From positions 226,812 through 290,811 of the forward strand of contig SVKB01000001.1 in NCBI GenBank assembly GCA_015068665.1: a DNA stretch of 64,000 nt. The letters are read 5' to 3'. The translations under genes were made by a program, and so were the position numbers. The stretch's first letter is position 1, and each line of letters starts with the position of its first letter. The notes beneath the pieces are model-generated. The model was not told the origin of the DNA, did not search any database, and saw only the letters and a program-made list of their open reading frames with translations. This document shows positions 1 through 64,000 of the stretch, piece after piece. This DNA is from Oscillospiraceae bacterium (GTDB lineage: Bacteria > Bacillota > Clostridia > UMGS1840 > HGM11507).

Positions 1-225
1 TTTTTCATTGTTGTCAATTTTAATATACCCGCGTATTATTAAAATCTTCCGCCTTGAAAAATCACAGATTTAAAAGCTTATGGTCTAAAAGATTTATTGC
101 CTGGATTTTTTCGGGCAATGCAAGGCAAAAACGGAGTGAATACCAACGTATTTGCGAGTATTTTAACGAAGCAGTGACGGAAAAATCCGACAAAAAACGG
201 GTTCGGATACCAACACATCTGCTTA
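1..225 (+). repeat. Dispersed noncoding repeat, family A, copy 1
   Basis: Positions 11-224 align almost end to end with 23505-23715. Shared blocks include TTGTCAATTTTAATAT, TTCCGCCTTGAAAAATCACA, GCAAGGCAAAAACGGAG and GAGTATTTTAACGAAGCA. It ends about 16 bases before the ATG of the oxidoreductase at 241, so the ribosome site of that gene abuts the repeat. The left end may be cut by the window edge. A 61-codon open frame crosses it but is not conserved in the other copy. It carries no transposase and its function is unknown. Confidence 0.85.
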
Positions 226-240
226 AGGAGGAGTTATAAA

Positions 241-1512
241 ATGAAAGAAAAAATGAGAGTTGCAGTGATAGGCTGCGGAAGATTTGCAAAGAACTTTGTG
301 CCTCTTTTTAAAGCACATCCTGTTGTTGAAAAAGTGTATGTGTGTGATCTTGATAAAAGTCGTGCAGAGGATTATTCCCAAAAATTTGATGTTGATATTA
401 TAGACAGCTTTGAGGCTGCTCTTAACTCAGATAAAATAAATGCAGTGGCAATTTTTACACAACGTTTTCAGCACGGAAGTATGGTAATTGAGGCTTTAAA
501 AGCAGGTAAGCATGTATACAGTGCGGTGCCTTGCTCGGTGGATATTGATGAAATTATTGAAATAGAAAAACTGGTGCGTGAAACACGTCTTACATATTCA
601 ATGGGGGAAACAGGCTTTTACAGAGCGCCTGCAATATTTTTAAGAGAAGAATTCGAAAAGGGAACTTTTGGTAAATTTACTTATGGCGAAGCCCATTATA
701 ATCACGATTTAAGAAATATGATACAGTCTTTTAAGAGTTCGGGAAACGAAGACTGGAAAAAGTTTGCAGGTATTCCGCCAATGTACTATCCGACTCACTC
801 AACAGCCATGGTTTTAAGTACTATGCCGGGAGTATATGCTAAAAGGGTAACTGCTTTAGGTTGCAGGGTTGCGCCCATTGATAACGTATATGGAGAAAAG
901 GGAGAAAATTTTTATAATAATCCTTTTTCAAACACATCTATGCTTCTGGAACTTTCAAATGGCGGTATTGCCAGAATAAGTGAAAACAGATGCGTGGGTT
1001 GGAGAGCGCCTGAAACCTATGTTTCTCAGTTTTACGGTACCGACGGCGGTTATGAATTTTCAGTTGCAAAACATCATCTTGCTTCCTGGAAAAAAGAAGA
1101 CGTTGAAAGAGGAACCGACGACCCTATAAGAGTTGATATGAAGGATGTTACGAAAATGCTTATGCCGGAGAGTATTTATGAAGAAATATGCTCCGATTAT
1201 AACTATGCAATTCAGCATATTGCCGACGGTGCGGGCTTTAAGGAAACTTCTCCCGTTCAGCCGGTTAAAAGACTTCCCAAGGAGTATTATGGTATTCCTA
1301 ACGGGCATAACGGAACACATCATTTTCTTATTGATGATTTTTGCCGTGCCTATGCAACCGGAAAACTTTCTCCTACAAATATCTGGCAGGTAGCCCGTTG
1401 GAATATACCGGGACTTCTTGCTCATCAGTCAGCGCTTCAGGGCGGAGTTCCTATTGATGTTATCGACCTTGGCAATCCTCCTGAAGATTGGGAAGTTCTT
1501 AACTGGAAATAA
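241..1512 (+). CDS. Gfo/Idh/MocA family oxidoreductase
   Basis: Predicted soluble NAD(P)-dependent sugar or sugar-derivative dehydrogenase of 423 residues. The N-terminal Rossmann fold has the dinucleotide motif G11-C-G13-R-F-A16, followed by the expected strand ending in CDLDKS near residue 35. The family's usual Glu-Lys-Pro motif is expected after AGKHVY near residue 94; here it reads SAVP, so the usual catalytic lysine is not at its normal place. The C-terminal half is the beta-sheet substrate domain. The start has AAGGAGGAG eight bases upstream. A GH20-type glycosidase follows 72 bases downstream with its own -10 box, which suggests a role in processing a released sugar. The substrate is not predictable. 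Confidence 0.85.
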   Translation: MKEKMRVAVIGCGRFAKNFVPLFKAHPVVEKVYVCDLDKSRAEDYSQKFDVDIIDSFEAALNSDKINAVAIFTQRFQHGSMVIEALKAGKHVYSAVPCSVDIDEIIEIEKLVRETRLTYSMGETGFYRAPAIFLREEFEKGTFGKFTYGEAHYNHDLRNMIQSFKSSGNEDWKKFAGIPPMYYPTHSTAMVLSTMPGVYAKRVTALGCRVAPIDNVYGEKGENFYNNPFSNTSMLLELSNGGIARISENRCVGWRAPETYVSQFYGTDGGYEFSVAKHHLASWKKEDVERGTDDPIRVDMKDVTKMLMPESIYEEICSDYNYAIQHIADGAGFKETSPVQPVKRLPKEYYGIPNGHNGTHHFLIDDFCRAYATGKLSPTNIWQVARWNIPGLLAHQSALQGGVPIDVIDLGNPPEDWEVLNWK

Positions 1513-1553
1513 AAAAAATTTAAAAAAACAGTAGTAATTATTTGTTTTTATGA

Positions 1554-1559
1554 TATAAT
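1554..1559 (+). promoter_or_regulatory. Extended -10 promoter element before the GH20 gene
   Basis: TATAAT preceded by TG at 1551-1552 gives an extended -10. No good -35 hexamer lies 17 bases upstream. It sits 25 bases before the ATG at 1585, so the leader would be very short. Confidence 0.5.
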
Positions 1560-1584
1560 TAAGAAAAAAGGAGATGGAAAAAAT

Positions 1585-3432
1585 ATGAATATAGTATCAA
1601 TTGACAATATTGAATTAAAAAAAGGTGCAGAGCTTTTAAAATCCCATTGGGAAATTCCCGATAATTATAAAATATATGCCAAAAAAGGTGAAAAGCTTAC
1701 GGTTGAATTTTCAGGTGAGGAAATCCACATAACCTATCCCTTGCCCGTTTCCCTGTACCGTGCTTTGTCCCTTGCATCTCTTGCAATATCCGAAAATCAG
1801 TTTAAAAAAATTGAAGAAACTCTTTATTTTGATGAATGCGGTGTTATGCTGGACTTATCAAGAAACGGTGTAATGAAGGTTGAATCAATAAAAAGATACG
1901 CGGATTATATGGCGCTTATGGGACTCAATCAGCTGTATTTATATATAGAGGATATATACGAGATAGAAGACCATCCTTATTTCGGTTATTTAAGAGGGAG
2001 ATATACCAAAGAGGAATTAAAGGAAATTGACGAGTATTGTGCTTCAATCGGAGTGGAGGCAATTCCCCATATCCAGACTCTTGGACACATGGCAAAGTAT
2101 TTAAGATGGGATGAGGCTGATAACTACCGTGATACCGCTGAGATTCTTCTTGCCGATGATGAAACTACCTACGAATTTATAAAAAAGGCAATTGCCTCGG
2201 TTTCCTCCTGCTTTAAAACCAAAAAAATACACCTTGGTATGGATGAAGCGGGAAATCTCGGAGGCGGAAAATATTATGCCAAAAACGGCCCCCGTGACAG
2301 AAAGCAAATTCTTTTAAGCCATATAAAGAGGGTTTGCGATATTGCTGAGGAATTCGGACTTACCCCGATTATTTACGGCGATGTTTTATATGCCGTTGCA
2401 TCAGGGGGGCAGTATGCAGGGGATTCGGTTGTTCTTCCCGATGAAATAAAAAATAATCTTCCTAAGAATTTAATTCCTGTTTACTGGAATTACTACTCAG
2501 AAGATTACAATGTATACAGTGAAAAATTAAAGGCATATAATTCACTTACCGGAAAAACTATTTTCTGGGGAGGAATATGGTCCTGGCAGGGAGGAACCTA
2601 CGATGCATATATGACAGAGGTTCTTACAGACCCTGCAATGAGAGCCTGCAAGGATCTTAATATACGAAGCGCTATCGGAAGCGTATGGCAGGATGACGGC
2701 TGTGAATGTAACTTCTTCTTAACAGTTCACGGGCTTATGTATTTTGCCGAGCATATGTATAATAAAGAGGTTGATAAAAAGCTACTCATAAAAAGGTTTG
2801 AGTATATAACAAAAACCGAATATGATGCCTTTATTAAGATGTCCTTCTTCCATAACGATTACGATAATTTTAACGATTATGAAAGTTACCTTGTAAGATA
2901 TATGGGCAAGCGCTATTACTGGGCGGATGTTCTTGTAGGGCTTATAGACTGTGAAATTAATGAAAAGCACATGTCGGCATATTATGAAAAATTAGCTGAA
3001 AATTATACGCGCTTTATCGGTAAAAATCCTTTATGGGATGAAGAGTTTACCTTCGTAAAGGAATATATATCAACAAATGCAAAGAAATGCTACATACTGG
3101 AAAATTTAAGAAATGCATATCTTGAGGGGAACAAAGAATTCTTAAGAGAGTGTGCCGATAAGCTGTTACCTGAGCTTAAGGAAGCCTATAAGCTTACAGG
3201 CTCCCTTCATAGAAGTCAGTGGCATAAGGTTTTAAAGCCCTTCGGCTATGAGGTTTTAGATATAAGATACGGTGGTATGGTAAGCCGTATAGAAACCGCA
3301 ATTTTAAGAATTAATCAGTATTTAAACGGTGAAATTTCCGAAATAGAAGAGCTGATACCCGAACGACTTAAGCTAAGAGGCTTCGGAATAAGACAGTTCG
3401 CAGGAATTATAAGTCCCACAGGGAAAATATAA
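1585..3432 (+). CDS. Glycoside hydrolase family 20-type enzyme (hexosaminidase-like), copy 1
   Basis: A 615-residue protein without a signal peptide, so probably cytoplasmic. The N-terminal 80 residues form the small alpha/beta domain typical of GH20, followed by a TIM-barrel region with LDLSRNGV (about 89-96), HIQTLGHM (about 162-169) and the Asp-Glu pair D220-E221 in HLGMDEAG. In GH20 the Glu is the acid/base and the Asp positions the substrate acetamido group. The usual GGDE context is replaced by GMDE. Length resembles intracellular streptococcal GH20C-type enzymes (about 630 residues). Inferred role: removal of terminal beta-linked N-acetylhexosamine from imported oligosaccharides. A paralogue lies at 24012-25862 with the DE pair at the same residue numbers. 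RBS AAGGAG precedes the ATG. Confidence 0.82.
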   Translation: MNIVSIDNIELKKGAELLKSHWEIPDNYKIYAKKGEKLTVEFSGEEIHITYPLPVSLYRALSLASLAISENQFKKIEETLYFDECGVMLDLSRNGVMKVESIKRYADYMALMGLNQLYLYIEDIYEIEDHPYFGYLRGRYTKEELKEIDEYCASIGVEAIPHIQTLGHMAKYLRWDEADNYRDTAEILLADDETTYEFIKKAIASVSSCFKTKKIHLGMDEAGNLGGGKYYAKNGPRDRKQILLSHIKRVCDIAEEFGLTPIIYGDVLYAVASGGQYAGDSVVLPDEIKNNLPKNLIPVYWNYYSEDYNVYSEKLKAYNSLTGKTIFWGGIWSWQGGTYDAYMTEVLTDPAMRACKDLNIRSAIGSVWQDDGCECNFFLTVHGLMYFAEHMYNKEVDKKLLIKRFEYITKTEYDAFIKMSFFHNDYDNFNDYESYLVRYMGKRYYWADVLVGLIDCEINEKHMSAYYEKLAENYTRFIGKNPLWDEEFTFVKEYISTNAKKCYILENLRNAYLEGNKEFLRECADKLLPELKEAYKLTGSLHRSQWHKVLKPFGYEVLDIRYGGMVSRIETAILRINQYLNGEISEIEELIPERLKLRGFGIRQFAGIISPTGKI

Positions 3433-3479
3433 AGGTTATATACCCTGCAATTTCAGGAATACTCTGATAAATTATCTTT

Positions 3480-3511
3480 AAAAAAACATCTGACGCAAGT
3501 CAGATGTTTTT
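3480..3511. terminator. Bidirectional Rho-independent terminator
   Basis: A perfect hairpin, AAAAAACATCTGAC, loop GCAA, and its complement ending in six T. It lies between the convergent GH20 gene and the AraC gene and has a U-tract in both directions. Confidence 0.9.
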
Positions 3512-3516
3512 TGATT

Positions 3517-4326
3517 TTAACTGTTCTTTTTACGGTAATCCAGGGGCGAGCAGCCTACCGAAGCTTTAAAGGCTGCACTGAAATAAGCAGGGTTTGAATA
3601 GCCTGTAATGTTGGAAATTTCAAGAATGGAATACGGGGTATATATAAGCAAATCCTTAGCCTTTTGCATCCGTAAATCAATTATGTAATTTTTAGGAGTT
3701 GTATCATATATCCTTTTAAATAAATTTATAAAATGAGCCGGTGTATAATTACATAAATTAGCCAGGTAGTTAATTGATATATCGTTTTTCAGATAATTCT
3801 GTTCAAGATAGGAAATTGCATTTTTAAGGGGATAAAAATCTATATTGGTATTATTGGTCATAAGCTTTGCATCGAGAACATCTTCAAATATTTCATATAA
3901 AATTTTTTTGGTTTTAAGCTTATGGTTATATGATTTGGAGTTATACTCATTTAATATAGCCGTAAACTTTTTTTTAATATTTTCATTGCCCTTTATCTGG
4001 TGAATGTCATAAAAAAAGCTATCCTCTTCCGCCATAGAATCTCCAACAATAAAATAGATATATATGCCGGAAAAATTATTGGTGATACTGTATGAGGAAA
4101 ACTTTTTAAAGCCTCCCGAATAAAGTATGTCATTATCTTTAAGATAGTATTTTTTGTTATTTACATACGCTACATACTCACCGTTTAAAACATAGGCTAT
4201 TTTATACATTTTTTTAGTAAATTCCTTACTGTATTTCCATGTCGTGCTGTATTTTTCCTTGGCAACTGAAGAAACTTCAACTATATTGATGTCGTAATTT
4301 GAAATAAGCCTCGGTTTTTCATACAT
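3517..4326 (-). CDS. AraC family transcriptional regulator
   Basis: A 269-residue protein with a cupin-like N-terminal sensing half and a C-terminal pair of helix-turn-helix motifs. The C-terminal 100 residues read as AraC/XylS type: NYLANLCNYTPAHFINLFKR as first HTH and ISNITGYSNPAYFSAAFK as second, followed by the usual G-x-x-P-x-x-Y-R-K ending (GCSPLDYRKK). AraC proteins in sugar-utilisation loci usually activate neighbouring genes when a ligand binds. Plausible targets are the GH20/oxidoreductase pair or the surface-protein run beginning at 4548. It has a near-consensus sigma-A promoter of its own. Confidence 0.92.
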   Translation of the reverse strand: MYEKPRLISNYDINIVEVSSVAKEKYSTTWKYSKEFTKKMYKIAYVLNGEYVAYVNNKKYYLKDNDILYSGGFKKFSSYSITNNFSGIYIYFIVGDSMAEEDSFFYDIHQIKGNENIKKKFTAILNEYNSKSYNHKLKTKKILYEIFEDVLDAKLMTNNTNIDFYPLKNAISYLEQNYLKNDISINYLANLCNYTPAHFINLFKRIYDTTPKNYIIDLRMQKAKDLLIYTPYSILEISNITGYSNPAYFSAAFKASVGCSPLDYRKKNS

Positions 4327-4391
4327 ATTTAAACAGCCCCTTCTTTTTAATAAATCTAAAATTTTTCATAAGAAAAAAATATTTTTTTCGT

Positions 4392-4420
4392 ATTATATCA
4401 AATTATACTGTCAATGTCAA
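4392..4420 (-). promoter_or_regulatory. Sigma-A promoter of the AraC gene
   Basis: Reading the minus strand, TTGACA (4415-4420) and TATAAT (4392-4397) are separated by exactly 17 bases, both perfect consensus. It points at the AraC gene that starts at 4326. Confidence 0.85.
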
Positions 4421-4547
4421 ATAAAAAACATTTTAATTTTTCGCAAATTGTATATTTTTTCTTATTTACTCTTATAAGGGAAATCTATATACTTAAGACA
4501 GGATGGGAAATCATCTTCAAAAATATAAAAGGAAAGGAGAATACACT

Positions 4548-4691
4548 ATGAAAAAATATATAAAGCCTGAACTGGAATTAAAAGTGCTGACCGCAGGTAA
4601 TGTGATTGCAAGTGCGGGACTTTCTGACTGGCTTGAAGACAAACAACTGGAAGATGCGGGAATTACAACAGCGTATCTGACCAATTCCTGA
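4548..4691 (+). CDS. Short KKYxKPE-type peptide, function unknown
   Basis: A 47-residue peptide beginning MKKYIKPELELKVLTAGNVI and ending in TTAYLTNS. An upstream in-frame ATG at 4503 exists, but AAAGGAGA lies just before 4548, which is the better start. The N-terminus K-K-Y-x-K-P-E followed by alternating hydrophobic/charged residues and a small-residue ASAG stretch resembles short ORFs I recognise from gut Firmicutes and Bacteroidetes. They have no established function. It has no cysteine and no classic signal peptide. It stands alone between a divergent AraC gene and the SLH gene at 4881. Whether it is a secreted, modified or regulatory peptide cannot be told. Confidence 0.65.
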   Translation: MKKYIKPELELKVLTAGNVIASAGLSDWLEDKQLEDAGITTAYLTNS

Positions 4692-4880
4692 TGCATGCTT
4701 AAAAAATGATTGAAACAATTTTATTTTGCGGGCAAAAAAGTCCGCATCAGATGAGGCATTGCAGCTTCATCAAAGGTATAACCGTTATGGAAAGGTTATA
4801 TCACAGACAATAGGATAGGTGCAGCAATAATTTCACTACTTGTTTGTACCTTGAGCGAAATGAAAGGAACGGATTAAATT
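4692..4880 (+). other. Intergenic leader with small hairpins, unresolved
   Basis: Contains weak inverted repeats (GCGGGC/GTCCGC around 4728-4746; GATGA/TCATC around 4752-4773; ATAACC/GGTTAT around 4780-4800). None has a terminator T-run. I recognise no riboswitch. It may be the 5' leader of the SLH gene. Confidence 0.35.
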
Positions 4881-7715
4881 ATGACTTTAAAAAGAGTATT
4901 AAGTTGGGTTCTAATTTTATCCTTTTTATTTGCAGGAGTAGTATTTGCTGATGAGATGGATACAGAAGCGGAATCTTCAGGCGTTTATGAAGAAGAACTT
5001 ATTCCTGAAGACACTGAGGATGACACATTGGAGGAAGAGGAAGATCGTGGCGACTACGATGACATTGACATTCCGGAGGAAAAGCCGGATGCTTCTGTAA
5101 CTGAACCTGATACTTCGGAGGAAGAAGTGAAACCTTCAGAACCTCAGGAGCCTGTTAAGGTTGTTAAAGGCAAATATAACCTTCTCGCAGTCCTGGATAT
5201 CATTCCTGCTCCTGATTCTTTTACCGATCAAAAGGTAATTACCCGTGGCGAACTGATGATGTATTTTTCAAAAATATCAGGGGTTGACGGGATTTCAAAA
5301 TCAGGATATACGGGCAAATTTACTGATGTAAATTCAGAAACTCCTTACTGCACACATATTCAGGCTATGGAAAATCTGGGAGTTATAAACGGTACCGGTA
5401 CCGGCAGCTTTTTCCCGGCTGATAAAGTTACTGTAACCGATGCTGTTGCTGCTGCAACCAAGCTTCTTGGTTATGATATTTATGCCGAAACAATGGGCGG
5501 GTATCCGACAGGCTATTACAGTGCTGCAAATCAGGCAGGCATCACAAAGGGCATGGAAGCTTCTTCGGACGGATACCTGTACGGTAAAAATGCTGTTACT
5601 CTTTTATTCAATATGCTTACAACCGAGCTTAAGGTTCAGTCGGTCTGGGGTAATGAGGAAAGCATTAAGGTAACAAACGGTTCATGCTACCTTGAAACAG
5701 TTTTTAATGTGTTTGAAGGCAAAGGTCTTGCTGACGGTAATGAATTTACCGGATTAAGGAAAGTTACCAAAACCGTTAATGAAGAGTGTATAAGTATTGA
5801 CGGCGTTATGTACAAAGCACCGGGAATGGATACCAATGCCGAATTAGGAAAAAAACTCAGATTTTTCTACAGGCAGGATGACGGCAGCTATATTATACCG
5901 GAGATTTTATACTATGAAGCAGATGCTTCGGTTGAAGTGACAAACCTGGATGCCGGCGATATTATTTCGGTTGACAACTATAACATTACATATCTTGATG
6001 AGCAGGGCAGGGAAGAAAAGCTGAAGTTTTCAGGAGTAAGTGATGTTATATATAACTTTAAAACCCATCCGGAATTTTCATATGATGACATCAGCATTGA
6101 TATGGGAACTGTTACTCTGATTGATAATGACGGTAACGGAACCTATGACGTTCTTAATATACTGTCATATGCAGAGTACATGATTGAAAGTGTCAATAAA
6201 ATTGATGAGGTTATCACAGCTGATAACGGTAAAAAAATAACTTTACCCGGAGATAATAATTGCACTATTTATCAGATGGGAAGAAAAATAACACTTGAGG
6301 ATGTTTATTCAGGTACCGTTATTAATGTTCTGGCATCTGACGATAACCTTTATATGATAATTTATGTTAATGCCGGCTCGGTTAACGGAACAGTCAGGGA
6401 AGTCAGCATAGATGACGGTATTACGAGAATTAAGATTGATGAAACCGTATATGAGCTTTCTCCTTTGGCAAAATATATTCCAAGAACAGGCGATTACGGA
6501 GCCTTTTACCTTAACCACTTCGGTCAGATTGCCGCAAAGGATAAGGTAGTTACCGATGAACAGTATGCTTACCTTATTAATAAAGGGGATATCAATACAT
6601 ATGAGGAAAGATATTTCGTAAAGCTTGTTAACGAGTCAGGTAAGGTTATTAATTATGAGCTTGCCCCAAAGGTAAAGTTTAACGATAATCCGAGAACCGA
6701 AGCACGCAATGTTATCAATAACCCATTGCTGATGAACGGAGTATTGGATGAAGACGGCAATCCTACCTGTCAGCAGCTAATTAAATTTAAAACCGATAAG
6801 GACGGAAAGCTCAATCTGATAAGAGTGTTTACCGATTATACAGACAAGGGAGAGGATTTTAAGAAGGATAAGGCTGATACAACCTTTACTCTTGACTATA
6901 AATCGGATGTTAATCTTAAATACTATGGCGGTAATGCCAAGGTTTTCGGTACAAGATTTTTAGTTAATGCCGAAACCCATATATTCTTTGCACCGCCAGC
7001 TCATACAACTGACGTGGAAAGCTTTGATGCAGGTCTTATAACCAAGCTTGCTACGGAAACAACCTATACAACACCTGAATTTTACGATGTTGCTTATTCC
7101 AATATGACGGGAGTAGTGGTAATAAGACAGGCGGCAGGAGCTGCTTCAAGTATGAAAAACGGTGATCCTGAGCTTGTTATCAGCAATATAACGAGATGTT
7201 ATATTCCCGAAGAGGATGCGGTAGGGCTGAGAATATACGGCTACAGACTGGGGCTTGAAAAGGAATTCCTTGTTAAAGATTTAAGTATTACTGATAATAA
7301 TTCAAACTACGGAAACGGAAAAGGTGTTCTTGATTTAAGACCGGGAGACGTTATACAGTATGCCTTAAATACCGATGGCAGCCTTGCTGCAATAAAAATA
7401 ATATTCCAGTACAACCCGGATAAATTTGAGCTGACAGAAAGCCACACAAGCACAACTTCTGTGTTTGTAGCACTTCATCAGGGTATAGCACAGCTGTTAT
7501 ACAGGGATGAAGCCTCGGTTATATTAAATGCAACCGATGTTAAAAAACGAATCCATGACAGAAGCTTTATAATCGGACCAAGAACCCGATTCTTCAGATT
7601 TGATACAAAGAAGAATAGACTTACAATGGTAGAGGCTACCGATATTCCTGAAAATGCCAAGGTTTATTTCAGAAACTGCTACAATATGCTTTATGATGTA
7701 ATCTATTTTGAATAA
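4881..7715 (+). CDS. SLH-domain cell-surface protein, large unknown body
   Basis: A 944-residue secreted protein. Residues 1-23 are a signal peptide ending VVFA. Residues 24-93 are an extremely acidic Glu/Asp/Pro linker. Residues about 97-240 hold SLH-type repeats (FTDVNSETPYCTHIQAMENL; GVINGTGTGSFFPADKVTV), which normally bind pyruvylated secondary cell-wall polymers. The remaining 700 residues are beta-rich, with no family I recognise. SLH repeats at the N-terminal side place the long body away from the wall. It starts a tight same-strand run (12 bases to the next gene), so it probably belongs to the polysaccharide-degradation apparatus. The RBS AAAGGAA is weaker than in its neighbours. Confidence 0.85.
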   Translation: MTLKRVLSWVLILSFLFAGVVFADEMDTEAESSGVYEEELIPEDTEDDTLEEEEDRGDYDDIDIPEEKPDASVTEPDTSEEEVKPSEPQEPVKVVKGKYNLLAVLDIIPAPDSFTDQKVITRGELMMYFSKISGVDGISKSGYTGKFTDVNSETPYCTHIQAMENLGVINGTGTGSFFPADKVTVTDAVAAATKLLGYDIYAETMGGYPTGYYSAANQAGITKGMEASSDGYLYGKNAVTLLFNMLTTELKVQSVWGNEESIKVTNGSCYLETVFNVFEGKGLADGNEFTGLRKVTKTVNEECISIDGVMYKAPGMDTNAELGKKLRFFYRQDDGSYIIPEILYYEADASVEVTNLDAGDIISVDNYNITYLDEQGREEKLKFSGVSDVIYNFKTHPEFSYDDISIDMGTVTLIDNDGNGTYDVLNILSYAEYMIESVNKIDEVITADNGKKITLPGDNNCTIYQMGRKITLEDVYSGTVINVLASDDNLYMIIYVNAGSVNGTVREVSIDDGITRIKIDETVYELSPLAKYIPRTGDYGAFYLNHFGQIAAKDKVVTDEQYAYLINKGDINTYEERYFVKLVNESGKVINYELAPKVKFNDNPRTEARNVINNPLLMNGVLDEDGNPTCQQLIKFKTDKDGKLNLIRVFTDYTDKGEDFKKDKADTTFTLDYKSDVNLKYYGGNAKVFGTRFLVNAETHIFFAPPAHTTDVESFDAGLITKLATETTYTTPEFYDVAYSNMTGVVVIRQAAGAASSMKNGDPELVISNITRCYIPEEDAVGLRIYGYRLGLEKEFLVKDLSITDNNSNYGNGKGVLDLRPGDVIQYALNTDGSLAAIKIIFQYNPDKFELTESHTSTTSVFVALHQGIAQLLYRDEASVILNATDVKKRIHDRSFIIGPRTRFFRFDTKKNRLTMVEATDIPENAKVYFRNCYNMLYDVIYFE

Positions 7716-7727
7716 GGAGGCACAAAT

Positions 7728-10700
7728 ATGAAAAGAATTATTTCAATCTCAATTGTTATTGTAATGATTATTTCTTTACTTCCTGTTGTTTCCTTTGCAA
7801 AAGAATATGTTGTATATAAGGATTTTGAGGATTATGAAATCGGGGAAACTGAGATTTCTACAAGCGACTGCACTACGGGCGGTACAGCCGGAGCAGCCTT
7901 TGATATAGCATATCCTCCCCGTTCAACAAGTAAGGCACTTCATATTGTTAACGATGCCTCCGATTCCACAAAATCGGTAGCTGCAAATGTTGTTCTTGTT
8001 ATAAACCGCTCGGGGAAGGTTACGGTAGAATTTAAAATTTTACCGACTGACTATACTCAGACTACCTTCGGACTTCAAAGCAGAGTTAACGGATGGAAAT
8101 CCTTTCTTATTATGTCAAACGGCGTTATTAAGCCGTACACCGGTGATCCCATTACAACCATAGGTGAATATTCATATCCTTATGATATGAATAAATGGCT
8201 TGCAATCAGGCTTGTGGTTGATACCGAAACCGAAAAATACGACTGGTATTTAAATAATGTTCTTATAGCGGAAGGGATTACACTTCCCGGGCCTGCAGGC
8301 TTCTTTAAGGATCACGGAATATTCAGAGGTCAGATTCAAAGATATATAAGTAAGGGCAATTATTCGGAAGCTTATGTTGATGACATACGGGTACTTGCAG
8401 GGGATGGCGAAATTCAGCCCTCAGTAATAGCAGAAGAGGGTGAAGAGGGACTTTCACTTAAATGGCAGCCTGAGGATAACTTCCTTACCTATAGAAACCC
8501 TCCGATTTTCACATGGCCTACAATTCCTATGGCAGATGAATATACAATCCAGATTTCAAGAAATGAAGATATGTCGGATATTGTCTATGAAGTCAATACC
8601 GACGGAAGCTATTATTCACCTCCGCATATAATGGAAAGCGGAGTATGGTACTGGAGAGTTAACGGTAAAAATATGAACGGTACCACCGAATGGAGCAAGG
8701 TTAAGCGCTTCAGAATTGCAGCAGATGCTCATAAAGATATTATACCTGATGCCGAAGATATGATTAAGATGGTTTCAAAATCTCATCCAAGATTATGGTT
8801 TAATGATGAAACCTTACCTGAATACCGTAAAGCGGTTGCTACAGGTGATGCAAAGGATGCATACGAAAAAATAAAGAAAGATGTTGATGCAAAACTTAAT
8901 AACCCTGTACCTGAAGATCCAAAACTTATTTTCCCTGATGGTGCAACCAGCTCTGAAAAATCTTTGATAAAGAGTCGGTTTAAAAGCGCGGGATTGGCAA
9001 ATACGCTGGATATGTATCAGGCGGCATATGTATATATGATAACAGGTGAAAAGAAGTATGCGGATAAGGCTATTGCTTATCTTGACGCAATGGCAGACTG
9101 GGATCCAAGCGGAGATACAAGTTACAAAACTATGGACTCAATTCATAAGGATCTGACTCAGAAGGCAGCAATTGTCTATGACTGGTTATATCCACTGCTT
9201 TCCGAAGAGACCAAAACAAAGGTTCTTAATATGATAAAAGAGAGATTTTACGTAATGTATTTACCTCTGATGCTGCAGCATCCTCTTGATGAGAACCCTT
9301 ATGACTCTCACGGTACAAGCTGTATGAAATCACTGTTTCTTATTTCTTTTGCTATAATACATGACATACCTGAGGCTTCAGAATGGTTTAAAAACATTCA
9401 GCCGACCTTTTATAAGGTTGATGGCTGGGGCGGAGAAGATGGTGGCCATTGTAACGGAACAGGATATGCCAACTTTGTAAGCGCGGCTAATCAGACTGCA
9501 CTTCACGATATGGTATATACCGCTACAGGATACGCGGCATATAATTCCGCAATGCAGCGAGGCGAACTTAATTTTCTGCTTTACTTCATGTCAAACGGAG
9601 CACCTGTGGGTTCATTCGGAGATGATGACCTTATTCCTCCGGTGCGTGAGAGCGTAAGCTTAACAAGATATCTTGTGGGTGCAGGCCGTTATAACAGCGG
9701 AGCGTGGAAATGGGCATCCGAAACCAGAGGAAAAGCCCCATCCGTTGCTGAACCGATGCTTCTTAAGTATTTTGGTAACAATATTGAATCTGTCCCGCCT
9801 TTTAATTTTATTAACACATACCATGACAGAGATATAGGCTGGACATCGTTTAAGTCGGATATTATTGACCCACAGCATGTAGCTGTTCATTTTAAATCAA
9901 GCTGGTGGGGAGCATATAACCACTCTCACGCCGATCAGAACAGCTTTTTCATATATGCCTACGGTGAACCTTTGGCTCTTGACAGCGGATATTTTGATTA
10001 CTACTACAGTGATCACGATAAGAATTATACCCGTCAGACCCTGGCGCATAATGCAATCACCGTTAACGGCGGTAAGGGACAGTATATATTACAGAAAGAC
10101 CCTGAAGGAAACATTAATTCCAAGGGTGATATTACCGGATATCTGCACGGAGAAAAATTCAATTTTGTATCAGGTGACGCCAAAAGAGCTTATCCTGATT
10201 TGGATAAGGCGGATAGATTCCTTATCTATTTAAGACCTGATTATGTAATCGTAGTCGATGAATTATCTGCTGCAGATGATAAGCCTACACAGTTTGAATT
10301 TAACTTAAAAGGCATTTCGGATTTTGAACTTTTAAAGGAAGAGCAGAAAGCGGTTATTACTCAGGGCAGAGCAAAGCTTTCCACAACCCTTCAGTATCCG
10401 AAGGCAGTTGAGATTGAAGATTTTGACACCTTTATCGGCATAGATGGACTGGAGCACAGACCTTCAATAGACCGTCTTCCAAGAAGAAAGGATCATTACG
10501 GAATCAGATTTGATACCGATAAGGTTACGGATATCGTTATGGTTACTACTCTTGATATTCTGAAGGCCGACGAAGAAGAAAAGAATGTTAAAGTTAATAA
10601 AAACGACGAGTGTATGGAAATTACCGTAGAAGGTAACAAAAAAGTGTATGTTCGTCTTGATTATACTAAAGATGCGGTTTCTTACGGCGATGTTACTTTC

Positions 10701-11555
10701 AAAGGAACAGCCGCAGTATTTGAAGATGATTCATTTATGCTGGTTAACGGCACCGAGCTTAAAAAAGACGGCGTAACACTTATATCTTCCGATGTTCCTG
10801 ATAGCTTCTCTTACGAAACAGGAGAGCTTCACGTATTCGGAAATACAGACGGTAAAGTATCCGTTAAGCTTCCTTTTAAGGTTACGAGTATCAAAGATGA
10901 AAAAGGTTTTGAAACCGTAAGAGCGGATTCAGAAGGATACAATTACAATACAATGGCTTATAAATGGACCCAGGGCGATGATAATATAATTAACATTGCT
11001 TATGAGGAAGGTCAGTATAATATGTATTTAAACGGAACACCCGTTATGAAATATGACGCTCTTAATATAAGAATTAACGGAAGAGTTGCCGAATATAAAA
11101 ATCCTGCATTTACCGAAAACGGAACAACCTATGTTCCTCTTTGCGAAACAGTTTCAATGTACGGTGCAACGGTTACTGAGTCAGGTGATTCCTATGTAAT
11201 TACCAAAACAAAGGAATCTTATGGGGATTATCTGACATACGAAGGTACAGTAAATACCAATTATAACCGTAAAGACAGAACTATGACGGTTAATGCAAAT
11301 TCAAATGCGGCATCTTATAACGGCGAAGCGGTTACACTAAGTAAGCCTACAATTCTTAAAGACGGAGTTTTATATATTCCTCTGAGAGCTTACTTCGAAG
11401 TATTTACCGAACGTATCGGTTGGAGCGATTATGCTAAAACCGCCTGGGTATATACTGAACCTGTATATCAGGATGATGTATCGTCAACAGCTCATCCTGC
11501 AACTGAAAAGATGACTGAGAAAGAATATGAGGAATATTTGTTAAGCAGACAATAA
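7728..11555 (+). CDS. Secreted heparinase II/III-type polysaccharide lyase, copy 1
   Basis: A 1275-residue exported protein. A signal peptide (1-24) is followed by a laminin-G/concanavalin-like sandwich (about 30-225). A fibronectin-like stretch (about 245-331, YRNPPIFTW ... GVWYWRVNGK) is typical of DUF4962 proteins. Next come an alpha/alpha toroid (about 340-690) and a heparinase II/III beta-domain with N731-H-S-H734-A-D-Q-N and H774 in LAHNAITVNGG. This N-H-S-H-A-D-Q-N block is conserved in PL15- and PL17-type lyases, which eliminate at uronic acid residues. The C-terminus (about 1110-1240) holds two copper-amine-oxidase-N-like stalk repeats. It shares long near-identical DNA stretches with the following paralogue. 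The exact PL family and substrate are uncertain. Confidence 0.85.
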   Translation: MKRIISISIVIVMIISLLPVVSFAKEYVVYKDFEDYEIGETEISTSDCTTGGTAGAAFDIAYPPRSTSKALHIVNDASDSTKSVAANVVLVINRSGKVTVEFKILPTDYTQTTFGLQSRVNGWKSFLIMSNGVIKPYTGDPITTIGEYSYPYDMNKWLAIRLVVDTETEKYDWYLNNVLIAEGITLPGPAGFFKDHGIFRGQIQRYISKGNYSEAYVDDIRVLAGDGEIQPSVIAEEGEEGLSLKWQPEDNFLTYRNPPIFTWPTIPMADEYTIQISRNEDMSDIVYEVNTDGSYYSPPHIMESGVWYWRVNGKNMNGTTEWSKVKRFRIAADAHKDIIPDAEDMIKMVSKSHPRLWFNDETLPEYRKAVATGDAKDAYEKIKKDVDAKLNNPVPEDPKLIFPDGATSSEKSLIKSRFKSAGLANTLDMYQAAYVYMITGEKKYADKAIAYLDAMADWDPSGDTSYKTMDSIHKDLTQKAAIVYDWLYPLLSEETKTKVLNMIKERFYVMYLPLMLQHPLDENPYDSHGTSCMKSLFLISFAIIHDIPEASEWFKNIQPTFYKVDGWGGEDGGHCNGTGYANFVSAANQTALHDMVYTATGYAAYNSAMQRGELNFLLYFMSNGAPVGSFGDDDLIPPVRESVSLTRYLVGAGRYNSGAWKWASETRGKAPSVAEPMLLKYFGNNIESVPPFNFINTYHDRDIGWTSFKSDIIDPQHVAVHFKSSWWGAYNHSHADQNSFFIYAYGEPLALDSGYFDYYYSDHDKNYTRQTLAHNAITVNGGKGQYILQKDPEGNINSKGDITGYLHGEKFNFVSGDAKRAYPDLDKADRFLIYLRPDYVIVVDELSAADDKPTQFEFNLKGISDFELLKEEQKAVITQGRAKLSTTLQYPKAVEIEDFDTFIGIDGLEHRPSIDRLPRRKDHYGIRFDTDKVTDIVMVTTLDILKADEEEKNVKVNKNDECMEITVEGNKKVYVRLDYTKDAVSYGDVTFKGTAAVFEDDSFMLVNGTELKKDGVTLISSDVPDSFSYETGELHVFGNTDGKVSVKLPFKVTSIKDEKGFETVRADSEGYNYNTMAYKWTQGDDNIINIAYEEGQYNMYLNGTPVMKYDALNIRINGRVAEYKNPAFTENGTTYVPLCETVSMYGATVTESGDSYVITKTKESYGDYLTYEGTVNTNYNRKDRTMTVNANSNAASYNGEAVTLSKPTILKDGVLYIPLRAYFEVFTERIGWSDYAKTAWVYTEPVYQDDVSSTAHPATEKMTEKEYEEYLLSRQ

Positions 11556-11607
11556 TCATCTTTTTTCAAAAAGTAACAGAATGTTATATTAATATGGAGA
11601 CACAAAT

Positions 11608-14600
11608 ATGAAAAGAATTATTTCAATGTTAACAGCTATTGTAATGATTATTTCTTTACTTCCTGTTGTTTCCTCTGCAATGGAATATGTTGTATATAAG
11701 GACTTTGAAGATTATGAGCTGGGTGAAGCTGAGATTTCCACCAGCGATTGCTCCGTAGGGGGTGACGGGGGCGCAGCTTTTAAAATTGCCTGCCCTCCCG
11801 GTTCGGAGAATAAAGCCATTCACATTGTTAACGATGGGAGGGAGTCGGAAAAGTCGGTGGCTGCAAATGTAGTTCTTCGTATAAACCGTTCAGGTAAGAT
11901 TACGGTAGAGTTTAAAATTTTGCTGACCGATAATACCCAGACAACCTTTGGACTTGAGAGTAAGGTTTACGGATGGAAGTCATTTCTCATTATGCAAAAC
12001 GGTACTGTTAAGCCTTATACTGGTAATCCGGTAGCTACCTTGAGTGAATATGCACAGTCTTATGTTCTCAATGAATGGTATACTGTCAAGCTTGCAGTTG
12101 ATACCGAAACCGAAAAATATGACTGGTATTTAAATAATAAGCTTATAGCGGAAGGGATTAAGCTTCCCGGACCGGAAGGGTTCTTTAAGGATTACGGAAT
12201 ATACAGAGGTCAGCTTCAGAGATATATAGGTAAAGGCAATTATTCAGAAGCTTATGTTGATGACATCCGCGTGTTTGCAGGGGAGGGCGAAATCAAGCCC
12301 TCGAAAATAGCAGAAGAGGGAGAAGAAGGACTTTACTTAAAATGGCAGCCTGAGGATAACTTCCTTACCTACAGAAACCCTCCGATTTTCACATGGCCTT
12401 CAATTCCAATGGCTGAAAAATATACTCTGCAGTTATCGAGAAATAAAGATATGTCGGATATTGTCTATGAATTTCAAACCGACGGAAGCTATTATTCACC
12501 TTCTCATACAATGGACAGCGGAGTATGGTACTGGAGAGTTAACGGTAAAAATATGAACGGTACCACCGAATGGAGCAAGGTTAAGCGCTTCAGAATTGCA
12601 ACCGGGGCAGTTGAACATATCATACCCGAGGCTGAAAAAATGGCTGAGATGGTTTCAAAAACTCATCCCAGATTATGGTTTAATGATGAAACCTTACCGG
12701 AATACCGCGAAGCGGTGGCTGAAGGTGAAGCAAAGAAAGCATTTGACAAGGTAAAAGCTGCAGTTGACGGTAAGCTTAAAGATACTGTAGCTGAGGAACC
12801 TGAGCTTATTTATCCCGAGGGTGCAACCGGTGCTCAGAAGTCAGCCATAACAAACAGCTTTAAATCCGAAGTAACTGCTTTAATTACCGATATGTATCAG
12901 ACAGCATATGTATATATGATAACAGGTGAAGCTGTATATAAGGAAAAAGCTATTGCATACCTTGACGATATAGCGGGCTGGGACCCTCACGGTAATACAA
13001 GCTATAAAAGCCTGGACACGGCTAACAAAATTATTATTGAAAAAGGCTCAATTGTTTATGACTGGTTATATAATGAGCTTTCAGAGGAAACCAGAGCAAA
13101 GGTTCTTTCAATGATAAAAGAGAGATTTTACGAAATGTATAAGCCTCTGATGCAGCAGCATCCTCTTGATGAGTTTCCTTACGACTCCCACGGGACAACC
13201 TGTATGACTACCTTGTTTGGAGTTTGCTTTGCAATAATGCATGATATACCCGAGGCTGAGGGATGGTTTAAAAGAATTCAACCGGTGTTCTATAAGATTT
13301 ACGGCTACGGCGGTGAAGACGGTGGCTATTCCGGCGGTACCGGATATGCCAATTTTGAAATCGCGGCTAATGCACATGCACGTCATGATATGGTTTATAC
13401 AGCTACAGGCTATGAGGCATGGAAATCCGCAGAGCAACGAAATAAGCCTGACTATTTAATGTACTTTATGTCAAACGGTGCACCTGTAGGTTCATTCGGA
13501 GATGACGATCTTATTGCTCCTGTAAATGAAAGTGTGAGCCTGATAAGATATCTTACTCTGGCGGAAAAATATAACAGCGGAGCCCTGAAATGGGCATCTG
13601 AAACAAGAGGAAATACGCCTTCTGTTATTGAGCCGATGCTTCTTAAGTATTTCAGTAACGATATTGAATCAGTACCGCCTTTTGATTATCTTAATTCATA
13701 CCACGACAGAGATATAGGCTGGATTGCAATGAAGTCAGACCTTATTGACCCGCAGCATACCGCAGTTCATTTTAAATCAAGCTGGTGGGGCTCATATAAT
13801 CATTCTCACGCCGATCAGAATAGCTTTTTCATATATGCCTACGGTGAACCGTTGGCACTGGACAGCGGATATTTTGACTACTACTACAGCGATCATGATG
13901 AAAATTACACCCGTCAGACTCTGGCACATAATGCAATAACCGTCAACGGCGGAAAGGGACAATATATATCACAGGCTGATCCCGAAGGAAACATTAATGC
14001 AAAGGGTGATATCACGGGATATCTTCACGGAGAGAAATTCAATCTTGCCTCAGGTAATGCCGAAAAGGCTTATCCTGATTTAGATAAGGCAGACAGATAC
14101 CTTATCTATTTAAAACCTGATTACGTAATCGTAGTCGATGAATTATCTGCTGTAGATGATAAGCCTACACAGTTTGAATTTAATTTAAAAGCCATTTCGG
14201 ATTTTGAACTTTTAAAGGATGAGCAGAAAGCAATTATTACTCAGGGAAGGGCAAAGCTTTCCACAACCCTTCAGTATCCGAGGGCAGTTGAGATTGAAGA
14301 CTTTGATACCTTTATCGGCATAGACGGACTGGAGCACAGACCTTCCGAAGACCGTCTTCCAAGAAGAAAGGATCATTACGGAATAAGATTTGATACCGAA
14401 AAAACCTCCGATACGGTTATGGTTACTACTCTTGATATTTTAAAATCCGATGAAGAAGAAAAGAATGTTTTAGTAAATAAAAACGATGAATGTATGGAAA
14501 TTACCGTAGAAGGTAACAAAAAAGTGTATGTTCGCCTTGATTATACTAAAGATGAGGTTTCTTACGGCGATGTTACTTTCAAAGGAACAGCGGCAGTATT

Positions 14601-16050
14601 TGAAGATGATTCATTTATGCTGGTTAACGGTACCGAGCTTAAAAAAGGTGGGGAAACACTTATATTATGCGATATACCAACCGATGTTTCTTACGAAACG
14701 GGAGAGCTTCACGTATTCGGAAATTCAGACGGTAAAGTATCCGTTAAGCTTCCTTTTAAGGTTACGAATATCAAAGATGAAAACGGTTTTGAAACCGTAA
14801 GAGCTGACCTTTCAGGCTATGATTACGGTACAATGGCTTATAAATGGACTCAGAGTGATGATAATATAATTAATATTGATTTTGAGGCAGGCCAGTATAA
14901 TATGTACTTAAATGAAACTCCCGTTATGAAGTACGATGGACTTACAGTGAGAATAAACGGAAGAGTTGTCAAGTACAAAGCCCCTCCCTTTATCGAAAAC
15001 GGTACTTTATATGTTCCGCTTGTTGAAACTGTTAAAATGTATGGTTGCCATGCTACAAATTTAGTAAGTTCATATAAAATTACTAAATCAAGGGAATCCT
15101 ACGGTGATTATACAATAAGAGATAGGACAAACCGAATAATGTGGGTATATCCAAATTCAACAAAAGCCTTACTTAATAATATAGGTGTTACGTTAGGAAA
15201 ACCAACTATTGAAAAGGACGGTATTTTCTATATTCCATTTAAAGAATACTACGAAGTATTTACCGACCGTATAGGCTATAGCGAGTACGCTAATACCTAT
15301 TGGGTATATACTGAACCGATATATCAGGATGATGTTTCTTCAACAGTCTATCCGGTATCTGAAAAGATGACGGAGGAAGAATATGAGGAATACCTTTTAA
15401 AGAAAAAAATAAATATCATTATGGAAGGTAAGGGAAGGGTTGAATATGACGCCGACAATCTTGAAACAGGCAAGGAAATGACCTTTAAAATTATTCCCGA
15501 TGACGGTTATTATATAAGCCGGGTTATATTCAACGGAACTGAAATGACCAACCTTGACCCGTCGGAGGTTACGGTTTATACAAAGGAATTGCCTGAAAAA
15601 TCAACCCTGGAAATTATCTTTGGTGATTATTTTGAAAATCCGGATGATATAAATGCATTTTCAACACCCTATATGTTTTTCTATGAGAAGGATGCATATT
15701 ATTTCGGAAAGGTATTCACCTCGCTTATCCCCGACGAGTACGGAATTTTATGGTCAAGAAATCCCGATCCTGTTGATAAAGAGTCTGATACCAAAAGGGT
15801 AAAATCCGAGTATTTACCTAATTTGAACGGATATTTCGGAATCAGGCTTGTTAATAAAACAGGCGATAAAAACCTGAAAATTTATATAAGACCTTATGTA
15901 GTTTACAACGGAATTTTAAACTCAGGTGAATGTCACTATGTGGATTTTGAAACGGTCAAGGATCCGCCGGATACCTCAACCTTAAGCGGATGGATAGAAT
16001 ATAACAAGCTTGATAATGCGGGAATAATGAAAGCTACTCTTACAGAGTAA
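11608..16050 (+). CDS. Secreted heparinase II/III-type polysaccharide lyase, copy 2 with extra C-terminal modules
   Basis: A 1480-residue tandem paralogue of the 7728-11555 gene, collinear over the first about 1260 residues. The signal peptide, laminin-G-like, DUF4962-type, toroid and NHSHADQN (N731) regions fall at the same residue numbers. It differs by about 215 added residues: an InlB-like repeat (about 1268-1340, GKGRVEYD ... PDDGYYISRV) and a terminal beta module (about 1350-1460, DEYGILWS ... GYFGIRLVN ... IYIRPYVVY). That terminal module recurs in the genes at 16081, 33792 and 37200. Even the 5' ends of the two lyase genes are almost identical DNA, so the duplication is recent or kept alike by gene conversion. 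RBS GGAGA. Confidence 0.85.
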   Translation: MKRIISMLTAIVMIISLLPVVSSAMEYVVYKDFEDYELGEAEISTSDCSVGGDGGAAFKIACPPGSENKAIHIVNDGRESEKSVAANVVLRINRSGKITVEFKILLTDNTQTTFGLESKVYGWKSFLIMQNGTVKPYTGNPVATLSEYAQSYVLNEWYTVKLAVDTETEKYDWYLNNKLIAEGIKLPGPEGFFKDYGIYRGQLQRYIGKGNYSEAYVDDIRVFAGEGEIKPSKIAEEGEEGLYLKWQPEDNFLTYRNPPIFTWPSIPMAEKYTLQLSRNKDMSDIVYEFQTDGSYYSPSHTMDSGVWYWRVNGKNMNGTTEWSKVKRFRIATGAVEHIIPEAEKMAEMVSKTHPRLWFNDETLPEYREAVAEGEAKKAFDKVKAAVDGKLKDTVAEEPELIYPEGATGAQKSAITNSFKSEVTALITDMYQTAYVYMITGEAVYKEKAIAYLDDIAGWDPHGNTSYKSLDTANKIIIEKGSIVYDWLYNELSEETRAKVLSMIKERFYEMYKPLMQQHPLDEFPYDSHGTTCMTTLFGVCFAIMHDIPEAEGWFKRIQPVFYKIYGYGGEDGGYSGGTGYANFEIAANAHARHDMVYTATGYEAWKSAEQRNKPDYLMYFMSNGAPVGSFGDDDLIAPVNESVSLIRYLTLAEKYNSGALKWASETRGNTPSVIEPMLLKYFSNDIESVPPFDYLNSYHDRDIGWIAMKSDLIDPQHTAVHFKSSWWGSYNHSHADQNSFFIYAYGEPLALDSGYFDYYYSDHDENYTRQTLAHNAITVNGGKGQYISQADPEGNINAKGDITGYLHGEKFNLASGNAEKAYPDLDKADRYLIYLKPDYVIVVDELSAVDDKPTQFEFNLKAISDFELLKDEQKAIITQGRAKLSTTLQYPRAVEIEDFDTFIGIDGLEHRPSEDRLPRRKDHYGIRFDTEKTSDTVMVTTLDILKSDEEEKNVLVNKNDECMEITVEGNKKVYVRLDYTKDEVSYGDVTFKGTAAVFEDDSFMLVNGTELKKGGETLILCDIPTDVSYETGELHVFGNSDGKVSVKLPFKVTNIKDENGFETVRADLSGYDYGTMAYKWTQSDDNIINIDFEAGQYNMYLNETPVMKYDGLTVRINGRVVKYKAPPFIENGTLYVPLVETVKMYGCHATNLVSSYKITKSRESYGDYTIRDRTNRIMWVYPNSTKALLNNIGVTLGKPTIEKDGIFYIPFKEYYEVFTDRIGYSEYANTYWVYTEPIYQDDVSSTVYPVSEKMTEEEYEEYLLKKKINIIMEGKGRVEYDADNLETGKEMTFKIIPDDGYYISRVIFNGTEMTNLDPSEVTVYTKELPEKSTLEIIFGDYFENPDDINAFSTPYMFFYEKDAYYFGKVFTSLIPDEYGILWSRNPDPVDKESDTKRVKSEYLPNLNGYFGIRLVNKTGDKNLKIYIRPYVVYNGILNSGECHYVDFETVKDPPDTSTLSGWIEYNKLDNAGIMKATLTE

Positions 16051-16080
16051 AAAATAAATTTAATTTTGGAGGATAATAAA

Positions 16081-17463
16081 ATGAAAAAAATTATAACTCT
16101 TTTAATAACTGTGGCAATGGTATTGTCTGTTTGTGCAATGCCTGCAATGGCTGCGGTTGATACAACAAATAATATAGTAGATTTTGATGTTGACAGTTTA
16201 AACGGTAGTGACGGAGACGAAATTGGCAGCTTTACAAATACAAGCGGCGGTAAATATTTCACCTTCAATGACGATACAGCCTTTGCCCGTGTATGGACTT
16301 CAAGTGCAAAAGCAACTGTGGCGCAGGAATCCGAAGATAACCAGGCAGTATCTGTAACGTCAACCTCAAGCAGCGCTAACGGATATATTCAGTTTGCGTT
16401 TTTATATTCAGGTAACAACAGCAACTTAAATGAAGGAAACCAGGTATGCAGAACCTCTGATGTGGCACTTACCTTTAAAGCTAAATTGCCTGAAAACTCC
16501 TTATTACAGGTTTATACAGGCGGACAGCTGTCAACTGATGAAACAGCATCAAAAGCACAGAAAGCACAGCCCTTATTAATGGAAATACAAACTGCGGATT
16601 CCGATTCGCTGAGAATCTACAAATATACTAAGGTTGACGACTCTACTACTACTTACAGAGAAACCGATTATTATGCTGTTACCTTAAACGAGTGGGCGGA
16701 ATATAAGATTCTTTATAATTACGATATGGGCACATACGATATCTATATAAATAACGAGCTTGTTTCAGAAGACAATTTGCTGCCATATCCTAAGTTTTTA
16801 CTTAATTACGCTATCAGAATCGGTATGAAAAAGGGTACAACCGAAGCTGCTTATATAGATGATGTTAAATTCTATACAGTAGCTGATAAAGATACAAAGG
16901 TTCAGCCAAATGTTTCAAAAACAGGTAATGGAACAGTTGAAGTTACAGCTCCCGATACAGTTGTTACGGCAGACGCTGATGTAACATATACGGTTACTCC
17001 TATTGCAGGAAGCTATATTGAGGAAGTAACAAAGAACGGCGTTTCTGTTTCGGATTTTGATGCAGATACATACACTTATACAGCTAAAGCTGCTGAAAAT
17101 CAAAAGCTTGAAGTTAAGTTTGCTGATTATCAAGATCAGAATCCTTCAATAACAGTATCACCTTTTAAGTTTAAAACTGATGAAGCAAGCTATGTATTCT
17201 TAAGAATGTTTTATAATAATACAACTCCTGATGAATTCGGTATCCTTTTATCAACAGAGGAAACTCTTACCCTGGACGATGCAGTTCCATTTGACGAAAC
17301 CAAAACAACAAACGGTAAGGGTGTTAACGCTTACGGTTACTTCGGTTATGAAATAATCAATGAAACTGATGCAACAACATATTATCTACAGCCCTATGCA
17401 AGAATAGGCGAAGCATATACTTACGGTAATGTTGAAGCAGTAAGCCTTGAAGCAGCAGAATAA
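16081..17463 (+). CDS. Secreted multi-module binding protein
   Basis: A 460-residue exported protein. I place the start at the ATG at 16081 with GGAGG at 16068-16072; a TTG in frame at 16066 overlaps that RBS. Signal peptide 1-25 (ending MPAMAA); laminin-G-like sandwich about 30-265 (LNEWAEYKILYNYDMGTYDI); InlB-like repeat about 275-345 (GNGTVEVTAPDT); terminal module about 360-455 (DEFGILLS ... GYFGYEIIN ... YYLQPYARI). No catalytic motif is visible. It looks like the non-catalytic parts of the lyases reassembled without the enzyme, so carbohydrate binding is the likely role. Confidence 0.75.
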   Translation: MKKIITLLITVAMVLSVCAMPAMAAVDTTNNIVDFDVDSLNGSDGDEIGSFTNTSGGKYFTFNDDTAFARVWTSSAKATVAQESEDNQAVSVTSTSSSANGYIQFAFLYSGNNSNLNEGNQVCRTSDVALTFKAKLPENSLLQVYTGGQLSTDETASKAQKAQPLLMEIQTADSDSLRIYKYTKVDDSTTTYRETDYYAVTLNEWAEYKILYNYDMGTYDIYINNELVSEDNLLPYPKFLLNYAIRIGMKKGTTEAAYIDDVKFYTVADKDTKVQPNVSKTGNGTVEVTAPDTVVTADADVTYTVTPIAGSYIEEVTKNGVSVSDFDADTYTYTAKAAENQKLEVKFADYQDQNPSITVSPFKFKTDEASYVFLRMFYNNTTPDEFGILLSTEETLTLDDAVPFDETKTTNGKGVNAYGYFGYEIINETDATTYYLQPYARIGEAYTYGNVEAVSLEAAE

Positions 17464-17477
17464 ATACCAAAAAAGAG

Positions 17478-17531
17478 GGCAGGAGTTTTACTTCTGCCGA
17501 CAGTACGGGGACGGTTTTTCGCCGTCCCGTA
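17478..17531 (+). other. Two hairpins between co-oriented genes
   Basis: GGCAGGAG/CTTCTGCC (17478-17498) is followed by a GGGACGG/CCGTCCC hairpin (17506-17530). Neither is followed by a clear T-run, so they may be RNA-processing or stability elements rather than a full terminator. Confidence 0.5.
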
Positions 17532-17550
17532 TACTAAAAAGGAGGATACT

Positions 17551-20385
17551 ATGAAAAAAAGATTGATTTCTGTAATACTTGCAATTGTAATGCTTATGGC
17601 AACTTCACCTTTTGTGTATTCAGAAACAATATTATTAGACAGATCGCTTCCTGAATTCGATAATGAAGAAAGTTTAGCAGCAACCGATAGATATAATAAC
17701 GAACCTGTCCGTGGGTCAGTCGTAAAGGGTAAGGGAGCAGTTTCTCTTACTGATATTGATGGCAACAAAGTGATAAAATTATCTTTAACAGGAGAATCAT
17801 CAGAGACTAACCTGGCAACCTTGACAATGTTTGGCAGCGGAAATCTTGCCGATTATTATAAAAAAGGAATAATTATAAGCTTTGATATAAAGGTTGAAAA
17901 TAATTGCAAGATATCTTTTTATACATATTCAAGCAGCTATTATAAAAGCAGAAGAGTTTTTGTTATTGATAACGGTGTTCTGATTCCTTCAACCGACGTT
18001 AACGGTAAAATAACGGATGTGACAGATACCGGTAAGCAGGCGACTTTGTCACCTGATAAAATGTATAACTTAAAGCTTGTTGTCGATGCTTCGTCAAAGA
18101 CATATAAAATCTATCTTGACGGAAAACAGGTAGGAGACACATATACACTTAACAGCAGCCTGCTTGATAAAAACAACGGAGGATTTTATCCTTTATATAT
18201 CGGACTTATAGAGAATGACAGCACGAAAACCTATCCTGTAAATTGCTATATAGATAATTTAAAACTGATTAGCTATAATGAAAACGGTATAGATATTGCA
18301 TCCTCCTATGATATTTCAGATGATAAAACACCTGTTGATAAATTCAATCCCGAATCGGATAAGCATTCGATAGGATTTGATGCTTTTAATAATAATACCG
18401 AGCCATCCGATATTACACTCGCATCGCTGAAATATAAAGTAAATGAAAACGGTTTCAAGTCACTTGAAGGATATAATATTAAAAAAACAGCTCTTACCCG
18501 GGGTCATAACAGACTTGAACTTTCAAAAATGTTAATTCCTGAAAACGATGCGGCTTCATCTTCCGGACTTTTGTTTATGAATTCTTTATACAACCTTGAT
18601 GTGACGGGAGTGATGTATACATTTGCCAATAACGGAGAAGAGATAACCGAGGTTAAGGAGACTGTAATATCGGGAACCGATCCTGCCAAGGGTACTGTTG
18701 AGGTTACAAATCTTGACAGAGAGGTAACCGTTAAAGGCCACATAGAAGATGCAAATGCACTTCCTTTAGGCGGATTACCTGTCAGTATGATTGTTTTAAA
18801 CAAGGATAAAACCAAGGATGACCTTAAATCAGAGGCTGATGCAGTTGCTGACGAAACAGATAATATATCTTCAATGGTATATCTTGATGCATCAAAAACA
18901 GATGCTGAAGGTAACTATTCCTTCAAGCTGGAAATGCCCGGAACCGCAAATATGGGAGATTACCTGGTAATCTCAAAGGTGGGAAGCATTGAATATACAA
19001 CCACATTAAGATATCTTACAAGCAGGCAGAAGCAGTCTTCGATTATAAAAATCAATAAAGCACTTTCAAAGACAGCAACTGATTTACTGAATACAATCAG
19101 CGACTCCGATATTGAATTTTCTTTATCCTTATTCTTAGGATACACATCAGATAAGGATATGTATAACTCTGTTAAAGATAAAGAAACCTTCTTTGAGCTT
19201 GTAAAAAGCTTCGGTAAATATTCGGAAGAATTATCAGAATCCGGCAATTCGGTTAATGCATTCAATAAAAATCTTGATAAAGCAATTTTGTTAAGCAATA
19301 TGGAGGGGATAGATGACTTAACCGCTCTTAAAGCTTATGCAGAAGCCAATGCTGAAAAAACAGGGCTTATATTATCGGGAATTACCGATGCTAACAGCAG
19401 CTTTGTATACGGTGCTCTTGCTGATTTTGACGATTTTTCTTCACTTGATAAAATCAATACTCATATAACAGAGAGTATAGTTGCTTATGATATTCCGAAT
19501 GCTCTTAACTGGGGTTCCGTAAGAAAAACAATTGAAACCTATGCAACCGTGCTTGGTCTTGATTTAAGCGACAGTGCGGTAGATTATGATGAGGTTTATC
19601 ATAAGATGTATAATTTGAAAAAAGACTATACAGATATTGGTAAAATAATTTCAAGCTTTAACGAGCTTAAAGCATCAACACCTGTAGTAGTTCCCCTACC
19701 ACCGGTAATAAGACCTTCCGGCGGAGGCGGTGGAGGTGGAGGCGGAGTAGCCTCAAGACCTCAGATTAATGAAGAAATTAAAGTTGAAGAAGATAAAGAG
19801 GAAGCAGTAAAGCCCGAAGCTCCCAAAAGAGTTATGAACTTTACCGATGTTTCAGAAAGCTTCTGGGGATACAGTAGTATAAAAGAGCTTTACGGTCTGA
19901 ATCTTATCAACGGTGTATCTGATACAGAGTTTGCACCGCAGAATAATATAAAAAGAGAAGAATTTGTTGCTCTTCTTGTAAGAATGGCAGGGCTTGAGGA
20001 TACTCACAAAAATGCCGGCTTTACCGATGTTGCTTCGGATGCATGGTATAAGGATGTGCTGAATGCTGCTTATAATAGCGGAATAATCGGCGGTAAGCCT
20101 GACGGCTCATTCGGTGCAGGAGAAAATATCACAAGACAGGATATTGCCGTTATGATTAACAATATGGCTCAAAAAGGTATAATTGTTATCGAAGATAACG
20201 GTACCGAAATGACTTTTTCCGATAATGACAGTATCTCCGGTTATGCGGAAGCATCCGTTGAGAGTGCTGTGAAAGCAGGTTTAATCACAGGTTATACCGA
20301 TTCAACCTTCCGTCCTCTTAACAACGCAACAAGAGCTGAGGCAGCAACTATAATTTTAAGAATATACAACCTAATGCAAAAATAA
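17551..20385 (+). CDS. SLH-anchored cell-surface protein
   Basis: A 944-residue exported protein. Signal peptide about 1-26; laminin-G-like domain about 35-240; beta-rich middle including a carboxypeptidase-regulatory-like stretch (TVKGHIEDANALPLGGLPVS, near residue 390); helical segment about 500-700; a linker with nine consecutive Gly (about residue 725-735); then three SLH repeats (about 763-944) beginning FTDVSESFWG, FTDVASDAWY and FSDNDSISGY. The C-terminal SLH triplet is the standard wall anchor. It follows the secreted modules by 87 bases and precedes the nitrilase gene by 11, so it is likely co-transcribed. Probable role: surface display of a glycan-binding domain. Confidence 0.88.
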   Translation: MKKRLISVILAIVMLMATSPFVYSETILLDRSLPEFDNEESLAATDRYNNEPVRGSVVKGKGAVSLTDIDGNKVIKLSLTGESSETNLATLTMFGSGNLADYYKKGIIISFDIKVENNCKISFYTYSSSYYKSRRVFVIDNGVLIPSTDVNGKITDVTDTGKQATLSPDKMYNLKLVVDASSKTYKIYLDGKQVGDTYTLNSSLLDKNNGGFYPLYIGLIENDSTKTYPVNCYIDNLKLISYNENGIDIASSYDISDDKTPVDKFNPESDKHSIGFDAFNNNTEPSDITLASLKYKVNENGFKSLEGYNIKKTALTRGHNRLELSKMLIPENDAASSSGLLFMNSLYNLDVTGVMYTFANNGEEITEVKETVISGTDPAKGTVEVTNLDREVTVKGHIEDANALPLGGLPVSMIVLNKDKTKDDLKSEADAVADETDNISSMVYLDASKTDAEGNYSFKLEMPGTANMGDYLVISKVGSIEYTTTLRYLTSRQKQSSIIKINKALSKTATDLLNTISDSDIEFSLSLFLGYTSDKDMYNSVKDKETFFELVKSFGKYSEELSESGNSVNAFNKNLDKAILLSNMEGIDDLTALKAYAEANAEKTGLILSGITDANSSFVYGALADFDDFSSLDKINTHITESIVAYDIPNALNWGSVRKTIETYATVLGLDLSDSAVDYDEVYHKMYNLKKDYTDIGKIISSFNELKASTPVVVPLPPVIRPSGGGGGGGGGVASRPQINEEIKVEEDKEEAVKPEAPKRVMNFTDVSESFWGYSSIKELYGLNLINGVSDTEFAPQNNIKREEFVALLVRMAGLEDTHKNAGFTDVASDAWYKDVLNAAYNSGIIGGKPDGSFGAGENITRQDIAVMINNMAQKGIIVIEDNGTEMTFSDNDSISGYAEASVESAVKAGLITGYTDSTFRPLNNATRAEAATIILRIYNLMQK

Positions 20386-20396
20386 CGGAGGACCAT

Positions 20397-21587
20397 ATGA
20401 ATAAGCAAATAGAATTTGACAACTGGAAAAGTTTCAGAGAATATGAACAGGATGGATATTGGAATTTTTCCGAAAAGGAGGGAGATATTAATATTTCCCT
20501 TACAGGAGGGAAATTCGTTTGTGTTCAGTTTGAAAAAAGCACCTATGATGTTGAATGGAATTCAGTTTACGAAATCTCCTACGATCTTGATGTAACGGGA
20601 GAAAAAGCATGGGTAAGAGTTATGTACGGATGGTATGATAAGGACGGAAATGTTCTTGTAAAGGGTTATCTTTCAGGCAAGGATAAAATCGTATCTCCCG
20701 AGGAGACGGGCTTTTTGAAAATTTCTGTTAATATTCACTCATCACTAAAGGCTGAATGTAATTTCAGTAATTTCAAAATTAAATGCACGGGAGAATATAA
20801 TCCTCATAATATAACTCTTTCTACCATTGCTCTTAAATATCCTGTATATCCTGCAAAAAAAGATTGCCGGGATAATCTTAAGGAAACTTTAGAAAAAATA
20901 GACGAGCTTTGTATAAATGAAAAGCCTGACCTTATCGTGCTTACTGAGGCTTTTTACACAATCAAGTGTCAGATACCTTTTAGGAAAGCCTGTATGTCTG
21001 AGGCTTCGGAGCCGGTTAAGCTTATAAGGGAAAAGGCAAAAAAATATAATACTCATATAGTCTTTTCCTTTCTTGAACTGGAAGACGGAGAATATGTCAA
21101 TGGGGGATTTCTTATCGGCAGACAGGGAGAAATTTTGGGTAAGTGCCGTAAAACTCATCTTACTATGTCAGAGCTGGAAAACGGTATGACTCCTGGAGAA
21201 GAAATCAAGGTTTTTGATACTGATATAGGTAAAATCGGTATTGCTATATGCTGGGATATTTTCTTCCCTGAGCTCGTCAGAAAGATGCAGAAATTGGGTG
21301 TTGATATTATATGCAATCCCACAGCCGGCTACAGGGAGTCAAGAGTGATAGAAAGAGCAAGAGAAAGCGGAGCATATATAATAACCTCTACTGTTACGGA
21401 TTTTAAGGATTCTGCTGTTTTTGCCCCCATCGGACAAAAAATCTGTGATGCTTCCGAGCATAACGGCTACGGTGCCATAACGGTAGATATGAATAAACCG
21501 CAGTATATATACTGGCAATCATATCCCGCGCTTACCTCGGGAAAGGAAATTTTTCTTAATGAAGCAAGATGGGAATTATACATATAG
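20397..21587 (+). CDS. Nitrilase-superfamily carbon-nitrogen hydrolase with N-terminal beta domain
   Basis: A 396-residue cytoplasmic protein. Residues 1-135 form a beta-rich domain resembling a carbohydrate-binding sandwich. Residues about 140-396 are the carbon-nitrogen hydrolase domain with the complete catalytic triad: E184 (LIVLTEAF), K252 (GKCRKTHL) and C285 (IAICWDIFFPE). Such enzymes hydrolyse amides or nitriles through a thioester. Its location among lyases and a sugar-binding lipoprotein suggests an amide-bearing sugar or aglycone as substrate (inference). No signal peptide, unlike its upstream neighbours. RBS GGAGG, 11 bases after the preceding stop. Confidence 0.87.
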   Translation: MNKQIEFDNWKSFREYEQDGYWNFSEKEGDINISLTGGKFVCVQFEKSTYDVEWNSVYEISYDLDVTGEKAWVRVMYGWYDKDGNVLVKGYLSGKDKIVSPEETGFLKISVNIHSSLKAECNFSNFKIKCTGEYNPHNITLSTIALKYPVYPAKKDCRDNLKETLEKIDELCINEKPDLIVLTEAFYTIKCQIPFRKACMSEASEPVKLIREKAKKYNTHIVFSFLELEDGEYVNGGFLIGRQGEILGKCRKTHLTMSELENGMTPGEEIKVFDTDIGKIGIAICWDIFFPELVRKMQKLGVDIICNPTAGYRESRVIERARESGAYIITSTVTDFKDSAVFAPIGQKICDASEHNGYGAITVDMNKPQYIYWQSYPALTSGKEIFLNEARWELYI

Positions 21588-21617
21588 GTATATGTGATTA
21601 AATAGGAGGAATGATTT

Positions 21618-23183
21618 ATGAAAAAAATTATCACTTTGGCATTATGTGTTATTTTAACAGTGACATTATTTGCAGGCTGCGCAAATAACATCAATGAAAA
21701 TTTATCTCTTTACAACCCCGATATAAAGGTAGGGGATACAGGAGGACTTAAGCTCCCTTTAGTTAATAAAGACACAGAGATAACCTGGTCCGTAACCTCT
21801 TCAACACCTGATCTTAACAGCAGCTATTTTGCTAATAAGTTAAGAGAAATTACGGGAGTTAATGTTAAATTAGATGTTTATCCTTCGTCTACGGCAATGC
21901 AAAAAATCAATGTACTTATTGCGGCAAATCAGCTTCCTGATATTGTTGGTCAGGGGTTGAAACAGGATTTAGCTGATGATTTATGTTCACAGGGTGCTTT
22001 TGCGGCAGTAGAGGATTATATTGATAAGCTTCCTAACTTTAAAAGAACCTTTGTTGATGACAAGGATAAAAACTGGATATTCAAATCCTATGCTGCACCT
22101 GACGGAAAATTATACGGATATTACGGTTGGGACTGGACCAGAGATGTAAATACAGGTGCTACAATGTACCGTAAGGATATTTTCGATAAACACGGTCTTA
22201 AAATGTGGAATTCTACTGAAGAATTTTATCAGACCTTAAAGAAGCTTAAAGAGCTGTATCCGGATTCCATACCTTACACAGTTAAGGCCGGTGACGGAAT
22301 ATTCCTTTCCTGGAGTAAAAGCTGGGGAATGCTCGCTCAGGATCCCTATTACGATGAAAAAACGGGTAAATGGTTCTATACCGATACTGAGCCTCAGTAT
22401 AAGGAAATGCTTGACTTTATGCAAAAATGCTATAATGAAGGCTTGATAGACCCTGAGTTTATCACAAATACTCAGTCAGCATGGACTCAGAAAATGATAC
22501 AAAAGGATAAGGCATTTATAACAACCGACTGGATAGGCAGAATGGAAATGTTCAAAGAACAGACTAAGGATTCCGTACCTGAATATGATTTAAGATTTGC
22601 AAATCCCATAGGTCCGGACCAGACTATGCCGGAACCTAATCAGCTTTGCTGGGCAAGATATGTTGCAAATAACGATAAGGCGGAAACCGCATTCAAGCTT
22701 CTTGACTTCTGTTTGTCACCTGCAGGAAAAGAGCTTGTGACAATGGGTGTCGAAGGTGAAACCTTTACTATCGGTGAAGACGGAATGGCTGATTTTATCG
22801 AATTCCCCGATAAAAATCCTTCTACAACCGAGCTTCAGGAAAAATATGGAATGTTTATTGAAGGTGTATATTTAAGCTTTGACAGAAGAGGCTCTAATTT
22901 CCAGTATACCGAAAGAGAACAGGAAGCCCAGGATTTTGCAAAAGACCCTGCACATCTTTCTCCTCTTGACCCGGTTCTGGTCTTCACTGCAGAGGAAAAG
23001 GAAATTATCAATAACTGTAAAAATAATCTGCTGAAGGGCGGAAGAGAATTTGCTACAAAGTACGTTCTTAATAACGGCGGAGACAAGGAATGGAACGAGT
23101 GGCTTAAAAAAGCTGAACAGCTTGGTGCCAAAAAAGTAGTGGATGTATACAATAATGCACAAAAACGCTATGACAGCAAATAA
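21618..23183 (+). CDS. ABC transporter extracellular solute-binding lipoprotein
   Basis: A 521-residue lipoprotein with lipobox L-F-A-G-C21. The mature part is a family 1 type solute-binding protein of the large AlgQ/LipO-like group common in oligosaccharide importers of Firmicutes: PDIVGQGLK near residue 115, then WDWTRDVNTGATMYRKDIFDKHG near 170-190 (quoted here as separate motifs WDWTRDVNTG and YRKDIFDKHG). No permease or ATPase gene lies in the window, so its partners must be encoded elsewhere. It ends the run of seven genes that starts with the SLH protein. Likely function: delivery of oligosaccharides released by the neighbouring lyases. RBS AGGAGG. Confidence 0.88.
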   Translation: MKKIITLALCVILTVTLFAGCANNINENLSLYNPDIKVGDTGGLKLPLVNKDTEITWSVTSSTPDLNSSYFANKLREITGVNVKLDVYPSSTAMQKINVLIAANQLPDIVGQGLKQDLADDLCSQGAFAAVEDYIDKLPNFKRTFVDDKDKNWIFKSYAAPDGKLYGYYGWDWTRDVNTGATMYRKDIFDKHGLKMWNSTEEFYQTLKKLKELYPDSIPYTVKAGDGIFLSWSKSWGMLAQDPYYDEKTGKWFYTDTEPQYKEMLDFMQKCYNEGLIDPEFITNTQSAWTQKMIQKDKAFITTDWIGRMEMFKEQTKDSVPEYDLRFANPIGPDQTMPEPNQLCWARYVANNDKAETAFKLLDFCLSPAGKELVTMGVEGETFTIGEDGMADFIEFPDKNPSTTELQEKYGMFIEGVYLSFDRRGSNFQYTEREQEAQDFAKDPAHLSPLDPVLVFTAEEKEIINNCKNNLLKGGREFATKYVLNNGGDKEWNEWLKKAEQLGAKKVVDVYNNAQKRYDSK

Positions 23184-23199
23184 AATCTGATTGTGCTTA

Positions 23200-23318
23200 A
23201 TTGATAATAGCTCTGTTTTAGTTCCCAATCTATAGATTTGAGAACTTATGAGGCTTGTTGTGGCCCTTCACAACAAGTATAAGGCACAGCGGAACTCCCC
23301 TTTCGCTGTGCTTTATTT
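23200..23318 (+). ncRNA. Candidate small structured RNA (three hairpins)
   Basis: Downstream of a weak -10 (GATAAT at 23203-23208) come three hairpins. The first is AGTTC/GAACT (23220-23246) enclosing the palindrome AATCTATAGATT. The second is CTTGTTGTG/CACAACAAG (23254-23277). The third is a terminator-like GCACAGCG/CGCTGTGC followed by TTTATTTT (23284-23318). The GTTTTAG start plus hairpin, nexus-like hairpin and terminator recall a type II tracrRNA or natural single-guide layout. There are no cas genes or CRISPR repeats in the window, and it may instead be one more variable-hairpin repeat. Existence as a transcript is inference. Confidence 0.35.
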
Positions 23319-23866
23319 TAGCCGTCGGAGAGCTATCCGAAATCGCCTCAAACCCTTAAAAATAGGCTTTTTCTTCGTTGTCGGTTTCGATATACCTCGT
23401 ATTATCAAAACCTTCCGCCTTGAAAAATCACAATTTTAAAGGGAGAAGCAGATAAGATGATATCAATACTCCGCCAAAAACTATAAAATCAGGCTTCTTC
23501 TGTGTTGTCAATTTTAATATGCCTTGCATTATTAAAATTTTCCGCCTTGAATAAGCACTAATTTTAAAGTTTTATGGTCTTAAGATTTATTGTCCGGATT
23601 TTTTCGGCAGTGCAAGGCAAAAACGGAGTTAATATAAAATATTTACGAGTATTTTAACGAAGCAATGTCGAAAAAATACGACAAGAAACGGGTTTTGCTA
23701 TCATCTTGTCTGCTTCAGGTTCTATAAGAATTTTCAAATTAGGAAATTTTTAGATAGAATGAGGCAAAAACGCAGGTAATATTCGGATATTACCGAGGAT
23801 TTTAACGATATTATATCAAAAATTTACAATTTAAAAACGAGTTCGGATAACTTTCCGACGGCTAAA
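23317..23866 (+). repeat. Family A repeat, outer copy, interrupted by a second copy
   Basis: The left half (23317-about 23443) and right half (about 23717-23866) each match different halves of copy 1 at window start. They are separated by a complete inner copy. The outer ends are inverted repeats: TTTAGCCGTCGGA at 23317 against TCCGACGGCTAAA near 23854-23866, extended by CTATCCGAA/TTCGGATAA. The left half shares CCTTCCGCCTTGAAAAATCA with copy 1, and the right half shares GAGGCAAAAACG and GATTTTAACGA. Confidence 0.75.
23444..23716 (+). repeat. Family A repeat, inner (nested) copy
   Basis: A complete copy aligning with 11-224, inserted into the outer copy. Its own ends are inverted repeats, GAAGCAGATAAGATGATA at 23444 against TATCATCTTGTCTGCTTC ending at 23716. 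These end sequences differ from those of the outer copy (TTTAGCCGTCGGA type), so each copy has its own matching pair of ends. Confidence 0.75.
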
Positions 23867-24011
23867 CGCAGGAAAATTTATAAGATTTTTGATGCGGAGG
23901 ACGAAGGAATGCTTTTGCCTTTCGAGGACGACAAATTAAAAAGATTAAAATTTAACAAGTTTAAGGCGTATGGAGTTCGAATCTCCGACGGCTAAGGCTA
24001 AAGGAGAATAA
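23867..24011. other. Gene-free stretch before the second GH20 gene
   Basis: Contains a hairpin CGAAGG/CCTTTCG around 23903-23924 and a second copy of TCCGACGGCTAA (23984-23995), also found at the outer end of the family A element. GGAGTTCGAATCTCC at 23972-23986 looks like a tRNA T-arm followed by a GACGGCT acceptor strand, but no anticodon arm precedes it. No coding potential seen. Confidence 0.4.
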
Positions 24012-25862
24012 ATGGTGGTTAATTTATCAGCTTTTGAATTTAATAAATTGAAAAATAAGGTTTCCGATATTTTATCGGTAAATTTAGAATATAAATTTAA
24101 AATATATGAATCGGATGAAATTTGTGTTTCTTTATCCGAAGATAAAGTAAAAATAGGCGGGAAGGAAAAAACTGATTTTTCCCGCGCACTTATGCTTTTG
24201 GCATTTGAAATTAAAAAAGGAAATAATGAATTTGAAATAAAAGAAAAAAGACATTTTGACACTCTTGGATTTTCTGTCGACTTATCAAGAAACGGTGTTG
24301 TAAAAGTCGATTTTATGAAAAAAATAATTGATTTTATGGCACTTATGGGCTTTAATGTGTTAAAGCTTTATATGGAGGATGTTTTCGATTTACCCGGATA
24401 TCCTCATTTTGGTTACAGAAGAGGGAAATACTCAGAATCTGAACTTAAAGAAATTGATGATTATGCTTACTCTTCAGGAATTGAGGTTATCCCTTCCGTT
24501 CAGACCTTAGGGCATCTTTCACAGTATTTAAGATACTGTGAAGCAAGTGGATTTTCTGAAAATACCGATGTTTTATTGTGCGGAGAAGAAAAGACTTATG
24601 AATTTATCGAAGCTATCGTAAAAAGAATGAGAGAATGTTTCCGTACAAAACATCTTGTTATAAATTGTGATGAAGCAAGGGGTGTTGGTGTAAAGAAAAT
24701 TATGAAGGAGAAGAAATATACCTCTCCTTATGATATTTCAATAAAACACCTTGAAAGAACTATTGAAATTTGTAATAAATACGGCTTCAGACCTTGTGTT
24801 CACGGTGATTTATTCTACGGATATTTAGGAAATGGATATTACGATTTTTCCTTTAACCCTGATAAAAAAGAAATTGAAAAAATTCCCGACTGTGACATTA
24901 TTTACTGGGATTATTATCACAAGGAGTATGAAGATTATGATACTCTTTTAAAAGGTCACAGGGCGCTTGGAAATAACACTTTATTTTTAGGCGGTATATG
25001 GATATGGGCAGGTCAGCTTCCTAATGCCGAATTTACCTTTGATACAATGCTTCCTGCAATGGAATGCTGTATAGATAATAATGTTAAGGATGTATGGGCG
25101 GCAACCTTCGGAGATGACGGGAATGAAACAAATATTGCATTTGCACTCCCGCAGCTTGCAATATTTTCCGAATATTGCTTTAAAGGAAAAGCTTGTACTA
25201 AAGAATGGATTGAAGAAATTTCAAATTTTGTTTTTGGAATTGATATGAGGGCTTTATATGCCATGTCTTCCTATCACAGTCCTTTTGTTGATAAATATGA
25301 GAAACCGGATTATATTTTCCCTGATTATATGGGTAAAAAGCTTTTATATACTGATATTTTATATAATATGACGGGAAGATATGATTTTTCCGAAATTTTA
25401 CCGAAGCATATAAATACGCTTGATACCCTGAAAAATTCACAGTATGACGAAAAATGGGAACCGTATTTTAACTATGCCAAGCTTATTTTTGAAATTACTA
25501 TAGAAAAAATGCAGTTAATCCCGATGGTTAAAGAAGCCTATACAAATAAGGATAAGGATGTCTTAAAAGAAATACATTTAAAAATACCCGGTCTGATTTC
25601 AAAATATGAGAAGCTTTTACTTCTTCACGAAAAACAGTGGAAGGGTACCTATAAAGCCTTTGGATGGGAAGAGCTTAATGTAAGATACTCGGGAACTATC
25701 GGAAGACTTTACTATCTTGAACGGGTTTTAGAGGATTATCTTAACGGTAAGTTAAGTATAATAGAAGAGCTTGAATTTGATTTTATAGAAGAAACTAAGG
25801 ATGTATACACCCTGGGAAAAAATGTAGCAATTTACAGTAATCTAAAAGCAACGGGGATATAA
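24012..25862 (+). CDS. Glycoside hydrolase family 20-type enzyme, copy 2
   Basis: A 616-residue paralogue of the protein at 1585-3432, collinear throughout, without a signal peptide. It has LDLSRNGV-like VDLSRNGV (about 93-100), SVQTLGHL (about 162-169) and the catalytic pair D220-E221 in the context INCDEARG, again not the usual GGDE. YWDYYHKEY and WIWAG motifs follow near residues 300-340. The change around the DE pair (GMDEAGN versus NCDEARG) suggests the two copies prefer different sugars or linkages. It opens a likely operon with a creatininase-family gene (75 bases later), a 2-hydroxyacid dehydrogenase and a MATE transporter. RBS AAAGGAGA. Confidence 0.82.
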   Translation: MVVNLSAFEFNKLKNKVSDILSVNLEYKFKIYESDEICVSLSEDKVKIGGKEKTDFSRALMLLAFEIKKGNNEFEIKEKRHFDTLGFSVDLSRNGVVKVDFMKKIIDFMALMGFNVLKLYMEDVFDLPGYPHFGYRRGKYSESELKEIDDYAYSSGIEVIPSVQTLGHLSQYLRYCEASGFSENTDVLLCGEEKTYEFIEAIVKRMRECFRTKHLVINCDEARGVGVKKIMKEKKYTSPYDISIKHLERTIEICNKYGFRPCVHGDLFYGYLGNGYYDFSFNPDKKEIEKIPDCDIIYWDYYHKEYEDYDTLLKGHRALGNNTLFLGGIWIWAGQLPNAEFTFDTMLPAMECCIDNNVKDVWAATFGDDGNETNIAFALPQLAIFSEYCFKGKACTKEWIEEISNFVFGIDMRALYAMSSYHSPFVDKYEKPDYIFPDYMGKKLLYTDILYNMTGRYDFSEILPKHINTLDTLKNSQYDEKWEPYFNYAKLIFEITIEKMQLIPMVKEAYTNKDKDVLKEIHLKIPGLISKYEKLLLLHEKQWKGTYKAFGWEELNVRYSGTIGRLYYLERVLEDYLNGKLSIIEELEFDFIEETKDVYTLGKNVAIYSNLKATGI

Positions 25863-25936
25863 CCTTCTTAAGGTATACGGCTAGGTTATAGTTATTGAGC
25901 TATATATTTAATACAGTATAAGAAAGGAAAAAAGTT

Positions 25937-26659
25937 ATGTTAAGCTATAAAAATACAGCAAAAGAGCTTAAGGAAAGCGAAACCAAAACCGCCATATTAC
26001 CAATAGGAAGCATTGAACAGCACAGTTCACATCTTCCTATGGGAACAGATTATTTGGTGGTAAAGGAATTATCCGAAAGAGTAGCCGAAAGAATTGATGC
26101 ATACCTTTTACCGCCTATACCCATATCTACCTGCTATGAGCATAAAGGTACAAAAGGAACTACCTGGATGAGACCTGAAACCTTTTCAAGAATGGTTCAG
26201 GACATAGTTCTTTCCTTAAAGCACGGCGGTTTTAATAGAATTATAATAATGCTCGGTCACGGGGGCATATTCATTGCAGGACCGTGTGTAAGAGAGCTTA
26301 ATGCATTAAATGACGACCTGGAGGTTATATTTATTAATCCTCCCAATGATGAAAAAATTCAATCGGTTTTAGAAGGAGATAACGGTATTCATGCCGGAGA
26401 AAAAGAAACCTCCTGCGTGCTTGCGATAGATGAAAATCTTGTAAATAAAGAGCTGATGATGGAAAATGATTTCGTTCCTGATTGTCCGAGAGAGTTTTTA
26501 AATTACATTCCTTTGCCTGAATTAAGTAAAACGGGCGTATGGGGAAAATCCTCTCTTGCAACAAAGGAAAAAGGCGAAAAGGTTTTGGAGCTTGCAGTTG
26601 AATACTGTATTGATTACATAGAAAAAGCATTTAAATATACAAAGAGTAAGGTATGGTAA
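25937..26659 (+). CDS. Creatininase family amidohydrolase
   Basis: A 240-residue protein of the creatinine amidohydrolase family, metal-dependent enzymes that open cyclic amides or hydrolyse formamides. The metal-binding N-terminal block is intact: LPIGSIEQH (E27, H29) and D38 in MGTDYLV. LGHGG near residue 112 and the Glu in HAGEKETS near 153 complete the usual ligand set. The true substrate is rarely creatinine in sugar loci and is unknown here. It is four bases from the next gene and follows a GH20 gene, which suggests processing of an amino-sugar derivative (inference). RBS AAAGGA. Confidence 0.87.
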   Translation: MLSYKNTAKELKESETKTAILPIGSIEQHSSHLPMGTDYLVVKELSERVAERIDAYLLPPIPISTCYEHKGTKGTTWMRPETFSRMVQDIVLSLKHGGFNRIIIMLGHGGIFIAGPCVRELNALNDDLEVIFINPPNDEKIQSVLEGDNGIHAGEKETSCVLAIDENLVNKELMMENDFVPDCPREFLNYIPLPELSKTGVWGKSSLATKEKGEKVLELAVEYCIDYIEKAFKYTKSKVW

Positions 26660-26663
26660 TAAA

Positions 26664-27686
26664 ATGAAAATACTGATAACAAAACCAAGAGGAAATGATG
26701 TTTTTAATACATTCTTTACGGATAATGCAATAAAAGAGATAGAAAAGCTCGGAGAAGTTAAATATAATCCTCATAACAGAGAATATACCAGAGAAGAATT
26801 AAAAGAAGAATTAAAAGACATTGATGTTGTATTTACCGGCTGGGGAGCAACCTGTTATGACAGTGAATTACTGGAAAAAGCAAATAAGCTTAAAATTATT
26901 GCTCACACAGGCGGAAGTGCCGCAGCGATAATCAGCGATGAGCTTGCAAAAAGAAATATAACCTTACTTTCAGGAAACAGGCTGTATGCAGAGTCGGTGG
27001 CTGAGGGTGCTCTTACATATATGCTTATGGCACAAAGAAAAATGCTTAAAAACATTTCGGATATGGAAACCTCGGGATGGCCATCTGAGTATCATTTTAC
27101 CAAGGGGCTAAAGAGTAAAACCGTAGGTATTGTAGGCTTTGGTATGATTGCGGAAAATCTTGCACGTATACTGCAGGTGTTTGATGTAAAAGTAAAAATA
27201 TATTCAGGCTATCTTTCACAGGAAAAGGCAGACGAATATAATGCAAAGGTATGTTCTCTTGATGAAATATTTGAAACCTGTGATATAATATCAGTCCATT
27301 CGGGACTTAATGCAAAAAATCTGCATCTTATAGATAAAAAATATTTTTCCAAAATGAAGGATGATGCTCTTATTGTAAATACTGCCCGCGGAGCGGTTTT
27401 AAATGAAGACGACCTGATTTCTGAATTGAAAACGGGAAGAATAAGAGCAATTCTTGATGTATATGAAATCGAGCCTCTTCCAATGGATTCAGGCTTAAGA
27501 GGACTTCCAAACGCTATCCTTGTTCCGCACAAGGGCGGTCCTACAACCGATGTAAGAGAAATCGTAACCATAGAACTATGTGAGGATATAAGAAAATATT
27601 TCAGCGGAAGCAATGAACTTAATCATGAAATAACCCTTGAGTATGCAAGCCGAATGACCAATGAAAGTAAATTTATGAAAAAATAG
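26664..27686 (+). CDS. D-isomer-specific 2-hydroxyacid dehydrogenase
   Basis: A 340-residue NAD(P)-dependent dehydrogenase of the phosphoglycerate/glyoxylate reductase superfamily. The nucleotide-binding loop is GFGMIAENL near residue 158. The catalytic Arg (NTARGAV, near 240), Glu (YEIEPLP, near 268) and His (VPHKGG, near 288) are all present. Lengths and motifs do not single out serA, hprA or ddh. The gene begins four bases after the creatininase stop with only a weak ribosome site, so it is probably translationally coupled. Likely role: reduction of a 2-keto acid formed from the imported sugar (inference). Confidence 0.88.
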   Translation: MKILITKPRGNDVFNTFFTDNAIKEIEKLGEVKYNPHNREYTREELKEELKDIDVVFTGWGATCYDSELLEKANKLKIIAHTGGSAAAIISDELAKRNITLLSGNRLYAESVAEGALTYMLMAQRKMLKNISDMETSGWPSEYHFTKGLKSKTVGIVGFGMIAENLARILQVFDVKVKIYSGYLSQEKADEYNAKVCSLDEIFETCDIISVHSGLNAKNLHLIDKKYFSKMKDDALIVNTARGAVLNEDDLISELKTGRIRAILDVYEIEPLPMDSGLRGLPNAILVPHKGGPTTDVREIVTIELCEDIRKYFSGSNELNHEITLEYASRMTNESKFMKK

Positions 27687-27704
27687 AAAAAAGGTAAGTG
27701 CAAA

Positions 27705-29102
27705 ATGAGTTTGGCAAGTTCGTCTTTTTTAAAAAATATCTTTCCGGACAAAAGATTCTGGAAAATGATGTTTACATTTTCCATGCCTATAGCATTGCAG
27801 AATATGTCAATAGCTATACTTGGTATAATTGATGTTTCGGTTATAAGCAATATGGGAGAGACTGCTGTTGCAGCAGTTTCTCTTGCAAATCAGTTTTTTT
27901 ACATAATAACTCTTATTACTTTTGGTATAACAAGCGGTGCATCGGTTTATCTTTCGATGGCTTACGGTGAAAAAAATCACGAAAAAATGAGGGAAGTTTT
28001 CAGCATTACGATGTTTTTTTCTGTGGTGATAAATTTCCTGATTATGATGCTCTGCCTCGTTTTTCCCAATAAATCCCTGGGTTTTTTCACAAATGACGCA
28101 GCTACAATAAAAAACGGTGCAATATATCTTATTATTGTAAGCCCTACCTTTGTAATGTATAGTGTTTCAAATTCGTGCACAGCATTTTTCCGTTCGGTTC
28201 AGAAACCTCTGTTTCCGATGGTTGCAACCATAGCTTCCTTAGTGATAAAGACTGCTCTTAATCTTGTACTTATATACGGAGTCGGATTTATTCCTGCTAT
28301 GGGGATTGTGGGTGCTGCACTTTCAACACTGATATCCAAAGTTATTGAATTGATTTTATTCCTTATATTTATGCATAACTTTAAGGAAAAAGAATATATT
28401 TTTAAAATTTCCGACGTAAAGCATTTTAAACCAAAGGGAATAAAAGAATTTGTTTCAGGGACTTATGCGGTTATATTAAATGAAAGCCTTTGGGGATTGG
28501 GAATATCTGCTTTCGATGCAATATTCGGAAGAATGGGTGTTTCTGCAGTCAGTGCTGTAAGTATTGCACGCCAGCTTGAAAATTTAGGAAATTCCTTCTT
28601 TTCGGGTATTGCTATAGGAGCGTGCGTTGTGATAAGCAATAGCATTGGTGCCAACAAAATATCCAAAGCAAAAGAATATGCAAAAAATTATGCGCTTTCC
28701 GCCTTTTATGTAGGATTGTTTGTTATGGGGGTATTGCTTTTAGTTGATGTTCCGTATGTAAAAACGTTTTTTACAGGTCTGGAATCAGAAACTCAGAATC
28801 TTGCAGTATATCTTATAGCGATATATGCTTTGTATATGCCCTTCAGAAGCCTTGCAAGCACGCTGATTATGGGAATAATGCGTGCAGGCGGAGACAGCCG
28901 TTTTGCTATGTTCTGCGACGTGCTTCCTGTTTATATATGGTCTTTGCTTTTAGGTTTTATTCTTGGAATAAAGCTAAAATATTCAATTATAACTGTGCTT
29001 GCAGTTATGCTCTTTAAAAGAGTTATAAAATGTATTATTGCAATCAAACGTGTTACAAGCGGAAAATGGCTGAATTATATAAATTCCTGTAACCCGTCGT
29101 GA
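27705..29102 (+). CDS. MATE family efflux transporter
   Basis: A 465-residue polytopic membrane protein with about 12 hydrophobic segments in two homologous halves. It has MATE-type motifs such as FSMPIALQNM near residue 25, GETAVAAVSLANQ near 50, and the second-half counterpart GVSAVSAVSIARQLENLG near 280. MATE proteins export organic cations or drugs using a Na+ or H+ gradient. It is the last gene of the GH20-creatininase-dehydrogenase run, 18 bases after the dehydrogenase. It may export a waste product of that pathway or be a general efflux pump. Followed by a noncoding repeat region. Confidence 0.92.
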   Translation: MSLASSSFLKNIFPDKRFWKMMFTFSMPIALQNMSIAILGIIDVSVISNMGETAVAAVSLANQFFYIITLITFGITSGASVYLSMAYGEKNHEKMREVFSITMFFSVVINFLIMMLCLVFPNKSLGFFTNDAATIKNGAIYLIIVSPTFVMYSVSNSCTAFFRSVQKPLFPMVATIASLVIKTALNLVLIYGVGFIPAMGIVGAALSTLISKVIELILFLIFMHNFKEKEYIFKISDVKHFKPKGIKEFVSGTYAVILNESLWGLGISAFDAIFGRMGVSAVSAVSIARQLENLGNSFFSGIAIGACVVISNSIGANKISKAKEYAKNYALSAFYVGLFVMGVLLLVDVPYVKTFFTGLESETQNLAVYLIAIYALYMPFRSLASTLIMGIMRAGGDSRFAMFCDVLPVYIWSLLLGFILGIKLKYSIITVLAVMLFKRVIKCIIAIKRVTSGKWLNYINSCNPS

Positions 29103-29340
29103 TTTTTTCTGCTCCGTAAAATTACGGTGTCACTTTAAGACTTCGATAAAAGGAAGGGTATTTTGCCAAAATGAATGCAGACAGTACAAAAGTACGGCAA
29201 GGCTCATTTTGGTGAAAAGCAAAGAATGGCAAGGGTTTCTCGATGATTCCTTTGCCATTTCACTTAGAATTATAAATATTTTTATTTATCGACATTATAT
29301 AGATTTTTTATTTTTTTTTGCGGTAGACCGACTTTTTCGA
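29103..29340. other. Gene-free stretch with nested inverted repeats
   Basis: Includes CCGTAA/TTACGG (29116-29129) just after the MATE gene. A hairpin CCAAAATGA/TCATTTTGG (29166-29212) has an inner GTAC-AAAA-GTAC. An outer imperfect pair (TTCGATAAAAGGAAGGG near 29134 and GATGATTCCTTTGCC near 29237) encloses it. It has the same variable-hairpin style as the other noncoding elements. No coding potential. Confidence 0.5.
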
Positions 29341-29606
29341 CAGTCTGAGGGGATGTTTAAAAAGTTTGACTTTTTAAACATCCCCTGATATCGTTCTGAG
29401 GAGATTGGAAAAGCTTCAGAATAGACATTTTCAGCCACTCGCTGTATGTGATACAGCAAGTGGCTAAGTTTATTCATAACCAAAAACTTAAACTTTAAAT
29501 TTTTTTTAAAATCTTTACCTTTTTAACGGTTGATTTGATAAATATCTTTATCAGAATAGTTTAAATATATCGTTTTTGGTGGTCTGGAGTTTTTTTACAT
29601 TTCCTT
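29341..29606 (-). repeat. Family B dispersed repeat, copy 1
   Basis: The reverse complement matches 36882-37155. Shared blocks in order (as written in copy 2) include ATGTAAAAAAACTCCA, CCACCAAAAAC, AACCATTAAAAAGGTAAAGATTTT-like sequence (compared in pieces), TTTTGGTTATGAATAAACTT and CCACTCG. In this copy the outer hairpin is a perfect 16-bp stem (29349-29385, arm GGGGATGTTTAAAAAG). An inner hairpin lies at 29433-29465 (AGCCACT ... AGTGGCT). Confidence 0.8.
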
Positions 29607-29682
29607 TGGATTAAGACCTTAAGTTTTATATAAATACACTTTTAATATTTAAGGAATAGTGAATAGTGAAGAAGTAAAAAGT

Positions 29683-29714
29683 AAAAGACGACAAGTCGAA
29701 ACTTGTCGTCTTTT
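29683..29714 (-). terminator. Terminator downstream of tRNA-Ser(GCT)
   Basis: A perfect hairpin with arm AAAAGACGACAAG and loop TCGAAA directly follows the tRNA on the minus strand and ends in a T-run. Confidence 0.85.
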
Positions 29715-29804
29715 GGCGGAGAAGGAGGGATTTGAACCCTCGCGCCGGTTTCCCGACCTACACCCTTAGCAGGGGCGCCTCTTCGGCCTCTTGAGTACTT
29801 CTCC
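29714..29804 (-). tRNA. tRNA-Ser (anticodon GCT)
   Basis: A 91-nt minus-strand tRNA with encoded CCA. The acceptor GGAGAAG pairs with CTTCTCC; the T-arm holds GGTTCAAATCC; the long class II variable arm is typical of serine. The anticodon loop CTGCTAA places GCT, reading AGC/AGU. It lies downstream of tRNA-Ser(TGA) in the same orientation. Confidence 0.95.
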
Positions 29805-29837
29805 ATAACCGAAAATTAAAAGATATAAATTTGTTTT

Positions 29838-29858
29838 GGGCAGGTTATTAGCCTGCCC
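29838..29858 (-). terminator. Hairpin between the two tRNA genes
   Basis: GGGCAGG/CCTGCCC with a short loop lies between the tRNA-Ser genes on the minus strand. The following tract AAAACAAATTT is a poor terminator tail, so read-through or processing is possible. Confidence 0.5.
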
Positions 29859-29864
29859 AATTTC

Positions 29865-29951
29865 TGGCAGAGAGGAAGAGATTCGAACTCTTGGCACTTT
29901 CGTGTCACTGGTTTTCAAGACCAGCTCCTTAAACCACTCGGACACCTCTCC
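29865..29951 (-). tRNA. tRNA-Ser (anticodon TGA)
   Basis: An 87-nt minus-strand tRNA with encoded CCA. Acceptor GGAGAGG; anticodon loop CTTGAAA gives TGA, reading UCA; T-arm GAGTTCGAATCTC; class II variable arm. It has its own consensus promoter immediately upstream. Confidence 0.95.
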
Positions 29952-29966
29952 ATGTCAGTGCAATTA

Positions 29967-29995
29967 ATTATATCAAATAAATGGGGATTTGTCAA
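29967..29995 (-). promoter_or_regulatory. Sigma-A promoter of the tRNA-Ser pair
   Basis: On the minus strand TTGACA (29990-29995) and TATAAT (29967-29972) are 17 bases apart, a perfect consensus match typical of stable RNA genes. Confidence 0.88.
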
Positions 29996-30060
29996 TAGAT
30001 TTTTTTTGGATTATTTTTTGCACAAATTTGATGCTTTTCTATTGTTTTTTTGAGGATAAA

Positions 30061-30927
30061 ATGTTAGAATATATACGAAAAGTAAGTAAAGGCGGTGATT
30101 TTACGGAAGAGCAAAATATTAAAACTTACGTGGTAATAAAACACAAATATGATAACAAAAGCGGCGGTACAAATGTCCATGTCCATGATTTTTATCAGCT
30201 TATGTACATTGCGGCGGGGGAAGGAAATGTAAAGGTTTCCAATGAAAGCCTTCGTGTTAAGCCCGGTGATGTTATTTTTATTGCGCCTATGGTAGAGCAC
30301 GGAGTTGATTTTGCCAATACCTCCATGACCACCTATGAGATAAAATTTGATATATTTGAAAATGAGCTGGAAGAAATTGCCCGCAATATCGGTGTGCTTT
30401 ACTATGAAGAGGATAATAAAATAAAAAATCTTATCTTAAAGATAATAGATGAGTCCACCGAATGCCGTCCTTATTATAAAAAAAGTGTAGAAAACTTTAT
30501 TTCCCAGATAATCATCTATCTTACCAGGCAGAAAAGTCTTGCAAGTGACAGCGAATCTGTGATAAATATTTCCTACGAAGGCCATTCATCAATTGCCTCA
30601 AAGATTAAAACCTATATTGATTTTAATTATTCAAAAAAAGTGTCTTTGGTTGAGCTGGCGGAAATTTTTTGTATTTCCCAGTCACACCTTTGCAGGGAGT
30701 TTACTAAAAATTTCGGTATGTCACCAATAAAATACCTTAACAATTTAAGAATTGAAAAGGCTAAGGAGCTTTTATCCATAAGCGACTATTCCATTGGTGA
30801 AATTGCCTATCGCGTGGGATTTAACGACATTCACTATTTTTCCCGTTATTTTACCAAACAGGAAAAGATAAGCCCTGTGTCATACCGCAGAAAGATAAGA
30901 GATGTTCTTGTTATTCAGATAAATTAA
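30061..30927 (+). CDS. AraC family transcriptional regulator with cupin sensor
   Basis: A 288-residue regulator. I use the ATG at 30061 with GAGGA just upstream; an open frame extends to 29989 but runs into the tRNA promoter. An N-terminal cupin (about 30-110: VHVHDFYQLMYIAAGEG, PGDVIFIAPMVEHGVD) is followed by two HTH motifs (about 195-280: VSLVELAEIFCISQSHLCRE and IGEIAYRVGFNDIHYFSRYF) and the terminal ISPVSYRRK. It probably senses a sugar. It lies 14 bases before hydF but may regulate more distant glycan genes. No ligand can be assigned. Confidence 0.92.
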   Translation: MLEYIRKVSKGGDFTEEQNIKTYVVIKHKYDNKSGGTNVHVHDFYQLMYIAAGEGNVKVSNESLRVKPGDVIFIAPMVEHGVDFANTSMTTYEIKFDIFENELEEIARNIGVLYYEEDNKIKNLILKIIDESTECRPYYKKSVENFISQIIIYLTRQKSLASDSESVINISYEGHSSIASKIKTYIDFNYSKKVSLVELAEIFCISQSHLCREFTKNFGMSPIKYLNNLRIEKAKELLSISDYSIGEIAYRVGFNDIHYFSRYFTKQEKISPVSYRRKIRDVLVIQIN

Positions 30928-30941
30928 GGAGAGATTTTAAG

Positions 30942-32129
30942 TTGAACAAAACACCCAATTCCATGAGAAAGCATATAGGGATATTCGGGGATACCAATTC
31001 AGGTAAATCTGCCCTGTTCAATAAAATAATAAATCAGGAGCTTGCTATAGTTTCCGACAAAGAGGGAACCACAACCGACCCGGTAAAAAAGGCTATGGAG
31101 CTTATCGGTCTCGGACCTGTTGTATTTGTTGATACTGCAGGAACAAGCGATTTTACCGAGCTTGGTGCCTTAAGAAACAAAAAAACATTTGATATTCTTA
31201 AGCAGGTTGATTATGCCTTGCTGGTAATTGATTATAAGACATACAGCAAGGAGTCACTTTTAGCTCTGAAAAAAGCTTTGGAACAGAGCAAAACTCCTTA
31301 CAGTATTGTTATTTCCAAAAATGATATGCTTACTTCTTCAGATAGAGAGAAGGCTTTTTCCGAATTTGAAAAGCCCTTATTCGTTTCCGTTAAGGATGAG
31401 GCTTCCGTTGAGGCTTTAAAGAGCTTTCTTATAAATGCTCTTAAAGATCTTGAGAAGGAAAACGGTCTTTTGGACGGACTTGCAAAGGCGGGGGATAATG
31501 TGGTCCTTGTAATTCCTACCGATTCGGAGGCTCCCGAGGGAAGGATTATACTACCGCAGGTACAGACTATAAGAGCCTGTCTGGATATTGGCGCCTTTTG
31601 TCATATTGCCAATGAAAACAATCTTCCGGGCCTGCTTGAAAAAATCGATGCCGACCTTGTTATCACCGATTCCCAGGCATTTAAAAAGGTTAACGAAATT
31701 GTACCCGTAGATATACGTCTTACCTCCTTTTCCATGCTTCTTGCAAGGCAGAAGGGGGAGTTCTCCTTGCTTTTTAAGGGTGCTGAAGCCATTGAAGGCT
31801 TAAAGGACGGAGACTGTGTGCTGATAAGTGAGGTTTGTACGCACAACACCTCTCATGAGGATATAGCAAAGGTAAAAATTCCCGCTCTTTTAAAAAAGAA
31901 AACAGGAAAAGAGCTAAGATTTGAGTTTTCCTCGGGTTTTTCTTTTCCCGACGAGCTTTCAAGATACGCTCTTGTTATTCATTGCGGAGGCTGTATGATA
32001 ACAAAAAAGGCGATGAGTCAGCGTCTTGATACGGTTAAAAATAACAAGGTGCCCGTTACCAATTTCGGAGTTGCGCTGGCATATCTTACAGGTGCCTATA
32101 ACCGCCAGAATTTTTTACTTGACCTTTAA
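30942..32129 (+). CDS. hydF: [FeFe]-hydrogenase H-cluster maturation GTPase HydF
   Basis: A 395-residue GTPase that acts as scaffold for the 2Fe subcluster before transfer to HydA. The G-domain shows GDTNSGKS (P-loop, 16-23), DTAG in the switch II position and SKND for guanine recognition. The C-terminal cluster-binding site is the HydF signature C299-T-H301 followed about 46 residues later by H347-C348-G-G-C351. The start is TTG at 30942 with AAGGAGAG eight bases upstream. hydE, hydG and the hydrogenase itself are not in the window. The gene indicates an anaerobe producing or using hydrogen. Confidence 0.95.
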   Translation: MNKTPNSMRKHIGIFGDTNSGKSALFNKIINQELAIVSDKEGTTTDPVKKAMELIGLGPVVFVDTAGTSDFTELGALRNKKTFDILKQVDYALLVIDYKTYSKESLLALKKALEQSKTPYSIVISKNDMLTSSDREKAFSEFEKPLFVSVKDEASVEALKSFLINALKDLEKENGLLDGLAKAGDNVVLVIPTDSEAPEGRIILPQVQTIRACLDIGAFCHIANENNLPGLLEKIDADLVITDSQAFKKVNEIVPVDIRLTSFSMLLARQKGEFSLLFKGAEAIEGLKDGDCVLISEVCTHNTSHEDIAKVKIPALLKKKTGKELRFEFSSGFSFPDELSRYALVIHCGGCMITKKAMSQRLDTVKNNKVPVTNFGVALAYLTGAYNRQNFLLDL

Positions 32130-32140
32130 GGAGGCCTGAT

Positions 32141-33682
32141 ATGAAAAAAATATCATTAATTCTCGCTGTAATCTTTTTAATTAACTTTTTTTCATGTATC
32201 CCGGGGTGGGCAAAAACCGACTACGAAATAGTTTTTTCAGAAAACTTTGAAGGGGATTTATCCCGCTGGCGTCTTTTCTATGAGGGCGGTAAGCAGAAGG
32301 ATTCCCAAAAGAATAAATATATTGGCTGTTACCTTGAAATGGGCATTGCAAAAGATCAGCTCACCGATACCAAACTTCCCCGTGCGGAAAGTACTCCATT
32401 CCCGGTGGAGGGCGGAAAAATCTATACTGTAATGGCGGATATGTGCGGTATGGATGATCAGGTAGGCTACCTTGTTTTTCTTGATGAAAAGGGGCACCGT
32501 CTTGACGATAAGGGCTATAAATTTCAAAATAACATAAACTCCTCCGACTGGCAGTGCGGCTATTCCTATGTAGAAGCACCCGAGGAGGCAAAGAAAGCTT
32601 CGGTTATCCTTATGGGCGGCAAGGCTGCCTGTAACTTTGATAATGTGATAGTCTGCAAAGACCGTGTGGGAATAAGCTCGGATTTTGACAGCCGTGAAAA
32701 ATACGGTCCTCAGGCTTTATCTAATTCAATAACCGAAGCTCAGAAGTATGACATCGTTTTCTCACAAACCTTTGAAGAAGGCACACTGGATGACTGGACT
32801 TATTCTGACCGCAGCTCATCGGTAAAAATCAGGAAAACCGATTCCAATGCTTATACCGGAAGAAAGTCGCTTACCGTAAAAAACGATACTCCCGGAAAAA
32901 CCGTTGGTATAACAACACCTTCTTTTTCGGTTATCCCGAACTTTTTATATGAATTTTCGGCGGATATCTATAAGCAAGGCATTGGTAACAATTCAGTTGA
33001 GCTCATTGTTAATTTTTATTCCGAAAAGGGAGAAAAGCTTGAAGCCTTTACCTTAAAAGCCGATGCTTCAGACTGGGAAAGCTACAAGCTTAGCCTGACA
33101 GTCCCCGAAAAAGCAGTAACGGGAGATATTCTGATTGAAGGGGGAAGCGGTACAGCGGTTTCTTATGTTGACAATATCTTTCTTATCAATAAAACGGTAA
33201 GGACTTCCGAGGAGGAAAAGCTCGAGAAAATAAAAAAATCCTCGGTTATAATAAAGACGGGAACTTCCAACGCTCTTTCTAAGGGGGTTAAAACCCTGAT
33301 TGATGAAAATAATTCAAAGGTTGTCCCTCTTATCATAGATTCAAGAACCCTTGTTCCGGTACGCTTTTTAGCTTCAAATTTCGATTTTAAAGTTTCCTGG
33401 GACGAGACCACTAAAACGGTTACCTTAAATAAAGAGGATAAAAGCTGTAAAATTGTGCTTGGTAATAAGGAAATTGAGCTTAACGGGGAAAAAATTATTT
33501 CCGATACTCCGGCAATCAGTATAGAGGGAAGAACTATGCTTCCCTTAAGAATTCTTTGTGAAAAGGTTCTCGGAAAATTTGTTTTCTGGGATCAAAGCGG
33601 TCTTATTGTTATTGGTGACGAAGAAGCTTTAACCCAGGAGGATAAAGGTATTATAGAGGCTTTGGTTCAGGCTGCTTTATAA
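32141..33682 (+). CDS. Secreted protein with two CBM-like domains and copper-amine-oxidase-N repeats
   Basis: A 513-residue exported protein. Signal peptide about 1-24 (ending PGWA). Two carbohydrate-binding sandwich domains resemble CBM4/9-CenC types (about 28-180 and 205-355; each opens with a FSENFEGDL or FSQTFEEGT block and ends with a VDN-like motif). The C-terminal about 380-510 is a copper amine oxidase N-terminal-like domain (DSRTLVPVRFLASNF, EGRTMLPLRILCEKV), a stalk module common in Clostridia and not an enzyme here. It sits 11 bases after hydF and before the beta-helix cluster. Role: probably extracellular glycan binding. Confidence 0.82.
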   Translation: MKKISLILAVIFLINFFSCIPGWAKTDYEIVFSENFEGDLSRWRLFYEGGKQKDSQKNKYIGCYLEMGIAKDQLTDTKLPRAESTPFPVEGGKIYTVMADMCGMDDQVGYLVFLDEKGHRLDDKGYKFQNNINSSDWQCGYSYVEAPEEAKKASVILMGGKAACNFDNVIVCKDRVGISSDFDSREKYGPQALSNSITEAQKYDIVFSQTFEEGTLDDWTYSDRSSSVKIRKTDSNAYTGRKSLTVKNDTPGKTVGITTPSFSVIPNFLYEFSADIYKQGIGNNSVELIVNFYSEKGEKLEAFTLKADASDWESYKLSLTVPEKAVTGDILIEGGSGTAVSYVDNIFLINKTVRTSEEEKLEKIKKSSVIIKTGTSNALSKGVKTLIDENNSKVVPLIIDSRTLVPVRFLASNFDFKVSWDETTKTVTLNKEDKSCKIVLGNKEIELNGEKIISDTPAISIEGRTMLPLRILCEKVLGKFVFWDQSGLIVIGDEEALTQEDKGIIEALVQAAL

Positions 33683-33685
33683 TTT

Positions 33686-33718
33686 AAAGGACGGGAATTT
33701 AGAATTCCTGTCTTTTTT
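33686..33718 (+). terminator. Rho-independent terminator
   Basis: Stem GGACGGGAATT paired with AATTCCTGTCT (one G-U) and a run of seven T, just after the CBM protein gene. Confidence 0.85.
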
Positions 33719-33720
33719 TA

Positions 33721-33749
33721 TTGCATTAGCGGATTTACTGTGATATAAT
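33721..33749 (+). promoter_or_regulatory. Promoter of the beta-helix gene cluster
   Basis: TTGCAT (33721-33726), 17-base spacer, TATAAT (33744-33749) with an extended TG at 33741. It lies 42 bases before the ATG at 33792. Confidence 0.8.
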
Positions 33750-33791
33750 TATTGTGACTGTTCATCAATTAAAAATAAAGGAGTAGGTATT

Positions 33792-36700
33792 ATGAGAAAA
33801 ATATCTTTAGCCCTGGCATTTATTTTTATAGTAACAAATATGTTTATGGTAGGAGGATTTGCGGCAGAAGAAAGTGCTGTTTTATCTGCAACCTTTGAAA
33901 GCTGGCCTTGGCTTTCAAATACCAATATACCTTCTAACTGGAGTAATTCGGGTACACAGTCAAGCTATGTATCAAAGGACAGCTCTACCAAGGTAAGAGG
34001 CTCATACGGTGTAAAAGTTACCGACACTTTAACCACTGCTACTGCAGGTGTTAAGTCAAATACTTTTTCTGTTACTGCCGGAAAGACATATAAATTAAAG
34101 GCAAAAGGTTATGTTCATGAAGGTTATATGAACGCTTTTATAAGATTCCTTGATTCATCCGGTACTAAAGTAGGTTCTGATATCATTGGTCTTGCAAACA
34201 TTGTTGGCCAGTGGAATGATATAAATGTATCGGGTATCGCTCCGGAAGGTGCTGTCAAAGCACAGGTTTATCTTCACGGTCATCAGGCAACAGTCGGTAC
34301 GGTTACATGGGACGAAGTATATGTATACGGATACGGCTACACGGCTCCTACACAGGGGACAGCTGTTAATTCACAGATAGTAGCACCAAACGGCAGTAAG
34401 CTTAAATATACATCCTATGACGATAAGGGAAATACTTTATCTGACTTTTCATACGCAGGTTTCTATGCAGGAAAAGTTGAGATTCCTGATACCGACAATA
34501 CTAACAGTAAAATGTATGTTCATTCCGTTTTAGAAGCAAAACCGTGGACCGCTGAACAGATTGCTGACGGTACGGCAGCTAAAGACGATACTCTTCGTAT
34601 TCAGACTGCCATTGACAATGCAACTGCGGCTGTTGAATCAGGTGAGCTTGCTATTGTTAAACTGAAAGCAGGAAATTATTATGTGGCAGATACTAAGGCT
34701 GACGGTTCGGCATTACGCTTAAAAAGTAATGTAGTCTTATCGGGCGAAGGCCAGGGACCGACAGGTACTGTTATTCGTGCAACCGGTAAAAGAACTGTTA
34801 AAGTTACCACCAATGATGACGGCTCTACATCCAGCTCAACTCTTAATTACATTGTATTAAGAGCAAGCGGTACAAAGCCTTCAGTTACAGGAACCGCAGT
34901 TAAAATTGCCGATTCATATATTAAATCAGGTTCAACCACATTCAATGTTGCCGATGCTTCTCAATTTAAAGTAGGAGATTTGATAAAAATTTATCATCCG
35001 TCATCTGCTGAATGGGATAAATACATGGAAATGACCACAATGTCTTATAATGGAACATCAACCAAGTGGGAAGGCAAGGTTGATATGAATACCGAAAGAG
35101 TCATTACTGCTATTTCGGGGAACACAATAACTGTCGATTTTCCATTCTTCGTTCATTATGATATGTCAGTTGCTGAATGTACTGTTCAGAAACTGAATGA
35201 TTCAAGAAGACTTGAAAATATCGGTGTTGAGAACTTAAGAATAGAATCAGATTTTAATAAAAATGATTTTGATACAGCGGGAAGATATGATGATGAAGAC
35301 CATGCGAACTATGGTATATATATGAGTGCAGCTAAAAACTGTTATATTCAGGATGTAACCTTTAAACATATTCTTCATTCTTCCATACTTCTCACAGATT
35401 ATACAAAGCAGGTTACTGTTCGTAACTGTTCGATTTTAGAACCTGTATCTATTGTTGAAGGCGGTAAAAGATACTCCTTTGCTGTAAATAAAGATACCCA
35501 GCAGATTTTAATTACGGGCTGTTATTCAAATATGGGTCGTCACGATTATGAAACAAGCTTTACCTGTACCGGACCTGTTGTATTTTCAGACAGTGTTGCC
35601 GATCAGACTCTTGCTGCAAGCGAAACTCACGGTACATGGTCTACCGGTGTTCTTTATGATAATATGAGTATGATAGGCGATAAATCAATAGGATTCTTTG
35701 CTTCTACCAACCGTGGTATATATGGAACAAAGACTTCTCAGGGATGGTCAGGAGCCGGTGTTGTATTCTGGAATACATTGGCTTCAACAGTAATTGCAAA
35801 TGATCCGTCGGGAGATTATCAGAACTTCCTTGTTGGTATTTCGGGACTTTATTCAACAGCGTCAAGCTTAAAAACCGGTAATATTAATACTTATAAAACA
35901 CTTTACAAAACTGACAGTATTGCGGCTGATTCAAGTGCGGCATATAATAAATTTACAACAGCCTCCAATACATCACTTGCAGGAGATGCTTATAAAGAAG
36001 CAACCACTACTCCGGTTGAGCCGAGAAGCTTATATAAGGCTCAGCTTGCCCAAAAAGTTACAGGCAGCTTCAAAAACGGAAAGCCTAATGCTCCTGTTAT
36101 AGTTTCTCCGATGCCTGATGATGAGTATTCATCCTATGCGGTGAGAATTGACGGTTTCTATCAGAAAGGTGCAACTGATGTTAATGTTTATGTTGACGGT
36201 GAGAAAATAAAAGCTACATTAAATTCCTCCGATAATACATTTTTTACAACAGTTGAAGGGTTGTCGCGCGGAGTGCATAAGATTTATGCAACTCAGGTTA
36301 TCGGCGGTGTTGAAGGTAATAAAACTGCAGACAGATTTATTTCAGTGGGCAGTTCTGATGGGGAATATACCTCGGCGTTAGGAAGCAATTATCCTGTTTC
36401 AACACTTTCACTTATACAAAACGATAACAGATTAAGCTACGACAGGTACCTTTTATCTTTGGATGTTGACGAGCTTCCGGAGGAGCTTCCCAATCCAACA
36501 GTATCGCTTGTAAATACAGCTACTCAGGATAATGTTCTTATAGTAAAGAGTCAGACAGGTCCTCAGGCAATATACGGAAAATACGGTATATTTGCTACCA
36601 AGGTTCCCGAATATAATGGCTATGAAATTAAAGAGTACGGTGTATTGGTATCTGTTGATGAGGATATAATAGATATGTCTACTTATACATATATAGTTCC

Positions 36701-36875
36701 TTCTGTGCTTGAGCTTACCGATACCGGTGCGTACGGAGTTCTTCTTTACAATCTGCCCCAGGATAAGCCGGTGTACGTAAGACCTTATACAATCTATAAA
36801 GCAAGACCTACCAATGAATTTGTGGGTGCAGATGCGGAATTTGCAGTGTGCGGACAAGTATCAACAGTAGAATAA
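33792..36875 (+). CDS. Secreted right-handed beta-helix (pectate lyase-like) protein 1
   Basis: A 1027-residue exported protein. Signal peptide 1-24; one CBM-like sandwich (about 28-185); a linker with LSDFSYAGFYAG (near 217); a right-handed beta-helix (about 245-720) with LSGEGQGPTGTVI and the cluster signature SETHGTWSTGVLYDN near residue 610. An Ig-like domain follows (about 762-860, KPNAPVIVSPMPDDE ... GVHKIYATQV), then a C-terminal module (about 910-1025) with EYGVLVS, GAYGVLLYN and VYVRPYTIY. Beta-helix proteins of the pectate lyase 3 type are usually polysaccharide lyases or glycosidases; catalytic residues cannot be named. First of four tandem paralogues. Confidence 0.8.
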   Translation: MRKISLALAFIFIVTNMFMVGGFAAEESAVLSATFESWPWLSNTNIPSNWSNSGTQSSYVSKDSSTKVRGSYGVKVTDTLTTATAGVKSNTFSVTAGKTYKLKAKGYVHEGYMNAFIRFLDSSGTKVGSDIIGLANIVGQWNDINVSGIAPEGAVKAQVYLHGHQATVGTVTWDEVYVYGYGYTAPTQGTAVNSQIVAPNGSKLKYTSYDDKGNTLSDFSYAGFYAGKVEIPDTDNTNSKMYVHSVLEAKPWTAEQIADGTAAKDDTLRIQTAIDNATAAVESGELAIVKLKAGNYYVADTKADGSALRLKSNVVLSGEGQGPTGTVIRATGKRTVKVTTNDDGSTSSSTLNYIVLRASGTKPSVTGTAVKIADSYIKSGSTTFNVADASQFKVGDLIKIYHPSSAEWDKYMEMTTMSYNGTSTKWEGKVDMNTERVITAISGNTITVDFPFFVHYDMSVAECTVQKLNDSRRLENIGVENLRIESDFNKNDFDTAGRYDDEDHANYGIYMSAAKNCYIQDVTFKHILHSSILLTDYTKQVTVRNCSILEPVSIVEGGKRYSFAVNKDTQQILITGCYSNMGRHDYETSFTCTGPVVFSDSVADQTLAASETHGTWSTGVLYDNMSMIGDKSIGFFASTNRGIYGTKTSQGWSGAGVVFWNTLASTVIANDPSGDYQNFLVGISGLYSTASSLKTGNINTYKTLYKTDSIAADSSAAYNKFTTASNTSLAGDAYKEATTTPVEPRSLYKAQLAQKVTGSFKNGKPNAPVIVSPMPDDEYSSYAVRIDGFYQKGATDVNVYVDGEKIKATLNSSDNTFFTTVEGLSRGVHKIYATQVIGGVEGNKTADRFISVGSSDGEYTSALGSNYPVSTLSLIQNDNRLSYDRYLLSLDVDELPEELPNPTVSLVNTATQDNVLIVKSQTGPQAIYGKYGIFATKVPEYNGYEIKEYGVLVSVDEDIIDMSTYTYIVPSVLELTDTGAYGVLLYNLPQDKPVYVRPYTIYKARPTNEFVGADAEFAVCGQVSTVE

Positions 36876-36881
36876 AATGTA

Positions 36882-37155
36882 AAAGGGAATGTAAAAAAAC
36901 TCCAAACCACCAAAAACAAGATATATCAACGATTTTTATAGAGAAACTTATCAAATTAACCATTAAAAAGGTAAAGATTTTAGAAAAATCTTTAAAATTT
37001 AAGTTTTTGGTTATGAATAAACTTAGCCACTCGACGTATCTAATACGCCTTCGGGTGACCCAAAATCAAAGATTTTGGCTAAGTTTATCCATTCTGAAGA
37101 TTTTTTCCTATCCCCTCTGAATTGTTTTAGGGGCTGTAAATAAATTTACAGCCCC
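36882..37155 (+). repeat. Family B dispersed repeat, copy 2 (inverted relative to copy 1)
   Basis: Matches the reverse complement of 29341-29606. Its outer hairpin is at 37130-37155 (arm GGGGCTGTAAA, loop TAAA). Its middle carries GACGTAT-CTA-ATACGCC and CCAAAATC-AAA-GATTTTGG hairpins instead of the single hairpin of copy 1. The last hairpin may also terminate transcription. The 324-base gap between the two beta-helix genes is almost entirely this element. Confidence 0.8.
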
Positions 37156-37199
37156 TTTCATGATTATGCCAGAATAAAAAAACTTAAGGAGTTGGCTTT

Positions 37200-40139
37200 A
37201 TGAAAAAATTGCTTTCATTTTTGCTTATATTAAGCTTTGCCGCAACCTTGCTCCTGCCGGTAAATATCTATGCGGAGGAAGCCATTCTTATTTCCAGCTA
37301 TAGTTTTGAAGAGGATTTTGAAGGATGGGAAAAATATGTTGCAAACGATCCTGCTGTTATACGAACCGATGAAAAATTCTACGAAGGCTCCTTTTCAATA
37401 TTTATTGAGGATAATTCCCAAACCGCAACCTCGGGAATATCTTCTCCCTTTATTGATGTTACTCCGGGAGAATTATATACATTTTCATCCTATATTTATG
37501 TAAAAAACGGCAGCTCTGTAAGACTTTATGTAAAGTTTTACGATAAGGCTGACAAAGTATTGCAAAATACTTCAAAAACCGTAAACGGAACCTCCTTCTG
37601 GCAGCTTATTTATGATATACATACAGCTCCCGAGGGGGCAGTTAAAGCACGTATGCAGCTTGTAGGTACTTCATCCGATACGGGAAGCGCTTATGTGGAC
37701 AATAGTGCGATGTATAAGGGAATAAAGAAATTTCCAAAAACAGAGCCGCCGTATGTTACTCCCGTCCAGGCTGAGCCTGTCAATGCATCCATTATAGCAC
37801 CGGTCAATGATAAATTGTTTTATAAAGCCTATAACGAAGAAGGGGATAAGCTTTCCGATTTTTCCTATGCAGGATATTATGCAGGGGATATTGAATTACC
37901 TGAGACTAAAGATTTGCCTGTTGTATCAGAGATATCTCCAACCGGCACCGAAGACGATACCTCTCATATCCAGGCTGCCATTGATAAAGCCTTTAATACT
38001 GAAGGAGATTTAAAGGTTGTTAAATTAAAAGCGGGAAAATACCGGCTTCCTGACCCCATTTACATAAAAAGCGGAGTCCTTTTATCGGGAGAAGGACAGG
38101 GGCCGAACGGCACGGTTTTATTTGCATCAAAACCTTCTCAATACAGTCCCGTGCATATTGAAGGCGCGGAGCCCAATGATGATACAACAAAAAAATATTA
38201 TTTAACCGATGACTATGTTAAATCCGGCTCAAAAACCGTCCATGTATCTATGGAGGATGCTTTGGATTTAAAAGTCGGTGATGAAATCGCAATATACTAT
38301 ACTGTCACTGACGAGTGGTGTGAAGCAATGGATATGGTTGGAGTTATCAATGTATATGATAACGATACCGGCTGGAAGTCCGGTGATGTATCCATGGTAA
38401 CAGAAAGAAAAATCACCGCTGTAAACGGTAACGAGATAACCGTTGATTTCGGTTTCTTTGTTCCCTATATCACAGAGCTTACCCCAACCTATTTTGTTAA
38501 AACCTCGGATGAGAAACGGGTTGAAAATGCAGGGGTTGAGAATTTAAGAATAGAATCCTTTTATAACGGTTCTCCTACTGATGAAGAACACGCTACAATC
38601 GCCATTACCATACGATATGCAAAGAATATTTTTGTAAGAGATATAACGAGTAAATATTTCTATTTCGGTGCCGTTCAGGCAAATAAAAGAACAAAGCAGA
38701 TTACTGTGAGAAACTGCTCCTGCCTGGATCCTGTTTCCACTGTCGCCGGAAGCAGAAGATACTCCTTCCACGCCTCTTATTCTGCCCAGCAGATTTTGTA
38801 TACAGGCTGTTATTCCTATGACGGAAGACACGACTTTGCAACCAGCCGTGAGGTAACAGGTCCTGTTGCCTTTGTTGATAACGTAGCTGACTCATCCAAT
38901 ACCTCCTCGGAAACTCACGGAACCTGGTCAACAGGGGTTCTTTACGATAATTTATACCAGATAAAAAATTTCACAAAAGGCTTTATTGCAAATGCAAATC
39001 GCGGTATATACGGAACGGCTGTTTCACAGGGGTGGACTTCGGCAGGCTGTGTGATATGGAATTCTCTTGCACCTGCGATAATTTCCCATAAACCGCCCCT
39101 TACCTATCAGAACTTTATTATCGGTAACTGGGGAACATATACCGATGAAAGCGGTATGGCTATGAAAAAGACGGATATTTCAGCTTATTCAAAAGCATAC
39201 AGAACAGGTTCATCAACCTTGCCCAAGGAAGGAAGCTTTGCAACAAGCGCCAATACTTCTTTTATAGGAGATTCCTATAAGGAATCCGTAACTGCGCCTG
39301 TTAATCCAAGGTCCTTATATAAAGCACAGCTTTCCGAAAGATATACGGGAACTATTAAAAATGCCCGACCTAATTCTCCGGTTATTGCTTATCCTTATCC
39401 TGATAAAATAAGTGACGAAAATGAAATTGAAATAACAGGCTTTTTTGAAAAGGGTGCATCAGGAGTTTATGTTTATATAGACAATATTCCTTATGAGGCT
39501 GAGCTTGACAGTAAAGATAATTCCTTTAAGCTGGTTAAAAGTCTTGAGGACGGCACTCATAAAATATATGCAACCCAGGTAATTGACGGTGCTGAAGGAA
39601 ATAAAACCGCTGACCGTTTTATTACGGTAAAGGAGGAAAAGGGAAATCCTGATTATCTTCAAAGCATTTATCCTGCTGAAAAAACCTCCATGCTTTTAAA
39701 TGACAGTCGTCCCGGTTTTTCTGAATATATGGAATTTGACAAGGTTGTTTTACCGGAAGAAAACGAGATGCCCCTTGCGGTTATGTATTCTTCGGTTCCC
39801 GAAGGGGAATATATAAAGGTAAAAAATCAGACAGGGTACATAGCAATACGGGGTGATTATTTAGTGATTGCCGCGAAGACTCCTGTAATTCCCTGTTATA
39901 CGCCTTTGGAATACGGCATTGTTCTATCGGATGAAAACAGTAATCCGACATCGGAGGATTGTGATGAGAGGATTGTGTCCAAAATAAAACTGACCGATTC
40001 CGGAGCCTACGGAATTCTTATTTACAATATAAAAAGAGATACAGTCTATACAGTACGCTCTTACGTTATATATAAGGATATTTTAAACAAAGAGCATATT
40101 CTTTACGGAAAATCACAGACAATCAATATAAATGACTGA
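37200..40139 (+). CDS. Secreted right-handed beta-helix protein 2
   Basis: A 979-residue exported paralogue of the preceding gene. Signal peptide about 1-25 (ending NIYA); one CBM-like domain (about 28-180); LSDFSYAGYYAG near 225; beta-helix (about 245-680) with LLSGEGQGPNGTVL, VENAGVENLRIES and SSETHGTWSTGVLYDN; Ig-like domain (about 720-810); terminal module about 870-975 (EYGIVLS, GAYGILIYN, TVRSYVIYK) of the same type as protein 1. The nearest relatives in the cluster are proteins 3 and 4, which end in a different module. RBS AAGGAG. Followed by a strong terminator, so it forms its own transcription unit. Confidence 0.8.
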   Translation: MKKLLSFLLILSFAATLLLPVNIYAEEAILISSYSFEEDFEGWEKYVANDPAVIRTDEKFYEGSFSIFIEDNSQTATSGISSPFIDVTPGELYTFSSYIYVKNGSSVRLYVKFYDKADKVLQNTSKTVNGTSFWQLIYDIHTAPEGAVKARMQLVGTSSDTGSAYVDNSAMYKGIKKFPKTEPPYVTPVQAEPVNASIIAPVNDKLFYKAYNEEGDKLSDFSYAGYYAGDIELPETKDLPVVSEISPTGTEDDTSHIQAAIDKAFNTEGDLKVVKLKAGKYRLPDPIYIKSGVLLSGEGQGPNGTVLFASKPSQYSPVHIEGAEPNDDTTKKYYLTDDYVKSGSKTVHVSMEDALDLKVGDEIAIYYTVTDEWCEAMDMVGVINVYDNDTGWKSGDVSMVTERKITAVNGNEITVDFGFFVPYITELTPTYFVKTSDEKRVENAGVENLRIESFYNGSPTDEEHATIAITIRYAKNIFVRDITSKYFYFGAVQANKRTKQITVRNCSCLDPVSTVAGSRRYSFHASYSAQQILYTGCYSYDGRHDFATSREVTGPVAFVDNVADSSNTSSETHGTWSTGVLYDNLYQIKNFTKGFIANANRGIYGTAVSQGWTSAGCVIWNSLAPAIISHKPPLTYQNFIIGNWGTYTDESGMAMKKTDISAYSKAYRTGSSTLPKEGSFATSANTSFIGDSYKESVTAPVNPRSLYKAQLSERYTGTIKNARPNSPVIAYPYPDKISDENEIEITGFFEKGASGVYVYIDNIPYEAELDSKDNSFKLVKSLEDGTHKIYATQVIDGAEGNKTADRFITVKEEKGNPDYLQSIYPAEKTSMLLNDSRPGFSEYMEFDKVVLPEENEMPLAVMYSSVPEGEYIKVKNQTGYIAIRGDYLVIAAKTPVIPCYTPLEYGIVLSDENSNPTSEDCDERIVSKIKLTDSGAYGILIYNIKRDTVYTVRSYVIYKDILNKEHILYGKSQTININD

Positions 40140-40144
40140 TAAGA

Positions 40145-40185
40145 GGAGATGTAAATAGATTATAATTTATTTACATCTCCTTTTT
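40145..40185 (+). terminator. Rho-independent terminator
   Basis: Perfect stem GGAGATGTAAATA paired with TATTTACATCTCC (40145-40180), then TTTTT. Confidence 0.9.
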
Positions 40186-40187
40186 AC

Positions 40188-40216
40188 TTTACATTTATAT
40201 ATAAATAATGTAAAAT
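40188..40216 (+). promoter_or_regulatory. Promoter of beta-helix gene 3
   Basis: TTTACA (40188-40193), 17-base spacer, TAAAAT (40211-40216), 18 bases before the ATG at 40235. The short leader makes this tentative. Confidence 0.5.
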
Positions 40217-40234
40217 ATATTTGAGGTGGTTTAT

Positions 40235-43200
40235 ATGAAAAAAATAATCAGTATTCTTGTTATTTTATCGGTTTTTCTGTCATTTTTCTGCGTAAAGGCA
40301 GAGGAAGAAATAATCTTTTCCTCCTCCTTTGAAAACGGCAGGGAAAAGTGGGAGGACCGAGGCAAATATTCTCCCGAATATGTAACTTTCAAAAAGGGAG
40401 TTTATACTGACGGGGAAACCTCAATAAGAGTGAATGATATTAAGGACTCTGCTTCGGTAGGGCTTATTTCTCCTGTCTTTTTGGTAAAAGAGGGAGAGAC
40501 ATATTCCGCTTCGGTGGATATTTTAGTTATATCCGGAACCTTAAAAATGTTTTTTGCGTATTATGATAAAAATGATAAGCAGCTTCTTAATAAATCCGCC
40601 TCCGCTAAAGCCGGGGAATGGAAGAATATAGTAACCACCCAGAAGGCGCCTGAGGGTGCGGCGTATGCTCAAATTATGCTTTCTTCCGATTCCAAAACCT
40701 TCGGAGACGGCTATTTTGATAATTTTTACTTTGCAAAAGGAACACTTGTTCCCAGGGAAATTGAGAATGCGGCTTATCCTGAAATCAAAAAGGCTCAAAG
40801 CAGCGAATTTCAGAAAACAGAGCTTCTTTATTCGGAGGACTTTGAAAACGGACTGGGAAGCTATACCCTTTATTCCTCTGCTTCCGAAAAGCTGGTTTCT
40901 CACTATACCACGGAGACTTATGAGGGAAACGGTGCAATCAGGATTGATGATGACTCCGATACATACACAGCGGGTATTAAATCACCGTTTTACGAGGTTG
41001 AGGAGGGAATGAAGTATACCGCCTCCTTCTATATAAAAAATCTTTCGGGTAATTCAGTTAAGCTTTATTTTAAATTCTTTGACGAAAACAAAAAGCAGAT
41101 TCTGGCTAAATCTATAGGCCCTAAGGGGAATGAGTGGTATCCTCTCTCTCTTACTCTTGAGGCAGTTGAAGGTGCAAAATATGCTCAGATTCAGATAGTG
41201 GGAATTGTGAAGGATATAGGTGTTGCCGTTGTTGACAAGGCACAGTTTCATAAAGGCACTTATACTCCCGCAAAAACTCAGCTTACATATACGCCCCCCA
41301 TTCAGAAGATAGCGGTGCCCGCAAATATAATAGCTCCCGAAGGGGATAAGCTTGTTTATAAGTCCTATAATGAAAAAGGGGATAAGCTTACCGATTTTTC
41401 CTATGCAGGTTTTTTTGCAGGGGATTATCTTCCTCCCGAATCGGAGAGTTTAAGTATAGTTGAAACCATCTCACCCACCGGCACCAAGGACGATACCGCC
41501 CATATTCAGGCTGCTATTGACCGTCATGAAAGAAAAGACGGTAAAATGGGAATCTTAAAGCTTAAGGCGGGAAGATATTATATTAACACCGAGGGAATAA
41601 AAATTAAAAGTGGTGTGCTTTTATCGGGTGAAGGTCAGGGCCCCGGGGGAACGGTTTTATATCCCTTTGCTGATAAGCAGTATACCGCGGTACGAATTGA
41701 GGGTAAACAGTACACCGAGCTTTTAAGCACTGCTCTTATTTCGGATGAGTATGTAAAGGCAGGCTCGGATAAAATACATATTGACGAAAGCAGGATAAAC
41801 CATTTTAAGGTGGGCGACCGTATTGTTATAAAGCATACCTCTACCGACGAATGGGCAAAGGCAATCAAAATGGTGGGAACCATCAACGTTTATGATGATG
41901 TTACCACCTGGACCGCAGGCTCGGTTCAGATGAATGCCGAACGAAGAATAAAGGCAATAAACGGAAATGAAATAACTCTTGATTTCGGTCTTTTTGTACC
42001 TTATATGAAGGAGCTTGTTCCCTCGTATATAGTTAAAATTTTAGATAATGAAAAGGTGGAAAACGCCGGAGTTGAGAATTTAAGACTGGAATCTTACTTT
42101 AACGGAGATAAAAATGACGAAGCCCACGCAGTAAGCGCAATTTCCGTTTCCTATGCCAAAAATATAATTATAAGAGATGTAACAAGCAAGTATTTTTATT
42201 TCGGGCTTGCAAAAATGGCAAACGGAGCAAAAAATGTAACTGTTCAGAATTGCTCCTGTCTTGAACCGGTATCTAAGGTGGCAGGGGAAAGAAGATATTC
42301 CTTTGTTGCATCAACGGGCTCACAGCAGATTTTAGTAACAGGCTGTTATTCCTATGATGCGAGACACGATTATGCAACCTCCGGGCAGGCATCGGGACCT
42401 GTAGTTTTTTCGGACAGTGTTGCCGAAATGGCAAACACCTCCTCGGAAACCCACGGTACCTGGTCAACAGGAATACTTTATGATAATATATATCATATCG
42501 GCAACTCCTCCAAGGGCTTTACGGCTATTGCCAACCGCGGCATTTACGGAACTGTCCGTTCCCAGGGATGGACGGGTGCAGGCTGTGTGGTATGGAATGG
42601 GCTTTCAAGCACACAAATACTTCATAAGCCTCCTCTTACTTATGAAAATTTTGCGGTAGGTATATGGGGACTTTATGCCGATGATGACGGTATGGCACAA
42701 AAGGAAAGGAATATAACCTCGTTTGAAAAAATATACCGTACGGGAGAAAGCACAGAGCATACCGAGGAAAATTTTGCGACCGATGAGAATACCTCAATTG
42801 TAGGAGATTCCTACAAGGAAAACATATATACTCCCGTTGAGCCAAGGAGTCTTTTCAAGGCACAGCTTGCCCAGCGCTATACAGGAAGCTTTAAAAATGC
42901 AAAGCCAAATGCCCCGATTTTAATAAACCCCTTCCCTGACGGTTTTTTTGATAAAAATGAGCTGACCTTTGAAGGGATTTATCAGATGGGTGCCGACAAG
43001 GTAACTCTTTATATAGACGATATCCCTTATGAAGCAAAGCTTAACGAAGCGGATAACACATTTTCCTTAACACTGACCCTGAAAGACGGCACTCATAAGC
43101 TTTATGCAACTCAGACCATTGACAATTTGGAGAGCTGTAAAACTGCAGACCGCTTCTTTAGTATAAACAAGCCCTGGGAAAACGGTGCTCATCTTCAGAG

Positions 43201-43633
43201 TATTTATAAAAATGACAAAACAGGACTGCTTCTTAATGATTCCCGTGTTACCTACGACAGGGTTTCCAACGGCATAAGAGTTCTGGTTGACGATTATCTT
43301 CTTGTTACCGATGTACTCCCCTTTAATGACGGCGGAAGAGTTCTGGTGCCTCTGCGCTCCATCTTTGAAAGTCTCGGTGCAGCTCTTTTATGGGATGATG
43401 CAACCAAAACTGCAACTGCCATAAGGGGCGTGAATGAAATAAAAATAACCTTAAACAGCACCACCGCTTATAAAAACGGTGAAGCGGTTATGCTGGATAT
43501 ACCTGCAAAAATAATAGACGGACGCTTTGTAGTTCCCGTAAGATTTATATCGGAGGCGTTAGGCTGCAAGGTTGAATGGAAAGACAGCACTCAGACAGTA
43601 ATAATAGCATTGCAAAGCAATGCATCGATATGA
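40235..43633 (+). CDS. Secreted right-handed beta-helix protein 3 with copper-amine-oxidase-N tail
   Basis: I start at ATG 40235 (TTGAGGTGG upstream) rather than the in-frame GTG nine bases earlier: 1132 residues. Signal peptide about 1-20; two CBM-like domains (about 22-170 and 190-350); LTDFSYAGFFAGDY near 390; beta-helix (about 410-850) with LLSGEGQGPGGTVL and SSETHGTWSTGILYDN; Ig-like domain (about 890-975). The C-terminal stalk of copper-amine-oxidase-N type (about 1010-1125; GGRVLVPLRSIFESLG, DGRFVVPVRFISEALG) replaces the module seen in proteins 1 and 2. The last codons and the stop lie inside a hairpin array (43607 onward), which has altered the C-terminus to QSNASI. Confidence 0.8.
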   Translation: MKKIISILVILSVFLSFFCVKAEEEIIFSSSFENGREKWEDRGKYSPEYVTFKKGVYTDGETSIRVNDIKDSASVGLISPVFLVKEGETYSASVDILVISGTLKMFFAYYDKNDKQLLNKSASAKAGEWKNIVTTQKAPEGAAYAQIMLSSDSKTFGDGYFDNFYFAKGTLVPREIENAAYPEIKKAQSSEFQKTELLYSEDFENGLGSYTLYSSASEKLVSHYTTETYEGNGAIRIDDDSDTYTAGIKSPFYEVEEGMKYTASFYIKNLSGNSVKLYFKFFDENKKQILAKSIGPKGNEWYPLSLTLEAVEGAKYAQIQIVGIVKDIGVAVVDKAQFHKGTYTPAKTQLTYTPPIQKIAVPANIIAPEGDKLVYKSYNEKGDKLTDFSYAGFFAGDYLPPESESLSIVETISPTGTKDDTAHIQAAIDRHERKDGKMGILKLKAGRYYINTEGIKIKSGVLLSGEGQGPGGTVLYPFADKQYTAVRIEGKQYTELLSTALISDEYVKAGSDKIHIDESRINHFKVGDRIVIKHTSTDEWAKAIKMVGTINVYDDVTTWTAGSVQMNAERRIKAINGNEITLDFGLFVPYMKELVPSYIVKILDNEKVENAGVENLRLESYFNGDKNDEAHAVSAISVSYAKNIIIRDVTSKYFYFGLAKMANGAKNVTVQNCSCLEPVSKVAGERRYSFVASTGSQQILVTGCYSYDARHDYATSGQASGPVVFSDSVAEMANTSSETHGTWSTGILYDNIYHIGNSSKGFTAIANRGIYGTVRSQGWTGAGCVVWNGLSSTQILHKPPLTYENFAVGIWGLYADDDGMAQKERNITSFEKIYRTGESTEHTEENFATDENTSIVGDSYKENIYTPVEPRSLFKAQLAQRYTGSFKNAKPNAPILINPFPDGFFDKNELTFEGIYQMGADKVTLYIDDIPYEAKLNEADNTFSLTLTLKDGTHKLYATQTIDNLESCKTADRFFSINKPWENGAHLQSIYKNDKTGLLLNDSRVTYDRVSNGIRVLVDDYLLVTDVLPFNDGGRVLVPLRSIFESLGAALLWDDATKTATAIRGVNEIKITLNSTTAYKNGEAVMLDIPAKIIDGRFVVPVRFISEALGCKVEWKDSTQTVIIALQSNASI

Positions 43634-43806
43634 ATTCTGACGAATTCTCGATAAGTGCTTTGCACTCGATATGCCTGACGGCTCGATATGTTGCCTTACG
43701 GCAACGAGAATTCATATCATATCGAGTTTGAGCGAAGGGAAAACATATCGATTTTACGATAGTAAAAATATCGAGCAGACTTTAAGTCTGCATATCGACA
43801 TTTTTT
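43607..43806. repeat. Hairpin array with ATATCGA spacers, array 1
   Basis: A string of small palindromes, each different, separated by ATATCGA or its complement TCGATAT. The palindromes include GCATTGCAAAGCAATGC, GAATTCTGACGAATTC, AGTGCTTTGCACT, GCCTGACGGC, GTTGCCTTACGGCAAC, TTTTACGATAGTAAAA and GCAGACTTTAAGTCTGC. The array begins inside the end of the beta-helix gene 3 and runs to just before the next gene's RBS. Unlike CRISPR, the variable parts are self-complementary and the constant part is only about 7 bases. Confidence 0.85.
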
Positions 43807-43847
43807 GTCCCTAACTTGACAAAATCATAAATAAATAGGAGTAAACA

Positions 43848-46800
43848 ATGAAAAAAGTACTTATATTCATTTTAATATTCACATTCCTTCCGGTAATAAA
43901 CATTAATGCAGAGGAGGGAATAATATTTGAAGCTTCATTTGAAGAGGGGCTGACAGGCTGGAAGTATGCCACCTCTGTTTCGGCGGAAAATACAAAAATC
44001 ACCGATTCCTGTGCTACCGACGGCAGTAAGTCGGTATATATTTTCGATAAAGGTGAGGGCGTTTCCTCCGGAATTACGGGCAGTATGACAGAGATAACTC
44101 CGGGAGAGGTTTATACCGCCTCTGCCGACTCTTATGTAGTGGACGGAACGGTTAAACTTTTCTTTAAATATTTTGATAAAAACAGCCAGCAGCTTACAAA
44201 TAAATCAATGGGCTCAAAGCCGGGAAAGTGGGAGAATATCACCGTTTCTTATGAGGCGCCCGAAAATGCGAAATACTGTGCAGTTGTTCTTTGTTCAATA
44301 AACGCATTCTCAGGAAAGGCTTATTTTGACAATGTGAAAATATACAAGGGTGAGGTTTCTCCAAAGGAGATATCCGGCTCAGTTCCGAAGGGTGAGGAGG
44401 ATTTAACAAATGCTTCCTATACAATTCCTGCTCTTAAGACTTACAGTAATAAGGATGCAAAGCTTTTGTACTTTGAAGGCTTTGAGGACGGATATGAGGA
44501 ATGGGGATATCACAACAACTCTCTGAAGGATTGGGTAAGTCTTAGTAACGAGAAGGCATACGAAGGGAAAAACTCTGTTTTTATAACCGATCAGAGCAGT
44601 GAAAAGGCATCCGGTATAAAAAGCCCGTATATTGAAATTGAGGAAGGAAGGCTTTATACTTCAGTTTTATATATGTGGGGAATAAACAATACTTCGGTAA
44701 AAATGTTTGTAAAATTCTTTGATTCGCAAGGAAAAAACTTAAGCAGTAATTCCTTTGCGGGAAAACGTAATGAGCAATGGGAGCTGATATCCGCCGTGGT
44801 GACTGCTCCGAAGGGTGCGAAAACCTGTCAGATTTTTATTGCAGGAGTGAGCGTCTCAACAGGAGATGCCTATGTTGATTCGGTTAGCCTTTATGAAGGA
44901 ATATATCGGGCAGAGCAAACTCCCGATATATATATTCCGCCCGTTCAGGCTGTTCCTGTGGATGCAAAAATCATTGCACCTGTAAATAATAAGCTTGTTT
45001 ACAGCGAATATAATGCCGAAGGTGATAAGCTGTCCGACTTTTCCTATGCAGGCTTCTATGGCGGAGACTACGAGCTTCCCGTTACGGCAAATCTCCCTGT
45101 GGTTGAAACCCTTTCACCGTCGGGGAAGGATGATACAAACCGTCTTCAGGAGGCAATTGATAAATGGGAAAGAAAAGACGGCGTAATAAATGTTATTAAA
45201 TTAAAGGCGGGTATCTATAATATATCCTCAAAGGGGATAAAGGTTAAAAGCGGAGTGCTTTTATCAGGTGAGGGGCAGGGACCGACAGGTACGGTTCTTT
45301 ATGCCTATACACCTCAGCAGTATATCCCGGTTAAGATTGCAGGTGATGAGCCCTCCGGGGAAGGGGGCAAGGCTCTTATTCAGGATGAATACTTAAAGGC
45401 AGGAAGCAGAACAGTTACTCTTAAGGAAGAGGATATAAAAAACTTTAAACCGGGGGATAAAATTGCCATTATCCATAATTCAACAGAGGAATGGGCAAAG
45501 GCAATAAAGATGGTGGGAGTTATAAATGTTTATGACAATGATACCACCTGGACTCCGGGGTCGGTAAATATGATTGCCGAAAGAGTTATAACCGGAATAA
45601 AGGGTAACACAATCACTCTTGATTTTGCAGTGTTTGTGCCCCATATAAAAGAGCTCGTACCCTCTTATATAACTAAAATAAACGATGACAACAGAGTAAG
45701 AAATGCAGGTATTGAAAATTTAAGAATAGTATCTTACTATAATGGAAGTGAAGCCGACGAGGAGCACGCAACAAGTGCCATAAGCGTAACCAACGCGGAG
45801 AATATATTTATAAGGGATATATCCTCCAAGTACTTTTACTCATCTCTGATTTCATCGGGGAAAAGAGCTAAAAAGGTTACCGCAAGAAACTGTTCTTCTT
45901 TAGAGCCGGTTTCTCAGATAACAGGCTCAAGAAGATACTCCTTTGCATCTTCAACCTCTGCACAGCAGATTTTATATACAGGTTGTTATTCCTATGACGG
46001 CAGACATGACTTTGAAGCAAGCTTTTCGGTAACAGGGCCGATTTCCTATGTTGACAATGTGGTTGATTCGTCAAATACAGGCTCGGAAACCCACGGAACC
46101 TGGTCTACGGGAGTTTTGTTTGATAATATATATCACATCGGTAACGATACAAAGGGCTATATGGCAATGGCTTTGAGAGGAAGAACAGGCACAAAGCTTT
46201 CCCAGGGCTGGACCTCTGCAACAGGTGTTATGTGGAACTGCCTGGCAAGTACCATTATTGTTAATAAACCGCCTCTTACCTATCAGAACTTTTCGGTTGG
46301 AATGTGGGGGCAGTACAGGGATACTTTCGCAAAAGCAATGAAGGATAAGAATATACAGTCCAATAAAAGCGGCTACCGAACAGGGGAGAGCTTAGAGCAC
46401 ACCGAGGAGAATTTTGCAACAGATGAATTCACCTCCTTCGTGGGAGATGCCTATAAGGAAAGTCCCTATACTCCCGTTAACCCCCGTTCCCTTTATAAAG
46501 CCCAGCTTTCCGAAAGATATACAGGAGTAATCTCAAATGCGAAGCCGAACGCTCCTGTGATGGTTTATCCGAAGCCTGACAGCTTTACCGAAAAAAACAG
46601 TATAACTGTTTCGGGACTTTATCAGCTGGGAGCGGAAAAGGTAATTGTTTATATTGATAATCTGCCCTATGAGGCAAAGCTTAACAGTGCAACAAATGAA
46701 TTCAGTCTTGATGTGAGCTTGGAGGACGGTGTCCACAAGATATATATAACCCAGGTCATTGATGGGGTAGAGGGTAATAAAAATGCTGACAGATTTATAA

Positions 46801-47255
46801 CCGTAAAGGAAGAAAAGGGCAATCCCGATTACCTTCAAAGTATCTATCCTTCTTACATAACCTCTATGCTTATAAACGATATACGGCCAACCTATGACAG
46901 CGTTATAAATTCGGTTAAGGTAACTGTAAACGGTGAAAATCTTATCTCGGATGTAAGACCGGTTGTGACGGATGGGAGAACCCTGGTTCCCATGCGTGCA
47001 ATTTTCGAGAAAATCGGTGCTTCTGTTGTGTGGGATGATGCGGTTAAGACTGCAACTGCCAAAATGGGTGAAACCGAAATAAAAATAACTCAGAATAAAA
47101 AGGAAGCCTATGTAAACGGAAATATATATATGCTGGATGTTCCTGCTACAGTGCTTGACGGAAGGTTTGTTGTTCCTGCCCGCTTTATCGCTGAAAGCTT
47201 TGGCTGCACAGTTGAATGGGAGGACTCAAGCAAAACCGTGAAAATTTATAAGTAG
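43848..47255 (+). CDS. Secreted right-handed beta-helix protein 4 with copper-amine-oxidase-N tail
   Basis: A 1135-residue exported paralogue, closest in architecture to protein 3. Signal peptide about 1-21; two CBM-like domains (about 23-175 and 205-360); LSDFSYAGFYGGDY near 400; beta-helix (about 415-850) with LLSGEGQGPTGTVL and GSETHGTWSTGVLFDN; Ig-like domain (about 890-985); terminal stalk (about 1015-1133; DGRTLVPMRAIFEKIG, DGRFVVPARFIAESFG). It ends KTVKIYK, showing what an undisturbed C-terminus of this type looks like. RBS AGGAG. A TTGACA at 43816 has no matching -10, so transcription may come from upstream. Confidence 0.8.
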   Translation: MKKVLIFILIFTFLPVININAEEGIIFEASFEEGLTGWKYATSVSAENTKITDSCATDGSKSVYIFDKGEGVSSGITGSMTEITPGEVYTASADSYVVDGTVKLFFKYFDKNSQQLTNKSMGSKPGKWENITVSYEAPENAKYCAVVLCSINAFSGKAYFDNVKIYKGEVSPKEISGSVPKGEEDLTNASYTIPALKTYSNKDAKLLYFEGFEDGYEEWGYHNNSLKDWVSLSNEKAYEGKNSVFITDQSSEKASGIKSPYIEIEEGRLYTSVLYMWGINNTSVKMFVKFFDSQGKNLSSNSFAGKRNEQWELISAVVTAPKGAKTCQIFIAGVSVSTGDAYVDSVSLYEGIYRAEQTPDIYIPPVQAVPVDAKIIAPVNNKLVYSEYNAEGDKLSDFSYAGFYGGDYELPVTANLPVVETLSPSGKDDTNRLQEAIDKWERKDGVINVIKLKAGIYNISSKGIKVKSGVLLSGEGQGPTGTVLYAYTPQQYIPVKIAGDEPSGEGGKALIQDEYLKAGSRTVTLKEEDIKNFKPGDKIAIIHNSTEEWAKAIKMVGVINVYDNDTTWTPGSVNMIAERVITGIKGNTITLDFAVFVPHIKELVPSYITKINDDNRVRNAGIENLRIVSYYNGSEADEEHATSAISVTNAENIFIRDISSKYFYSSLISSGKRAKKVTARNCSSLEPVSQITGSRRYSFASSTSAQQILYTGCYSYDGRHDFEASFSVTGPISYVDNVVDSSNTGSETHGTWSTGVLFDNIYHIGNDTKGYMAMALRGRTGTKLSQGWTSATGVMWNCLASTIIVNKPPLTYQNFSVGMWGQYRDTFAKAMKDKNIQSNKSGYRTGESLEHTEENFATDEFTSFVGDAYKESPYTPVNPRSLYKAQLSERYTGVISNAKPNAPVMVYPKPDSFTEKNSITVSGLYQLGAEKVIVYIDNLPYEAKLNSATNEFSLDVSLEDGVHKIYITQVIDGVEGNKNADRFITVKEEKGNPDYLQSIYPSYITSMLINDIRPTYDSVINSVKVTVNGENLISDVRPVVTDGRTLVPMRAIFEKIGASVVWDDAVKTATAKMGETEIKITQNKKEAYVNGNIYMLDVPATVLDGRFVVPARFIAESFGCTVEWEDSSKTVKIYK

Positions 47256-47318
47256 ACGGTGGAACTTTTTTCCTGTAAAAGAGGTCGTAAAGAATAAAAG
47301 CAAAAAGGAGCTGTTTTT

Positions 47319-49334
47319 ATGAAAAAAATTATTTCTTTTATGTTAATTATTGCCATAACGCTTTCTCTTTGTGTGGGTGTACTCGGTGCCTCAGGGGAAA
47401 GCGATGAGGTAAGCCATGTTCTTTCTCTGGTGAAGGAAAGAATAGGGGAAACCGAAGAATACGATGAATTCATATCCTCCGTATCCGAAAACGGTGGAGT
47501 AAAGCGCTATACCTTCAGATGGTCCTCCTCTGAGAAAAATTTGAATGTTACAGCATCGGAAAGCGGAGTTATACTTTCATATAATAAATATGATAACAGT
47601 AAGCCACATGAAAAGCTGAAGCCTACCATAAATAAAATGTCCCAAGGTGAGGCTTTAGGGCATGCGAGAGAGCTTATCGGTAAAATCAACCCCGATATTA
47701 TAAGTGACCTGCGACTTACCACAGACACCTATGACAGCCTTTTTGATGAAGGCTTTTCCTTCCGTATTCAGAGACTTTACCATGGCGTTGATGTGGTAGG
47801 GGATACGGGCTATATAAGAGTCAATAAGGATGCCTCACAAATAGAAAGCTTTAATTTAAACTTTACCGAAAATGTTAAATTCGATGAATTATCAGAGAGT
47901 ATAGAAAGAGACGCTGCAATTGCCGGCTTTAAAGGTAAACTTGGAATGGTTCTTAGCTATAAGCTTGATAAGGATAAGGCAAACCTTCAGTATTCATTAA
48001 AGGAGCCGGGTAAATACATAAGTGCCATAACGGGCGAGGTGGTAAAGCCCATAAAACCCGAGTATGCCTTTTATAAAAATGAAGCGGCGATGGACTCGGC
48101 AATGATGGGAAGTGCCGGTGGCGGAAGTCAGTTCACCGAAGCCGAGCTTAAGAATTTAGAGGTTATGAATACCCTCTTATCAAGAGCTGATGCCGAGGCA
48201 CTTATAAAGAATAATGAAATATTAAAAATCCCGTCAGAGGCTACGGTAAGCTATTTTAACACAAATTATAACGATTTCTTAAAAAAATATTTTTACGGTA
48301 TTGAATTTTTCCATAAGGATTTTTCCGCCTATGCTTGCATTGATGCAAAGGACGGAGAGCTTATAACCTTTAACCGTTACGATAAATACGAAAAGGAAGA
48401 GTATAAGGAAAATTTATCCCTTGCAAGGAAGCTTACCGAGACGCTTTCACCAAAGCACTACAAGGCGGATGATTCGAAAAAGTTCCGTTTTGAAAAGGTT
48501 GAAGGCAATACCTATACCTTCTTAAGATATGAAAATGATATTCCCTGCTTTGATAATAGAATTTATATAACACTTAATAATAAAGGCGATGTTTTAAGCT
48601 ATAATATAAGCTTTACCGAGGCAGAATTTGAATCTCCCGAGGGTGTGCTTTCCCACGATGCTGCCTGTGACAGTATGATAGCTCAGTGCGGCTACGGTCT
48701 TTACTATATTCCTGCCTGCTCTGAGGAGGGAATGAAAACCTGTGATATAGGCATCCTGGTTTACGATACAACCAATAAAAATACTACAATTGATGCACAA
48801 ACAGGCAAAAATTATACACATAGCGAGGAAGAAGGCTTTATTGGTATTTATGAGGATATCGAAGGCCATTATGCAGAGGAAATAATAAATGTTCTCGGAG
48901 CTTACGGTATAGGCTTTGAAGGTAAAAAGTTTGAGCCCGATAAGATAATTACCCAGGAGGAATATGCCGCTCTTCTGGTTTCCGCGCTTACATACGGTGA
49001 GGGAATTAATCTTAACAAGGCGGACAAAATTATCTCCCGTTATACCACAGCTGTAAGAGACGGTCTGGTTACGGAAGCCGAAAAGGATGAGAAGGCACCT
49101 GTTACAAGAGGCTTTGCAGCAGTTATGATGATAAGAGCCTTAGGCTTTGAAGAGGTTGCCTCCCTTGAGGGTATTTATTTGTCCGAATTTACCGATGTTA
49201 AAGAAAATATCGGTTATATAAGTATCTTAAAGGGTATGGGAGTTGTTAACGGCTTTGACGGTAAATTCAATCCCGAAAGAAATATTACCCGTGCAGATGC
49301 AATGATTATGATTTATAATTATTTAAGCAAATAA
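47319..49334 (+). CDS. YcdB/YcdC-repeat protein with SLH anchor
   Basis: A 671-residue exported protein. Signal peptide about 1-23 (ending VLGA). Two YcdB/YcdC-type repeats (about 25-280 and 290-500) resemble PepSY/peptidase-propeptide folds; marker segments are TINKMSQGEALGHARELIG near 110 and LSYNISFTEAEFESPEGVLS near 425. C-terminal SLH repeats (about 510-671) include DIEGHYAEEIINVLGAYGIG and FTDVKENIGYISILKGMGVV. In Firmicutes such proteins are wall-attached, and their job is not settled. It ends the surface-protein cluster and is followed by a repeated terminator hairpin. RBS AAAGGAG. Confidence 0.85.
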   Translation: MKKIISFMLIIAITLSLCVGVLGASGESDEVSHVLSLVKERIGETEEYDEFISSVSENGGVKRYTFRWSSSEKNLNVTASESGVILSYNKYDNSKPHEKLKPTINKMSQGEALGHARELIGKINPDIISDLRLTTDTYDSLFDEGFSFRIQRLYHGVDVVGDTGYIRVNKDASQIESFNLNFTENVKFDELSESIERDAAIAGFKGKLGMVLSYKLDKDKANLQYSLKEPGKYISAITGEVVKPIKPEYAFYKNEAAMDSAMMGSAGGGSQFTEAELKNLEVMNTLLSRADAEALIKNNEILKIPSEATVSYFNTNYNDFLKKYFYGIEFFHKDFSAYACIDAKDGELITFNRYDKYEKEEYKENLSLARKLTETLSPKHYKADDSKKFRFEKVEGNTYTFLRYENDIPCFDNRIYITLNNKGDVLSYNISFTEAEFESPEGVLSHDAACDSMIAQCGYGLYYIPACSEEGMKTCDIGILVYDTTNKNTTIDAQTGKNYTHSEEEGFIGIYEDIEGHYAEEIINVLGAYGIGFEGKKFEPDKIITQEEYAALLVSALTYGEGINLNKADKIISRYTTAVRDGLVTEAEKDEKAPVTRGFAAVMMIRALGFEEVASLEGIYLSEFTDVKENIGYISILKGMGVVNGFDGKFNPERNITRADAMIMIYNYLSK

Positions 49335-49353
49335 TAAGGCAGAATTAAGGATA

Positions 49354-49385
49354 GGACGGATATGCCATTCGGCATCCGTCCTTTT
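49354..49385 (+). terminator. Terminator hairpin present in two identical copies, copy 1
   Basis: A 28-base hairpin (arms GGACGGAT and ATCCGTCC, loop side ATGCCATTCGGC) followed by TTTTC. The identical 28 bases occur in inverted orientation at 58115-58142, each time downstream of a gene in the reading sense, and flanking AAGGA-type bases are shared too. Confidence 0.85.
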
Positions 49386-49386
49386 C

Positions 49387-49477
49387 TCGTTGCCGAAAGG
49401 CAACATATCGAGTTCCAAAGGAACATATCGAGTGCGAAGCACATATCGAGTTTTGCCCCGGCAAAACATATCGAAAA
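49387..49477. repeat. Hairpin array with ATATCGA spacers, array 2
   Basis: Five consecutive palindromes joined by ATATCGAG or ATATCGA: GTTGCCGAAAGGCAAC, TTCCAAAGGAAC (outer bases pair as GTTCC/GGAAC with the spacer G), GTGCGAAGCAC, GTTTTGCCCCGGCAAAAC and AAATCCGAAGGATTT. The stems differ completely while the spacer is constant. It directly follows the terminator hairpin at 49354. Confidence 0.88.
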
Positions 49478-49869
49478 TCCGAAGGATTTATACAAAAATT
49501 CCTCATTCAAAACGCAAAGCTTCTAAATTCATAAATTTGCTTGCAAATTTATACCTTAATATATTAATATAGACTACAAATAAATGTGCCTGTATATGAT
49601 ACAGACACATTTTATTATTTATATTATTTTGCTTTGCATGGTCCGGGGAATTAATATTCGGGAAATATGAAAAAATTTCCGGATTGACACAAAGTATTTA
49701 ATAGTTATTTTATCATTATCTAAAAAAGCGTACAAAAAAGATGTAGATTGGACATAAAAAAGGCACTAAACGAAAATCGTTTAGTGCCCGTAAGCCCGCA
49801 GGCGTATTAAGATACGTCAAGGGTTTTTTGGGTTCAATATACGCTTTTTTTACGCTTTTTTTACGCTTT
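49478..49869. other. Gene-free region between convergent gene groups
   Basis: Holds a palindrome ATAAATTTGC/GCAAATTTAT around 49530-49551 and a terminator-like hairpin AAATGTG-C-CTGTAT/ATACAG-A-CACATTT followed by TATT (49582-49613). It also has a GGCGTAT/ATACGTC hairpin (49800-49817) similar to one inside family B copy 2, and three TACGCTTTTT units at 49840-49870 spaced 11-12 bases. No gene found. Confidence 0.55.
49756..49788 (-). terminator. Terminator of the AraC-uxuA unit
   Basis: Perfect stem GGCACTAAACGA paired with TCGTTTAGTGCC; on the minus strand it is followed by six T. It lies 80 bases after the uxuA stop. Confidence 0.85.
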
Positions 49870-49870
49870 T
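49840..49870. repeat. Three short tandem TACGCTTTTT units
   Basis: TACGC followed by a T-run occurs at 49840, 49851 and 49863, immediately downstream of the uxuA stop. It may be slippage-derived. No function assigned. Confidence 0.6.
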
Positions 49871-50907
49871 TATATTTCGGTTGCTTCCCATAAACCGTTA
49901 ATATATGTTGCTCCCAATGCTCTGTCATAAAGTCCGTAGCCCGGTCTTCCTGTTTCCCCCCAGATCATTCTTCCGTGGTCAGGACGGATAAAGCCGTCAA
50001 AGCCGTTGGTCTTTAAGATTTTAACGATTTTCTTGATATCAAGAGAACCGTAAGCACCAAAGTGAGCAGTTTCTTCAAAGCTGCCGTCTTCATAATTCTT
50101 AACGTTTCTGATGTGCATGAAGTGAATTCTGCCCTGCTTGGAGTATTTATCTACAAGATATGGGATATCATTGAAATCGCAGCAGCCAAGAGAACCTGTG
50201 CAGAAGGTCAGGCCGTTGTATTCGTGATCGTAAAGCTTTAAGAAACGGTCAAGATTCTTTTCGCAGGTGATGATTCTCGGTAAACCGAAGATTGGATACG
50301 GGGGATCATCAGGGTGAATAGCCATCTTAACATCTGATTCAATTGCAACAGGCATAATAGCGTCAAGGAAATATTTAAGGTTGGCAAACATATCCTCTTC
50401 GGTAACTGTGCTGTATTCATCAAATAAGTTCTTAAGGTCTTCCTTTTTATAGCTTGAATCCCAGCCGGGTAATGCTAACTCGCCGGTTAAAGGATCCATC
50501 TTTTCAAGCTGATCCTTGTAATAAACAAGAGCATTTGAGCCATCGGATAATTCCTTGTCAAGCTGTGTTCTTGTCCAGTCGAAAACAGGCATAAAGTTGT
50601 AGCAGATACATTTGATTCCTGCTTTGCCAAGTCTTCTGATGTTTTCCTTATAGTTTTCGATATATCTGTCTCTTGTAGGCTTGCCAAGCTTGATATCCTC
50701 GTGAACGGGAACGCTTTCGATAACATCAAATTTAAGGCCTGCATCCTCAACTGTTTTCTTAAGCTCTGCTATTCTTTCTTCGGGCCATACCTCCCCAACG
50801 GGTACGTCGTAAACAGCAGTAACAATTGATTCCATATTAGGTATCTGTCTGATGTAGCCGATTTTAACGGGGTCATCATAACCGTACCATCTGAATGACA
50901 TTTTCAT
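49870..50907 (-). CDS. uxuA: D-mannonate dehydratase UxuA
   Basis: A 345-residue TIM-barrel enzyme converting D-mannonate to 2-keto-3-deoxygluconate (KDG), the entry of glucuronate and related uronates into central metabolism. Family blocks are clear: [12 protein letters not shown] at the N-terminus, [14 protein letters not shown] near 105-120, [17 protein letters not shown] near 200, LTFCTGSLG near 240 and [13 protein letters not shown] near 310, which together hold the metal-binding His/Cys/Asp residues. Length matches bacterial UxuA of Firmicutes (about 350). It lies 16 bases after the AraC gene on the same strand, and kdgK, the next step of the pathway, is transcribed divergently. No uxaC or uxuB is present in the window. 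Confidence 0.94.
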
Positions 50908-50923
50908 TTTAACTCATCCTTTC

Positions 50924-51781
50924 TTATTCTTTTCTTTTTATATATTGCTTAGGCGGAACGCCTACAATATTCTTGAAGGTTCTTATAAAATGCGAGTAAT
51001 CGTTAAAGCCGCACTTTTCGCAGGTGTCCTTAACATCGCATCCGTCATTTAAAAACTTCTTTGCCTCTGCAATTCTTCTTAAGGTTATATAGTTAACAAC
51101 CGTCGTACCGGTATGCTTTTTAAATATACGGCAAAGATGGTTTTTTGAAATAAAATGCTTTTTGGAAAGCTCGTCAAGATTTATATTTGAAAACAGGTTG
51201 TCATTTATATAGGCAACCACCGACTGAACGACTGCGTTACTGGTATAGCTTAAAACACTGTGATCGGTTTCCTCACAGGAAAGATACCTGTTTATAAGCA
51301 CTACTGCCTTTATGGCATTTACATTGGTCATAATATCGTCGCCGAAATTATCACTCTTTTTAAAGGAGTTGAAAAGACTTATAAGCTCCATTGCCTGCTC
51401 ATTGGTAAGGGAAACCTGCCTTTTGAACTTGACTCTGTCATAAAAACAGCCCGAAAGATCAGTCTGTGCGGTGGAGTTAAGCAGTAAAAAACGGGGGTGA
51501 AGCTTAAAAACATATCTTTCACAAAATGCCCCCGGCTTTTCAAGAAGCTTATGAATTTCAAACTGATTAACCACCAGCATATCATTTCGGTTAGCTGAAA
51601 ACATTGAATCACCGATTAAGAATTCCTGACTGTTGCTTAAGCATAAAAAAACCTCGCAGCAATCGTGGATATGCATATTCTTAACCTGTTCTTCCTTATC
51701 TGAATAGAAGACAGCAAAGGTTTTTGAATTGACACATTCGTCGGTTCCGTCCTGAGTAAATTTATCAAAATACTTTGCCAT
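50924..51781 (-). CDS. AraC family regulator of uronate genes
   Basis: A 285-residue regulator starting at the ATG at 51781, which has AGGAG at the right distance; a longer in-frame start 16 codons upstream lacks one. N-terminal cupin-like sensor (about 20-110, MHIHDCCEVFLCL). C-terminal AraC HTH pair (about 185-280): INLDELSKKHFISKNHLCRI and DTCEKCGFNDYSHFIRTF, ending GVPPKQYIKRK. It is upstream of and probably co-transcribed with uxuA and faces kdgK across a 184-base intergenic region. It is therefore the natural candidate to control KDG formation and phosphorylation (inference). Confidence 0.92.
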   Translation of the reverse strand: MAKYFDKFTQDGTDECVNSKTFAVFYSDKEEQVKNMHIHDCCEVFLCLSNSQEFLIGDSMFSANRNDMLVVNQFEIHKLLEKPGAFCERYVFKLHPRFLLLNSTAQTDLSGCFYDRVKFKRQVSLTNEQAMELISLFNSFKKSDNFGDDIMTNVNAIKAVVLINRYLSCEETDHSVLSYTSNAVVQSVVAYINDNLFSNINLDELSKKHFISKNHLCRIFKKHTGTTVVNYITLRRIAEAKKFLNDGCDVKDTCEKCGFNDYSHFIRTFKNIVGVPPKQYIKRKE

Positions 51782-51819
51782 AAAATCATCTCCTGCGCAA
51801 ATGCCAAATTTACACGGAT

Positions 51820-51848
51820 ATTCTACCATAATCAGAAAAAAAATTCAA
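51820..51848 (-). promoter_or_regulatory. Promoter of the AraC-uxuA unit
   Basis: Minus-strand TTGAAT (51843-51848), 17-base spacer, TAGAAT (51820-51825). Transcription would start about 30 bases before the ATG. Confidence 0.7.
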
Positions 51849-51921
51849 GAAAGCATTTGCTATAATCAAAATGTGCAATATTTTTGTATAAAAACAACAA
51901 GACTTTGCATAAATAATATTG

Positions 51922-51927
51922 TATAAT
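51922..51927 (+). promoter_or_regulatory. -10 box for kdgK
   Basis: Perfect TATAAT 38 bases before the kdgK ATG. No good -35 at 17 bases, which would fit a promoter needing an activator such as the adjacent AraC protein (inference). Confidence 0.55.
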
Positions 51928-51965
51928 AAAGAAAAAATGAAAAAAATAAGGATAAGGTGATTAAA

Positions 51966-52994
51966 ATGAAAAAAGTTGTTACTTTTGGTGAAATCATGCT
52001 AAGACTTAAAAGTCCCGGAATGGAAAGATTTTTCCAGTCTCCAAGCTTAGAAGCTACCTTTGGTGGTGGCGAAGCTAACGTTTGCGTATCTTTGGCAAAC
52101 TACGGAATGGAAACTGCTTTCGTTACCGCTTTACCTAAAAACGACGTTGCTAACGCTTGTATCAGAGAATTAAGAGGCTTTGGTATCGATGTTTCCAATA
52201 TTGCCTTCAATGACGGCAGAGTTGGTATTTACTTCCTTGAATCCGGTGCTAATCAGAGACCTTCAAAGGTTATATATGACAGAGCTTACTCTTCAATCGC
52301 AATCGCAAAGAAGGGCGAAATTGATTTTGTAAAGGCTTTTGACGGCGCTACATGGTTCCATATCACAGGTATTACTCCTGCTATTTCCGAGTCAGCTGCT
52401 GAGCTTTCTTTAGAAGCTGTTCAGACTGCTAAGAAAATGGGACTTACAGTTTCCTGCGACTTAAACTACAGAAAGAATCTGTGGAAGTACGGTAAGGAAG
52501 CAAAGGAAATTATGAGAGAGCTTACCAAGTATGTTGATGTTATCATCGCAAACGAAGAAGACTGTCAGAAATCCTTAGGTATTGAAAACAATTCTCATGT
52601 TGAGGGCGGTGTTTTAGATACCAAGAAGTATGAAGAATTAGCTAAAGAAGTATTAAAGCAGTTCCCTGACTCCAAGAAGATTGCTATTACCTTAAGAGAA
52701 TCCAAGTCCGCTACACATAATGACTGGTCCGCTTGTATTTATAACGGTGAAGAATTCTATGTTTCCAAGAAATACGAAATCAAGAATATCATTGACCGTG
52801 TAGGCGGCGGCGACAGCTTTGCTGCAGGTCTTATCTACGGCTTAAACAACTACGAAAAAGATTCCGATGCTTTGGAATTTGCTGTTGCAGCAAGCTGCTT
52901 AAAGCACTCAATCTTAGGCGACTACAACAGAGTTTCCGTTTCCGAGGTTACCTCATTAATGGGTGGCGACGGTTCCGGTCGTGTTCAGAGATAA
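51966..52994 (+). CDS. kdgK: 2-keto-3-deoxygluconate kinase (PfkB family)
   Basis: A 342-residue ribokinase-family sugar kinase; I use ATG 51966 instead of the in-frame GTG at 51957. N-terminal [11 protein letters not shown] and [13 protein letters not shown] (about 28-45) and the C-terminal PfkB signature [15 protein letters not shown] (about 277-291, catalytic Asp in GGDS) are intact. The MERFFQ and GGGEANV blocks are typical of KDG kinases. It phosphorylates KDG to KDPG for cleavage by KDPG aldolase. The divergent uxuA supplies KDG, which strongly supports the assignment over fructokinase. RBS AAGG; a strong terminator follows. Codon use is biased to frequent codons, suggesting good expression. 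Confidence 0.9.
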
Positions 52995-53007
52995 TTATTG
53001 AACCTTT

Positions 53008-53037
53008 AAAAACGGCAGAATTTATCTGCCGTTTTTT
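53008..53037 (+). terminator. Terminator of kdgK
   Basis: AAAAACGGCAGA, short loop, TCTGCCGTTTTTT: a perfect stem with U-run 14 bases after the kdgK stop. Confidence 0.92.
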
Positions 53038-53069
53038 GTATATTACAGTATTTTACGGTAAAAATAATA

Positions 53070-53098
53070 TTGACAAAGAAAATAAAGTTTGCTACAAT
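53070..53098 (+). promoter_or_regulatory. Sigma-A promoter of the aspS-gatAB operon
   Basis: TTGACA (53070-53075), 17 bases, TACAAT (53093-53098), directly before the T-box leader. Confidence 0.88.
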
Positions 53099-53104
53099 TA
53101 GCAT

Positions 53105-53327
53105 GGAGACTCGGTTTTTGTGGAAAATCTGTCAGGGAGAATGCGTCATGGACTGAAAGCGCATTTCAGATGAGTAGTAAATCAGGGAACGCTCCGGGTA
53201 AGCAGGCGCTTACTTTTAAAAATCTATATTAAAGTGGATGTGTTTTATACGCATCAATGCGGGTGGCACCGCGGGTTAGCTTTTAGTTTACTCGTCCCGG
53301 GAATATTATTATTCCCGGGGCTTTTTT
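53105..53327 (+). promoter_or_regulatory. T-box riboswitch leader
   Basis: The T-box core GCGGGTGGCACCGCGG lies at 53259-53274. It is followed by the terminator CCCGGGAATA/TATTCCCGGG with T-run (53296-53327), the alternative to the antiterminator. T-box leaders sense uncharged tRNA. The TGGC of the core would pair with an acceptor end having discriminator G, which fits tRNA-Asn, -Asp or -Glu. About 150 bases of stem I region precede the core. I could not assign the specifier codon with confidence; GAC (53151) and AAC (53188) are candidates. Its position before AspRS-GatC, GatA and GatB suggests asparagine-linked control. Confidence 0.9.
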
Positions 53328-53353
53328 CTATATTTAATTTAGGAGGTTATACT

Positions 53354-55429
53354 ATGTACAGAACTCTATTCTGTAACGACATTTGTGACAAGCACATAGG
53401 TACAACCGTATCCCTTGCAGGATGGGTTGATGTTGTAAGAGACCACGGTGGCGTTATATTCATTGACTTAAGAGACTACACCGGCGTTACTCAGGTGGTT
53501 GTTCACAATGAGGAGTTACTAAAAAACGTAAACCGTGAAACTGTTATTTCGGTTACCGGTAAGGTGGAAAAGCGTGATCCCGATACCGTTAATACCAAGA
53601 TTGCAACAGGCTATGTGGAGCTTGTTGCCGATTCGCTTACCGTTCTCGGTAAGAGTCAGAATATGCTTCCCTTTGAGGTAAGAGCATCAAGACAAAGCAA
53701 GGACGAGTTAAGACTTAAATACCGTTATCTTGACCTTCGTAATCCTAAAAATCACGATAATCTTGTTATGCGTTCAAAAATTATCCGTCATCTTCGTAAT
53801 AAAATGGAGGAGAAGGATTTTCTTGATATGCAGACTCCTATCCTTACAGCTTCTTCACCCGAGGGTGCAAGAGACTTCCTTGTTCCCAGCCGTAAGCATC
53901 CGGGAAAATTCTATGCCCTTCCTCAGGCACCGCAGCAGTTCAAACAGCTTCTTATGGTTTCGGGCTTTGACCGTTACTTCCAGGTAGCACCTTGCTTTCG
54001 TGATGAGGATGCCCGTGCAGACCGTTCTCCCGGTGAATTCTATCAGCTGGATTTTGAAATGGCTTTTGCAACTCAGGAGGAGGTTTTAGATGTTTGTGAG
54101 GATGTTATCTACGACACCTTCAAAACCTTTTCCGATAAAAAGATTACCGAAAAGCCCTTCAGAAGAATTACCTATAAGGATGCAATGATGACCTATGGCT
54201 CAGATAAGCCGGATTTAAGAAATCCTCTTTTAATCTGTGACCTTACCGATTTCTTTGCGGATGTGGATTTCCCTGCCTTTAAGGGTAAGCCGGTAAGAGG
54301 TATTGTTGCTGACTGTCAGGGTAAGAGCAAAAAATTCTTTGAGGACTCCTTAAAGTTTGCAACATCAGCCGAGGTTGGACTTGGCGGACTTGGATATATC
54401 ACCTTAAAGGAGGGTGTGTTTGCAGGTCCTATCGCTAAATTCTTAACCGATGCAAAAAAAGAGGAAATAGTAAAGTTAACAGGTGTTAAGGAAGGGGAAA
54501 CCTTATTCTTCATCTGCGACGATAAGAAAAACGATACCGAAAAGAAGGCAGGTCATATAAGAACCTGGCTTGCAAAGAAGGAGCAGCTTGACTTAATTCG
54601 TGACGATGCCTTTGAATTCTGCTTCGTTGTTGATTTTCCGATGTACGAAATTGACGAGGAAACAGGGGAAACCATATTTACCCATAACCCATTCTCGATG
54701 CCACAGGGCGGTATGGATGCTCTTCTTAACAAGGAGCCTACCGAGGTGCTTGCATATCAGTACGACCTTGTTTGTAACGGTATTGAGCTTGCTTCGGGTG
54801 CCGTTCGTAACCACGATATTGATATAATGAAAAAAGCGTTTGATATTGCAGGATATTCAGAGGCAGAGCTTAAATCCAGATTCAACGCACTTTATACCGC
54901 ATTCCAGTACGGTGCTCCTCCTCATGCAGGTATGGCACCCGGTATTGACCGTATGGTTATGCTTCTGACCGATGAAGAAAAAATCCTTGAGGTTATTGCC
55001 TTCCCGCTAAACGGTAATGCCCAGGATTTACTGCTTGGTGCACCAAGTGAGGTTACCAATCAGCAGCTTGAGGATGTTCATCTTTTAGGAAGCGGAAGCG
55101 CGCTGGCAGGAAGAGGAACTCCGTCAGGCTCAAGTAAAGGCTCTTCAGGTAAGCGTTCAACCTTCTCAAATGCACAGCAGCTTAACCAGTTATCCTTAAC
55201 CGATAAAGAGGAAGAGGAAATGACAGGAATTTTCAAGGCTATGCTTGAAAAGGAAGCACTTCTTGCAACGGTTGATACAGAAAATACAGAAGAAATGGTT
55301 CACGTAATGCCTATGTCCAACGTTCTTCGCGAGGATGAAAGAAAGCAAATCTTCGAAAGGGAAGACCTTCTTAAGGGTGCTCCCGAACGCAGCGAAGACA
55401 GCTGGCAGGTTCCGAGACTTGTAAAGTGA
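53354..55429 (+). CDS. aspS: Aspartyl-tRNA synthetase fused to GatC
   Basis: A 691-residue protein; the start is the ATG at 53354 with AGGAGG, not the longer frame that reads through the T-box. Residues 1-about 578 are a bacterial AspRS: anticodon-binding OB fold (1-105), class II core with motif 2 FRDEDARADR (215-224), GAD insertion (about 285-415) and motif 3 GMAPGIDR (526-533). H31 in VVRDHGG is the residue type associated with non-discriminating AspRS, which also charges tRNA-Asn. Residues 579-606 are a Ser/Gly-rich linker. Residues about 612-691 are GatC: LSLTDKEEEEM, VDTENTEEMVHV (640-651), NVLREDE (656-662), GAP (675-677) and a VPRLVK end. The operon has no separate gatC. Confidence 0.93.
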   Translation: MYRTLFCNDICDKHIGTTVSLAGWVDVVRDHGGVIFIDLRDYTGVTQVVVHNEELLKNVNRETVISVTGKVEKRDPDTVNTKIATGYVELVADSLTVLGKSQNMLPFEVRASRQSKDELRLKYRYLDLRNPKNHDNLVMRSKIIRHLRNKMEEKDFLDMQTPILTASSPEGARDFLVPSRKHPGKFYALPQAPQQFKQLLMVSGFDRYFQVAPCFRDEDARADRSPGEFYQLDFEMAFATQEEVLDVCEDVIYDTFKTFSDKKITEKPFRRITYKDAMMTYGSDKPDLRNPLLICDLTDFFADVDFPAFKGKPVRGIVADCQGKSKKFFEDSLKFATSAEVGLGGLGYITLKEGVFAGPIAKFLTDAKKEEIVKLTGVKEGETLFFICDDKKNDTEKKAGHIRTWLAKKEQLDLIRDDAFEFCFVVDFPMYEIDEETGETIFTHNPFSMPQGGMDALLNKEPTEVLAYQYDLVCNGIELASGAVRNHDIDIMKKAFDIAGYSEAELKSRFNALYTAFQYGAPPHAGMAPGIDRMVMLLTDEEKILEVIAFPLNGNAQDLLLGAPSEVTNQQLEDVHLLGSGSALAGRGTPSGSSKGSSGKRSTFSNAQQLNQLSLTDKEEEEMTGIFKAMLEKEALLATVDTENTEEMVHVMPMSNVLREDERKQIFEREDLLKGAPERSEDSWQVPRLVK

Positions 55430-55439
55430 GGTGGATGAA

Positions 55440-56624
55440 ATGAAGTATTATATGAATGTAATAAATGAAAAAGGGAACATCGCACTTGAGGATACCCTGC
55501 TTTATAAAGGAGCTCCCGCCTGTGCAGGCTCCCGTATCTTAGAAGGCTACACGCCGCTTTTCTCTGCCGAGGCAGTAAAGCGTCTTGAAGAAAATGGCTA
55601 TGTGATTTCAGGTAAGGCTCATGTTGGTGAATTCGGTCTTGACCTTCTTGGCGAATTTTCCCATTATGATAAAAAAGAGGGAGCCTTAAAGGGTGCCGCG
55701 GCATCCCTTGTTGCAGAAGGTGCGGTAAAAGCAGCTCTCGGTGTTGATATGAACGGCTTTACAAGACGTGCTGCGGCAATAAGCCGTGTTGATTTTATAA
55801 AGCCCACTTACGGTACCGTTTCCCGTTACGGCGTAATTTCCTGTGCCGCATCAGGGGAGCAGGTTGGTGTTTATGCAGGAAATGCAACTGATACAGCAGA
55901 AATTTTAAATGTAATTTCCGGCCATGATGAAAAGGACGGTACTTCTCTTAAGAATGAAAAATATCAGTATACAGCATCGGCTGATATCAGCGGTAAACGG
56001 GTTTGTGTAATAAAAGAGCTTCTTGACAAGGCTGATGATGCCACCAAAGCAAATATAAATGCTTATATCGGCGCACTTAAGAAAAAGGGCGTAGAGGTTG
56101 AAGAAATATCCTCGGATATTTTTGAAATTTCCAATATTGCATGGCAGATTTTAATGACTGCGGAAACCTGTAATAACGTTTCCCGTTATGACGGAGTAAA
56201 ATACGGCTACAGAGCTAAGGAATATAAGGATATTGACGAGCTTTATGTAAATTCAAGAACAGAGGGCTTCAACTTCCTTACAAAGGCTGTTATTATGTAC
56301 GGCTCGGATGTTTTATCCAAGCTAAGATACAAGGCTTGCTATGAAAAATCCTTAAAAATCCGCCGTGTAGTTTCAGAAAAATATAAAGAGCTTATGAGTA
56401 AATACGATGCAATTCTTACTCCTGTATGTTCAAAAACCTCCTATGAGGCTTATGATATAAAGGATGCCTTCTTAAAGGTGTTTGAGGAAGGTGTATTTAC
56501 CTCTGTTGCAAACCTTATCGGTACTCCCGCGTATGTAACAAAGGGTGTTCAGCTTCTTGGCGGTCACTTTAACGAATCGGCTCTTTTAAGTATTGCGGCA
56601 GCTTGTGAAGGGGAGGTAGAATAA
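55440..56624 (+). CDS. gatA: GatA-like protein lacking the amidase catalytic residues
   Basis: A 394-residue homologue of the GatA subunit of Asp/Glu-tRNA amidotransferase; the start is ATG 55440 with GAGGTGG upstream. Normal GatA has about 485 residues; the first about 70 are missing here. GatA blocks remain: SRILEGYTPLFSAEAVKRLE, IKPTYGTVSRYGVIS, RYDGVKYGYR, SRTEGF and GGHFNES. The Ser-cisSer-Lys triad is gone: the Lys of IKDN aligns with E17 (ALEDT), the cis-Ser of GGSSGGS with A82 (EGALKGA), and the nucleophile Ser of GSDTGGS with F107 (GVDMNGF). Glutamine hydrolysis is therefore unlikely. The frame is intact and conserved outside the active site, so it is probably a structural or regulatory subunit rather than a pseudogene. 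Confidence 0.9.
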   Translation: MKYYMNVINEKGNIALEDTLLYKGAPACAGSRILEGYTPLFSAEAVKRLEENGYVISGKAHVGEFGLDLLGEFSHYDKKEGALKGAAASLVAEGAVKAALGVDMNGFTRRAAAISRVDFIKPTYGTVSRYGVISCAASGEQVGVYAGNATDTAEILNVISGHDEKDGTSLKNEKYQYTASADISGKRVCVIKELLDKADDATKANINAYIGALKKKGVEVEEISSDIFEISNIAWQILMTAETCNNVSRYDGVKYGYRAKEYKDIDELYVNSRTEGFNFLTKAVIMYGSDVLSKLRYKACYEKSLKIRRVVSEKYKELMSKYDAILTPVCSKTSYEAYDIKDAFLKVFEEGVFTSVANLIGTPAYVTKGVQLLGGHFNESALLSIAAACEGEVE

Positions 56625-56625
56625 T

Positions 56626-58050
56626 ATGAAATACGAATTGGTTATAGGTTTGGAGACTCATGTTGAGCTTGATACCAAATCAAAAATCTTCTGCTCCTGC
56701 GGAGGTCATTCCGAGGCAAAGGAGCCAAATGACTGTGTATGCCCTGCCTGCAGCGGTATGCCGGGTATGCTTCCCGTTATGAATAAAAAGGTTGTTGAGC
56801 TTGCGGTTACGGCAGGTCTTATGCTTAACTGTAATATCAACCGTTATACAACCTTTGATAAGAAAAACTATTACTATCCCGATCTTCCCTGTGCTTATCA
56901 GATTACCCAGCTTAACCACCCTATCTGCACAGACGGTCTTGTAACCTTAAAGACCTCGATGGGTGAAAGAGGTATCCGTATCAAGCAGATTCACATGGAA
57001 GAGGATGCAGGTAAGCTTGTTCACGGCGGAAAGTATTCTTATGTGGACTTTAACCGTACAAGTGTACCTTTAATTGAGATTGTAACCCAGCCTGATTTCA
57101 GAAGTGCAGAAGAGGTTGTTACCTATCTTAATAAGCTTAAATCAATGTTCCGCTCGGGCGGTATTTCCGAGTGCGAAGAAGGGGCGATGAGATGCGATGT
57201 TAACATCTCCGTCCGTCCCGAAGGCAGTGAAGAATTCGGTGTTCGTACCGAAATCAAGAATATGGCATCCTTTGAAGCCATTGAAAAGGCAATCAACTAT
57301 GAGTTCCAGCGTCATGTGGATGCCCTGGAATACGAAACCGAGGAATTGGTTCAGGAAACAAGAAGATTTGACGATGCAAGCGGCAAAACCTTTGCTATGA
57401 GAAATAAGGAAACCGAAGCGGATTACAGATATTTCCCCGATGCAAATCTTATGCCCATCATAATTGACGATGAATGGCTTGAACAAATCAAGGCAAATAA
57501 GCCGGTTGCAGTTGATGAAAAGGCAGACGAATACAGAGCGGCAGGAATTTCCGAAAAGGAAATCGATATGCTTTTATCAAACAATAAACTTATGAAGCTT
57601 CATAATGATGTGGTTTCAATGGGATGTAATTCCAAGGATGCGGCGGCCTGGATTTTAACTGACTGTGCAGGTATACTCCGTAAAGACGGAAAGAGTCTTA
57701 ACGAGCTTACCGTAACAGCAGAAAAATTAGGCGCTATCATTAAGATGGTTGACTCGGGCAAAATCAACCGAAATGCAGGTAAGAAAATCTTAATTGCAGT
57801 GGTTGAAGAGGATGTTGACCCTGTGGAATACTGCAGTAAGCTTGGACTTGACCGTAAGGTTGATGAATCAATGATTTCAGAGGTTATTGATAAAGTTATC
57901 GAAGGTAACCCGCAGGCAGTTGCGGACTTTAAGAGCGGTAAAACAAAAGCCGCACAGGCTCTCTTCGGTGCATGTATGAAGGAGCTTAAGGGCGCAGGTG
58001 ATCCGGGAACAATTAAATCGGTGCTTGACGAAAAGCTGAATACTCTATAA
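56626..58050 (+). CDS. gatB: Asp/Glu-tRNA amidotransferase subunit B
   Basis: A 474-residue GatB of normal length. It phosphorylates the side chain of misacylated Asp-tRNA-Asn (or Glu-tRNA-Gln) and transfers ammonia to it. The catalytic cradle is intact: IGLETHVELDTKSKIF (7-22), zinc Cys C23/C25/C39/C42, HMEEDAGKL near 125, DFNRTSVPLIEIV near 142, CDVNISVRP near 190. The tail has the helical and YqeY-like domains (about 295-474). It follows GatA by one base, so translation is coupled. With GatA lacking an amidase site, ammonia would have to come from free ammonium or another enzyme (inference). RBS GGGGAGG. Confidence 0.95.
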   Translation: MKYELVIGLETHVELDTKSKIFCSCGGHSEAKEPNDCVCPACSGMPGMLPVMNKKVVELAVTAGLMLNCNINRYTTFDKKNYYYPDLPCAYQITQLNHPICTDGLVTLKTSMGERGIRIKQIHMEEDAGKLVHGGKYSYVDFNRTSVPLIEIVTQPDFRSAEEVVTYLNKLKSMFRSGGISECEEGAMRCDVNISVRPEGSEEFGVRTEIKNMASFEAIEKAINYEFQRHVDALEYETEELVQETRRFDDASGKTFAMRNKETEADYRYFPDANLMPIIIDDEWLEQIKANKPVAVDEKADEYRAAGISEKEIDMLLSNNKLMKLHNDVVSMGCNSKDAAAWILTDCAGILRKDGKSLNELTVTAEKLGAIIKMVDSGKINRNAGKKILIAVVEEDVDPVEYCSKLGLDRKVDESMISEVIDKVIEGNPQAVADFKSGKTKAAQALFGACMKELKGAGDPGTIKSVLDEKLNTL

Positions 58051-58051
58051 T

Positions 58052-58079
58052 AAAAAAGGAGGTTTTCACCTCCTTTTTT
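58052..58079. terminator. Terminator of the aspS-gatAB operon
   Basis: AAAAAAGGAGG, short loop, CCTCCTTTTTT: perfect, with U-runs in both directions. Confidence 0.92.
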
Positions 58080-58114
58080 AATGGGTAATCAGAAGCAAAG
58101 CTATGATATAAAAA

Positions 58115-58142
58115 GGACGGATGCCGAATGGCATATCCGTCC
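58115..58142 (-). terminator. Terminator hairpin present in two identical copies, copy 2
   Basis: Exact reverse complement of 49354-49381. On the minus strand it follows the gene ending at 58175 and is succeeded by a T-run, so it serves that gene. Confidence 0.85.
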
Positions 58143-58174
58143 TGTCCTTCATTTGTAATTTGTAATTATTTCAA

Positions 58175-58570
58175 TTACTTTGTAATTGAAAACAAAATAT
58201 GTGCAAGTGCAGAGGTTTTACTCATATTATTTAAAACATCTTCATTTAGTTTAAGACCTGCAATTTCTTCAATATCAAGGTCGTCAACAGCATGGGGTGT
58301 TTTATCCTCGTCATCATCATATTCGCCCCATACATCATAGATAACAGAGGTTTCATTTTCATTGAAATCCTCTGCGGTTGAAAGCTTGCCGCTTGAATCT
58401 CTGAGCATCGCTCTGACAAAAACGGTGATTCCCACCTCTTTTGCATCTGCTGCTGTAATCTTTTTATAATTATTTATAACTCTGAATAACAAATCAGGAC
58501 CGTAAAACATTTCTGCGGTTCTGAGTACATTATTAAGCTCTACCATATTTGCCAGTTCTTTAATATTCAT
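58175..58570 (-). CDS. Hypothetical protein, 131 residues
   Basis: Start at ATG 58570 with AGGGGAT upstream (a longer in-frame start lacks an RBS). Helical N-terminal half (MNIKELANMVELNNVLRTAE) and a very acidic central loop (WGEYDDDEDKTPHAVDDLD). No signal peptide, no transmembrane segment, no recognisable motif. It is the last of four small minus-strand genes. I do not recognise a family. Confidence 0.65.
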   Translation of the reverse strand: MNIKELANMVELNNVLRTAEMFYGPDLLFRVINNYKKITAADAKEVGITVFVRAMLRDSSGKLSTAEDFNENETSVIYDVWGEYDDDEDKTPHAVDDLDIEEIAGLKLNEDVLNNMSKTSALAHILFSITK

Positions 58571-58653
58571 TGCCAATCCCCTTAATTTAATTGCTTTTAC
58601 GATTATATCACAACACGGGGAAAAAAACAATATTAAAATTGACTAAAAAACGG

Positions 58654-58887
58654 CTAATTAATAAATAAAAGTGCAACAAGTATAATAATAAGCATATTAT
58701 CCTTGCAGTCCTCGAGCATAAGAATAAGAAGAAGTCCCAGTATCAGAATATCGTCATTGTCCAGTCCCCCGAAAAGTCCTTTTTTTGCGTTTTCCGAAGG
58801 AGCTTTGGGTTCACAGACAACCTCCTTTGGAATCAGCTTTTCCTCTCTTTTTTCAGAGCATTCCTCACCGGTGTAGGTCTGATACAT
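58654..58887 (-). CDS. Small protein with hydrophobic C-terminus, 77 residues
   Basis: Start at ATG 58887 (MYQTYTGEE) with AAGGAGG upstream; the start overlaps the end of the preceding gene by 23 bases. Charged N-terminal half, then GLFGGLDNDDILILGLLLI followed by a second hydrophobic stretch LIIILVALLF, giving one or two membrane helices. Short proteins with this DND-hydrophobic ending are common in spore-forming Clostridia, but the function is not established. Probably translated together with its two upstream neighbours. Confidence 0.7.
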   Translation of the reverse strand: MYQTYTGEECSEKREEKLIPKEVVCEPKAPSENAKKGLFGGLDNDDILILGLLLILMLEDCKDNMLIIILVALLFIN

Positions 58888-59203
58888 TTTTAACGCCTCC
58901 TTCCTTAAAATCTCCCGCAATATTAAGAAGTCTTATAATTCTTATCGCCATATCAAGATTTCCCGCTCTGCCGCTTTTTATGTAAGGCCTTATGGCATTT
59001 AACAAGTCAATTCTGTTGTCATGCCTGTTAAAGCTTTCCATAAACCGCCCCACATAGGATATCATCTGTGCTCCGAAGGGGTCCTCATCTTTTCCTGAAC
59101 CTCCGTTCCCCGAGAGCATTCCCGTAAGCTTATCCAGTTTTTCCTGTCCGTCAGGTTCGGAAAAAATTTTTGCTACCGAATTTATTAAATCATTTGAATC
59201 CAA
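58865..59203 (-). CDS. Small hypothetical protein, 112 residues
   Basis: Helical, soluble protein with an N-terminal acidic helix, a Gly-rich central loop (MLSGNGGSGKDEDPFG) and a C-terminal helix pair (RIDLLNAIRPYIKSGRAGNLDMAIRIIRLL). The last block resembles a pattern seen in small clostridial proteins (LLxALxPYL ... AIxxxxLL), whose function I do not know. It overlaps the next gene by 23 bases and follows the 68-residue gene by 12. RBS AGGAGTG. Confidence 0.65.
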   Translation of the reverse strand: MDSNDLINSVAKIFSEPDGQEKLDKLTGMLSGNGGSGKDEDPFGAQMISYVGRFMESFNRHDNRIDLLNAIRPYIKSGRAGNLDMAIRIIRLLNIAGDFKEGGVKNVSDLHR

Positions 59204-59215
59204 GGCTTATCACTC

Positions 59216-59422
59216 CTAAAAATTTGACTTTAAGTCCTTTATAAATTCCTTTAAATCGGGATCCTCAATCTTATCGGGATTTATGGTTTTTAACATTCCC
59301 TTCAAGGATGCTTTGTCAATTCCCTTTATTTTTTCCATAAGCTCGCTTTTCTGTCTGTCACTTAATGCGGAATTTATCTTGTTTTTTGCCCTTTCGAAAA
59401 GGTCTTCATTAAGATTACTCAT
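59216..59422 (-). CDS. Small helical protein, 68 residues
   Basis: A charged, all-helical peptide (MSNLNEDLFERAKNKINSAL start, DPDLKEFIKDLKSNF end) without Cys, signal or membrane segment. First gene of the minus-strand small-protein run; AAGGAGG lies before its ATG. Related in style to the 112-residue product that follows (both use LxxLTG/LKGML helices). Function unknown. Confidence 0.65.
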   Translation of the reverse strand: MSNLNEDLFERAKNKINSALSDRQKSELMEKIKGIDKASLKGMLKTINPDKIEDPDLKEFIKDLKSNF

Positions 59423-59491
59423 AAAAATCCCTCCTTGTTAAAAAATATGCACTGTTTTTCCTTTAAATTACTGTTTTTTTCAAAAGATAGG

Positions 59492-59520
59492 TTGAAAAAT
59501 AAATTTGAAAGTGATATAAT
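59492..59520 (+). promoter_or_regulatory. Promoter of the dehydrogenase-malic enzyme unit
   Basis: TTGAAA (59492-59497), 17 bases, TATAAT (59515-59520) with extended TG at 59512. It lies 45 bases before the ATG at 59565. Confidence 0.85.
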
Positions 59521-59564
59521 ATAAAAAAATATGTATTGGTATTAAAAAGGAAGGGTGAATAAAA

Positions 59565-60650
59565 ATGGCTTATGTAAATCTTGATGCCAAAATTGTAAGA
59601 AAATACTGTGAAGACGTATTTACCAAAAGAGGTTTTACCGAGCAGGAAAGTAAGGATATAGTTGATGTTCTTCTTACTGCTGACCTTTACGGAATTGAAT
59701 CCCACGGTATTCAGAGACTTATCCGTTATCACAAGGCAATTGAGGAAGGCTCAATTGTTGTTGATGCAAAACCTGAATTAATATTCGAAACTCCTATTTC
59801 TGCAGTTTTCGATGCACCTAAATCAATGGGTCAGGTTGTTGGTAAAATGGGTATGGAGTTAGCTATCAAAAAAGCAAAAGAGCACGGTATCGGTGCAGTT
59901 GTTGTAAGAGGCTCTAACCACTACGGTATTGCAGGCTATTACACAAAGATGGCTGCCGATAACGACCTTTTAGGTATTTGTATGACAAATACAGAGGCTA
60001 TTGCTATTCCTACATACGGTAAAAAGGCAATGCTTGGTACAAGCCCTATCGCGGTTTGTATGCCTGCTGATCCTGTTAACTTCTGGTATGATGTTGCTAC
60101 AACTGTTGTAACAAGAGGTAAATTAGAGGTTTATAACAAGAAGGAAGCTCCCCTGCCGCAGGGCTGGGCTGCTGATGAAAACGGCGCTGACTGTGACGAA
60201 GCTTCAAGAGTTTTGAAAAATATTATCGGTAAGCTTGGCGGCGGTATCTTCCCACTTGGAGGATGCACTGAGGAAAGCGGTTCTCACAAAGGCTACGGTC
60301 TTGGAATTATAGTTGAAATGTTCACATCTATATTCGCAGGCGGAACAACCTCTCCTCATGTTAAGAACAGCGGTAATGCTGATACCTCCTTCTGCTTCTG
60401 GGCAATCGACTACGGTATGTTCGGCGATAAGAAGGAAATCAAGGACAGAATGAGTCTTCTTCTTAAGGAATTAAGAGAAAGTCCGAAGGCTGACGGTCAT
60501 GACAGAATTTACACTCACGGTGAAAAGGAAGTTGAATCTATGGCCGAAAAGCTTGAAATCGGTATCCCTGCAAATGAAAAGACAATTGCAGAGCTTAAGG
60601 AAATCGGTAATGTTGTAGGCCTTAACTATGACGATTATTTCAAAGCGTAA
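59565..60650 (+). CDS. Ldh_2 family malate/L-lactate-type dehydrogenase
   Basis: A 361-residue NAD(P)-dependent oxidoreductase of the Ldh_2 (YlbC/YiaK/MdhII) superfamily, a fold unrelated to classic lactate dehydrogenase. Family blocks: ADLYGIESHGIQRLIRY (about 45-61, catalytic His in SHG), VVRGSNHYGIAGYY near 112-125, MLGTSPIAVCMPA near 157, and GSHKGYGLGIIVEM near 243. Members reduce 2-oxo acids including oxaloacetate, pyruvate, sulpholactate, ureidoglycolate and 2,3-diketogulonate. With malic enzyme 25 bases downstream, malate is a reasonable guess, but sugar-acid reduction is equally possible. RBS GGAAGGG. Strong biased codon use suggests good expression. Confidence 0.9.
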   Translation: MAYVNLDAKIVRKYCEDVFTKRGFTEQESKDIVDVLLTADLYGIESHGIQRLIRYHKAIEEGSIVVDAKPELIFETPISAVFDAPKSMGQVVGKMGMELAIKKAKEHGIGAVVVRGSNHYGIAGYYTKMAADNDLLGICMTNTEAIAIPTYGKKAMLGTSPIAVCMPADPVNFWYDVATTVVTRGKLEVYNKKEAPLPQGWAADENGADCDEASRVLKNIIGKLGGGIFPLGGCTEESGSHKGYGLGIIVEMFTSIFAGGTTSPHVKNSGNADTSFCFWAIDYGMFGDKKEIKDRMSLLLKELRESPKADGHDRIYTHGEKEVESMAEKLEIGIPANEKTIAELKEIGNVVGLNYDDYFKA

Positions 60651-60675
60651 ATTGTAAAAAGGAAGGGTTTTAAAA

Positions 60676-61848
60676 ATGGATATTAAAGAAAAAGCACTTA
60701 TTGCCCACGAAGAATGGGGCGGAAAAATTGAAGTTATTTCAAGAGCAAAGGTAGAAAACAAAGACGATTTATCAGTAGCTTACACTCCGGGTGTTGCTGA
60801 ACCCTGTCTTAAAATTTCCGAGGATGTTTCATTATCCTATAAATACACAAGACGTTCCAATATGGTTGCTGTTATCACAGACGGTACCGCTGTACTTGGT
60901 CTTGGTGATATCGGTCCTGAAGCAGGTATGCCCGTTATGGAAGGTAAATGTGTTCTTTTCAAAACCTTCGCTGATGTTGATGCATTCCCTCTGTGTGTAA
61001 GAACAAAGGATGTTGATGAAATCGTATTCATCGTTGAAAAGCTTGCAGGTTCATTCGGCGGCGTTAACTTAGAGGATATTGCAGCACCTCGTTGCTTTGA
61101 AATTGAAAAGAAGTTAAAGGAAAAATGTGATATTCCTATTTTCCACGATGACCAGCATGGTACAGCTATCGTTACTTTAGCTGCTATGATGAACGCATTA
61201 AAGTATGTTAAAAAGGATATTTCCGAAATTGAAGTTGTTGTTAACGGCTCCGGTGCTGCAGGTATTGCTATCACCAAGCTTCTTATGAGCATGGGTCTTA
61301 AGAAGGTTATCCTTTGCGATACAAAGGGTGCTATCTATAAGGGCAGAGATAATCTTAACCCAATCAAGGCTGAAATGGCTGAAATCTCCAACCTTGAGCT
61401 TAAGAAAGGCTCACTTGCTGACGTTATTGTTGGTGCGGATGTATTTATCGGCGTTTCCGCTCCGGGCAGCTTAACACCTGAAATGGTTAAAACCATGGCA
61501 AAGGATCCTATCGTATTTGCTATGGCTAACCCAACACCTGAGATTATGCCCGACCTTGCAAAGGAAGCAGGCGTTAAAATTATGGGTACAGGAAGAAGTG
61601 ACTTCCCGAACCAGATCAACAACGTTCTTGCATTCCCCGGTATCTTCCGAGGTGCTTTTGATGCAAAGGCAACCGATATCAATGACGAAATGAAGATTGC
61701 TGCTGCAAAAGCTATCGCAGGTATTATCAAGGATGAGGAAATTACTCCCGAATATGTTATCCCTGCAGCTTTTGACGAAAGAGTTGCTCCTGCAGTTGCA
61801 AAGGCTGTTGCCGAGGCTGCTAAAAAGACAGGTGTGTGCAGAGATTAA
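60676..61848 (+). CDS. NAD(P)-dependent malic enzyme
   Basis: A 390-residue short-form bacterial malic enzyme (malate to pyruvate and CO2). It has catalytic Y36 (SVAYTPGVAEP) and K91 (EGKCVLFK), the metal ligands in EDIAAPRCFEIE and FHDDQHGTA (about 133-160), and the Rossmann fold with NGSGAAGIAI near 196. VSAPGSLTPEMV and ANPTPEIMPD are typical. It ends without the phosphotransacetylase domain of long MaeB. Co-transcribed with the upstream Ldh_2 protein; together they could link a 2-oxo/2-hydroxy acid couple to pyruvate while moving reducing power. RBS GGAAGGG. Confidence 0.93.
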   Translation: MDIKEKALIAHEEWGGKIEVISRAKVENKDDLSVAYTPGVAEPCLKISEDVSLSYKYTRRSNMVAVITDGTAVLGLGDIGPEAGMPVMEGKCVLFKTFADVDAFPLCVRTKDVDEIVFIVEKLAGSFGGVNLEDIAAPRCFEIEKKLKEKCDIPIFHDDQHGTAIVTLAAMMNALKYVKKDISEIEVVVNGSGAAGIAITKLLMSMGLKKVILCDTKGAIYKGRDNLNPIKAEMAEISNLELKKGSLADVIVGADVFIGVSAPGSLTPEMVKTMAKDPIVFAMANPTPEIMPDLAKEAGVKIMGTGRSDFPNQINNVLAFPGIFRGAFDAKATDINDEMKIAAAKAIAGIIKDEEITPEYVIPAAFDERVAPAVAKAVAEAAKKTGVCRD

Positions 61849-61868
61849 TTTTTAATCAGATTTTTTAA

Positions 61869-61891
61869 CGGGAGGGTTTTTTACCCTCCCG
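61869..61891 (+). other. Hairpin after the malic enzyme gene
   Basis: CGGGAGGGT, short T-rich loop, ACCCTCCCG. The stem is strong but no long T-run follows, so it may attenuate rather than end transcription into the next gene at 61916. Confidence 0.55.
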
Positions 61892-61915
61892 AAAATTATA
61901 ACCGGAGGTGGCAGG

Positions 61916-62572
61916 ATGAATATAATATATGCAGGTTGTGAAACCCCAAAGGGGAACTATGTGTGCTTAAGCTGCGGCAAGGAACAGGTAATTTGCGAAA
62001 AAGGTATTTTACAGCCCTGCCCCGAATGTGAATGTCCTGAATTCAGGGCAACAATTATTATGGAGCTTTCGGCTGACGATTTAAGAAAGAAGCTTTACGA
62101 AAGCGTTAAGCTTATGGCAATTGGCTGTTACCTTTTTGAAAAAAAGGGTATGGAGGAGTTTTTAAATGTAATTGCCGTTAATTTAAAAATGCTTATCTGC
62201 GACGGTGAGAGCTCACTTCTTATAAAATTCAAACCGGATATAACCTTCAAAAGGGGAAAGCTATCCTTTGACGGAAAGGTTATCCATCCCGACGACCTTT
62301 TTATTTTTGATGACGGGCTTACTTTAGACGAGTTTTTAGCCCAGGAGGTTGTGAAAAGGGAAAACGGCGGTTCCATCACCTTATCAAAAATTATCCGTGC
62401 AGTTGCAAATAAATCGGGAGGACTCAGGGTGGACAGTGAGCTTTCCGAGGACTATTTCCTGGCAGCATCGGTAAGTAAATATTATTTTACGGTAATTGCC
62501 CGTTATGTAATTAAACTTGCAGGTTATAATTATGATAATATCGTAAACGAATTTATAGAAAAGCAAATGTGA
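61916..62572 (+). CDS. Cys-rich N-terminal protein of unknown function, 218 residues
   Basis: The N-terminal 45 residues carry Cys at 8, 17, 20, 27, 35, 38 and 40 (CLSCG, CPECECPEF), suggesting a zinc ribbon. The rest is mixed helix/sheet (FKPDITFKRGKLSFDGKV; helical end NEFIEKQM). No catalytic motif or membrane segment found. It lies 9 bases before the aminotransferase gene, so the two are probably co-transcribed. I do not recognise a family. RBS GGAGGTGG. Confidence 0.7.
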   Translation: MNIIYAGCETPKGNYVCLSCGKEQVICEKGILQPCPECECPEFRATIIMELSADDLRKKLYESVKLMAIGCYLFEKKGMEEFLNVIAVNLKMLICDGESSLLIKFKPDITFKRGKLSFDGKVIHPDDLFIFDDGLTLDEFLAQEVVKRENGGSITLSKIIRAVANKSGGLRVDSELSEDYFLAASVSKYYFTVIARYVIKLAGYNYDNIVNEFIEKQM

Positions 62573-62581
62573 GGACTGTTT

Positions 62582-63691
62582 ATGAAGGTTGAAATGTCAA
62601 AGCCGTTATTTTTCGGTGACGAAGAAATATATTTAAAGGATGCCCTTTTGAAAAATCAGGTTGCCTGCAAGGGTGATAATATAGACAAAATGGAAAAATT
62701 TCTTACAGAATATGTGGGAAGAAAGCATGCACTCTTGGTTGCCAACGGCACAGCAGGACTTCATCTTGCCTTAAAGGCGCTTGATGTATCCGAGGGCGAT
62801 ATTGTTTTCGCATCCTCACTTACTTACTGCGGAACAATTTATCCCATTATCTATGAAAGGGCAATCCCTGTTTTCATTGACTGTCTTCCCGATGGCACAA
62901 TGGACCCGAAATGTCTTGAAAAGGCATTTTTAAAGTATAAAGACCGTCTGCCTAAGTGCGTAATGGCAGTTGATACCTACGGTGCACCTTACGATTATGA
63001 CGAAATATCCGCAATATGTAAAAAATATAATACTCCTCTTATATCCGACAGTGCCGAATCCTTAGGCGGTGAATATAAAGGAAAAAAATGCGGCTCGTAC
63101 GGAGATATATCGGTTATCTCCTTCAGCTATTCAAAAATTGTGACTACCTCTTTGGGAGGAGTTGTACTGACCGATAATAAGGAATACTACGAACGAATGA
63201 AATACCTTGCCAATCAGGCAAAGGCAAAATCCTCGGTTTATATTCACAAAGAGGTGGGCTACAACTATCTTTTAAGTAATCTGAACGCAGGTCTTGGCGT
63301 AAGTCAGCTTAGCCACCTTGATTTTTTAATAAACCGTAAAAAAGAAATTTTTAATCTTTATAGAGAGGGCTTTTCCTCTCTTGACGGAGTATCGGTAATT
63401 GCCGATAAGGAGGGCTCTATTTACTGGCAGAACGGCATTGTGGTTGAAAAGGGCAGTGCCGGAGAAATTGTTGACAAGCTGATTGCGTCGGGAATTGAAG
63501 CAAGAAGAGGCTTTAACCCAATGCATACTCAGGATGCCTTTTCACAGTTTGACTATGTAACTGAAAATAATGTATCCTTTTCTTTATTTGAAAAAACCGT
63601 GCTTCTGCCTTCGGGTAACGGAACGGAAAATAAAGAAATAGAATTTGTAATAGAAAAAACAAAGGAAATTTTAAAAGAGGTGAACAGTTAA
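62582..63691 (+). CDS. DegT/DnrJ/EryC1/StrS-type aminotransferase
   Basis: A 369-residue PLP-dependent sugar aminotransferase-like protein. The N-terminal KPLFFGDEE and PLP-site ANGTAGLHLALKAL (about 58-71) are typical. D and Q/H-type cofactor contacts lie in SDSAESLGGEYKG (about 158-170), and the Schiff-base lysine is K185 in FSYSKIVTTSLGG. The family mostly makes amino sugars for surface glycans or antibiotics. No nucleotide-sugar dehydratase or glycosyltransferase is seen before the window ends. Its stop overlaps the next start by one base. The RBS is weak (GTGAGGAC), consistent with coupling to the upstream gene. Confidence 0.9.
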   Translation: MKVEMSKPLFFGDEEIYLKDALLKNQVACKGDNIDKMEKFLTEYVGRKHALLVANGTAGLHLALKALDVSEGDIVFASSLTYCGTIYPIIYERAIPVFIDCLPDGTMDPKCLEKAFLKYKDRLPKCVMAVDTYGAPYDYDEISAICKKYNTPLISDSAESLGGEYKGKKCGSYGDISVISFSYSKIVTTSLGGVVLTDNKEYYERMKYLANQAKAKSSVYIHKEVGYNYLLSNLNAGLGVSQLSHLDFLINRKKEIFNLYREGFSSLDGVSVIADKEGSIYWQNGIVVEKGSAGEIVDKLIASGIEARRGFNPMHTQDAFSQFDYVTENNVSFSLFEKTVLLPSGNGTENKEIEFVIEKTKEILKEVNS

Positions 63692-64000
63692 TGGATACAA
63701 TAGTTGATACCAGACGCGGAATACTTCTTACCACTATAAAAAATCATCTTTTAAGTGCAATTTTATGGTTCTTTTTAAGCTTGCTTGTGTTTGGCTGGGT
63801 AATTGAGGGCTGGGAATACGGCTCCACCTTAGTAGGAATTGCGGCAACGGTGTTTTATATGTCGGGAATATATTCCTATTCCTACGATCAGCCCAAACTC
63901 GATATGATAATAAAGAAAAAATACGATTATCTTATGCCCCTTAAAATAGGCGGTTGCTCAAGCCTTTTCATTTTTGGACTTTCGGGCGTGCACTTTCTTT
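63691..64000 (+). CDS. Membrane protein, N-terminal part (cut by window end)
   Basis: The reading frame starts at ATG 63691, overlapping the previous stop (TAATG), and runs open to the last base: 103 codons seen. Two hydrophobic segments are visible (LLSAILWFFLSLLVFGWVI near 20-38 and LVGIAATVFYMSGIYSY near 47-63), and a third begins near residue 87 (IGGCSSLFIFGLSG). Polytopic, family not recognised. Because of tight coupling to the aminotransferase it may act in the same pathway. Confidence 0.7.
   Translation, partial: MDTIVDTRRGILLTTIKNHLLSAILWFFLSLLVFGWVIEGWEYGSTLVGIAATVFYMSGIYSYSYDQPKLDMIIKKKYDYLMPLKIGGCSSLFIFGLSGVHFL

Follow-up and report, generated by a model that had tools for sequence, protein, structure and literature searches.

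A cluster of genes from a member of the Clostridia encodes AspRS2-GatC, GatB and, between them, a GatA homologue (GatA*) that lacks the glutaminase catalytic residues of ordinary GatA. The genes lie in the window, the 64,000-nucleotide stretch of DNA analysed here. AspRS2-GatC, GatA* and GatB are best read as an Asp-tRNA(Asn) amidotransferase that would use ammonia not derived from GatA*, probably free ammonium; we give this reading a probability of roughly 0.6. It is very probable that GatA* does not hydrolyse glutamine and that the complex makes Asn-tRNA, while free ammonium is the probable, less firmly placed, main donor. The sequence itself shows that the glutaminase site is gone, that GatA* is under purifying selection and that the GatB site is intact, together with an Asn-type specifier and missing AsnRS and AsnA. 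The features of the locus are as follows.

53070..53098, + strand: promoter-like site, TTGACA-17 bases-TACAAT, ahead of the T-box leader (read from sequence)
53105..53328, + strand: T-box leader with unusual Stem I and an intrinsic terminator at its end; specifier AAC (Asn) at 53188-53190 (Rfam, alignment, G298 homologue)
53354..55429, + strand: AspRS2 fused to GatC, 691 aa; GatC part at about 55160-55426 (Pfam tRNA-synt_2, GAD and GatC; NCBIfam aspS and gatC; RDHGG)
55440..56624, + strand: GatA*, a homologue of GatA lacking the glutaminase catalytic residues and about 63 residues at the N-terminus (profiles, alignment, tree, dN/dS)
56626..58050, + strand: GatB with intact kinase and transamidase motifs and a YqeY tail (Pfam GatB_N and GatB_Yqey; NCBIfam gatB above cut-off; alignment)
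58052..58079, + strand: intrinsic-terminator-like hairpin closing the operon (read from sequence)

GatA* lacks the glutaminase catalytic residues

The GatA* frame encodes 394 aa from an ATG start and, as initially annotated, contains no internal stop. An in-frame GTG lies ahead of this ATG, at 55431. The protein matched the Pfam Amidase profile at 183 bits, far above the cut-off, over profile positions 52-418 of 445. Because the match starts only at position 52, the N-terminus is missing, as the initial annotation had claimed; its estimate of about 70 residues was too high, and alignment to ordinary GatA gave about 63. Against TIGR00132 (gatA) the score was 263.6 bits, with a cut-off of 481.1. 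The nearest solved structures by sequence match are GatA of T. maritima and of A. aeolicus. The latter was also the top PDB fold match of the AlphaFold model of GatA*, which at pLDDT 63 is too weak for judging the pocket.

Individual residues were compared by alignment with 13 ordinary GatA proteins of the same class. The catalytic Lys80 is replaced by E17 in the window protein and by Asp in the other 18 GatA*, and the nucleophile Ser179 by F107, both as initially annotated. The cis-Ser is also lost, but its placement at A82 was incorrect. The GGSSGGS loop that carries it is shorter in GatA* and both conserved Ser are gone, their columns corresponding to L83 and K84, whilst A82 occupies the neighbouring Gly column. 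At the position of Asp426, the residue that binds the amide of glutamine, stands G351 (this Asp is D418 in yeast; residue roles are from the yeast GatFAB structure, PMC4027206). None of the 19 GatA* has the Lys, the cis-Ser loop or the amide-binding Asp. The nucleophile column holds Ala in 11, Ser in 5, Thr in 2 and Phe in 1, with F107 found only in the window genome; the five proteins that retain Ser do so without the Lys or the cis-Ser. Lacking every catalytic residue, GatA* is therefore not expected to provide the amide nitrogen by cutting glutamine.

GatA* also has invariant residues of its own, namely an acidic residue at 17, N105 and R110 at the former catalytic site and D68 and N245 elsewhere. 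We looked for a triad elsewhere in the protein, for close relatives with an intact triad and for signs of decay, and found none of them. Sequencing or assembly error was ruled out as the cause of the lost residues, since identical losses occur in 19 genomes.

GatA* forms a conserved clade

The 19 GatA* proteins, all with open frames, come from 19 genomes: that of the window (G000), G002 and G008 of the same order, eight named Clostridia MAGs and eight genomes from a 391-genome survey of the class. G014 and G265 are apparently one genome and were counted once. Four of the eight named MAGs are labelled rumen, cecum or colon of ruminants, and the carriers as a whole are uncultured Clostridia from gut and rumen. 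Scores in the class survey were bimodal, with GatA* at 648 bits or above, the divergent G298 at 434 and ordinary GatA at 289 or below. In the tree, a branch supported at 100/100 sets all 19 GatA* apart as one clade. A TGA flagged in the survey in the G143 GatA* is no nonsense codon; it marks the end of the frame, which is 3-4 residues shorter than the others.

The other GatA* share 44-70% identity with the window protein. Between close pairs, dN/dS was 0.05-0.12 for GatA*, compared to 0.03-0.07 for the neighbouring GatB. Given this low dN/dS and the acquisition of its own invariant residues, GatA* has been remodelled under constraint and is not decaying. The carriers are spread over families coded f1, f2, f6, f16, f19, f20 and f51 within the class. 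The tree intermixes these families, which suggests horizontal transfer among them, although many inner forks are weak.

We also checked for a second gatCAB, as had been proposed. G000 has a single Amidase-family gene, and in the class survey none of the 12 genomes with GatA* showed a second GatCAB or a second GatA-like gene. G015 is the only GatA* genome with a second GatCAB. Here an ordinary GatA-GatB pair lies directly upstream of the GatA* operon (L045:745-4278) with its own canonical T-box, whose specifier is likewise AAC. This genome also has AsnRS, AsnA and a tRNA-Asn gene; either the two systems coexist here or the bin is mixed.

A probable Asn-type T-box leader precedes the operon

In the window the order is T-box leader, AspRS2-GatC, GatA* and GatB. 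The promoter arrangement seen here also stands ahead of most leaders in relatives. The window leader scored 45.5 bits against the Rfam T-box (RF00230; gathering score 93). Its homologue in G298, ahead of the same operon, is a standard T-box of 135.8 bits with AAC at the specifier position. The leaders other than that of G298 carry GGGAAC-purine, immediately followed by the 3' strand of the helix at the base of Stem I. This helix was read off the leader alignment and then checked by pairing; it covaries (GGAG/CUCC, UUGAAG/CUUCAA, UCGAAG/CUUCGA). RNAalifold missed it, and single-sequence folds of the leader were no better than shuffles. The AAC specifier is predicted to read tRNA-Asn, and GAAC would also offer an overlapping Glu codon, as reported for the C. 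acetobutylicum transamidation operon (PMC4052509).

The GatC part of the fusion scored 48 bits against PF02686 and 56.5 against TIGR00135, above the latter's cut-off of 47.1. Against PRK12820, the AspRS/GatC bifunctional family, AspRS2-GatC scored 453.6 and did not reach the cut-off of 1379. In the anticodon-binding region AspRS2 carries RDHGG, compared to mostly RNLG or RDLG in AspRS1, which we take to be the difference expected between a non-discriminating and a discriminating AspRS. GatB proved to be intact, as initially annotated, by its motifs, its NCBIfam score and alignment. In the early-branching G298, G015 and G112 the AspRS is unfused and GatC is a free gene. The glutaminase residues were therefore lost while the AspRS-GatC-GatA*-GatB operon was still unfused, and AspRS and GatC became joined only afterwards.

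Most GatA* genomes have no other visible route to Asn-tRNA

In G000 we found AspRS1, AspRS2-GatC and LysRS, and found neither AsnRS nor AsnA. Genes for GluRS and GlnRS are adjacent on one strand of this genome (G000:C46:61895-64440, L203), and the matches of the same pair are equally close in G003. As G000 has a GlnRS, the complex should be needed solely for Asn-tRNA(Asn).

AsnRS was not found in 15 of the 19 GatA* genomes; G009, G012, G014 and G015 have a genuine one. A candidate AsnRS in G068 was rejected, the protein being an archaeal-type AspRS (L143:1132-2463; NCBIfam aspartate--tRNA(Asn) ligase, above cut-off), and no ordinary bacterial AspRS1 was found in that genome. AsnA was checked in 17 genomes; 11 of these carry GatA*, and in 10 of the 11 no AsnA was found. 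By contrast, every one of the six close relatives that have no GatA* has AsnRS as well as AsnA (Fisher p = 0.0006 for AsnA and 0.001 for AsnRS, without correction for kinship). The AsnB domain PF00733 gave only partial matches in G000-G003 (29 bits or less; 27 or less in G000), which we read as other ATP pyrophosphatases. The GatA* operon therefore seems to replace the AsnA-plus-AsnRS route, which is itself ammonia-dependent. With AsnRS and AsnA missing and one GatA-like gene per surveyed genome, the complex appears to be the sole visible source of Asn-tRNA in most GatA* cells. Most of the genomes are MAGs, some only 65-80% complete, and these gene absences are thus provisional. In G015 and G112, tRNA-Asn genes with U1-A72, the pair recognised by bacterial GatCAB (PMC4206432), adjoin the operon. 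The proposal of a remodelled tRNA amidation system with an intact GatB and an AspRS-GatC fusion draws support from gene content, T-box specifier, selection and the conserved clade.

An asparaginase-fold protein is linked to the GatA* operon

A divergent asparaginase-fold protein (PF00710) is encoded in 15/15 AsnRS-less GatA* genomes, compared to 1/4 with AsnRS (p = 0.004), and in none of the six close relatives without GatA*. In the class sample it occurs in 11 of 12 GatA* genomes and 132 of 379 others (p about 1e-4). Its gene adjoins the operon in 11 of the 19 genomes, directly after gatB in eight of these. The operon-linked proteins form one clade (99/99) together with the G000 copy, which is located elsewhere in its genome. 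This linked family keeps GGTI and HGTDT whilst the usual catalytic Lys of the Thr-Asp-Lys set is replaced. It misses the curated asparaginase and GatD cut-offs by far and is roughly as far from asparaginase I as from GatD. G010, G011, G016 and G298 have PF00710 members from other subfamilies only. No PF00710 protein of any kind was found in G009, G012 and G014, and the protein therefore cannot be a universal donor. The linked protein may feed ammonia to GatA*BC, or may salvage free Asn as Asp and ammonia, the two substrates of the pathway; free asparagine is useless for translation in an AsnRS-less cell.

In G002, G068, G366 and G008 the operon, or the asparaginase-fold gene that goes with it, is followed by a gene for a protein resembling alanyl-tRNA editing enzymes (tRNA_SAD, DHHA1; L188:8255-9409, L181:7758-8909, L178:7644-8813, L189:7507-8502).

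Source of the amide nitrogen

We infer the tRNA specificity, the assembly of the complex, the amide donor and the scaffold role of GatA* as follows. AspRS2 would charge tRNA(Asn) with Asp, and the tethered GatC would keep GatA* and GatB beside it. GatB would then activate the Asp carboxylate with ATP and amidate it with ammonia not produced by GatA*. GatA* itself would be retained as a scaffold that GatB and GatC need structurally, possibly also as an ammonia entry port or tunnel entrance to GatB. The nitrogen would most likely be free ammonium, which is abundant in gut and rumen, perhaps topped up by the linked asparaginase-fold protein where present. GatFAB truncated so as to impair its GatA site showed faster amidation with NH4Cl, and GatB can take ammonia directly (PMC4027206). 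The NAD synthetase family provides a precedent for in vivo amidation with free ammonia (PMC3376133). The ammonium dependence suggested in the initial annotation is thus the best-fitting reading, although the linked protein is a rival source of ammonia.

This linked gene is a possible hint, against free ammonium, of an enzymatic source. A protein recruited beside the operon could make ammonia from Gln or Asn, hence the lost function of GatA*, in a bacterial GatD-like solution. Its presence in every AsnRS-less GatA* genome and in no close relative, its position, mostly straight after gatB, and the clade shared with the G000 copy all argue for such a donor. We nevertheless consider it doubtful: the catalytic Lys of asparaginases is replaced, the curated cut-offs are missed by far, and seven GatA* genomes have either no PF00710 protein or one from another subfamily. 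Its presence also follows the loss of AsnRS, as expected from mere salvage of free Asn to Asp and ammonia. The wider proposition, that the inactivated GatA is a scaffold with ammonia from a recruited asparaginase-fold partner (an independent GatD-like solution) or that its dead pocket is a dedicated NH4+ entry site, is tentative, though slightly less doubtful.

The invariant residues peculiar to GatA* could instead signal new chemistry in its pocket, with a different donor or a new site of hydrolysis. The acidic residue in place of the Lys, N105, R110, D68 and N245 would fit, but none of the known catalytic triads can be recognised in this set, and a structural role or a place in the lining of an ammonia port would suit these residues equally well; we regard new chemistry as improbable. 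A decaying pseudogene, or a sensor complex without amidation activity as the initial annotation had raised, would account for the loss of every catalytic residue. The AspRS2 of G009, on a contig of about 2x coverage, is moreover broken by stops. The low dN/dS, the 19 conserved frames and the lack of another visible Asn-tRNA route in 15 genomes speak against both. A sensor in particular is unlikely, given that most of these genomes show no route to Asn-tRNA other than the complex, and we give decay or sensing very little credence.

Comparison with known amidation systems

GatCAB has been described as coupled to its own glutaminase, and the GatA* clade would be a natural test of GatA roles beyond hydrolysis. 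If a clade of gut Clostridia relies on a glutaminase-dead GatCAB for all of its Asn-tRNA, it would test whether free ammonia can feed translation directly and how gut nitrogen supply shapes tRNA charging. A literature search that took in few subscription journals found no published account of a glutaminase-dead GatA, making its novelty provisional.

The Asn transamidosome of P. aeruginosa (4wj3), formed by bacterial GatCAB and a non-discriminating AspRS, likewise brings together AspRS, GatC, a GatA fold and GatB, has the GatB active site and makes Asn on tRNA(Asn) in AsnRS-less cells. In contrast, here the GatA glutaminase site is lost, the GatA N-terminus is absent and GatC is fused to AspRS in most members. 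Should the linked protein be the donor, a GatB-type subunit would here receive its ammonia from an asparaginase-fold protein, as in archaeal GatDE. The substrate of GatDE, however, is Glu-tRNA(Gln); the GatD cut-off lies far above the score of the linked protein, and GatA* and GatC are still present here. AsnA and mammalian carbamoyl-phosphate synthetase I amidate with free ammonia, as the GatA* complex would, and the latter keeps a dead glutaminase domain; both differ from the GatA* complex in fold and in not being tRNA-dependent. The same likeness and differences hold for single-domain NAD synthetase (PMC3376133).

In C. acetobutylicum an additional AspRS and GatCAB stand under a T-box for two codons (Saad 2012 and 2013, by way of citations in PMC4206432 and PMC4052509). 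As these citing papers present it, that system shares with ours an extra AspRS, a transamidation operon under an Asn-reading T-box and GAAC with its overlapping Glu codon. Compared by description only, it differs in that GatA triad loss is not described there, whilst here AspRS and GatC are fused and Stem I is unusual. Of the GatA* genomes, G010 and G016 encode one more AspRS, their third, which is about 704 aa long (L061 and L056); L061 carries RDMGG in the anticodon-binding region.
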